IMG/VR virus record: IMGVR_UViG_3300025585_000152
Location: 1-25,340 of that record
Length of the DNA stretch: 25,340 bases
Source of the DNA: a virus
Direction: 5' to 3' (one strand)
Position 1 is the stretch's first letter. Each line of letters begins with the position of its first letter. A model generated the notes under the pieces. The model did no database searches. It had not been told where the DNA came from and saw only the letters and a list, made by a program, of their open reading frames with translations. Positions 1 through 25,340 of this stretch are shown here, one piece after another. Both the position numbers and the translations under genes were made by a program.

Positions 1-299
1 TCCACCCGTAGTTCCTGCTCATGAGGGACTGCGCCAGGAATAGCCCCCGCAAATCGCTTCAGGTAGTTCCATGCAATGTCTTTGGCCTGCGCGTAGTATG
101 GGGCGATATACGCGAAGCGGGGCTCTGGAAGCTGGCAGCGTAAGGCCGCGTCGAGCAGATCGTTCACGCAGGCGACCGTCTTGCCCGCACGACGATGGGC
201 CACGATGACCGCCCACCGCTGCTTGCCCAACCGCATATGGAACGGTTCGAACTGAGGCCGGGCAATGTAGCCGGTATCAATCGCCTGATCGTCGGACAC
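1..299 (-). CDS. terL: Terminase large subunit, N-terminal part (runs off left edge)
   Basis: This is the ATP-driven motor of phage DNA packaging. The minus-strand frame opens with a GTG at 299, just inside a TGA at 305-303, and stays open to the window edge, giving about 99 residues. Visible are the lead-in YIARPQFEPFHMR (residues 11-23), the stretch QRWAVIVAHRRAGKT carrying the Walker A-type P-loop AHRRAGKT (34-41), and a PRFAYIAPYYAQAKDIAW-type segment, all typical of the N-terminal ATPase domain of large terminases. The C-terminal nuclease domain lies outside the window. The start overlaps the end of terS by 23 bases, so the two subunits are probably translationally coupled. Confidence 0.9.
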   Translation of the reverse strand, partial: MSDDQAIDTGYIARPQFEPFHMRLGKQRWAVIVAHRRAGKTVACVNDLLDAALRCQLPEPRFAYIAPYYAQAKDIAWNYLKRFAGAIPGAVPHEQELRV

Positions 300-528
300 C
301 AGTCACCACCGTCAATGGAATGGACCCGCCCTCGCCTGCGCCTTGCAATTCAATGGCTTGAAGGTCGGGCAAGGCTTTTTTCAGCAGGATTTGAGCGGCT
401 TGGATTTGGGACGGTTGCATTTCCACTTCGCCAAGCACATGACTTTGCAAGCGGTTAAGCAACTGACTCACCTGAATTTTCAGGCGGGTTTCGTCGTCGT
501 GCCTGATCTTCCTGATACGCGCTGCCAT
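277..528 (-). CDS. terS: Terminase small subunit-like protein
   Basis: An 83-aa protein directly upstream of and overlapping terL. It begins MAARIRKIRHDDETR and contains SQLLNRLQSHVLGEVEM and QAAQILLKKALPDLQ, a pattern I recognise from short phage DNA-packaging small subunits that bind the packaging site and recruit the large subunit. The start shares one base with the stop of the upstream winged-helix gene (TAATG), which supports coupling. The C-terminal tail (after about residue 60) is low in conserved features. The identification rests on family resemblance plus position; the main alternative would be another small DNA-binding packaging protein. Confidence 0.75.
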   Translation of the reverse strand: MAARIRKIRHDDETRLKIQVSQLLNRLQSHVLGEVEMQPSQIQAAQILLKKALPDLQAIELQGAGEGGSIPLTVVTGVRRSGD

Positions 529-809
529 TACAGTTCACCACTCACAATTGTAATTGTCCTTCGGTTCCTCCCAATCCGCTCAACCTTGATTTTCCCCATG
601 AACTCCAAAGCCTGGACCATGACGGAACCGGCTTCAGGCTTCTTGGATCGAAGCCCCCGCATTCTATCATGGGGCTGGAACTTTTGTGTTCCCATTCCAA
701 TCCATAGGGCAATCTCCCTGTTGGTTGGGCAGCGCCAGCCCTTCTGAGCGTGAAGACGCAGCAATTGCATCGTGCGCTCCAGGCGCTCAGAAGTTATGGC
801 TACGGTCAC
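528..809 (-). CDS. Small winged-helix (LexA-type HTH) DNA-binding protein
   Basis: A 93-aa product. I chose the GTG at 809 because the upstream gene stops with TAA at 825-823, followed by a CGGAG ribosome-binding site 7 bases before this GTG. Longer versions of the frame would run deep into the upstream gene. The sequence LERTMQLLRLHAQ then CPTNREIALWIGM looks like the helix-turn-helix of LexA-like winged helices (the PTRAEIAxxLGF pattern), and KIKVERIGRNRRTITI resembles the following wing. It sits immediately before terS, so it may be an accessory packaging or regulatory DNA-binding protein. No peptidase domain is present, so it is not a LexA repressor as such. The exact role is unknown. Confidence 0.7.
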   Translation of the reverse strand: MTVAITSERLERTMQLLRLHAQKGWRCPTNREIALWIGMGTQKFQPHDRMRGLRSKKPEAGSVMVQALEFMGKIKVERIGRNRRTITIVSGEL

Positions 810-822
810 AATGATGCTCCGG

Positions 823-1701
823 TTAATTGCCAACAACGGTTGGGAACTCTTCATCCGCAACTCGCCATACGAGCTTCTGCATGGGGCGGTCTTCACGCCA
901 TGAGTTGAAAGCCTTGATGAAGATTGCAGCAACCTCCACACCGTCGCCCTGCCTTGCACTGCCACGGATGAGCCTGTTACGGAGCAGCAGCAATGAACTG
1001 TCTTTCACAAGCCCGATGCCTGAACACACGTTGTCAATGAACGTGTTGACGCCCTGCCCGTTAGCGTACTTGATGATGAAAATAGCGGCGGCAACACCGC
1101 CCGGACTTGTCGTCCTGCCGAGTGCGCCCTTGATTTGGTTAGACTGTTTGACGCAATCAGCAACACCCGGATTGCGCTTGAAGTATTCAACAACGTCGTG
1201 CCGTGAGACTGACAAACTGCTTGCCATCCTGAACCCGGCCTCAATTGCCATCAGTGTGCGCACTGCCGATGTGACAACAGCCCCATCCTTGACTCCAGCC
1301 ATGGAGAGCAATTGGCCCGTTGTGCGACTGTAGCCTGTGTCGATTCGGTCGAATGCTTCGGGGTCGATGCCGAATGCTACGTCCATTCTAACTGGCGTTT
1401 TGCTTTGCAGGACAGCAAGCAGCCTGTGCTGCCCGTCCAGCAGCCGCCCGTTTGTGTCAAACTTGATGGTGTCGCCGGTATCAATCCACTGCCCTGTCGC
1501 CATAGCTCGTGACAAAAGCGTCACATGCTGGTGCCTTGGGTTGCGGTTGCCCTCATTGCGCTTGAGCATTTCAGCCGCGACTTCAGGCGTAATGGTTGCC
1601 GCCTGGACGTGAGTGCGCTGCTGGCTTCCGAAGTTTGACACGTAGTTTTCGAACCACGCGTGGTTCTTGAAGTGTGCACTCTGTGTTGCATTCATAGTCA
1701 T
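823..1701 (-). CDS. DGQHR-motif (ParB/sulfiredoxin-like fold) phage protein
   Basis: A 292-aa protein. The start is the ATG at 1701, preceded by AGGAGG and lying two bases after the TAA of the upstream gene. The centre reads TGQWIDTGDTIKFD then GRLLDGQHRLLAVLQS, followed by VAFGIDPEAFDRIDTG and RTTGQLLSMAGV. The DGQHR signature and the segment before it resemble the ParB/Srx-type domain seen in DndB-like and many phage proteins; the C-terminal 150 residues are helical and not recognised. Such proteins are common beside phage replication and packaging genes, but their biochemical role is not established. It lies between a helicase-loader-like gene and the terminase genes in one operon. I do not assign an enzymatic activity. 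Confidence 0.7.
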   Translation of the reverse strand: MTMNATQSAHFKNHAWFENYVSNFGSQQRTHVQAATITPEVAAEMLKRNEGNRNPRHQHVTLLSRAMATGQWIDTGDTIKFDTNGRLLDGQHRLLAVLQSKTPVRMDVAFGIDPEAFDRIDTGYSRTTGQLLSMAGVKDGAVVTSAVRTLMAIEAGFRMASSLSVSRHDVVEYFKRNPGVADCVKQSNQIKGALGRTTSPGGVAAAIFIIKYANGQGVNTFIDNVCSGIGLVKDSSLLLLRNRLIRGSARQGDGVEVAAIFIKAFNSWREDRPMQKLVWRVADEEFPTVVGN

Positions 1702-1703
1702 CG

Positions 1704-2309
1704 TTAGTCCTCCTGTTGTGATGCCGCTTCCCTGCGGCGGGTTTTGCAGTCCTGCTTTGCGCAGTCGTAACTGCATGTTGGTCGCCCCGTTGCGCGCCTG
1801 ACAGCGCAGGAGTTCATCAGGGCATAACTTACTGTTTGGTCTTTGCTGGCTTCCCTCGGCTTCGTGGGTTCGTCCAGCGGGTCGTGAAACTCGGGGACTT
1901 CAGCCCGCGCCTGCTGCTTCCAGCGGAGGGATTGAGCCGCCCTGTAGGCGATCTCCTCCGCTTCGGTCCTGCCTTCACGGGCGAAGGTGTTTGGTTCTGC
2001 CCGATGACGCGGGAGGCCCGGAGCCGGTGCCGCTTCGCGCAGGATGTCCACGAGGTTCGCAATGGTCGGCCACCACGTCGAGCGGCGGATGTGTTCGCTA
2101 AGCGCATTGTGCAACCGGTCGGCGGGGTAAGCCCCCAGCGTCGCGTGCCATTCAGCCACCATCAGGCGCATGTCAACGCCCCGGCGCTCGCCGTAATTCG
2201 CAAGGCAGCGGGCGATGAGTTTGGCCGCGTCATCCGTTGATGACCTGACCGGAACGGACAATGTCGGCAAGCTGTTCGAGTTGTGACTTTGCGCCAATTC
2301 TTGAGCCAT
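1704..2309 (-). CDS. Putative replicative helicase loader (G39P/P-like)
   Basis: About 201 aa. The preferred start is the ATG at 2309, with GGGAG just upstream; an in-frame ATG at 2336 is possible. Both overlap the 3' end of the O-like gene by 80 or more bases. The N-terminal third contains DDAAKLIARCLANYG, then WHATLGAYPADRLHNALSE and STWWPTIANLVDILRE. The pattern of a helix, then YPxxxxxxAL, then FPTIAxL, is that of helicase-loader domains such as G39P of phage SPP1 and similar phage proteins. The C-terminal part has four cysteines (SCAV, TCSYDCAKQDC) that could form a metal site. Its position straight after an O-like initiator matches the O-P order of lambdoid phages. The function is inferred from weak similarity and context. 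Confidence 0.55.
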   Translation of the reverse strand: MAQELAQSHNSNSLPTLSVPVRSSTDDAAKLIARCLANYGERRGVDMRLMVAEWHATLGAYPADRLHNALSEHIRRSTWWPTIANLVDILREAAPAPGLPRHRAEPNTFAREGRTEAEEIAYRAAQSLRWKQQARAEVPEFHDPLDEPTKPREASKDQTVSYALMNSCAVRRATGRPTCSYDCAKQDCKTRRREAASQQED

Positions 2310-3051
2310 TTCCCGCTCCCTTGAGTTGATCCACATACGGCGAGGTGGCCCAGTTCAGCCAAGCCCTGCGCCAATCTTTCATCCGCTTGCCATTTGCCGC
2401 GAAGTGGTTCGCGAACCGCTCCGCCTCCGGCTCCAGGTCGATCTGGGTCTTGCCTGCCCGCGCCCGCGCCGCCTCGGCGTCACGCACCCAATCGTCAGGG
2501 ATGACCGCATCGGGAGGCCACGAGGAACCAGCAGGGGCTTTGGAGGCGCGTTGGTGTTTCTCGACAACCGGTGGCGCAGGTTCGTCACCCTCGCGCGCTA
2601 CCGAACGAAGTGAGGTATCTTTCTTATCTGTATCTGTATCTGTATCTGTATCTGTACGCGTGACATTTTCGTGACCTACCGTGACGTCACGCGTGACAGC
2701 AGATTTCTGCGCTTTTTCACGCTCCCGCTGCCTTTGCTTGCGTTCTCGCGCGGTCGGGTCTGCGTCACTTGCGTGCTGATGATCGCCCCAATCATGCAGA
2801 CGGTACGTCGTGACGCCATCGTGACTGTCACGCGTGACAAGTCCGGCTGTCACGAGGCGTGACATAAGCCCAATCACCTCCGTCTCGGAAACACGAGCAG
2901 CCCACGCCACGTCTTCTTCACTGGGAAGGGTGCCATCATCATCGCTCAGCATCAGCAGGGAGGCCCAGAAGCCGCGCTCCTCAAGCGTAAGCCTGCCCAC
3001 CTTCGGCTTCAGAATTGCGTCGCGGTACAGGCGGACCCATGGCTTTGCCAT
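2230..3051 (-). CDS. Phage replication protein O-like (winged-helix initiator)
   Basis: A 273-aa protein starting at the ATG 3051, immediately after the TGA of the previous gene. Residues 1-90 (RLYRDAILKPKVGRLTLEERGFWASL ... EVIGLMSRLVTAGLVTR ... TTYRLHDWGDHQ) have the layout of the winged-helix DNA-binding domain of phage O-like and DnaD-like replication proteins. Then come a charged linker, VTRDVT repeats, a (TD)5 run at residues 133-142, and a C-terminal module (WPPDAVIPDDWV ... EAERFANHFAANGKRMKDWRRAWLNWA) that is common at the end of such proteins. The coding DNA holds a cluster of GTGAC/GTCAC repeats, described separately as a candidate origin, as in phage lambda, where ori lies inside O. 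A helicase-loader-like gene follows. Confidence 0.75.
   Translation of the reverse strand: MAKPWVRLYRDAILKPKVGRLTLEERGFWASLLMLSDDDGTLPSEEDVAWAARVSETEVIGLMSRLVTAGLVTRDSHDGVTTYRLHDWGDHQHASDADPTARERKQRQREREKAQKSAVTRDVTVGHENVTRTDTDTDTDTDKKDTSLRSVAREGDEPAPPVVEKHQRASKAPAGSSWPPDAVIPDDWVRDAEAARARAGKTQIDLEPEAERFANHFAANGKRMKDWRRAWLNWATSPYVDQLKGAGNGSRIGAKSQLEQLADIVRSGQVING
2625..2654. repeat. Five tandem copies of TATCTG
   Basis: Five perfect head-to-tail hexamers, read in the O-like gene (minus strand) as alternating Thr-Asp codons (residues 133-142). The tract is richer in A+T than its surroundings and borders the GTGAC cluster, so it may be part of an unwinding region. It could equally be a slippage-prone linker; TD runs are frequent in phage replication proteins. 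Confidence 0.85.
2660..2863. other. Candidate replication origin: GTGAC/GTCAC repeat cluster
   Basis: Within 204 bases of the O-like gene I count eight GTGAC (2660, 2671, 2681, 2693, 2810, 2821, 2834, 2859) and four GTCAC (2686, 2764, 2827, 2849). The palindrome GTCACGCGTGAC occurs twice, at 2686-2697 and 2827-2838. Less than one such pentamer would be expected by chance in this length. A (TATCTG)5 tract lies beside it. Iterons within an initiator gene are known from phage lambda; use as an origin here is inference. Confidence 0.5.
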
Positions 3052-3342
3052 TCACTTCACCCTTTCGATTGAGTACAGGCGACGGACGCCAGGCTGGAGC
3101 GACAGCCGGTAATCGACGCCATTGGCCCGGCAATACATCCTTGCCTTGTTGCCCGCGTAGTAGGTCAGGTCGGTCTGGATGTAGCCCACCGGATGCTTCA
3201 GGAGGCTGGACAGCCAGACATTGTTGCGCTCGCCCCTGTTGGGGGTCGGAACCGTATAGACCTTGGTTCGTTCCTCTTCGGTCGGGGACCGTCTGGGGCT
3301 TGAGCCGGGGTCGCCCATGAGGATGGGTGTGATGTCCTTCAT
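3052..3342 (-). CDS. Hypothetical small protein
   Basis: A 96-aa protein if started at ATG 3342, which overlaps the rusA stop by four bases (ATGA). A GTG at 3348 with GAGGTGAG about five bases upstream is an equally possible start. Residues cover PTEEERTKVYTVPTPNRGERNNVWLS and a basic C-terminal part (YYAGNKARMYCRANGVDYRLS). I recognise no family. There is no membrane segment or signal peptide. It lies between rusA and the O-like initiator with no spacing, so it probably belongs to the replication/recombination set. Confidence 0.65.
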   Translation of the reverse strand: MKDITPILMGDPGSSPRRSPTEEERTKVYTVPTPNRGERNNVWLSSLLKHPVGYIQTDLTYYAGNKARMYCRANGVDYRLSLQPGVRRLYSIERVK

Positions 3343-3707
3343 GTGCACGTTCTCACCTCGACGCGGACTTCACGTCCGTTCAGGGATGGCATGTCTGTTT
3401 CAAACGCCCAACGGACATGAAGCTGGTGCACAAGGTTGTCATTCTCCAGCAGGTTGCCCGCCTGAAGCGCGTCAAGGACCGGCTTGATACAGTTGTCCAA
3501 GTCCCTAAGTTTGTGGACCCGCTTCATGATGAGGACGATCTCGACCGGCGCGGTGAACGTCTGCCCCTTCCTTGAGGCGAGGACTTCCATGCAAGCCGAT
3601 GTTTTCCACGCCTTGTATTCAGCACTTGGGTGCATTCCATAGATGCCCTTGCGCCACATCTTGTTGGCGCTTGGGGGCGTGTCGAGGAGGACAGAAGCGA
3701 AGGTCAT
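3339..3707 (-). CDS. rusA: RusA-family Holliday junction resolvase
   Basis: A 122-aa endonuclease that resolves four-way DNA junctions arising in phage replication and recombination. The start ATG 3707 overlaps the upstream stop (ATGA). Diagnostic features are the N-terminal PPSANKMW (residues 11-18) and the motif RDLDNCIKPVLDALQ followed by LLENDNLVHQL. The acidic residues D69, D71 and D90 and lysine K75 line up with the catalytic D70, D72, D91 and K76 of E. coli RusA. The length matches the family (about 120 aa). It lies between the DnaA-domain/HNH gene and the O-like initiator. The identification is strong. Confidence 0.93.
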   Translation of the reverse strand: MTFASVLLDTPPSANKMWRKGIYGMHPSAEYKAWKTSACMEVLASRKGQTFTAPVEIVLIMKRVHKLRDLDNCIKPVLDALQAGNLLENDNLVHQLHVRWAFETDMPSLNGREVRVEVRTCT

Positions 3708-4564
3708 TCGGCTGCCATCCCGAACTGCTGTTGCTCAGGCTTGTGCTGCTTCTTGAGCACGATGTTGTTGACTTGTGCCTGGCTGATGCCGTGCTGCCGG
3801 GCCAACTGGTATTGCGTGGCGAGCCCTGCCGCGTAGTCCTGCCTGATTTGGTCGATAACTGATTGGCTGGTAATCTTGGCGTTGCCATTCCTGACCCCGC
3901 GCATGGTCATGCCGTGCCAATCACGGTCTGCCGCATTCCCCTTGGCGGTGTCGTATCGCAGGTTGCTGATATTGTTGTTCAACCTGTTTCCATCGGCGTG
4001 ACAAATCTGCATTCCACGCGGTCGTGGTCCCGCAAACGCCTCCATCACAATGCGATGAACGGGCCAGTAGACGGCCCGCCCATTCGGTGAGTTCTGAAAT
4101 GTGATGTAGAAATAGCCGTTGCCGCCAATAACCGGCTGACGGATGCGGCCGCTTGCGTCAAACCTGACAAGCCCGTTGTTTGACACGCTGTATTTTGGCT
4201 GGCCCTCTACCTGCCGCCACTCGGACTGCCCTTCGGCGATCAGCTTGGCTCGTGAGGCTGACGCGATTGCCCGAGCGTTTTCCGCTGTCAGATTCGCCTT
4301 CTTCGTTACGACTGAGCCAGCCTTGGCGTGATGCATACAGGTGCTGTGATCTAGCCCAAAGAAGCGCCCTAGCCGTGGGTAGGACCAACCCATAACGTGA
4401 CGAATGCGCCAGATGCAGTCGCCACGAACCCGAGACACCCAGTGGTCACGGTTGTCGGACATGACCTGCTCAATGGTGATGGGTGAACCCATAGCGTAGT
4501 GCCACCACACGACTTCGCGGCAGAGGTCCAAGGCTTTCTCGCGCGGGGTTCGAATGTCGCTCAT
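3704..4564 (-). CDS. DnaA domain IV-like / HNH homing endonuclease fusion
   Basis: A 286-aa protein starting at ATG 4564, which overlaps the previous stop by four bases. Residues about 31-90 (IEQVMSDNRDHWVSRVRG ... YPRLGRFFGLDHSTCMHHAKA) resemble the DnaA C-terminal DNA-binding domain, with GLDHSTCMHHAKA at 70-82 matching the DnaA signature (GxDHSTVxxA). Residues 114-160 (EWRQVEGQPKYSVSNNGLVR) look like NUMOD4. Residues 168-215 (PVHRIVMEAFAGPRP ... ICHADGNRLNNNISNLRYDT) form an HNH_3 core. Residues 232-270 form a helix-turn-helix resembling the modules at the end of homing endonucleases. There is no AAA+ domain. The two halves are in one frame with no stop. It may be a standalone DnaA-IV gene invaded by an HNH gene. 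Confidence 0.85.
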   Translation of the reverse strand: MSDIRTPREKALDLCREVVWWHYAMGSPITIEQVMSDNRDHWVSRVRGDCIWRIRHVMGWSYPRLGRFFGLDHSTCMHHAKAGSVVTKKANLTAENARAIASASRAKLIAEGQSEWRQVEGQPKYSVSNNGLVRFDASGRIRQPVIGGNGYFYITFQNSPNGRAVYWPVHRIVMEAFAGPRPRGMQICHADGNRLNNNISNLRYDTAKGNAADRDWHGMTMRGVRNGNAKITSQSVIDQIRQDYAAGLATQYQLARQHGISQAQVNNIVLKKQHKPEQQQFGMAAE

Positions 4565-4800
4565 GCCCACACCGCTGCGCTGATGGCCCCGCCGAAGAAG
4601 AAAAAGACGGCGAGGCATTGCCACCAAATGATTAACGCCTCGTCCCAATCATCATCCGTGAACGTGTCGAATTTACCAAGAATGAACGCTGATCGGAATG
4701 GTGCGTTCCCTGCTTTCAGGACAGACGCAATATTATTGCGCACGCTTTGCTGCACCGCATCAATGTGAAGCTGTCCCAGATTATAAACGATGTTCCCCAT
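4561..4800 (-). CDS. Small protein with C-terminal membrane segment
   Basis: A 79-aa protein with ATG at 4800, GAGG six bases upstream. The first 55 residues are soluble and contain an acidic patch (DTFTDDDWDEA); residues about 57-78 (IIWWQCLAVFFFFGGAISAAVWA) form a clear hydrophobic segment ending at the C-terminus, as in tail-anchored proteins. It overlaps the end of the HTH regulator by 20 bases and the start of the DnaA/HNH gene by four. No family is recognised and the function is unknown. Confidence 0.65.
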   Translation of the reverse strand: MGNIVYNLGQLHIDAVQQSVRNNIASVLKAGNAPFRSAFILGKFDTFTDDDWDEALIIWWQCLAVFFFFGGAISAAVWA

Positions 4801-5005
4801 TCTTCGCCTCTATGCAGGTCTGCATGATGTCCGAAGCGGTGACTTGCCTGCGTGTCATCCGTTCGATTTCCGCCATCAATTCAGCCGACGGCCACTGCTG
4901 GCCCAGCTCAATGCGGCAGACGTTAGCAATTGAAGTCCCCAGCATCCTGGCTACCTCAAACTGCGCCAATTGGCGGGCTTTCCGCCATTTCCTGAGTTTG
5001 CTCAT
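4781..5005 (-). CDS. Cro/CI-type helix-turn-helix regulator
   Basis: A 74-aa protein, first gene of the leftward operon. It has MSKLRKWRKARQLAQFEVARMLGTSIANVCRIELGQQWPS, a typical HTH_3 (Cro/C1) domain with the recognition-helix region GTSIANVCRIE, then AELMAEIERMTRRQVTASDI, which is like the helices that follow the fold in Cro-like proteins. It stands at the divergent promoter region, so it may repress its own or the rightward promoter. A possible -10 element lies so close to the ATG that the transcript could be nearly leaderless. There is no dimerisation or peptidase domain, so it is closer to Cro than to CI in build. Confidence 0.8.
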   Translation of the reverse strand: MSKLRKWRKARQLAQFEVARMLGTSIANVCRIELGQQWPSAELMAEIERMTRRQVTASDIMQTCIEAKNGEHRL

Positions 5006-5010
5006 GCCTG

Positions 5011-5031
5011 ACGATTACCCTAACAAATCGT
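5011..5031. promoter_or_regulatory. Candidate operator: 6-bp inverted repeat with 9-bp spacer
   Basis: ACGATT at 5011-5016 and AATCGT at 5026-5031 form a perfect inverted repeat 21 bases long. It lies just upstream of the HTH regulator start and overlaps its putative promoter. The size suits a dimer of a small Cro-like protein. No second copy was seen in the intergenic region, so this is tentative. Confidence 0.35.
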
Positions 5032-5040
5032 TTCCGTCAA
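5012..5040 (-). promoter_or_regulatory. Possible promoter for the leftward operon
   Basis: On the minus strand TTGACG (5040-5035) is followed after 17 bases by TAATCG (5017-5012). The -35 is good and the -10 poor. Transcription would begin at or near the ATG at 5005, implying a leaderless or very short leader. The only other support is location. Confidence 0.35.
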
Positions 5041-5064
5041 TTGAAAAATAATGCCGGGTGGCTA

Positions 5065-5092
5065 TTGACTTCGGTTTCGTTCGGCGTAATGT
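5065..5092 (+). promoter_or_regulatory. Probable promoter of the rightward early operon
   Basis: TTGACT at 5065-5070 is followed after 16 bases by TAATGT at 5087-5092, about 30 bases before the first plus-strand start at 5123. This fits a sigma-70-type early promoter back to back with the leftward one. The intergenic region 5006-5122 holds no gene. Confidence 0.5.
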
Positions 5093-5122
5093 ATTCACCA
5101 CAAACAGACGGGAGCGCAGACA

Positions 5123-5329
5123 TTGTTCAAAACCACTTACGACGCTTGGGAAGGCGACCTCGGCGATCCGGAAGGCGATTACGCTGACCGCTTCGTGCGC
5201 TCGTACCGCACCATCAAGACCCCACGCCCGACCTGCACAGAGCCGGGCTGTGACCGCCAGCAGACGGCACGCGGCCCACGCTGCATGTCCTGCTTCATGG
5301 ACTTCCTTCTTGAACAGAAGGGGGTGTGA
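5123..5329 (+). CDS. Small cysteine-rich protein, first gene of early operon
   Basis: A 68-aa protein. The start is a TTG at 5123, chosen because GGGAG at 5110-5114 lies eight bases upstream and no ATG fits. The N-terminal half is acidic (EGDLGDPEGDYADRF); the C-terminal half reads PTCTEPGCDRQQTARGPRC then MSCFMDF. The four cysteines, in a C-x4-C and C-x2-C arrangement, suggest a zinc ribbon or knuckle. The family is not recognised. It is the first product of the rightward operon. Confidence 0.6.
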   Translation: MFKTTYDAWEGDLGDPEGDYADRFVRSYRTIKTPRPTCTEPGCDRQQTARGPRCMSCFMDFLLEQKGV

Positions 5330-5332
5330 GCC

Positions 5333-5557
5333 ATGGACTCGCTCCAATCAGCCATCAACCTGCTCAACGACGAAATCACCGAAGCCCTTATCGAGCATGT
5401 CCGCCTGTCGCTGAACACGCTGGAAAACAACATGCGACTGATCGAGGGCCGCGACATGAGCCAGTACGAAGCCGCACTCCTCGCCATTGAAGACAAGGCC
5501 ATGGACTTGGTGGTGTTGGCCGGACTTGCCAAGCGCAGGAAGGAAGCCGGGCTATGA
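5333..5557 (+). CDS. Hypothetical helical protein
   Basis: A 74-aa protein with ATG at 5333, three bases after the previous stop, preceded by a GGGGGTGTGAG-type ribosome-binding region. It is almost entirely helical, with heptad-like leucines (LQSAINLLNDEITEALIEHV and AALLAIEDKAMDLVVLAGLA), and probably forms a coiled coil or helical bundle. No family is recognised. Its stop overlaps the next start (ATGA at 5554). Confidence 0.65.
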   Translation: MDSLQSAINLLNDEITEALIEHVRLSLNTLENNMRLIEGRDMSQYEAALLAIEDKAMDLVVLAGLAKRRKEAGL

Positions 5558-5727
5558 CCGTCAACGAAATCACATCCACGCTCGCTGCGCTGATTGCAGC
5601 CACCATGCTCGCCATCACATGCGGATACGCGATTGGATTTGCGGAAGGTCAGCGCCTCAGGACGACGCAGACCGAATGCCGATCGACCTACGTCTATACA
5701 ATTCCATTCAAGGGGACACTGCCATGA
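5554..5727 (+). CDS. Tiny single-pass membrane protein
   Basis: A 57-aa reading frame, coupled at both ends by ATGA overlaps (5554-5557 and 5724-5727). It starts MTVNEITSTLAALIAATMLA and continues ITCGYAIGFAEGQRLR. The hydrophobic stretch of about residues 9-29 is a likely transmembrane helix, followed by a basic and polar tail that should be cytoplasmic. The exact fit between two coupled genes supports it as real. The function is unknown. Confidence 0.6.
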   Translation: MTVNEITSTLAALIAATMLAITCGYAIGFAEGQRLRTTQTECRSTYVYTIPFKGTLP

Positions 5728-5984
5728 GGGACGCAAGTTACGAAGACATTCAGAACATCTTGCTGGAATGCAAGCGCCTCGCGTCTGATGACGTTGGCAT
5801 TTGCTGGACAAGCTACGCCAAGGGCTGGATTGCCTACGTCTCATTGGCTGACTTCCGCGCTACCGGCGAAACGCCCATGGAAGCAGCCATGAACCTGAAG
5901 GCGAAGCTGGAAGCCGTCGCATACCGCGAGCGTTACCAGTCGGACCTTCTCGCCCGAACCCTCGGACTTGAGGCAGCGCAATGA
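5724..5984 (+). CDS. Hypothetical protein
   Basis: An 86-aa protein with ATG at 5724 overlapping the preceding stop. Longer in-frame versions would overlap the two upstream genes entirely, so the coupled ATG is preferred. The middle reads VGICWTSYAKGWIAYVSLADF followed by RATGETPMEAAMNLKAKLE, suggesting a small alpha/beta protein with a helical C-terminus. No family is recognised. It is coupled to the next gene by ATGA at 5981. Confidence 0.6.
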   Translation: MRDASYEDIQNILLECKRLASDDVGICWTSYAKGWIAYVSLADFRATGETPMEAAMNLKAKLEAVAYRERYQSDLLARTLGLEAAQ

Positions 5985-6166
5985 CCCTGGACCGCTGCAT
6001 AGAGCGCGACGGGCTCGCTCGGAAAATCGTCCTCGCTTACCAGAATTCTGAAATGCGCCGCTTGGTTGCGCTTCAGGGCTTGGTGAAGTTGGGCTGGAGG
6101 GCTGAGAAGGCCATGGAAATGCTCGACACCGTCGACAAGGTGCTGAAGGGACGCGACCCGGCATGA
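5981..6166 (+). CDS. Small hypothetical helical protein
   Basis: A 61-aa protein, mostly helical and basic (LARKIVLAYQNSEMRRLVAL, then KLGWRAEKAMEMLDTVDKVL). It is coupled by ATGA overlaps to both neighbours (5981-5984 and 6163-6166). There are no motifs I recognise. Position and coupling are the main evidence that it is expressed. Confidence 0.55.
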   Translation: MTLDRCIERDGLARKIVLAYQNSEMRRLVALQGLVKLGWRAEKAMEMLDTVDKVLKGRDPA

Positions 6167-6561
6167 CCAAGCGCCCCCACATTTCCGACAAGGTGAAGGT
6201 GTCGGTTGCAATCGGACAGAGCCAGTTCGGCTGCATCTCCTGCCCGATCTGTCACGTCATGCTCTATCCCGACGAGCCCCGCATTCTGGAACACATGGTT
6301 CCTCATGAACTGGGCGGAGCGAGCGACGAAACCAATCTGCGGTATGTCCATGCTGAATGCGCCCGCAAGAAAACCAACGGGAACGCAGCGACTTCCGCAG
6401 ATGGTGACATTCACAAGATTGCCAAGGGCAAGCGCCTGAAGCGTGAGCACGAGGAACACGTCGCCCGCGTTCTCGGCAAGGGCGAGGAGCGACAGCCTTA
6501 CGTCCGCCCACGCTCCCGCAAAATCCCATCCCGCCCGTTTCCGAAGAAGGTGAAAGCATGA
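6163..6561 (+). CDS. HNH endonuclease domain protein
   Basis: A 132-aa protein. The core CPICHVMLYPDEP, then ILEHMVPHELGG, then DETNLRYVHAECARKKT (residues about 27-71) has the HNH order: a cysteine pair, E-H before the catalytic region, an asparagine in NLRYVH, then H-x2-C. The C-terminal 60 residues are strongly basic (KGKRLKREHEEHV, RPRSRKIPSRPFPKK), consistent with nucleic-acid binding. It is probably a metal-dependent nicking or cutting nuclease. Unlike the proteins encoded at 3704 and 9573, it lacks NUMOD/AP2 modules, so it may be an operon nuclease and not a homing enzyme. Coupled to its neighbours by ATGA overlaps. Confidence 0.8.
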   Translation: MTKRPHISDKVKVSVAIGQSQFGCISCPICHVMLYPDEPRILEHMVPHELGGASDETNLRYVHAECARKKTNGNAATSADGDIHKIAKGKRLKREHEEHVARVLGKGEERQPYVRPRSRKIPSRPFPKKVKA

Positions 6562-7301
6562 GCAACCCCTTCGAGAAGCACGGCATAAAGCGGCTCAGCC
6601 CCTCATCCCTCAACCTCTGGCAAGGCGAACCCGCCTTCTGGGTCCTGAAGTACCTGCACGGGATGAAGGATGAGGTAGGTCCCGCAGCCAAAAGAGGAAC
6701 CGCAGTTGAAGCGGGGCTGGACCACTGGCTTGCCGGGAACCGTGACCTCGCGTTCTGCCAGAAGGCAGCGCATGACAATTACCTGCTGAATACGGGCGGA
6801 CAGGCAGACGACGAACACGAGAAGGAACGGGAAGCAATCAACCCGATGCTCGAACAAGCCACGGCTGCGGTTGGTTCAGGTGTCAAGCTGCTTGCCAGGC
6901 AGGTAGCCATTGAGACTTGGCTGGAGGGGATTGAAGTTCCCGTGATTGGGTACTGCGATTACGTGCTGGAAGACGGCGCAATCATCGACCTGAAGACCAC
7001 GCACCGGCTTCCCTCAAGCCCGAAGCCGGACCACATGCGGCAGGTCGCGATATACGCGCAGGCCCGTCAGGCTCCGGTCAGTCTTCTTTACGTGACCCCG
7101 AAGAAATTCAGTCGGATGCACGTGCCCGCTGAAGCCTGTCAGGAGGCGATTGCGGACATTACGCGCGTAGCGAAGTCGCTCCGCTCCATCCTGCACGCGG
7201 CCAAGTCCGCTAACGACGCGGCGCAGTTTGTCGCGCCTGATTTTTCAAAGTTCTACTGGAACGAACAGACCACCACCAAAGGAAAGGAAATCTGGAAATG
7301 A
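6558..7301 (+). CDS. PD-(D/E)XK superfamily nuclease (RecB/Cas4-like exonuclease)
   Basis: A 247-aa protein. Motifs in order: LSPSSLNLW (13-21), an N-terminal strand-helix found in RecB-type nucleases; RGTAVEAGLDHW with E51; GYCDYVLEDGAIIDLKTT with D134, D144 and K146, the PD-(D/E)XK centre; and MRQVAIYAQARQ with Q162 and Y166, the QxxxY motif. This set is typical of phage exonucleases that resect DNA ends for recombination. It is followed, coupled by ATGA, by an SSB-like gene, giving an exonuclease plus ssDNA-binding pair. No helicase domain is present, and no single-strand annealing protein was recognised in the window. Confidence 0.85.
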   Translation: MSNPFEKHGIKRLSPSSLNLWQGEPAFWVLKYLHGMKDEVGPAAKRGTAVEAGLDHWLAGNRDLAFCQKAAHDNYLLNTGGQADDEHEKEREAINPMLEQATAAVGSGVKLLARQVAIETWLEGIEVPVIGYCDYVLEDGAIIDLKTTHRLPSSPKPDHMRQVAIYAQARQAPVSLLYVTPKKFSRMHVPAEACQEAIADITRVAKSLRSILHAAKSANDAAQFVAPDFSKFYWNEQTTTKGKEIWK

Positions 7302-7912
7302 AGCTCACAAAATCAAGCAACGGTGGCGACTTTGCCCCGGCTCCGGCAGGAACGCACATTGCGGTCTGCACGAAATTTATCGACCTTGGCACGCAGAACG
7401 TCGAATGGCAGGGCCAGACGAAGAAGCAGCGCAAGGTGCTGATCGCGTGGGAGCTGACGCACGAGCAGATGGATGACGGCAGGCCGTTCATCATCAACCA
7501 GCGCTACACGTTCTCGACGTCCAAGAAGGCGACCTTCCGCAAGCATCTGGAAGGCTGGCGCGGCAAGAAGTTCACGGACGCGGACTTTGAGGGCGACAAT
7601 GCCTTCGACACGCAGAAACTGTTGGGCGTGCCGTGCAGCCTGATCGTCAGCAACAGCGCGAAGAACGGCTCGGTCTACGCCAACATCGAAGGCATCGGTC
7701 CGCTGCCCAAAGGCATGCCGCGCCCGGAGCCCAAGAACGAACTGGTCTACTTCACGCTCGAGAAGTTCGACCCGATCGTGTTCGGCAAGCTGTCGAACGG
7801 CCTGCAGGAGGTCATCAAGAAAAGCCCCGAGTATGACATCGCGGTCAATGGCGGTGGGGACCACCACCACACAAATGGTGGCGAGCCGTTTGATGACGAG
7901 GTGGCCTTTTAG
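7298..7912 (+). CDS. Probable single-stranded DNA-binding protein
   Basis: A 204-aa protein coupled to the nuclease gene. The N-terminal 160 residues look beta-rich with an OB-like pattern (GTHIAVCTKFIDLGTQ ... RKVLIAWELTHEQ ... FIINQRYTFSTSKKATFRKHLEGW ... GVPCSLIVSNS). It ends with a flexible histidine/glycine linker and the acidic tip EPFDDEVAF, which resembles the C-terminal D-D-D-I-P-F tip that bacterial SSB uses to recruit partners. I recognise it as a widespread phage protein found beside recombination nucleases. Binding to ssDNA is inferred from this architecture and context. Confidence 0.7.
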   Translation: MKLTKSSNGGDFAPAPAGTHIAVCTKFIDLGTQNVEWQGQTKKQRKVLIAWELTHEQMDDGRPFIINQRYTFSTSKKATFRKHLEGWRGKKFTDADFEGDNAFDTQKLLGVPCSLIVSNSAKNGSVYANIEGIGPLPKGMPRPEPKNELVYFTLEKFDPIVFGKLSNGLQEVIKKSPEYDIAVNGGGDHHHTNGGEPFDDEVAF

Positions 7913-7914
7913 TC

Positions 7915-8337
7915 ATGAGGGCGTTCTTCCAAAAGAGGCCCGACGGAACTCTGTGCCCGGCGGATGATGCCGGCGCAGAGATCCTGCAAGGGTTGAAGGT
8001 GGGGGCGTTCGTAGCCGTGGAAGTAACGCGGCCCCGGAACATCCAGCATCATCGCCTTTACTGGGCCTTATGCAGCCATATCGCGCAGGCGATAGGGGCA
8101 GATCGGGAGAACGTGTCGGACGTCATCAAATTGCGCACCGGTCACTGCACGATTGTGCAGACGAAGACCGAGCGTGTGCGCCTGCCCCGGTCGATCTCGT
8201 TCGCGAAGATGGACCAGGCTGAGTTCCGGCAGTTCTTTGAACGATGCGTTCGCGTCGTCTGCGAGGAGTTCCTGCCGCATCAGAGGCCGTCCGAATTGAT
8301 CCGTGAAATTGAGCAGATGATAGGAGCCGCAGCGTGA
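7915..8337 (+). CDS. DUF1367-like phage protein
   Basis: A 140-aa protein starting two bases after the previous stop. The segment RPRNIQHHRLYWALCSHIAQA followed by ENVSDVIKLRTGH and RLPRSISFAKMDQAEF matches my recollection of a conserved phage family annotated DUF1367, usually found in recombination/replication clusters (sometimes next to NinB-type genes). No catalytic residues are established. The neighbours (nuclease, SSB-like) suggest a role in recombination. Its stop overlaps the GTG of the following membrane protein gene (GTGA). Confidence 0.6.
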   Translation: MRAFFQKRPDGTLCPADDAGAEILQGLKVGAFVAVEVTRPRNIQHHRLYWALCSHIAQAIGADRENVSDVIKLRTGHCTIVQTKTERVRLPRSISFAKMDQAEFRQFFERCVRVVCEEFLPHQRPSELIREIEQMIGAAA

Positions 8338-8534
8338 CGATAGCACTGACACTTTGGCTGGCAGGAATGCCCCTAGCGGCTGTCACGCTCTGGTGGGCAA
8401 CGAAAGACATCCCAGCAGATGAGGATGACGGCTTGCTTGCTAGTTCGGCCGGGATTGTAACGGCTGCGCTGTTTATCGTGGGGTGGCCTGTGTTCCTGGT
8501 TGTGTGGGCGATTGATGTTTGGAAGGGGCGGTGA
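8334..8534 (+). CDS. Small two-helix membrane protein
   Basis: A 66-aa protein with a GTG start at 8334 overlapping the preceding stop. Two hydrophobic segments, about residues 3-22 (IALTLWLAGMPLAAVTLWW) and 39-61 (AGIVTAALFIVGWPVFLVVW), flank an acidic loop (DIPADEDD). The size and shape recall small holins or host-envelope modifiers, but it lies in the early operon, away from the lysis genes, so I do not call it a holin. Confidence 0.65.
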   Translation: MTIALTLWLAGMPLAAVTLWWATKDIPADEDDGLLASSAGIVTAALFIVGWPVFLVVWAIDVWKGR

Positions 8535-8538
8535 AGCC

Positions 8539-8958
8539 ATGACATTGGATGAACTTGGCCTGATTTATTTCGAGGCCCGCAAGAAGCGGCAAGATGAACT
8601 ATGCGCGCGCCATGAAGACGACATCAACACAGAGCCCCACCGCGCAGGCATCCGCGCCGTTGTGAAGCGCATGCTTGAGTGGCAGCGAGAACCGACAACT
8701 GCGGCACATGCTGCGTTTTTGTACGAAATCCTCGCCAGCGATGGCGTGGAGGCGGCGGGGACGGATACGGCTGTCACTGAGACAATGCCGGAAGCCATAG
8801 AGCGATCTGCACCCGCTGCCGGTCCTGTGTGTGAGTGGACAAAGGACGTTCAGTTCAGGGACGCCTATTCGACAGCCTGCGGGTACGTCATGTCGAAGCG
8901 GCGCGATGTCTGCATTTGCTCAAAGACGGCGCACATCAAATCGGACGCGGCGCGATGA
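8539..8958 (+). CDS. Hypothetical protein with C-terminal cysteine motif
   Basis: A 139-aa protein with ATG at 8539, four bases after the previous stop. The N-terminal half is helical (MTLDELGLIYFEARKKRQDEL ... RAVVKRMLEWQRE). After an alanine-rich linker, the C-terminus has VCEWTKDVQFRDAYSTACGY then VCICSK, like the C-x-W ... T-x-CG ... C-x2-C metal-binding ends seen on many small phage proteins. No enzyme family is recognised. Its stop overlaps the next gene's start (ATGA at 8955). Confidence 0.6.
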   Translation: MTLDELGLIYFEARKKRQDELCARHEDDINTEPHRAGIRAVVKRMLEWQREPTTAAHAAFLYEILASDGVEAAGTDTAVTETMPEAIERSAPAAGPVCEWTKDVQFRDAYSTACGYVMSKRRDVCICSKTAHIKSDAAR

Positions 8959-9155
8959 GAGACCTTGTCGAGAAGGTGGCGACGGCAATTCAGGAACATT
9001 TTTCCTCTGCCGACAAAGCCTACGGAGAACACCGCGTATGCGCCAGAGACGCCATCAAGGCTGTGGCTGAGTGGTTGGATGAGCAGCATCAGATCGACAG
9101 AGATGGATCAGTCAACTGCGCGCTGTCGAAGCAACTCAAGGAGGGCAGCGAATGA
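8955..9155 (+). CDS. Hypothetical helical protein
   Basis: A 66-aa protein. The ATG at 8955 is chosen for its ATGA overlap with the previous gene; longer versions of the frame would lie inside that gene. It is helical: MRDLVEKVATAIQEHF, then RVCARDAIKAVAEWLDEQ. This type of short protein is common in early regions of alphaproteobacterial phages; the function is unknown. Coupled to the next gene by ATGA at 9152. Confidence 0.6.
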   Translation: MRDLVEKVATAIQEHFSSADKAYGEHRVCARDAIKAVAEWLDEQHQIDRDGSVNCALSKQLKEGSE

Positions 9156-9508
9156 GCAGTGACATCGTGCAGAAGTTCCCGACACTGGGCGAGTGCAACC
9201 GATACACAAACGGAGTGTGCAGCACTCGTTCATGCATGATCCGGGGCGGGTGGAAGCAGGGTGATGCAGTCGATTACGATATTGCGACCTGCGAGACGCG
9301 AGACATTCGAAAGACCATCGAAGCCCTTGAGGGTGAGGTGGTTGCCGCGACAAAGCACGCGCAACTGCTGAACAAGATGTTGGGCGAAGCAGAAGCACGC
9401 GCGGAGCGGCTGCGTGCAGTTGTGGACCGCCTCGACCTCCTGATTAACAAGGACAATGACGAAGCGAAGACGCTCATCCGCACAACACTAAAGGACGACA
9501 AGCAATGA
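9152..9508 (+). CDS. Hypothetical protein: cysteine cluster plus coiled coil
   Basis: A 118-aa protein. Residues about 10-47 hold the cysteine pattern LGECNRYTNGVCSTRSCMIR ... DYDIATCE, which looks like a small metal-binding module. Residues about 50-100 (KTIEALEGEVVAATKHAQLL, EAEARAERLRAVVDRLDLL) form a long coiled coil. The function is unknown. It is coupled on both sides by ATGA overlaps (9152-9155 and 9505-9508). Confidence 0.6.
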   Translation: MSSDIVQKFPTLGECNRYTNGVCSTRSCMIRGGWKQGDAVDYDIATCETRDIRKTIEALEGEVVAATKHAQLLNKMLGEAEARAERLRAVVDRLDLLINKDNDEAKTLIRTTLKDDKQ

Positions 9509-9576
9509 CCGACCCAATGCTTGCCGCGTTGCTTGTTTTTATCGGCTTTATGCTAGGGAGGATGTACCCAGAATGA
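9505..9576 (+). CDS. 23-aa membrane mini-protein
   Basis: A very short reading frame, MTDPMLAALLVFIGFMLGRM plus YPE, exactly bridging two coupled genes: its ATG overlaps the previous stop and its stop overlaps the next ATG at 9573. About 14 residues are hydrophobic, enough for a short membrane helix. The double coupling argues that it is translated; there is no independent evidence. Confidence 0.45.
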   Translation: MTDPMLAALLVFIGFMLGRMYPE

Positions 9577-10139
9577 CCGACATCGTGAAGGGTATGGCGC
9601 GGACAATTTGGGATGTTAACGCGGTCCGGCAGAACTTCGATTACGACCCTGAAACGGGGGTTGTGAGAAAGTTAAGCCGTGGGCGGATGATGGTGTGCGC
9701 CGCCCTGAACAACAAGGGGTACGTCTCCACCCGGTTGAATGGCCGCTACATATCCGGCCACACTGTGGCGTTCATCCTGACCACGGGGAGAAACCCTGGC
9801 CACTCAATCGACCACATCAACGGCAACAGGTCTGACAACAGATGGTCAAATCTGCGCGAGTGTGACCAGTTTCAAAACATGGCCAACAGGGTCGGCCCAC
9901 AACGAAATTCGAAATCTGGCGCTAGGGGCGTGAGTTGGCGGCAATGGCGCGCAAACTCTGGGGCGTGGGAGGCGAAGATAGAGCACAAAGGCAAGACGCA
10001 CCACCTTGGGTACTTCAAGACGGTTGCGGAGGCATTGGCCGTCAGAGAGAGGAAGGCGGCAGAATTGTTCGGCGAGTTCTCTGGTGGCCACGTGAAAGAC
10101 GCAGCAGCCATTCGCGCTGCGGCAGGGGGTGGGGAGTGA
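9573..10139 (+). CDS. HNH homing endonuclease with AP2-like DNA-binding domain
   Basis: A 188-aa protein. Residues about 45-95 (LNNKGYVSTRLNGRYISGHTVAF ... SIDHINGNRSDNRWSNLREC) contain an HNH_3-type core with IDHINGNRSDN, followed by NSKSGARGVSWRQWR (residues about 113-127), then WEAKIEHKGKTHHLGYFKT and AALAVRERK-like helices, which is the AP2 DNA-binding fold common to phage-borne HNH enzymes. It is probably a free-standing homing endonuclease sitting in the early operon. No interrupted neighbouring gene is obvious, apart from the truncated frame just after it (10182-10241). Paralogous in type, but not obviously in sequence, to the HNH half of the fusion at 3704-4564. Confidence 0.88.
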   Translation: MTDIVKGMARTIWDVNAVRQNFDYDPETGVVRKLSRGRMMVCAALNNKGYVSTRLNGRYISGHTVAFILTTGRNPGHSIDHINGNRSDNRWSNLRECDQFQNMANRVGPQRNSKSGARGVSWRQWRANSGAWEAKIEHKGKTHHLGYFKTVAEALAVRERKAAELFGEFSGGHVKDAAAIRAAAGGGE

Positions 10140-10189
10140 GCGACTGTGACGCTGAAATACAGCGCCTGAGAGGGATGCTAAATGACTGA
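10136..10189 (+). CDS. 17-aa reading frame (possible remnant)
   Basis: GTG at 10136 overlaps the stop of the HNH gene (GTGA) and encodes MSDCDAEIQRLRGMLND before TGA. The start of the following AlpA-like fragment lies inside its end. It may be a tiny coupled gene or the remnant of a longer coiled-coil gene. Low confidence. Confidence 0.3.
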   Translation: MSDCDAEIQRLRGMLND

Positions 10190-10241
10190 CCGCCCCTATT
10201 CCATCGCTACCCTGGCTGAAAGGTGGTTGCATTATGCGTAG
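10182..10241 (+). pseudogene. Truncated AlpA/excisionase-type HTH gene
   Basis: An ATG at 10182 with GAGAGG eight bases upstream encodes MTDRPYSIATLAERWLHYA and then TAG. The first 15 residues match the usual opening of AlpA/MerR-like DNA-binding domains (SIxTLAERW, normally followed by G-C/V-S and a recognition helix). The frame breaks straight after ERW, and the continuation is absent. The break lies at the left border of the A+T-richer three-gene module, so it may mark where that module was inserted or where a deletion occurred. Confidence 0.5.
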
Positions 10242-10274
10242 TTAACCAGCATGATAAATGAGGAGGAGCGGAAC

Positions 10275-10973
10275 ATGCAGGATAAGATAATAGCCACAAT
10301 GCTGACTGGGCTGGACATTGCCTTGGAGGGGCTGGCTAGACTTTCAGTTGATGAGCAAGTTGATGCTGTAAACCAAATGCGTGCCATGATTCACGCGCGC
10401 AGCCCGTTTGCACAAGAGCCGGTTGACTACGTTAAGTGGGTCAAAGCCGGAACTGTAGAGGCAAACGACTATAACCCCAATTCAGTAGCCCCACCAGAAA
10501 TGGAGTTGCTGAGGCACTCCATTATGAGCGATGGCTACACGCAGCCAATTGTTGCCAACGCTGAAGATGAGCGCCTGATCGTCATTGATGGGTTTCACCG
10601 CAACCGCGTCGGCAAAGAATGCAAAGACGTTGCGCAACGAGTGCTTGGCTACCTGCCAATTGTTCAGATCAAGGAAAGCCAGACCGGGAAGGCCGATAGG
10701 ATGGCATCGACGATCCGGCACAATCGCGCACGTGGGAAGCATCGCGTTGATGCGATGTCGGACATTGTGCTTGAACTGAAGCGCCGCAACTGGAGCAACG
10801 AGAAGATTGGGAAAGAGCTTGGCATGGACCCTGACGAGGTTTTGCGCTTGACCCAAATTGGCGGCCTTGCTGAGATGTTCGCCGACAAGGAATTCACCGA
10901 AGCGTGGGAGCCTGGAACAATCAACGACGCAGATTTGAGCGGCGAGAAGTTCGAGGACGGCGATGACGATTAG
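10275..10973 (+). CDS. ibrB: IbrB-like ParB/Srx-domain protein
   Basis: A 232-aa protein. The ATG at 10275 is chosen because AGGAGG lies eight bases upstream (10260-10265); an ATG at 10251 is in frame but lacks a site. Residues 51-120 carry the ParB/sulfiredoxin-type module: VDYVKWVKAGTVEANDYNPN, SVAPPEMELLRHSIMSDGYT, QPIV, then VIDGFHRNRVGKE. MASTIRHNRARGKHR follows, and an HTH-like stretch (NEKIGKELGMDPDEVLRLTQ) lies at about 175-194. This is the pattern of IbrB of E. coli prophages, which works with IbrA. The C-terminus is very acidic. Two genes on is an IbrA-like gene. The biochemical role of the family is not settled: known as a regulator pair for eib genes. Confidence 0.8.
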   Translation: MQDKIIATMLTGLDIALEGLARLSVDEQVDAVNQMRAMIHARSPFAQEPVDYVKWVKAGTVEANDYNPNSVAPPEMELLRHSIMSDGYTQPIVANAEDERLIVIDGFHRNRVGKECKDVAQRVLGYLPIVQIKESQTGKADRMASTIRHNRARGKHRVDAMSDIVLELKRRNWSNEKIGKELGMDPDEVLRLTQIGGLAEMFADKEFTEAWEPGTINDADLSGEKFEDGDDD

Positions 10974-11376
10974 AATTTATCACCATTACGAAAAGCTCGA
11001 AGAGTTTCACGCCGGGATGTGGAAGCGTCCCGTTGGCCCAACGCGCAAGAAGTTTATCCTTGACGCGGCAGACCTGATGCGAAGCCCAGACGAATTCAAG
11101 CTGGCGATGCAGAGGGCGACGGAAGACTGGCCGATATCCTGCCAGCACAATTTAACGTCGCTCGATAGCAACCGCATTGCGTGGCTTGGCCATGCGGGGT
11201 GCTGCGTTGCAGTCAATTCGCCAGAAGAGTGCACGCGGGTTGGTTGGCACACATTGAACCAAGCAGAGCAGGATGACGCCAACAGGGTGGCGGCAGAGGT
11301 TCTTGCGGAATGGGACGCTGTGAACTTAGGAGGAGGAAAACAATGCTCAAAGAGCCAATTGGAATTAACGTTCTAG
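10963..11376 (+). CDS. Conserved small protein between ibrB- and ibrA-like genes
   Basis: A 137-aa protein with ATG at 10963, overlapping the end of the ibrB-like gene by 11 bases, and running 34 bases into the ibrA-like gene. It contains YEKLEEFHAGMWKRP, then EDWPISCQHNLTSLDSNRIAW and LGHAGCCVAVNSPEE, then WHTLNQAEQDDANRVAAE. From memory, the WPISCxxNLT ... NRxAWxGHA ... CPExxTRxAW pattern belongs to a conserved family of phage proteins of unknown function, including ones from enterobacterial phages. The tight overlaps suggest co-expression with both flanking genes. No catalytic residue is established, although the conserved Cys and His pairs invite the thought of metal binding. Confidence 0.7.
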   Translation: MTIRIYHHYEKLEEFHAGMWKRPVGPTRKKFILDAADLMRSPDEFKLAMQRATEDWPISCQHNLTSLDSNRIAWLGHAGCCVAVNSPEECTRVGWHTLNQAEQDDANRVAAEVLAEWDAVNLGGGKQCSKSQLELTF

Positions 11377-12587
11377 AAGCTGCGCGCCAACGCATATCGT
11401 GGACGTTTGACAACTTCGAACGTGTCTATCTGTCATTCAGTGCAGGCAAGGACAGCACTATCATGCTTCACCTTGTGGCAGACGAAGCGCGCAAGCGTGG
11501 CGTCCGCTTCGGGTTGATGATTGTTGACCTGGAGGGGCAGTACAAACTCACGATTGAGCACATGCAAAAGTGCGTCGATATGTACGCTGATTGCATTGAG
11601 TTGTTTTGGGTGTGCCTCCCTATCCACCTGAGAAACGCCGTGAGCGTGTACGAGCCGTTCTGGATGTGCTGGGACCCAAACGCAAAAGACGCATGGGTGC
11701 GCGCACTGCCAGAAAAATCAATCTCCGACGAAACATATTTCCCATTCTTTCGGCGCGGAATGGAATTCGAGGAGTTTGTGCCAGAGTTTGGCGAGTGGTA
11801 TTCACAGGGCAAGTCGTGCGCCTGCTTTGTTGGCATTCGAACAGATGAAAGCTTGAACCGCTTTAGAACTATCGTCCAGTCAAAGAAAGAGACCAAAGAC
11901 GGAAAGCGGTACACCAGCCGGGTAACTGAGAACTGCTTTAACGTCTACCCGATCTACGACTGGAAATCATCGGACATATGGGTGTACCACGCCAAGAATG
12001 AAGACAGGCCGTACAACAAGCTGTATGACCGAATGCACCAAGCTGGGGTCCCGCTTGGGCACATGCGCATATGCCAGCCCTACGGTGACGACCAGAGGCG
12101 CGGGCTGTGGCTGTTCCACCTTGTGGAGCCTGAGACGTGGTCTAAAGTTGTAGCCCGTGTGAACGGCGCAAATGGTGGCGCGCTATACGTTCAGGAGTGG
12201 GGCAACATCAATGGGTACAGGGGCGTCACAAAGCCACCCGGCCACACTTGGAAGTCGTTCGCCAAGCTTCTCGTTGACAGTATGCCGCCGAAGACGCGCG
12301 TGCATTATCGCAACAAAGTTCTGACGTTTGAGAAGTGGTGGTTGGATAAAGGATACCCAGATGGCATTCCAGATGAGGCCGCGTATGACATGGAGGCGGC
12401 AAGGCGCGCTCCGTCTTGGAGACGGGTGTGCAAGTCGCTGCTTAGGAATGACTATTGGTGCAAGGGGCTTGGATTTTCTCAGCACAAGAGCGAGGCGTAC
12501 AAGAAGTATTTGGACCTGATGAAGCGTAGGAAAGAGGCTTGGGGTGTAGCTGATGGGCAGCTCGGCTTATTTGGCGAGGCCCATTAA
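11343..12587 (+). CDS. ibrA: IbrA-like PAPS reductase-family protein (DUF3440)
   Basis: A 414-aa protein. The ATG at 11343 follows AGGAGGAAAACA, a strong ribosome-binding site. Residues 28-45 (VYLSFSAGKDSTIMLHLV) carry the PP-loop S-x-G-K-D-S of adenylyl-transferring ATP pyrophosphatases and PAPS reductases. GLMIVDLEGQYKLTIEHM follows, then CACFVGIRTDESLNRFRTI with the G-I-R-x-x-E-S/R motif, then YPIYDWKSSDIWVYHAKN and a long C-terminal part (PLGHMRICQPYGDDQRRGL) characteristic of the DUF3440/IbrA family. No E-C-G-L-H catalytic cysteine motif of true PAPS reductases is visible. IbrA acts with IbrB as a regulator in E. coli prophages; the related DndC takes part in DNA sulfur modification. The chemistry here is open. 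Confidence 0.88.
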   Translation: MLKEPIGINVLEAARQRISWTFDNFERVYLSFSAGKDSTIMLHLVADEARKRGVRFGLMIVDLEGQYKLTIEHMQKCVDMYADCIELFWVCLPIHLRNAVSVYEPFWMCWDPNAKDAWVRALPEKSISDETYFPFFRRGMEFEEFVPEFGEWYSQGKSCACFVGIRTDESLNRFRTIVQSKKETKDGKRYTSRVTENCFNVYPIYDWKSSDIWVYHAKNEDRPYNKLYDRMHQAGVPLGHMRICQPYGDDQRRGLWLFHLVEPETWSKVVARVNGANGGALYVQEWGNINGYRGVTKPPGHTWKSFAKLLVDSMPPKTRVHYRNKVLTFEKWWLDKGYPDGIPDEAAYDMEAARRAPSWRRVCKSLLRNDYWCKGLGFSQHKSEAYKKYLDLMKRRKEAWGVADGQLGLFGEAH

Positions 12588-12649
12588 ATCAATCTTAGAA
12601 CTTCCCCCGTAATGTGTCTCTCACGGCATAACGCCGGGGAGGAAATGCT

Positions 12650-12745
12650 ATGAGGAAAGTGGGATTTTGGGCGCTGGCCATTGCCGCATTTATCTTTGAT
12701 GCCGCAGTGGGCATTCTGGTTCTCTTGCTGGCTTACACAGCATGA
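12650..12745 (+). CDS. 31-aa membrane mini-protein
   Basis: ATG at 12650 after GGGGAGGAAATGCT. The product MRKVGFWALAIAAFIFDAAV plus GILVLLLAYTA is one hydrophobic helix behind a basic start, so N-in topology is likely. The stop overlaps the next ATG (12742). The good ribosome-binding site and the coupling support it. Bases 12588-12649 upstream hold no gene. Confidence 0.55.
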   Translation: MRKVGFWALAIAAFIFDAAVGILVLLLAYTA

Positions 12746-12900
12746 GTCGGGTTATCAAACGCCCTCCCAATGGCTGGGATCGTAAGCCCAATCACCTGCT
12801 TCCCGACCTGCTGTGGTTCGTGGCATTCGGGTTCGGCTGGGCCTGCTTCTTCAACTGGATGTCGGCGGCATTGGACGTGCTCGCTAGTTCTCTAACCTGA
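12742..12900 (+). CDS. Small membrane protein, last gene of the early operon
   Basis: A 52-aa frame coupled by ATGA to the preceding mini-gene. It starts MSRVIKRPPNGWDRKPNHLL and has a hydrophobic helix at about residues 22-42 (DLLWFVAFGFGWACFFNWM). It ends tail-to-tail with the Rz1 gene on the other strand, overlapping it by 17 bases. The function is unknown. Confidence 0.55.
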   Translation: MSRVIKRPPNGWDRKPNHLLPDLLWFVAFGFGWACFFNWMSAALDVLASSLT

Positions 12901-13183
12901 CGGGAGACGGGGCCGACCATTTGCACTGCGTCGTGCCCCACTTCTGCAATCTGGAATAACGGTCCCGCTGAAGTTCGAACAGTTGGATTTGATTGAGCCA
13001 GATAGCCATGGCTTGGGATTGGTTCAGGGTCTTCTGCCTGATTTCAGGTAACGGCTGCGGCCTCACCAGAAGCTCGCCCGGTGGGGTCGGGCAGCGTTGG
13101 GGGGCGACGGGCTTAGGCGTAGCGCAGCCCGCCAGCAGAAGGGCCGTGAAAGCCAGCAGGCTATTCCTTATTGGTCGGGCCAT
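12884..13183 (-). CDS. Rz1: Rz1-like outer-membrane spanin lipoprotein
   Basis: A 99-aa protein. It starts MARPIRNSLLAFTALLLAGC: a basic N-terminus, a hydrophobic core and the lipobox L-A-G-C with cysteine C20, followed by a proline-rich stretch (TPKPVAPQRCPTPPGELLVRPQPLPE), as in o-spanins. Signal peptidase II processing would leave about 80 residues in the periplasm, anchored to the outer membrane by lipid. It overlaps the 3' end of the Rz-like gene by 23 bases in another frame, the usual spanin layout. Together with Rz it would fuse inner and outer membranes at the last step of lysis of a Gram-negative host. Confidence 0.82.
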   Translation of the reverse strand: MARPIRNSLLAFTALLLAGCATPKPVAPQRCPTPPGELLVRPQPLPEIRQKTLNQSQAMAIWLNQIQLFELQRDRYSRLQKWGTTQCKWSAPSPVRLEN

Positions 13184-13526
13184 GGCCTGCTGCTCGGTTC
13201 AATATCCCCACCGCTTCCTCGGGGAAGTCGCAGTCTGGGTTGTTGTTCAGTTTCACCTGCTCTTGAAGGTCCGCAATCTGAGCCTTCAGTTCGGCTTCCT
13301 TCTGCTCAATCTCGGCTGACTGATTCGTGCGCTCCTGATCTGCTTCGCGCTCCGCGTCCTGCTTTGCCTTGAGGGCAGCATTGGCTTCAGCAAGTTCGGT
13401 CTTGAGACGGGCCGCTTCGATTGAGTCAGCCCGCCATGAGGCGACCTGAAACCCGGCCACGAGCAGGGCGAGTGCTGCTACCCCCGCACCGCTCCACTTC
13501 AGCCAGGAAGGCAGAAGGCTAGTCAC
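13161..13526 (-). CDS. Rz: Rz-like inner-membrane spanin
   Basis: A 121-aa protein. The GTG at 13526 is chosen because it overlaps the TGA of the holin-like gene (GTGA); longer versions of the frame run into that gene. A transmembrane helix spans about residues 12-30 (SGAGVAALALLVAGFQVAS), followed by a long charged coiled coil (about 33-95, rich in Ala, Glu, Gln and Lys), the layout of i-spanins, with one N-terminal membrane helix and a periplasmic rod. The C-terminus (PDCDFPEEAVGILNRA) includes a cysteine that could form a disulfide. It partners the overlapping Rz1 gene. Confidence 0.82.
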   Translation of the reverse strand: MTSLLPSWLKWSGAGVAALALLVAGFQVASWRADSIEAARLKTELAEANAALKAKQDAEREADQERTNQSAEIEQKEAELKAQIADLQEQVKLNNNPDCDFPEEAVGILNRAAGHGPTNKE

Positions 13527-14188
13527 GCTTGGTCCGTTACCGGGGCCGTGGCCGGAACCACCTGCCTCGGCTTGCGTGGGGCCTTGCCCGGCGTGTTCGC
13601 CATGAAGCCCTGCGCCGCCTGTTCGTGCTGGATTTGGAGCGGGACCGGAAGGTGCGTCTCGACCCAATCAATCACGCCGTTCTCGTTCGTATCCACCCAC
13701 TTGATGACTTCCGGGTATTGGGACGCGAGAAAGCCCACCGCATACTGAAGAATCTGCGGCTTGACGTGGACGTTCTGGAGGTCCGAATAGCTGTAGCCGG
13801 TCTTCGTCAGGGCGTAATTCAGGGCCTTGTCGACCGCCTGCCTTGCGTACCCTTCCATCTGAATGTCCTTGGTGATGTCGTCCAGCTTGATACGGCCTGC
13901 CGTCAGCTTGGAAATCTGGGCGGCCAGCCATGCCAGACCGGCCGTGACTACCGCCAGCAGGGCCGCTGAAAGCGTGTCCTGAAGCAGCTTGAAGAAGGGC
14001 GAGAAGTCCGCTCCGCCTTCCTCGGCAGCGGGTGCCGGGGCCGGGCTCACAGTCGGCTGCGTAACTTGGGATTCGACAATTACGGCGGGCTCGACGGCTT
14101 CCTGTGGAGAAGGCTGGGCGTGGGCAATGACTGCGGAAGCGGGAATGGCTGCTACCAGCAGGGCCACAAAAGCGAGTTTGCGAAGCAT
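13523..14188 (-). CDS. Holin-like membrane protein with EF-hand loop
   Basis: A 221-aa protein. It begins with a signal peptide (MLRKLAFVALLVAAIPASAV, likely cleavage after AHA about residue 24), then a proline/alanine linker, a transmembrane helix at about 72-93 (TLSAALLAVVTAGLAWLAAQI), and a helical domain (EGYARQAVDKALNYALTKTG ... ILQYAVGFLASQYPEVIKWV) reminiscent of the LLH-type phage holin family. Residues 166-177 (D-T-N-E-N-G-V-I-D-W-V-E) fit a canonical EF-hand calcium loop. It precedes the spanin pair and lies in the lysis region, so a holin or holin-regulating role is likely but unproven. A putative ribosome-binding site AAGGAA lies about 9-10 bases upstream. Confidence 0.6.
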   Translation of the reverse strand: MLRKLAFVALLVAAIPASAVIAHAQPSPQEAVEPAVIVESQVTQPTVSPAPAPAAEEGGADFSPFFKLLQDTLSAALLAVVTAGLAWLAAQISKLTAGRIKLDDITKDIQMEGYARQAVDKALNYALTKTGYSYSDLQNVHVKPQILQYAVGFLASQYPEVIKWVDTNENGVIDWVETHLPVPLQIQHEQAAQGFMANTPGKAPRKPRQVVPATAPVTDQA

Positions 14189-14222
14189 GGGGCGGGGTTC
14201 CTTTTGCTTTCCCTCGATAGAG

Positions 14223-14302
14223 TGCGCGGCAGTCGGGGGAATGTCTGGTCCCGCTGGGACAGGAGGGAACGCTGGGTCAGGACCGACAACAACTGCCGCG
14301 CA
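14223..14302 (-). other. Structured intergenic element, possible RNA three-way junction
   Basis: An 11-bp perfect inverted repeat, TGCGCGGCAGT (14223-14233) and ACTGCCGCGCA (14292-14302), encloses 58 bases that contain GTCCC-GCT-GGGAC (14248-14260) and GGTC-AG-GACC (14275-14284). On RNA this could fold as an outer stem with one or two inner hairpins. No U-run follows, so it does not look like a terminator; it is not a tRNA. It occupies most of the 144-base gap upstream of the holin-like gene. Confidence 0.4.
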
Positions 14303-14332
14303 GGGAATGCCTACCCCGCACCTGACTCGCGC

Positions 14333-14542
14333 TCAGTCCACCTCAAGTTGCATTGTCTTCGAAGCAGCAACGCCGATTCCATACAGGTGGTCGTCCAGTT
14401 CCGTGCCGGACTTCCCCCGCGAGGTAATGAACACCTCAAAGGGGATCGTCCATTCCCCCGTGTGGTCCTGCTTGAAGCCGACCGACACCGCGAACGGTCC
14501 CACCTGATTCGTGATTGTCAGTCTGCGGGTGGGGATGGTCAC
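14333..14542 (-). CDS. Hypothetical small protein
   Basis: A 69-aa protein. The GTG at 14542 overlaps the stop of the preceding gene (GTGA), and longer forms would lie inside that gene. It is beta-rich: MTIPTRRLTITNQVGPFAVSV, then GEWTIPFEVFITSRGKSGTEL and HLYGIGVAASKTMQLEVD. It looks like a compact beta protein; no family is recognised. It is the last gene before the structured gap. The residue pattern resembles a small virion or tail accessory protein, but this is only an impression. Confidence 0.55.
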   Translation of the reverse strand: MTIPTRRLTITNQVGPFAVSVGFKQDHTGEWTIPFEVFITSRGKSGTELDDHLYGIGVAASKTMQLEVD

Positions 14543-14799
14543 TTCTTGACAACCTTCAGTTTCGTTTCCTCGGCAACCCGCCCCATGATCCACTGAAACT
14601 GGGACTCCTGGTACGTCAGGGTTTCTGCCTTGTGGGGCGCGTCATGCTGGTGGATGACGCGGAATATCTCGGAGCGCAGCAGGGTTTCAGCGACGATGGG
14701 GTTCGCCTTCATGAGCGCGGCCCATGTCGGCAGGTCCTCCACGTTCAACTCAATGACGTCGCCCTTGGCTTCTTCGGCTTCTTCCGGTTCGTCAGTCAT
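14539..14799 (-). CDS. Hypothetical acidic protein
   Basis: An 86-aa protein with ATG at 14799, overlapping the metallophosphoesterase stop by eight bases. It is acidic at the N-terminus (MTDEPEEAEEAKGDVIELNV), then helical (LPTWAALMKANPIVAETLLR, SEIFRVIHQHDA, SQFQWIMGRVAEETKLKVV). No family is recognised. Overlap on both sides puts it in the same transcript as the metallophosphoesterase. Confidence 0.6.
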   Translation of the reverse strand: MTDEPEEAEEAKGDVIELNVEDLPTWAALMKANPIVAETLLRSEIFRVIHQHDAPHKAETLTYQESQFQWIMGRVAEETKLKVVKK

Positions 14800-16072
14800 G
14801 GTCAACCCTCAGTCGTCTGATGGTGGTCAAGCCCCACTTGGGATGGGTCCAAAACATGGTCTGCGTCGGGGGCTCGGGCTCGGCCCGCAATTCGTTCTTG
14901 GCGTACTCTGAGAACCCTGCGAGACACCCATTCGCAATGCCGTTCGGCAGGTCCATGGCGCAGTGGAAATGGCCGGTGAGGACGTAGTTCACGGGCTTGC
15001 CCATGCGGGCGAATTGCTGCCGGACCTTTTGGATACCTCGGGCAATGGTCGCGGCAGGTCCCACGAAGCCTTGCCCACCTCTGGAACCTATCCGGTCCCC
15101 ATGGGTGAGGAGGTAGGCCGTGTCGAATACGGTGTAATAGGCGTCGCCACTCGGAGGCGTGAAGAACTTCACCCGCTTCTCACCCTTGGCCGAAAAGTAT
15201 TTCTCAATCGTCCAGATGCAAAGCTGGTCATAGGACAAAGCCACATAACGCTTGGCCCGTGGCTTGAAGGTGGTTCTGTCATGGTTCCCCGGAACCGAAT
15301 AGACGGTGAGTTCGGGAACCGCTTTAAGCAATTCCTCAATGCCCTTTATCTCTTCCTCGGCCACAAGCTGCGTCTGCTCAACGCAGGTAAGGGACTGGGT
15401 TTCAGCAAGGTCCGCATGAATTGAGCCGCTGATGGCGTCCCCGCCCCGGAGGTACACGAAGCCGGGATACCTCATCAGCGGGTCTTCCCGCTCCAACATT
15501 CGGATGGATGTGCGAATGAGTCTGCGATACCGCTCCTGGAATATCTCGGGGCTGTAGCGGTTCGGGTACTCCAGTTCCTCTTCGCGAATCACCTCCCCGC
15601 ATTGATAGTCGGACGTGAACAGGGTGGGGATTTCAGGGTGTGAGCCTTCAGACTTGAACCGCCTCGTCTGCCAAGACGGGATGTTCAACTGACCGGAGGC
15701 AAGGCCGAAGACCGACTTCTTGATGTCCTCAATCTGGGATGTGTACTTGAGGGCCTCGTTAAGCTGCTTCCTCAAGTCCTCGATTTGGTTCCGGGTGCGG
15801 ACGCTATCCGGCGTCTTCGCCTCAATCGCTCCCAGCTTCGTCGTGTCCTTGTACAGCCCCCAGTTCACTGCGGGGTAGTTCAGCGTCTTCGCCCGCGCCA
15901 CGCTGCTTTGCAGGCTGGTCGGACTGATACCAAGTGACGTTGCCGCCATTCGGATAGCGCCCATCCCGTGCTTGCCGTGGCTGCCGGGAGGTGGGTAGCC
16001 CTTGCGTAACGCTTCCTCAATCTGGGCCTTGCGCTTCTTCCAGACTTCCTTACTGAGCGTTGCCGTTGGCAT
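14792..16072 (-). CDS. Calcineurin-like metallophosphoesterase with N-terminal HTH-like region
   Basis: A 426-aa protein. Residues 1-62 look like a DNA-binding module (IRMAATSLGISPTSLQSSVARA), followed by a coiled segment (residues about 88-118). The catalytic domain shows the metallophosphoesterase motifs in order: SDYQCGE (D155), LRGGDAIS (GD 211-212), SVPGNHDR (GNHD 262-265), LLTHGDRIG (H324) and LTGHFHC (GHFH 367-370). These bind two metal ions and hydrolyse phosphoester bonds; substrates in phages are largely unknown (DNA ends, cyclic nucleotides or cell-wall phosphates are possible). The first motif has D-x-Q in place of the usual D-x-H. The gene lies between the PAS-protein and holin-like genes in the lysis region. 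Confidence 0.88.
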   Translation of the reverse strand: MPTATLSKEVWKKRKAQIEEALRKGYPPPGSHGKHGMGAIRMAATSLGISPTSLQSSVARAKTLNYPAVNWGLYKDTTKLGAIEAKTPDSVRTRNQIEDLRKQLNEALKYTSQIEDIKKSVFGLASGQLNIPSWQTRRFKSEGSHPEIPTLFTSDYQCGEVIREEELEYPNRYSPEIFQERYRRLIRTSIRMLEREDPLMRYPGFVYLRGGDAISGSIHADLAETQSLTCVEQTQLVAEEEIKGIEELLKAVPELTVYSVPGNHDRTTFKPRAKRYVALSYDQLCIWTIEKYFSAKGEKRVKFFTPPSGDAYYTVFDTAYLLTHGDRIGSRGGQGFVGPAATIARGIQKVRQQFARMGKPVNYVLTGHFHCAMDLPNGIANGCLAGFSEYAKNELRAEPEPPTQTMFWTHPKWGLTTIRRLRVDHD

Positions 16073-16075
16073 AAA

Positions 16076-16117
16076 TCACCAACACGCGCGAGCGGGAAAG
16101 TTCAGGCATGAATGCAT
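16076..16117 (-). CDS. Possible 13-aa upstream peptide
   Basis: ATG at 16117 preceded by GAGGTGAAGCC encodes MHSCLNFPARACW, then TGA three bases before the metallophosphoesterase ATG at 16072. The ribosome-binding site is good and the spacing suggests translational coupling, so it may be a leader peptide. A chance open frame of this length is common. Bases 16118-16150 hold nothing else I can name. Confidence 0.25.
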   Translation of the reverse strand: MHSCLNFPARACW

Positions 16118-16150
16118 GGCTTCACCTCTGAATTGTCACGAGCGGTAAAT

Positions 16151-16798
16151 TCATGTGACTGGGGTTACGCGCGTATAACGTCCAACATATCCAACAACTT
16201 CACCGGAATTCTTGATGACTGGAGATGCGGCAGCCTTGACTGCGTACCGCTTCCCGCTTCGGGACTGCACAGTGAATTCAGATTCAAAAGCCCTCTTGCG
16301 TGCTGCGGCGTCCACCCATTCCGAATAAACACGGGCACGATCCGAAGGCAGCACGAAGTTCTCCCACCCTGCCCCTATCAGTTCAGCCGGGGTGCGCTCC
16401 GCGAGGGATGTATATTCCAGATTGACACGGGTGCAGTTGCCCTCGGCGTCCGTGTGCCATACGGGACCGGCGGCGAGGATTTCAGCAGCCTGGAATTGAT
16501 ACGCGCGGATTTCCTCAAGGGACGAAACAACAACCTTGATTTGAGCCGCATTGTCCTTCGACTCCTTGGCACTCTCTGAAACAAGGTCGAATATGCTGCT
16601 GCCGCCGTTCGGCCTCAGTTGCTTCTGTATATCCTGAAGCCCGGACACAAGGGTATTGTGCGTCTCAATAACCTTGTTGAATTGCTTGGTCGTTAACATC
16701 ACTCGCCTAACCGCCCATGCCACGCCGGATGTTGCGAGCGCCCCCAGCCCAACGGCTGCTTGGGCGCTTTCAAAAAACGACAAATCGAACGCGACCAT
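16151..16798 (-). CDS. Membrane-anchored PAS-domain protein
   Basis: A 215-aa protein. An N-terminal hydrophobic helix at about residues 13-34 (QAAVGLGALATSGVAWAVRRV) is followed by a helical linker (about 37-104, including FNKVIETHNTLVSGLQDIQK and AAQIKVVVSSLEEIRAYQ), then a PAS fold (about 105-211): ILAAGPVWHTDAEGNCTRVN, LAERTPAELIGAGWENFVLP, SDRARVYSEWVD, FTVQSRSGKRYAVKAAASPV and GEVVGYVGRYT. PAS domains sense ligands, redox state or light and usually pair with an output domain; none is present here. The gene lies between the endolysin and the metallophosphoesterase. Whether it senses a lysis cue or is a structural membrane protein cannot be told. Confidence 0.8.
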   Translation of the reverse strand: MVAFDLSFFESAQAAVGLGALATSGVAWAVRRVMLTTKQFNKVIETHNTLVSGLQDIQKQLRPNGGSSIFDLVSESAKESKDNAAQIKVVVSSLEEIRAYQFQAAEILAAGPVWHTDAEGNCTRVNLEYTSLAERTPAELIGAGWENFVLPSDRARVYSEWVDAAARKRAFESEFTVQSRSGKRYAVKAAASPVIKNSGEVVGYVGRYTRVTPVT

Positions 16799-16806
16799 GT
16801 TTCAAC

Positions 16807-17313
16807 TCAATCCTCCCTGTTACTCATTGGACCGGAGGAAACTGAAGGAATCGGACCTACCCATTCAGGAATGATTGTCTGACTCGCGGGCCAGCGCAGG
16901 GACACAATGCGGTCGATTGAAAAGTCAGCCACGGACACGCTGTCCGACTGGTTCCCGCCGATGATGCGGATTAACCTTTTCGCCCTGTCGCTGGAGAGGT
17001 AAAATCCTACGTGTCCCTGCCATGCCGTGGGCGGGCGGGAGAGAACAACGACGCAGCCAAGGACGGGACTTAGAAGCTTCCGCCCATATGCCTCATAGGA
17101 ACGCGCATTCGCCTTGCCGGATGTCGGCTGATTGGCCCTTGCGAGCATTGCCCCGACGAATGCCGCACACCACGGAACTTCGTCCTGTCCGTCTGCAACG
17201 TTCGTTAGCCCGGCGTCATTCCAATACTTGATGATCTTGGGGTTGTCGGGAGCGCCGGGGAATTCCTTCGTTCCGATCTCAGAGCGCGCGTAAGTCAGCC
17301 AAAGCGGTTCCAT
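16807..17313 (-). CDS. Endolysin, CHAP/NlpC-P60-like (TIGR02594 type)
   Basis: A 168-aa protein. The ATG at 17313 is one base after the TGA of the upstream gene; longer starts would overlap that gene. The sequence YARSEIGTKEFPG ... NPKIIKYWNDAG ... DEVPWCAAFVGAMLARAN ... ARSYEAYGRKL ... GCVVVLSR ... WQGHVGFY ... IIGGNQSDSVSV is typical of the TIGR02594 family of phage cell-wall hydrolases. The catalytic cysteine should be C49 (WCAAF), the histidine H101 (GHVGF), and N121 a third residue (GGNQ). It has no signal peptide, so it would need the holin to reach peptidoglycan. The tail protein genes lie upstream, and the PAS protein and lysis genes follow. Confidence 0.88.
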   Translation of the reverse strand: MEPLWLTYARSEIGTKEFPGAPDNPKIIKYWNDAGLTNVADGQDEVPWCAAFVGAMLARANQPTSGKANARSYEAYGRKLLSPVLGCVVVLSRPPTAWQGHVGFYLSSDRAKRLIRIIGGNQSDSVSVADFSIDRIVSLRWPASQTIIPEWVGPIPSVSSGPMSNRED

Positions 17314-17314
17314 G

Positions 17315-17866
17315 TCAGCCCCATTCCAATGCGATGTAGCCATTCTGGGCCATGGTCACGCCCAGCCCACCGCTACCGCCGATTTCAATGAGGTCTTGCC
17401 CGTCACCACCGGCAAGCCCTGCCGCCCCTGGCGTTCCATCTCCGGGGTTCGCAATTTCACCGGCCCCACCGTCAACATTGATCGCACCGCCTGAAGCGGT
17501 CCCGCCCGCACCCGCGAGAACCTTGAAGCCACCCCCAGCCGAAAGGGAAATGGCAACACCGTTCAGAGTGCCGGTGAGTGTGGAAGCCTGCCCATTCGCA
17601 TTGGCAACCGCAGAGCCCACGCTAAGGGTCAAACTTGTTCCCCACTCAGACGCCAGAATGTCGGACGAAAAGAAAACGAACGCCCCGCCGTTGCCCCCAT
17701 CGTCCCAATCAAGTCCGGTTCCCGCGTCGTAATACTGCCTGCCCGCCCCACCCGCGCCCTGAACCCATGCGGCAAATGACGTCGCGCCATCCGGCACCGG
17801 AACCGAGCCAGAAAACCCGGCCTCGTAAATCCCCCGCCCGCGAATGAAGCCGATGATATTAGACAT
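17315..17866 (-). CDS. Glycine-rich tail protein
   Basis: A 183-aa protein with about a quarter glycine. It starts MSNIIGFIRGRGIYEAGFSG and ends NGYIALEWG. The centre (WVQGAGGAGRQYYDAGTG, LSAGGGFKVLAGAGGTASGG, GDGTPGAAGLAGGDGQD) resembles the glycine-rich, polyglycine-II-like domains found at the ends of phage tail fibres or in receptor-binding tips. It follows the long fibre gene by only four bases and precedes the endolysin, so it may be a distal fibre subunit or tip adhesin. No enzymatic motif is seen. Confidence 0.65.
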   Translation of the reverse strand: MSNIIGFIRGRGIYEAGFSGSVPVPDGATSFAAWVQGAGGAGRQYYDAGTGLDWDDGGNGGAFVFFSSDILASEWGTSLTLSVGSAVANANGQASTLTGTLNGVAISLSAGGGFKVLAGAGGTASGGAINVDGGAGEIANPGDGTPGAAGLAGGDGQDLIEIGGSGGLGVTMAQNGYIALEWG

Positions 17867-17870
17867 GGGA

Positions 17871-20800
17871 CTAGGTTCCCGTCCTGTAGCCGGTCACGTA
17901 GACCTTCCACCCGAGAACGGTGGCGGTTGTCGTTGCGATTGCAGTGGACGATGAGCAGAAAATGCCAACGATGGAACCGGCTGTCACAGCGGCAGAGGAT
18001 GGGTTTATCGACCCCGCACCCGTGATGTTTCCGCTTGATGTCTGGCATGTAGCCGCCAAGCAGGATGTTCCACCAACAACACCCGTGGTTGCGCTGGTCG
18101 CCTCTGAGCAGCCGATACGAACATCAGTCACCAGATTGAAGGATGAACTGTTGAGGGCAAAGGACTGATGCACGCCCGTGATGACGAAATCATAAGGGAA
18201 GTACATGCTTTGTTTCGCGGCCAAGGTTGTTCCAATAGCCGTGTTCGATTGCGTCAACTCGCTGTTGATCTGGAAAACAAACGTGGTGAGCGGGCGGACT
18301 GTATTGACTTGAATCTTCTTTGCTTCGTTGGCTGAAGCGTCATAGGACAGGAGGAAGTCCGTCGCACCATCCGGGGCTGTGTCGGTCGTGAGGTTCCGCA
18401 ATCCGCGCAAAAGCTGTTCAGTCGTGACCGAGCCCGCCCGGCTGCCGGACGCTGCTGACACGTCATAAAGCGGAAAGAGGTCATTGCTTGCCGGGGCTTG
18501 CCCAAGCGTGACGCCGCCACCAAAAAGGTTCTCGGAAGTGATCCTTGAAACCGTCCCGCCATTGGAAGCGAAGATGTCAAGTGACCCCGTGTGGGTCGTT
18601 ACCGCCGAGACCCCGGTTGCCGTCAGGGCGACGGAGATGTTCCCCCCTGCTCCCGCGTCTGTCAGGGCAATCCCGGTTCCGGCTGTAAGGTATCTCTCGG
18701 CGCTCAGGTCGGTATCTGCTGTGCCACCCACAAGGACATAGCGGGAAGTGGTAGGAGCCCCGCCGCCCCCACCACCACCCGACCCCCAACGGAGCCCGGT
18801 TGCCTGCGTACTATCCGCAAGCAAGGCTTGTCCGTCAGTACCTACAGCCAGCACATCCCACGTCGCACCCGTGGAAACAATGATGTTTCCCTTTGTCGTG
18901 GCGAGGGCGGCAAGCTGGTCTAAGTTCGTGTCCCATGCCTGGACGTCCTGCCCAATCTTGACGCCAAGATTTGTCCGGGCGTTCGCATAGGTGGATGACC
19001 CGAGGAAGGAGAAGATGTCAGCAGAGGACGTGATTTCCTCAACGTCACCCGCAAGGGCCGTCTGCCTGCCAAGCAGCCTATACTGAGCGGACACGTTCTG
19101 AATCTTGGCGTAGGTAACAGCATCATCTGCGATACCTGCGGTGGCAATCGTACCAAATCCAATCGTGGACCCTGATTCGCGAAGGACTGCCCCGCTTGCT
19201 GCCGTGGCCGCTATATCCGCCACGTTGCCCGTCGAGTTCGCCGAGCGCCCAATGACGGTCAAGGCTGCGCCCTGACGAAGCGAGGAGTTCCCGACCGAGT
19301 TGGCAACGATGTTGGCTTTCGCCTGCCCACCCGTTGCCCAGTCCCATGAAATTGTAGTGGTGTCAGTTACAACACGCTCAGCAGACAGGCCCGCATCAGC
19401 AGTCCGCACGAGATAGTCAACCGTGGTCGGCGCGCCCGACCCGCCAGAGCCCGCCGCCCACTTCATGCCTGCGGCCTGAGTGCTATCCGCTGTAAGCAGC
19501 CAGCCATCCGTGCCTACCGTCAGCGACGTCCAAGACGAGCCGTCGCCAACAATGATGTTACCCTTTGTTGGGGTGAGGGCCGCGATCTGGTCAAGGTTCG
19601 CATCCCATGCCTGAACATTCGTCCCGACAACGAGGCTCAGGTTCGTGCGGGCTGCTGAATAGTCGGCAGAGCCCAGCAGGCTGACCATATTGGCAGAGGT
19701 TGTAATCTCTTCCGCGTCACCCGCACCGACTGACGTTCGCCCGAGAATGCGATATTGGGCGGAGATGTTCTGAAGCTTGGCATATGTTACCGCGTCATCA
19801 GCAATGCCCGCCGTCGCGACGGTGCCAAATCCAATTGTTGACCCGGACTCGCGAAGGACGGCCCCGGTTGCGGCAGTGGCTGAAATGTCGGCCACGTTCC
19901 CGGTCGAATTTGCAGAGCGTCCGACAAGGGAAAGCGCCGCCGATTGACGGAGATAGGTATTGCCAATGGAGTTCGTGACAATATCGGCTTTTGCCTGTCC
20001 GGCTGTGCCCCAGTCCCAGGATATGCGGGCGGTGTCTGTAACCACGCGCTCAACGCTCAATGAGCCGTTCGCCGTTCTGACAAGGTAGTCAGCATCAGTT
20101 GGCGCACCGCCCCCGCCACCGCCCGCGACAGTCGCCCATACACCGTCCCCACGCAGATACTTCCCGTCATCCCCGGCTGCGGGCTGGGGGACGATGCCAG
20201 CAGCACCAGCGACAGAAGGGGTTGCCCCCGTAAAGCTCGGGAGGATGGCGACAACTTGGGTCCCGGTCAGGTCCGTGGGGTCGCCCGTGCCTGCTCCAGA
20301 CGCGCGGCCCTTCACGGTCGCCTGCGCCATGTCAGCGAGGAGGGTATTCGTCACGCTGTTCGCTGAAAGGCTAGCACTCTCGATCTGGCTGAGCGTGTTC
20401 GTGGATACCGTGGGCTGTCCATTGCTATCGAAGCCAAGGACTTTGTTGGCGCGGCTGATTGCGGACGGGAGTTCAGACAGAGCCGGGTCCGTCCGCTTCG
20501 CGCGCATGACGCGATCAAGGGCGTCCGCCGCGTATTGCTGCGCCTGATAAATCTTGTCCAGCCCGCCTTCCAGCGTGGCCGGGACTATGGTTCCACCGGA
20601 GGTAAGGTCTACAGTCTGGACCGCAGGAACATTCCGAATGATGTGGACTTCCTGCGCAGATGTGGGGGCAGTCACGAAGGTAATCGTGGCAGAGGAGTAA
20701 CCCCCTGTCCCCGAGTCAGCCACGCCCGACCATGTGTAATCTGTCGGGGTGGTCTTGACGCTTTCCGCACCCGTCGCAATCGTTCGCACAATGACGGTCA

Positions 20801-20897
20801 GGTCAGTCGATGCCCGGTATGGGTACGGGAATGAGAAGGCGGTTGTGACCCCATTCCCGACTGAACTGACGCGGTTTGTTGTGCTTGAGACGGTCAT
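17871..20897 (-). CDS. Long tail fibre protein with tandem repeats
   Basis: A 1008-aa protein starting MTVSSTTNRVSSVGNGVTTA. Residues 1-150 form a virion-attachment module shared with the tailspike at 21090-22868 and resembling the T7 gp17-type N-terminal domain (VTTAFSFPYPYR, VRTIATGAES, DSGTGGYSSATITF), followed by a coiled segment (LDKIYQAQQYAADALDRVMR). Residues 265-488 and 489-713 are two copies of one 224-225-aa repeat, each starting after a glycine run, and a fragment of a third begins at 714 (APTTSRYVLVGG). The C-terminal 250 residues form a distinct beta-rich region (TTFVFQINSELTQS ... VLGWKVYVTGYRTGT) that is probably the receptor-binding end. There is no chaperone-type tail. Confidence 0.85.
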   Translation of the reverse strand: MTVSSTTNRVSSVGNGVTTAFSFPYPYRASTDLTVIVRTIATGAESVKTTPTDYTWSGVADSGTGGYSSATITFVTAPTSAQEVHIIRNVPAVQTVDLTSGGTIVPATLEGGLDKIYQAQQYAADALDRVMRAKRTDPALSELPSAISRANKVLGFDSNGQPTVSTNTLSQIESASLSANSVTNTLLADMAQATVKGRASGAGTGDPTDLTGTQVVAILPSFTGATPSVAGAAGIVPQPAAGDDGKYLRGDGVWATVAGGGGGGAPTDADYLVRTANGSLSVERVVTDTARISWDWGTAGQAKADIVTNSIGNTYLRQSAALSLVGRSANSTGNVADISATAATGAVLRESGSTIGFGTVATAGIADDAVTYAKLQNISAQYRILGRTSVGAGDAEEITTSANMVSLLGSADYSAARTNLSLVVGTNVQAWDANLDQIAALTPTKGNIIVGDGSSWTSLTVGTDGWLLTADSTQAAGMKWAAGSGGSGAPTTVDYLVRTADAGLSAERVVTDTTTISWDWATGGQAKANIVANSVGNSSLRQGAALTVIGRSANSTGNVADIAATAASGAVLRESGSTIGFGTIATAGIADDAVTYAKIQNVSAQYRLLGRQTALAGDVEEITSSADIFSFLGSSTYANARTNLGVKIGQDVQAWDTNLDQLAALATTKGNIIVSTGATWDVLAVGTDGQALLADSTQATGLRWGSGGGGGGGAPTTSRYVLVGGTADTDLSAERYLTAGTGIALTDAGAGGNISVALTATGVSAVTTHTGSLDIFASNGGTVSRITSENLFGGGVTLGQAPASNDLFPLYDVSAASGSRAGSVTTEQLLRGLRNLTTDTAPDGATDFLLSYDASANEAKKIQVNTVRPLTTFVFQINSELTQSNTAIGTTLAAKQSMYFPYDFVITGVHQSFALNSSSFNLVTDVRIGCSEATSATTGVVGGTSCLAATCQTSSGNITGAGSINPSSAAVTAGSIVGIFCSSSTAIATTTATVLGWKVYVTGYRTGT
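18759..19433 (-). repeat. Tail fibre repeat, second copy
   Basis: Encodes residues 489-713 of the fibre. It shares with the first copy blocks such as GRSANSTGNVADI, VLRESGSTIGFGT, ATAGIADDAVTYAK, TKGNIIV and LLADSTQA. Many positions differ, so the duplication is old. A glycine run (codons near 18760-18780) separates it from the third, partial copy. Confidence 0.9.
19434..20105 (-). repeat. Tail fibre repeat, first copy
   Basis: Encodes residues 265-488 of the fibre, preceded by a glycine run (residues 259-264). It starts APTDADYLVRTANGSLSVER and ends at MKWAAGSGGSG. It aligns with the second copy over its whole length with a period of 224 residues. Confidence 0.9.
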
Positions 20898-20900
20898 GGG

Positions 20901-21080
20901 TTACGCGCCGTCTTCCGCTGCCGGGAGGCCCTGCACCCGCACTTTCAATTCGTTGTACTTGTCCTCAAGCTCCTTGATTTTCCGCGCACTCGCGACGTTC
21001 TGTGCCTGCGCAATCGCGAGATTGTTCAGGGCCGTGTTGCGCTGTTCGGAAATGGCGTTGAGGATGTCTGAGGTTTCCAT
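20901..21080 (-). CDS. 59-aa coiled-coil protein between fibre and tailspike
   Basis: ATG at 21080 with AGGGA about seven bases upstream (in TAGGGAACAATC) encodes METSDILNAISEQRNTALNN, then LAIAQAQNVASARKIKELED, then KYNELKVRVQGLPAAEDGA and TAA at 20903-20901. It fits the gap between the tailspike stop and the fibre start. It is fully helical and heptad-like, so it probably forms a coiled coil. Small genes in this position of podoviruses often encode tail accessory or assembly proteins. The function is unknown. Confidence 0.6.
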   Translation of the reverse strand: METSDILNAISEQRNTALNNLAIAQAQNVASARKIKELEDKYNELKVRVQGLPAAEDGA

Positions 21081-21089
21081 GATTGTTCC

Positions 21090-22868
21090 CTACGGTCGGT
21101 AACAGGTTTCAACTACGTAGTTCTCAAGGGCCATGCTGTCCGCGCTGTTGGCGAGCTGGCCCGTGAAAACCAATGAAATGGAGGCCGTTGTGTCGATTGC
21201 GGCAGTCGTTACTGCGCCCGATGTCTGGCCCAGCCCGCCCGTGCTTGAGAACTGCCAGGCTTTCTGGCTGCTGAATGAATTCACATTCTGCACGTAGCGC
21301 AGGTCAGCGAGGCCGATTGAGGTTGTGTTGGTCGTCCCAAGTATTGCCTGCGTTCCGAGCCCGTTCAGGCGGATACGGCATGTCTTGTTGTTGGCGTTAT
21401 TGTTGTTCGACCAGTTCGAATAAATGCGAATGATGCCATTCGCCCCCAACACGCCTGCTGGGATTGTTACAGTTGCGAGAACTGTTTCGTTGACTGTGCC
21501 TGTGAGCGATGCCGCGACCGCAGACGCCGCCTGCACCTCGAACGAGCCTGACACATTGTCAACAATACCGCCGCCCTTGATGACTCCTGCCGTACTTCCG
21601 GGGAAGAAAGTCGGGCTGAACACATTGCCGGTATAGATCGTGGCGTTGTTGTGGCAGAGGTAGCGCGGGCCAGTGGCCGAGCCTGAGAACGTCACCGTAC
21701 TGGCATACTGAACGTAAGCGCCGTTGACACCAATGAAATACGCGCTGAACGCAGGCGTTCCGGTGATTGTGACGGTGCCAGACTGAACGAGAATATAACC
21801 GCCAGTCGTGCAGTGCTGATGGGCGACCGAGCCCCCATTGATTGTGTACCCGCCGAGAGAGATCAGGATGCCGAGATTTGTGGCCTCCATGTGGTAGGTC
21901 GCGCACGCGCCGAAATTCATGGCCGTGCCCCACACAATGTAACTCCCATTGGTCGAGAGAAGGCCACGCCCGGACGTGGTGGTGCGCAATTCCAGCCCGT
22001 TGACAACAACGCGCGCCCCGTTGTCTGCCTTGATGCAGTTCGCGCTCGTCGTGGAAATGATGCAGTTACCGGGCGTGGATGTGTTGCCCTGGATGGTGAG
22101 CGGTGATGTGGACGAGCCACCCACCGGCTGACCCACGATGCTGGCCCCGCTTGTATAGATCCCGTCCGCAACTGAAATCGTGACAGCGAAGCCGTTCAGG
22201 TCCAGGGCGAGGTAGGCATTCACTGCCGCCTGAAGCGTCAGGAAAGCCCTGCCCGCTGTATTTGCAAGCCCATCATTGCTATCGCTGCCGTCCGTCCTGA
22301 CATAGTAGGTACGATTTGCGGTGAGCCTTTCACGAACCGTCTGGAGGCCGACATTTGCAGCCGTGACAAGCTCGTAAGCCGTGCCCGCTGTGTTGATGCT
22401 TAGCAGCTTGCCAACCGCAGCAGACGCAGGTTCCGGCAGGATGAGGTCCCTATTCGCCGCCGTCCTCGGCTGCAACAGCGTCCTTGCAAAGCGGGCGTCG
22501 AGTTCCTGAACGGAGAGGGATAGCTTATCCAGCGCCCCTTCAATGGAAGCGGGGGGAATCCCATCCCCGGATATGAAGTCGCTTGTTTGGGTGCGGGTGA
22601 CAACCCGGTCAATGTGGACCTGAGTTCCCGAAGCGGGGGCAACGCTGAACGTCACCGTTCCCGATGAATAACCACCTGTTCCTGAGTCAGCCGTTCCAGA
22701 GACGGTGTAATCGGAACCTTCAACCTTGAGGCTTTCAGCGCCCGTGGCTGTGGTTCGAACAGTGACCACAAGGTCAGCCGTCAGGCGGAACGGATGCGAG
22801 AACGCGAACGCGGTTGTTGACCCGTTCCCGCTGTATGACACCCTGTTCGTTGTGCTGGATACGGTCAC
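21090..22868 (-). CDS. Tailspike with beta-helix (pectate-lyase-like) domain
   Basis: A 592-aa protein. I place the start at GTG 22868 because it aligns with the first residue of the tail fibre (MTVSSTTNRVS); an in-frame TTG at 22889 has no homologous partner. Residues 1-130 form the virion-attachment module shared with the fibre (TTAFAFSHPFRLTADL, VRTTATGAES, DSGTGGYSSGTVTF). Residues about 180-430 show the repetitive hydrophobic rungs of a right-handed beta-helix (YVRTDGSDSNDGLANTAGRA, LTLQAAVNAYLALDLNGFAV, NCIISTTSANCIKADNGAR, VVVNGLELRTT, SYIVWGTAMNFG), as in depolymerases and pectate-lyase-like spikes. The last 150 residues form a separate beta-sandwich-like domain. It may degrade or bind a surface polysaccharide; no catalytic residue can be named. 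Confidence 0.82.
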   Translation of the reverse strand: MTVSSTTNRVSYSGNGSTTAFAFSHPFRLTADLVVTVRTTATGAESLKVEGSDYTVSGTADSGTGGYSSGTVTFSVAPASGTQVHIDRVVTRTQTSDFISGDGIPPASIEGALDKLSLSVQELDARFARTLLQPRTAANRDLILPEPASAAVGKLLSINTAGTAYELVTAANVGLQTVRERLTANRTYYVRTDGSDSNDGLANTAGRAFLTLQAAVNAYLALDLNGFAVTISVADGIYTSGASIVGQPVGGSSTSPLTIQGNTSTPGNCIISTTSANCIKADNGARVVVNGLELRTTTSGRGLLSTNGSYIVWGTAMNFGACATYHMEATNLGILISLGGYTINGGSVAHQHCTTGGYILVQSGTVTITGTPAFSAYFIGVNGAYVQYASTVTFSGSATGPRYLCHNNATIYTGNVFSPTFFPGSTAGVIKGGGIVDNVSGSFEVQAASAVAASLTGTVNETVLATVTIPAGVLGANGIIRIYSNWSNNNNANNKTCRIRLNGLGTQAILGTTNTTSIGLADLRYVQNVNSFSSQKAWQFSSTGGLGQTSGAVTTAAIDTTASISLVFTGQLANSADSMALENYVVETCYRP

Positions 22869-22918
22869 GGCAACCCTATGGAAATCCAAGGGTGTCCTAG
22901 CGGGGGCGTGACTCGCGC

Positions 22919-25340
22919 TTAATTCACCACGTCAGCCGGTGGCAGTATGAACTCCTGCCCCTGATCCTTCTTCAGATTGCGTTCCATGCGCCGCAGTGAC
23001 CCCGGCGTCATGGCCTCCTGAATGTGGTACAGGATGAGATAATCCATAGCCGCCCGCGTATAGAACAGGTTCAGGAATGGTGTATTGCCCTTGACGAAGT
23101 TCCAGGCTTCCACGTCCGGCGCGTTGGGGCTTGTGCCCGTCGCGTAGTCGCGGGACTTTTGGTAGATGTCGATTATGTCGCCAATGTCGCCAGCCGTGGG
23201 GCCTGCCGCCGTTTCCAGCGGGCCACCGCCGAACCGGTTCACCTTCGCGAACAGGAAGTCCGAGTAAATCCCGAAGCCCCCACCTTGGGCCATGGCTGCT
23301 ACCATCGTGTCCGGCCTGAGCGGGTCGCGTGGCTCCCTGCCTTTCGCAATGTCCTTCGCCGCCATGGAGAGGTAGCCAAGGCCCGTCAGGGTGACGATAA
23401 GCTGCGCAAACTGGGCCGCTTCAGACGCAGGCATTTTGAACAGGCTGCCGGGTATGGACCAGAAGCGGTCCTCCTCCGTATAGCGCCCGATGACCTTCTG
23501 AACGAAAGAAAGCCCGTATTGCTTGAACTGCATGACAAAGCGCACCGCCTCGCCCCAGCCGGTTCCGGCCTGCGTTCCGCCCGTAACGTACAGCTTCTCC
23601 CGGATACCGCCTTGGAGAACGGCCACGGCTGAACGGTCCGCAAAGTAAGCCCTGACCTTGGCTTCTATCTTGCGGGCCGTGCGTGCGTCCGTGGCGTCCC
23701 TGAGCAGTTCTGGGCTGATATAGTCCGTCCCGTTGATACGCTCGACCGCATGGGCGCGGATGAGGTCCCAATCGGTGGCGTCGATCCCATACCGCTCCAG
23801 AACGCCCCGGAGCCGATCCGGTAAAGCGTCGAACGTCTTGCCCTTGGACCTACCCAAAGTAGCGGACATGATTTCAGACACGGCCCGCTCGCCCGCTGCC
23901 GTCCACTGGCTGAGCAGGTTCAGTTTGAAAAACGCAGTATTTGCCTTGCTGAGCGTTTGGCCCGTGCTGTCTGCGCTTGTCATGCGGGAGGCTACGTCAC
24001 GCAGAATGGAGTCAATACCAACCCCGACCAGTTCCGCTGCTTCCCGACGCTGCCCGCCGTCTGCAATCTGCGCAATTGTCCCCGTCAACTGCTCGCCCAA
24101 GGCTCCGAGGAAGTTCTTCCCCTGGTACTGGAGTTCACTAGCCGCCGTTGCAATATCAGGAAGCGAGGCAAGGACGGCCCCGCCAAGACTTGCCATCGTC
24201 TGCCATGCACGAACGCCGGACGCGATCTGCGCGCCGTTCAGGCTGGAGGGAATATCAATGCTCCCATCCGCAACGGACATGAGGCGCTGAGCAACTGACC
24301 CACTCAGGCGGTTGCGCACCCGCTCCGGCGCATTGCGGGAACGCTCCCGAAGATCGGACAACACCCGCTCAAACATGGCCTTGGGATTAGGCCCCAGTCT
24401 TTCCATGAGCGCAGTTGTATTGGCTGCGTGTCTCAGCCCTGAGGCGACCGCCTCCATGAGCGAGGAGGTTCCGTAGCTGTCGTTGTACTTAATCCAGTCC
24501 TGCGCGGACTTGAAGTGAAGCACGCGGGACTGGCTTACCTTCTTTCCGAGATTACCCGGCCCCTTGAAGCCGATAAGAGGGGCTTCCGTATCCGCCTTCA
24601 TGAAGTTGCCGGTGGAGAGTTCCTCGTAGACTTTATCAAGAAACCCATCAATTCGGCTTTCCGCTACACCTTCAAAAGTCCTGTCATCCAGAAGCGGGCG
24701 AATGTCCGCTTTCCACTGGTCCTTCCCCGCCCTCGCAATGCGGAACATATCGTGAGACTGAGCCACGATATACCCGTCCATTTTGCGGATAAACGCCCCG
24801 TGCGCGTTCTGATCTTGGCGTGAGAGTTCCTGATACTTATGGATTATCTTCGCGATGCCCTGCGCTTCCTTGGAGCCGGTAGAGCCCGGCGTTCCGTTCT
24901 CGCGCAGTTCCCAGAGTTCAATCGCTATCTTGTCATCAAGGACACCCTTCCCGATCCCGAGAAAGCGGGCCTGAATGTAAGGCAGAAGGCCCCGCTTACG
25001 CAGGTCATGGATAAGCCCGCCAAGGTACTTGGCCTCATAGGAACGCCTCAGAGCGTCAACCGAAAACCGCGCCCCCTCAACGCGCTTGTTCGATCCAGCC
25101 AGGACCGCCTCAATTCCCTGCGCATCGTCGCCGAACTTCGCTATGTCGTCGTGCAACTGCTTATAGGCGACTTGATTCAGCTTCGCGTTGCGGCGCTCGA
25201 TGGCCGCAGCTAGCTCAAGGTCAGCCGCAATCTGGGCTGCGTCCTGAGCGGTTGCCATGTCCTCCCCGTCTAGCTTCCCCGCTTTAGCCCGCTTCGCACG
25301 CTTGGCCTCCAGTTCGGCAACTGCCGCCGCAATCTCCTCA
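22919..25340 (-). CDS. Large phage virion (DNA ejection/polyvalent) protein, open at right edge
   Basis: The frame is open from the right edge to TAA at 22921-22919, over 800 residues. An ATG at 25258 exists, but GGAGG lies only two bases before it, and the helical, alanine/lysine-rich composition continues unbroken upstream (EEIAAAVAELEAKRAKRAK then AGKLDGED), so I treat it as internal. It is long and helical, with hydrophobic stretches (WQTMASLGGAVLASLPDIAT, AQFAQLIVTLTGLGYLSMAA) and a C-terminus (NTPFLNLFYTRAAMDYLILY, HIQEAMTPGSLRRMERNLKK) typical of large internal virion or ejection proteins of podoviruses. It lies upstream of the tailspike and is read in the same direction. Enzymatic modules, if any, lie beyond the window. 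Confidence 0.72.
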   Translation of the reverse strand, partial: EEIAAAVAELEAKRAKRAKAGKLDGEDMATAQDAAQIAADLELAAAIERRNAKLNQVAYKQLHDDIAKFGDDAQGIEAVLAGSNKRVEGARFSVDALRRSYEAKYLGGLIHDLRKRGLLPYIQARFLGIGKGVLDDKIAIELWELRENGTPGSTGSKEAQGIAKIIHKYQELSRQDQNAHGAFIRKMDGYIVAQSHDMFRIARAGKDQWKADIRPLLDDRTFEGVAESRIDGFLDKVYEELSTGNFMKADTEAPLIGFKGPGNLGKKVSQSRVLHFKSAQDWIKYNDSYGTSSLMEAVASGLRHAANTTALMERLGPNPKAMFERVLSDLRERSRNAPERVRNRLSGSVAQRLMSVADGSIDIPSSLNGAQIASGVRAWQTMASLGGAVLASLPDIATAASELQYQGKNFLGALGEQLTGTIAQIADGGQRREAAELVGVGIDSILRDVASRMTSADSTGQTLSKANTAFFKLNLLSQWTAAGERAVSEIMSATLGRSKGKTFDALPDRLRGVLERYGIDATDWDLIRAHAVERINGTDYISPELLRDATDARTARKIEAKVRAYFADRSAVAVLQGGIREKLYVTGGTQAGTGWGEAVRFVMQFKQYGLSFVQKVIGRYTEEDRFWSIPGSLFKMPASEAAQFAQLIVTLTGLGYLSMAAKDIAKGREPRDPLRPDTMVAAMAQGGGFGIYSDFLFAKVNRFGGGPLETAAGPTAGDIGDIIDIYQKSRDYATGTSPNAPDVEAWNFVKGNTPFLNLFYTRAAMDYLILYHIQEAMTPGSLRRMERNLKKDQGQEFILPPADVVN

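Follow-up and report, generated by a model that had tools for sequence, protein, structure and literature searches.

A continuous phage reading frame encodes DnaA domain IV together with an HNH homing endonuclease

A single reading frame in a phage replication module joins DnaA domain IV to an HNH homing endonuclease, and our analysis confirms that this fusion is real. The frame lies in a stretch of 25,340 nucleotides (hereafter the window), which is probably an incomplete 25-kb virus record. It is read on the minus strand from position 4564 down to 3704, with 286 codons and a stop and without a break, as the first-pass annotation had claimed. In the encoded protein, DnaA domain IV (residues about 9-90) is followed by the endonuclease (residues 113-275) and then by an 11-residue tail (Table 1). 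The reading that we favour, with a probability of roughly 0.65, is that a selfish I-HmuI-like nickase entered a resident phage DnaA-IV gene in frame, which would have produced one bifunctional chimera without an intron or an intein.

Table 1. Coordinates of the features discussed; positions are those of the window unless a contig is named.
Feature	Position	Strand	Basis
Fused gene, 286 aa: DnaA domain IV + NUMOD4-HNH-HTH endonuclease + resident C-terminal tail	3704..4564	-	ORF; Pfam; L133 homologue
DnaA domain IV, residues 6-90	4295..4549	-	Pfam Bac_DnaA_C; 1J1V by sequence and structure
DnaA signature helix-turn-helix GLDHSTCMHHAKA, residues 70-82	4319..4357	-	Sequence; model
Linker helix joining domain IV to the nuclease, residues 92-110	4235..4291	-	ColabFold model
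NUMOD4 motif, residues 115-156	4097..4222	-	Pfam 28.3 bits, cut-off 23.4
HNH_3 nuclease domain, residues 169-211	3932..4060	-	Pfam 50.8 bits, cut-off 24.8
Endonuclease C-terminal HTH, residues 231-275	3740..3874	-	Model (HTH at 234-269); PADLOC profile
Resident DnaA-IV gene tail, PEQQQFGMAAE (stop)	3704..3739	-	L138 gene ends LAQQQFGVAAE (stop)
rusA, 4-base overlap with the fused gene	3339..3707	-	Pfam
Conserved 98-aa gene, synteny marker	3052..3348	-	92% identical in L138, 89% in L133
Upstream 79-aa gene, left synteny marker	4561..4800	-	Gene end common to L138 and L133
Replication initiator, wHTH type	2230..3051	-	PHROGs 1408 and 2447
Iteron-like CGTGAC array inside the initiator gene	2659..2863	both orientations	Repeat count
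DnaA-IV/HNH-AP2-type gene pairs	L081:2678-3699 and L135:3484-4505	-	
DnaA-IV/HNH-AP2-type gene pair	L093:1918-3080	+	
DnaA-IV/HNH-AP2-type gene pair	L132:5849-6995	-	

The N-terminal half of the protein was assigned to DnaA domain IV by three routes. The Pfam model Bac_DnaA_C matches residues 29-81 of the fused protein with 33.9 bits (cut-off 31.5); elsewhere it reaches 38.4 bits in L133, an independent contig with a homologous fusion, and 58.7 bits in L138, an IMG/VR contig in which the gene is uninterrupted. In the structure predicted by ColabFold (mean pLDDT 86, pTM 0.59), residues 9-90 superimpose on DnaA domain IV of entry 1J1V with a Z score of 10.5 and 2.0 Å over 77 residues. DnaA structures head the ranking for this half with Z scores of 8.9-10.5, and the next family, ParB, scores 6.9. 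A profile built from both fused proteins retrieves 1J1V, along with I-HmuI (1U3E), in a sequence search of the PDB. Profile, PDB sequence and structure all match within residues 9-90, including residues 31-90, on which the first-pass annotation had staked its assignment. The DnaA-signature helix-turn-helix that it had picked out lies here as well, in a domain that scores above the Pfam cut-off.

Aligning the fused protein with 1J1V places R39, R47, D72, H73, S74 and T75 at the positions of E. coli R399, R407, D433, H434, T435 and T436. By this alignment, the base-contact positions, R399 and the DH[ST]T motif, are retained in this domain IV. E. coli DnaA requires R399, which reads the minor groove, and T435 to bind its boxes (PMC5742627). 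No AAA+ domain is matched by Pfam anywhere in the fused protein, in agreement with the initial reading. The NCBIfam equivalog models for DnaA, whose cut-offs are 344-410 bits, align only to residues 29-87 and score about 20-24 bits there. Judged by the missing AAA+ ATPase domain III, the frame does not encode a full-length DnaA initiator.

DnaA residues 58-75 also resemble the C-terminal HTH of HNH proteins from Vectrevirus (K1E-like) phages. We rejected these proteins as homologous fusions, as the match is confined to the enzymes' C-terminal HTH, and the likeness is probably a short, convergent resemblance. In the K1E protein (L003:2153-2584), the C-terminal HTH WSYPKIGRHFGLDHKTV closely resembles that of the DnaA signature along a stretch of 17 residues.

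The second half of the protein carries NUMOD4, HNH_3 and a terminal HTH, all present and in this order, as had been proposed from the sequence. Residues 115-271 match the PADLOC homing endonuclease profile at positions 2-158 of 178, and by these motifs the endonuclease half is complete. The model of residues 114-221 superimposes on I-HmuI with a Z score of 14.8 and 2.4 Å over 104 residues, so that structure prediction, which the first-pass annotation had suggested as a check, matched both halves. No HuH (Y1) nuclease is matched by Pfam in the fused protein; the nuclease is of the HNH type. In the alignment with I-HmuI (1U3E), H189 and N210 correspond to H75 and N96, which we take to be the HNH catalytic residues, but Cys188 stands at the position of D74, presumably a metal ligand. 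The free-standing relatives L142 and L016 likewise have Cys at this position, and Cys188 is therefore no sign of decay after the fusion. The 25 kb of the window contain at least three HNH genes: two more lie at 9573-10139 and 6163-6561, one of the HNH_3/phrog_99 type and one a plain HNH gene.

The homologous fusion in L133 is the kind of second example that the first-pass annotation had recommended looking for. It was found with a stricter degenerate DNA pattern, and together with the window it makes up the fused examples found (n = 2 only). The locus is arranged as in the window, with a different nuclease gene in place of rusA. The two fused proteins are 63% identical overall, with 72% identity in the nuclease and 53% in the DnaA half. 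Because L133 keeps a continuous frame at this distance, the fused frame in the window is not a local sequencing error, which counters the concern that a frameshift might separate the halves. An assembly or sequencing artefact would have nothing in its favour but the metagenomic origin of the record, and with the same architecture present in a different sequence on an independent contig, its probability is close to negligible.

Between the window and L133, the changes are mostly at third positions, and with synonymous sites saturated, pN/pS values are 0.289/0.837 for residues 4-81, 0.238/0.758 for residues 113-230 and 0.057/0.692 for the tail. With pN well below pS throughout, both halves and the tail are under purifying selection. 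Since L133 shares the fusion and selection acts on both of its halves, a frameshift error and a relic in decay can both be set aside.

How the nuclease half is expressed can be read in part from the start codons. In the window, the fused frame has no in-frame ATG, GTG or TTG between codons 77 and 127. With these triplets absent from codons 78-126, the window offers no ordinary codon ahead of NUMOD4 at which translation of the nuclease half could begin separately; barring the use of a rare start, this half would be made together with domain IV as one chimera. The fused gene of L133 has an ATG at codon 110. Searching the window with Rfam revealed no group I intron family at gathering score, and no Hint or intein match is among the Pfam matches of P0001 (the fused protein) or P0002. 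The insert consists almost entirely of endonuclease coding sequence.

An uninterrupted DnaA-IV gene at the same locus, another of the comparisons proposed at the outset, was found in L138, which we reached through the 98-aa gene downstream of rusA. Here a plain 149-aa DnaA-IV gene occupies the syntenic place directly before rusA. The RusA proteins of L138 and the window are identical (360 of 369 bases are the same), and a block of shared DNA with 95% identity spans rusA and ends at window position 3733, inside the tail of the fused gene. At their C-terminal ends, the L138 protein reads KAKLAQQQFGVAAE and the fused protein KKQHKPEQQQFGMAAE, with the frame and the rusA overlap alike. An uninterrupted gene with the same tail indicates that the endonuclease sits behind domain IV and ahead of the C-terminal tail that belongs to the gene itself, and the junctions on both sides of the endonuclease are in frame. 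The shared tail includes the region in which translation of the next gene starts, which could help to keep it.

L138 has an extra 78-aa gene between the synteny markers. Its domain IV is only about 41-45% identical to that of the window, and L138 is therefore an alternative allele and not the direct pre-insertion ancestor. The differences between the two may reflect a homing insertion or a recombination that joined the parts. Nuclease genes of phages are known to lie at the borders of exchanged segments, and the sharp change of identity at the edges of the insert fits such a placement (PMC10448857).

Unlike the fusion, standalone DnaA-IV genes are frequently encountered in replication modules. 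We found them in L138, L177, L178, L168, L081/L135, L093, L132 and the Rhizobium phage RHph_TM3_3_3, with L135 lying within a Bradyrhizobium genome. The uninterrupted genes of L138, L177, L178 and L168, together with the fused gene of L133, lend support to the proposal of the first-pass annotation that an endonuclease invaded a standalone phage DnaA-IV gene and became fused to it. A fusion covering 80% of the protein occurs in none of 50,697 phage and none of 72,556 plasmid records. Among the matches listed for 385 alphaproteobacterial and 398 proteobacterial genomes there is likewise none; those listed are whole DnaA, other DnaA-only frames or HNH-only. A BLASTN comparison of the window with the phage collection gave no near relative. 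The protein search of viral contigs with the fused protein or its DnaA half returned no match, exact peptide patterns being too strict, and in the literature we found no paper on the pairing of DnaA-IV and HNH domains.

A first degenerate DNA pattern retrieved mainly chance matches beside HNH genes, and it also yielded L081, L093 and L053. In L081, L135, L093 and L132, a DnaA-IV gene and an HNH gene stand side by side unfused, the 3' end of the first sharing from a few to about 30 bases with the start of the second. These HNH genes are of another type than that of the fused protein, and the four overlapping pairs show that HNH genes repeatedly settle beside DnaA-IV genes. Such adjacent, overlapping pairs could also give rise to a chance read-through fusion of two neighbouring genes, functionless and heading for decay, as homing endonuclease genes often degenerate. 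We consider this origin highly improbable: L133 has kept the frame at 63% identity, and in each half, as in the tail, pN falls well short of pS. In L053 (4922-6211, minus strand), a NUMOD4-HNH module is lodged in frame in a DUF5131 protein, where it separates positions 124 and 125 of the profile match. This is an independent case of non-splicing, in-frame endonuclease insertion, in an unrelated host protein.

The neighbours named by the first-pass annotation, an initiator gene and rusA, are borne out by PHROGs, which identify a replication-initiation protein, and by Pfam. CGTGAC hexamers number 36 in the window, and 11 of them are crowded into 205 bases of the initiator gene; this array is a probable phage origin of the iteron type. 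In the corresponding gene, the array units are CGTTAC/CGTAAC in L133 and CGTTAC/GGTAAC in L138, and the replication regions of L178 and L093 have CGTTTC arrays. The unit thus varies between phages and the array is kept, as one would expect of iterons whose initiator changes. The initiator gene also contains tandem TGTATC repeats at about 2620-2656, which encode a Thr-Asp run that is longer in L133. Elsewhere in the window, a 1008-aa tail-type protein (17871-20897) has a long internal duplication, with segments starting APTDADYLVRTA and APTTVDYLVRTA.

With the fused gene and the iteron array in the same module, about 0.8 kb apart, and with I-HmuI-type enzymes nicking one strand (PMC2988022), the fusion could be imagined to nick the phage's own origin, for example at this array, and to take part in initiation. 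This is very unlikely. L138, L178 and L093 have comparable arrays together with an unfused DnaA-IV gene, which argues that a nuclease is not needed there, and binding of the iterons is more simply ascribed to the initiator itself. As unfused phages carry such arrays too, the arrays do not explain the nuclease.

The main rival explanation, which the first-pass annotation had also raised in the form of targeting to origin-like DNA, is that DnaA-IV carries the HNH nickase to DnaA-box-like or iteron-type sites in the origin of the host, of a satellite or of a competing phage. The protein would then serve as a weapon and not be a parasite that is tolerated. A precedent exists in ICP1 Odn, in which an initiator DNA-binding domain is combined with a homing-endonuclease-type nuclease that cuts the rival's origin (PMC8263062). 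The retained base-contact positions of domain IV and the purifying selection on both halves would also suit such a role. However, the DnaA-IV part matches the resident gene at this locus in unfused relatives, making a recruitment for targeting unnecessary, and the endonuclease brings DNA-binding modules of its own, NUMOD4 and the HTH. The window itself shows no enrichment of DnaA boxes, with no exact copy and 16 with at most one mismatch against 24 expected. On balance we regard a weapon of this kind as unlikely, if worth keeping in mind. We are similarly doubtful of the wider proposal that NUMOD4-HNH modules spread by non-splicing, in-frame insertion and can become targeted nucleases, with the DnaA-type domain here steering HNH to origin-like DNA.

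Under the favoured reading of an in-frame invasion of a resident gene, the domain IV half would keep its resident role in the replication module. In rival phages, the HNH half would nick alleles of the locus that lack the endonuclease, such as those of the L138 type, and repair of the nick would copy the insert and its flanking DNA into the endonuclease-free allele. Lodging in frame would spare the function of the host protein, and the element could thereby persist.

Phage standalone DnaA-IV proteins (Bac_DnaA_C; phrog_27829; NCBIfam NF004686 / PRK06030 type) resemble the fused protein in having domain IV without an AAA+ ATPase. They are likewise encoded in a replication module beside an initiator and a RusA/DUF1064-type nuclease, whereas the fused gene has a complete HNH endonuclease between domain IV and the tail. 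With I-HmuI-like NUMOD4-HNH homing endonucleases, the fused protein shares the domain order, the I-HmuI fold and the whole profile. I-HmuI is encoded by a group I intron and others are free-standing, whereas the fused enzyme is translated within its host protein and has no intron.

Homing endonucleases usually spare the host gene by residing in introns, inteins or intergenic sites, or they split it. Insertions inside phage genes are known from mobE in nrdA of Aeh1 and mobA in gene 60 of T4, which are likewise intron-less HNH insertions in a phage replication or nucleotide gene; these split the host gene into separate polypeptides, whereas the fused gene yields one continuous chimera (PMC2988022). 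ICP1 Odn also has an initiator DNA-binding domain N-terminal to a homing-endonuclease-type nuclease, a likeness of architecture only: Odn combines GIY-YIG/T5orf172 with RepA_N, and the fused protein HNH with DnaA-IV. The DNA-binding domain of Odn resembles that of its rival, whereas that of the fused protein resembles the resident gene's, and cleavage is proven for Odn only (PMC8263062). A fusion of Bac_DnaA_C with a mobile-element nuclease is also found in the TnpA-REP subclass 2.1 / TIRYT HuH transposases, where the nuclease is HuH and the DnaA domain C-terminal; in the fused protein, the nuclease is HNH and the DnaA domain N-terminal (PMC6006769).

The fused gene presents a homing endonuclease as one unbroken chimera with the replication-associated DNA-binding protein that encloses it, and in two phages this chimera is under selection. 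By such a route a selfish enzyme may gain an initiator-type DNA-binding domain, the make-up of ICP1 Odn-like nucleases, and the fused and uninterrupted alleles together make that route testable.

Follow-up and report, generated by a model that had tools for sequence, protein, structure and literature searches.

X, a previously undescribed protein family and most likely third subunit of the viral IbrA/IbrB pair

Introduction

The IbrA and IbrB proteins of E. coli prophages are reported to stimulate the eib genes. For two decades the pair has been labelled 'coactivator of prophage gene expression' with no mechanism, and IbrA-type genes have been entered as phage 'PAPS reductase', likewise with no mechanism. 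Annotations in the literature present IbrA and IbrB as coactivators of prophage gene expression or as regulators of it (PMC5874904, PMC8813620). In E. coli K-12, a LysR regulator controls their homologues YbdNM beside citrate genes (PMC9068703). The Dnd system likewise combines two such proteins: DndC is a PP-loop enzyme carrying an iron-sulfur cluster and a cysteine dyad, and DndB belongs to the ParB superfamily (PMC10853773).

The locus described here lies at 10275-12587 on the plus strand of an IMG/VR virus record of 25,340 bases, which was analysed as a whole and is referred to as the window. An ibrB-like and an ibrA-like gene enclose a small gene, here called X. X is a new protein family and most likely the third subunit of the known but unexplained IbrA/IbrB pair.

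Organization of the locus

The reading frames of IbrB, X and IbrA are all intact, lie on the plus strand and overlap (Table 1). The overlap is 11 nt between IbrB and X and 34 nt between X and IbrA. The latter value applies to the ATG at 11343, 3' of AGGAGGAGG, which is the likely start of ibrA; the open reading frame itself opens at 11310, and from there the overlap is 67 nt. A plus-strand run of early-type phage genes (HNH, PD-(D/E)XK, NinB) ends with IbrB, X and IbrA.

Table 1. Features of the IbrB-X-IbrA module in window coordinates
Feature	Position	Strand	Remarks
ibrB-like gene	10275..10973	+	232 aa; predicted ParB/Srx-fold nucleotide-site domain, then KorB-like helix-turn-helix
Ribosome-binding site of ibrB (AGGAGG)	10261..10266	+	read from sequence
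DGFHR motif, ParB/Srx nucleotide pocket of IbrB	10587..10601	+	D, G, H and R invariant (46 sequences)
X	10963..11376	+	137 aa, all-helical (model), third module gene
IbrA-like PP-loop enzyme, C-terminal DUF3440 domain	11343..12587	+	DUF3440 and PAPS_reduct matches
Ribosome-binding site of ibrA (AGGAGGAGG)	11328..11336	+	within X reading frame; read from sequence
PP-loop motif SFSAGKDS of IbrA	11433..11456	+	second S plus G, K, D and S invariant (94 sequences)

The initial annotation of the window, made from the letters and open reading frames, had described most of this correctly. Its motifs are present, namely IDGFHR in IbrB and WPISC and AWLGHA in X, and so is the further DGQHR protein at 823-1701 (LLDGQHRLL), which matches phrog_5931 only, a family of unknown function. 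The assignment to a phage agrees with the IMG/VR virus record, in which NinB, PD-(D/E)XK, RusA and a virion protein are encoded. As for the claim that the genes overlap in one transcript, the overlaps are seen and suggest a shared transcript; promoter and terminator scans gave no clear signal. The G+C contents counted by hand were also accurate (46.7% over 11341-11400 and 61.7% over 7381-7440). Values over 60 nt are weak evidence, as 4.6% of all 60-nt segments are at or below 46.7%. The whole module has 53.7% G+C versus 58.2% for the window, which places it in the lowest 1% of segments of equal size. The dip is genuine, but modest.

Occurrence of X with IbrA and IbrB

Searches of Pfam, NCBIfam, PHROGs and PADLOC with X of the window gave no match. 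None of 81 family members (0/81) matched Pfam, and searches of PHROGs and NCBIfam returned scattered single members only, with no consistent match. Among PDB sequences, the best E value was 0.16.

Relatives of X were collected from IMG/VR by a one-sequence search and then a profile search, and the best 80 of 176 relatives, each on a distinct contig, were used. To score co-occurrence, X, IbrA and IbrB profiles were applied to all open frames of the contigs. IbrA, whole or cut, was present in 80/80 of these contigs (the best 80 of 176), and IbrB in 78/80; the other two end at the DNA edge. A second set of 80 IMG/VR contigs was found via IbrA. X occurred in 65/80 and IbrB in 79/80 of these, the remaining one, L137, ending inside ibrA. 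Having been chosen as the top matches to IbrA of the window, these contigs over-represent the window's side of the family. IMG/VR contigs with the module are mostly fragments. Wherever the locus is complete, IbrA has a ParB/KorB-fold partner. The neighbourhood of a DUF3440/PAPS_reduct protein and a ParB-like one that marks the IbrA/IbrB pair is present.

Outside IMG/VR, X is rare. An IbrA-like match was found in 216 records of cultured phages and X in 6, with IbrA near X in 6/6. Laboratory phages with the module include the Mycobacterium phages Nebkiss and Gaia, whose host is M. smegmatis mc2 155. Among plasmids, IbrA occurred in 655 records and X in 0. Bacterial genomes gave a single X match in 84,980 species; this search used one strict pattern, so that some divergent bacterial copies may be missed. 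A tyrosine integrase, sought as a sign of a temperate life style, was found in 3/33 module-bearing records, in keeping with the rarity of X in bacterial chromosomes. Exactly one X match was present per record in 32/32 whole module-bearing records, and no X gene distant from ibrAB was found. Taken together, the counts in IMG/VR, cultured phages, plasmids and bacteria indicate that X is a partner of IbrAB and nearly confined to viruses. In plasmids and bacteria, IbrAB pairs do without X, hence it is not required in every setting. In viruses, the pair is probably incomplete without X, since X is found only with the pair and is sometimes fused to one of its members.

Gene orders, fusions and a spare IbrA domain

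The arrangement of the genes was compared among 148 loci, the number left for the IbrA tree after near-copies had been removed; the separate gene-order table for the 80 contigs found via X has 92 entries, as 12 contigs appear in it twice. The order B-X-A of the window was the most frequent (67 of the 148), followed by X-A-B (21) and fused B~X-A (19). Further orders included X-Ac-A-B (8), A-B-X-Ac (8), B-X-Ac-A (3) and a few others. The pair A-B stood without X in 18 of the 148 loci, some of which had been picked as reference phages.

In each of the 19 fusions, one open frame encodes IbrB followed by X, joined by a linker of about 12-31 aa. On the IbrA tree, the fusion state requires at least 4 changes. 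Ac denotes an additional small gene whose match to IbrA is confined to the C-terminal part (profile 324-400). It directly adjoins X in 19 non-redundant loci, where the full-length IbrA keeps its own C-terminal domain. The fusions suggest that X contacts IbrB, and the spare copy beside X suggests that it also contacts the C-terminal domain of IbrA; both contacts are predicted from gene arrangement.

Another small protein, Y, is encoded just upstream of IbrA in 10 loci without X, including that of the Chlorobiaceae phage CV-1-33. Y and X were never together in the loci examined. Y was considered as a relative of X and rejected, the profile comparison (hhalign) giving a probability of 0.1. The fusions, the spare Ac beside X and the replacement by Y suggest that viral IbrAB normally works with a small third protein.

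The initial annotation had proposed a functional unit made up of the three genes, with the middle gene as a possible third component. Co-occurrence, adjacency and the IbrB-X fusions bear out the former; the 80/80 X contigs with IbrA (best 80 of 176) and the 19 fusions bear out the latter. The neighbour count that it had suggested likewise finds X associated with ibrA/ibrB elsewhere. Its term 'cargo' fits in so far as the module is found in unrelated phages, but X is bound to IbrAB and not randomly carried.

Predicted structures of IbrB, X and IbrA

In PHROGs, IbrB matches phrog_2159, a ParB-like family (5.5e-69). The IbrB-X fusion of locus L148 was modelled with 135 rows (pLDDT 90, pTM 0.57). 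At this pTM, the model does not reliably position IbrB and X with respect to each other. Compared with KorB, the IbrB part aligned over both domains with 8qa9_B (Z 14.0, rmsd 4.6, 163 aligned) and over the DNA-binding domain with 1r71 (Z 9.7, rmsd 0.9 A, 57 aligned). The predicted protein thus has the N-terminal ParB fold and helix-turn-helix of the ParB/KorB group. Its pocket motif, DGFHR, aligns with DGVHR of SbnI and with GERR of ParB. The GERR phosphate-binding motif is absent from IbrB, and an invariant DG.HR stands in its place (46 sequences). IbrB is probably a nucleotide-binding and DNA-binding protein, judging from the model. No palindromic operator common to the loci, which would be a candidate IbrB site, was found beyond the A/T-rich background. 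The X part of the fusion model is all helical, with a pLDDT of 97-99. The fold search was run with the fusion model, in which X was not separate, and its match list was filled by IbrB.

IbrA contains a DUF3440 domain (3.5e-34) and a PAPS_reduct domain (3.4e-15), and was modelled with 94 sequences (pLDDT 88). The alignment of these sequences has 34 invariant columns, among them S33, G35, K36, D37 and S38 of the PP-loop SxGKDS. IbrA has both the phosphate loop and, in the model, the fold of the PP-loop ATPase superfamily. The nearest folds to residues 4-270 are FAD synthase, APS and PAPS reductases and CysD, which are tied at Z 14-15.6. FAD synthase 8rom scored Z 15.6 (rmsd 3.4, 168 aligned), APS reductase 7lhr Z 15.3 and CysD 1zun Z 14.6. 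FAD synthase and CysD both transfer AMP. The fold comparison favours adenylation chemistry, and IbrA may be an AMP-transferring or substrate-adenylylating enzyme, the nearest folds also including reductases.

Accessory genes in other loci

Some phages carry additional genes within or beside the module; the window itself has neither of the two described here. A GNAT-like acetyltransferase lies inside the module or at its edge in 12 loci, most often between X and IbrA. This count comes from a profile search. An apparent cluster of 28 loci with GNAT was discarded, as it consisted mostly of out-of-frame ORFs within ibrA; part of a helicase cluster was discarded for the same reason. An ectoine-synthase-family cupin (PF06339, 4.3e-31) is found within or beside the module in 18 loci, and in several (L021, L079, L080, L083) it is fused N-terminally to IbrB. 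GNAT and cupin never occur in the same loci.

In ectoine synthase (EctC), the iron ligands are Glu-57, Tyr-84 and His-92, and Trp-21 and Asn-38 are substrate residues (PMC6344544). The cupin residues E53, Y81 and H89, invariant in 9 sequences, correspond to the three ligands with matching spacing. Positions 17 and 34, equivalent to Trp-21 and Asn-38, are not W and N; the substrate of the accessory cupin therefore probably differs from that of EctC.

Proposed activity and alternative explanations

The reading that we favour, with a probability of about 0.5, is that viral IbrA and IbrB and the adaptor X form one dedicated complex, which is DNA-associated and adenylylating. IbrB would use its KorB-like helix-turn-helix to bind DNA and its DGxHR ParB/Srx pocket to bind a nucleotide. 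Placed at the C terminus of IbrB, X would dock onto the DUF3440 domain at the C terminus of IbrA and thereby tether the enzyme to IbrB-bound DNA. IbrA, a PP-loop enzyme of the FAD-synthase/CysD/PAPS-reductase group without catalytic cysteines, would transfer AMP from ATP or activate a substrate by adenylylation, and would neither reduce PAPS nor insert sulfur. The complex may act in early infection, and its target may be DNA of the phage or the host or a molecule bound to DNA; its substrate is a guess. Several observations speak against this reading: the weak distance correlation of X with IbrA and IbrB, the plasmid and bacterial IbrAB pairs without X, the unreliable placement of X in the fusion model, the reductases among the nearest folds of IbrA, and the lack of a palindromic operator shared by the loci. 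In some phages, the GNAT or the ectoine-synthase-like cupin could tailor the product. A bolder version, which we regard as improbable, is a viral pathway of IbrA, IbrB and X (or Y), with an optional GNAT or EctC-like cupin. In such a pathway, an adenylylated nucleic-acid or nucleotide intermediate would be coupled to an amine, and the amine would then be acetylated or cyclised; this would be a new class of DNA (or RNA) hypermodification, directed by a ParB-like DNA-binding subunit.

The main rival is regulation of gene expression, with no DNA or base modified. IbrB would act on phage or host promoters as a KorB-like DNA-binding regulator with X as its partner domain, and IbrA would modify a protein or sense a metabolite. 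The annotation of IbrA/IbrB as coactivators or regulators of prophage expression (PMC5874904, PMC8813620) speaks for this explanation, as do the transcriptional repressor KorB as the closest fold of IbrB and the placing of K-12 YbdNM under a LysR regulator beside citrate genes (PMC9068703). However, it gives no clear role to a PP-loop enzyme with strict conservation (34 invariant columns among 94 sequences), nor to the GNAT and cupin accessories. A shared operator was not found either. As a full account, regulation seems possible, though rather unlikely; it may coexist with the chemistry. For the defence or counter-defence role that the initial annotation had also listed, the results speak neither for nor against.

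Sulfur chemistry in the manner of Dnd, which the initial annotation had listed among its options, fares worse. Here IbrA would be the analogue of DndC and IbrB that of DndB, and sulfur would be placed into nucleic acid. With DndC, IbrA shares the PP-loop, and with DndB, IbrB shares the ParB superfamily (PMC10853773); IbrA does match DndC models weakly (TIGR03183, 6.3e-05; PADLOC, 9.1e-07). The TIGR03183 score is nevertheless 22 bits against a cut-off of 290.4. In 94 IbrA sequences, no column has a cysteine conserved at 90%, the highest being 87%, in contrast to the iron-sulfur cluster and cysteine dyad of DndC. A cysteine desulfurase (PF00266) was found in 0/33 module-bearing records, many of which are fragments, and a host enzyme could substitute. 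The missing conserved cysteines and the lack of a phage cysteine desulfurase make sulfur chemistry unlikely, and a phosphorothioation-like role has very little in its favour.

Even less probable is that IbrA is a true PAPS reductase and thus an auxiliary metabolic gene of sulfate assimilation. The database name 'phosphoadenosine phosphosulfate reductase' and the PAPS_reduct domain invite this reading. Yet IbrA stays far below the cut-offs of the cysH models (TIGR00434, 30.6 bits against 165.1; TIGR02057, 32 bits against 254.2), the catalytic cysteine is not conserved, and a ParB/KorB-fold protein is its partner wherever the locus is complete. The missing cysteines call for caution against counting such genes as sulfur-metabolism auxiliary genes.

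It is just as implausible that X is a small hitchhiking phage gene, beside ibrAB by chance: its distances do correlate weakly with those of its neighbours (mirror-tree r of 0.24 for X-IbrA and 0.19 for X-IbrB, with 0.78 for IbrA-IbrB), but co-occurrence is complete in the best 80 of 176 relatives and holds in several gene orders, there are 19 fusions with IbrB, and X is nearly absent outside the module, with one copy per phage. The mirror-tree was dropped as support for the membership of X, as the signal is strong for IbrA-IbrB and weak for X. Judging from these distances, X may evolve fast or be exchanged.

X, fused in places to IbrB and beside a spare IbrA C-terminal domain, provides a concrete complex to purify. 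E. coli ibrAB, which has no X, may not be able to reveal the full viral activity. The GNAT and the cupin, as accessories, are signs of real chemistry, which mass spectrometry could find.

Comparison with known systems

The accessory cupin is like EctC in its PF06339 match and its three iron ligands, but is without equivalents of Trp-21 and Asn-38. IbrB shares the N-terminal ParB fold and the helix-turn-helix with the CTP switches KorB, ParB and Noc; these have a GERR pocket, whereas IbrB has a DGFHR pocket and a C-terminal fused partner, X. The DGxHR nucleotide-pocket motif is common to IbrB and SbnI (DGVHR), a ParB-like serine kinase, and IbrB additionally has the KorB-like helix-turn-helix. 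FAD synthase (PAPS domain) and CysD are among the nearest folds of the IbrA PP-loop domain; compared to them, IbrA carries in addition a DUF3440 domain, about 140 aa long, at its C terminus and has other partners.

DndB and DndC combine a ParB-superfamily protein with a PP-loop enzyme, as do IbrB and IbrA. In contrast to DndC, IbrA is without conserved cysteines and scores below the DndC cut-off, and the module has no cysteine desulfurase. Close relatives are the IbrA/IbrB pairs of E. coli prophages and plasmids and YbdN/YbdM of K-12, with the same two adjacent genes, a DUF3440/PAPS_reduct protein and a ParB-like partner. IbrA and IbrB of Escherichia phage PhiR5_2 are each 48% identical to those of the window. 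In the inspected pairs of Escherichia phage and of Klebsiella and Salmonella plasmids, the order is ibrA-ibrB with no X, whereas in the window X lies between the two genes in the order B-X-A.

Surroundings of the module in the window

The gene directly upstream of the module encodes an HNH endonuclease and is possibly a mobile neighbour of the module. A second HNH domain in the window is fused to NUMOD4 and a DnaA C-terminal DNA-binding domain, and this fusion is perhaps a homing endonuclease inserted into a replication gene. The initial annotation had also pointed out an LLDGQHRLL protein, whose gene lies on the opposite strand to the module and is unlinked to it. Its sole match was a PHROGs family of unknown function, and a Pfam search returned none. 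Elsewhere in the window, a PAS-domain protein is encoded, which is unusual for a phage genome, and a perfect TATCTG repeat is translated as a TDTDTDTDTD stretch.

Features of the window and of other viral loci (L-numbers) compared with it
Feature	Location	Strand	Match or context
Tandem repeat, unit TATCTG, 5.3 copies	2625-2656		within 2230-3051 gene
LLDGQHRLL protein	823-1701	-	phrog_5931, 4.4e-62
DnaA/NUMOD4/HNH fusion	3704-4648	-	DnaA part 3.2e-08
HNH endonuclease	9573-10139	+	HNH_3 6.5e-12
PAS-domain protein	16151-16798	-	PAS_4 5.2e-10
RadD-like SF2 helicase	L018 6546-8519, L065 7576-9177, L170 4379-5962, L172 3828-5453, others		adjoins or near module
Y	L022, L132-L136, L142, L145, L157, L175		upstream of ibrA
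GNAT-like acetyltransferase	L047, L051, L053, L058, L068, L108, L145, L161, L165, L169, L171, L175		inside module or at its edge
Ectoine-synthase-like cupin	L020, L021, L055-L057, L062, L079, L080, L083, L084, L087, L089, L090, L093, L096, L099, L102, L182		inside or beside module

Variants of the module and its accessory genes

Next to IbrA, X can be substituted by Y, a family of small proteins with the motif PWVA.ITG which matched PHROGs only weakly (phrog_26647, function unknown). In a single phage (L061, 5580-6363), X is present as a tandem pair flanked by IbrB on one side and IbrA on the other, and the two copies have diverged in sequence from each other.

A number of loci carry further genes inside, beside or near the module. 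The helicase matches phrog_16 and, in L172, also NF053632 (9.2e-89). A GNAT-like acetyltransferase gene occurs in some loci. As for the cupin, in several phages it is joined to the N-terminus of IbrB as a fusion; that of Mycobacterium phage Gaia is named 'L-ectoine synthase' in BFVD.
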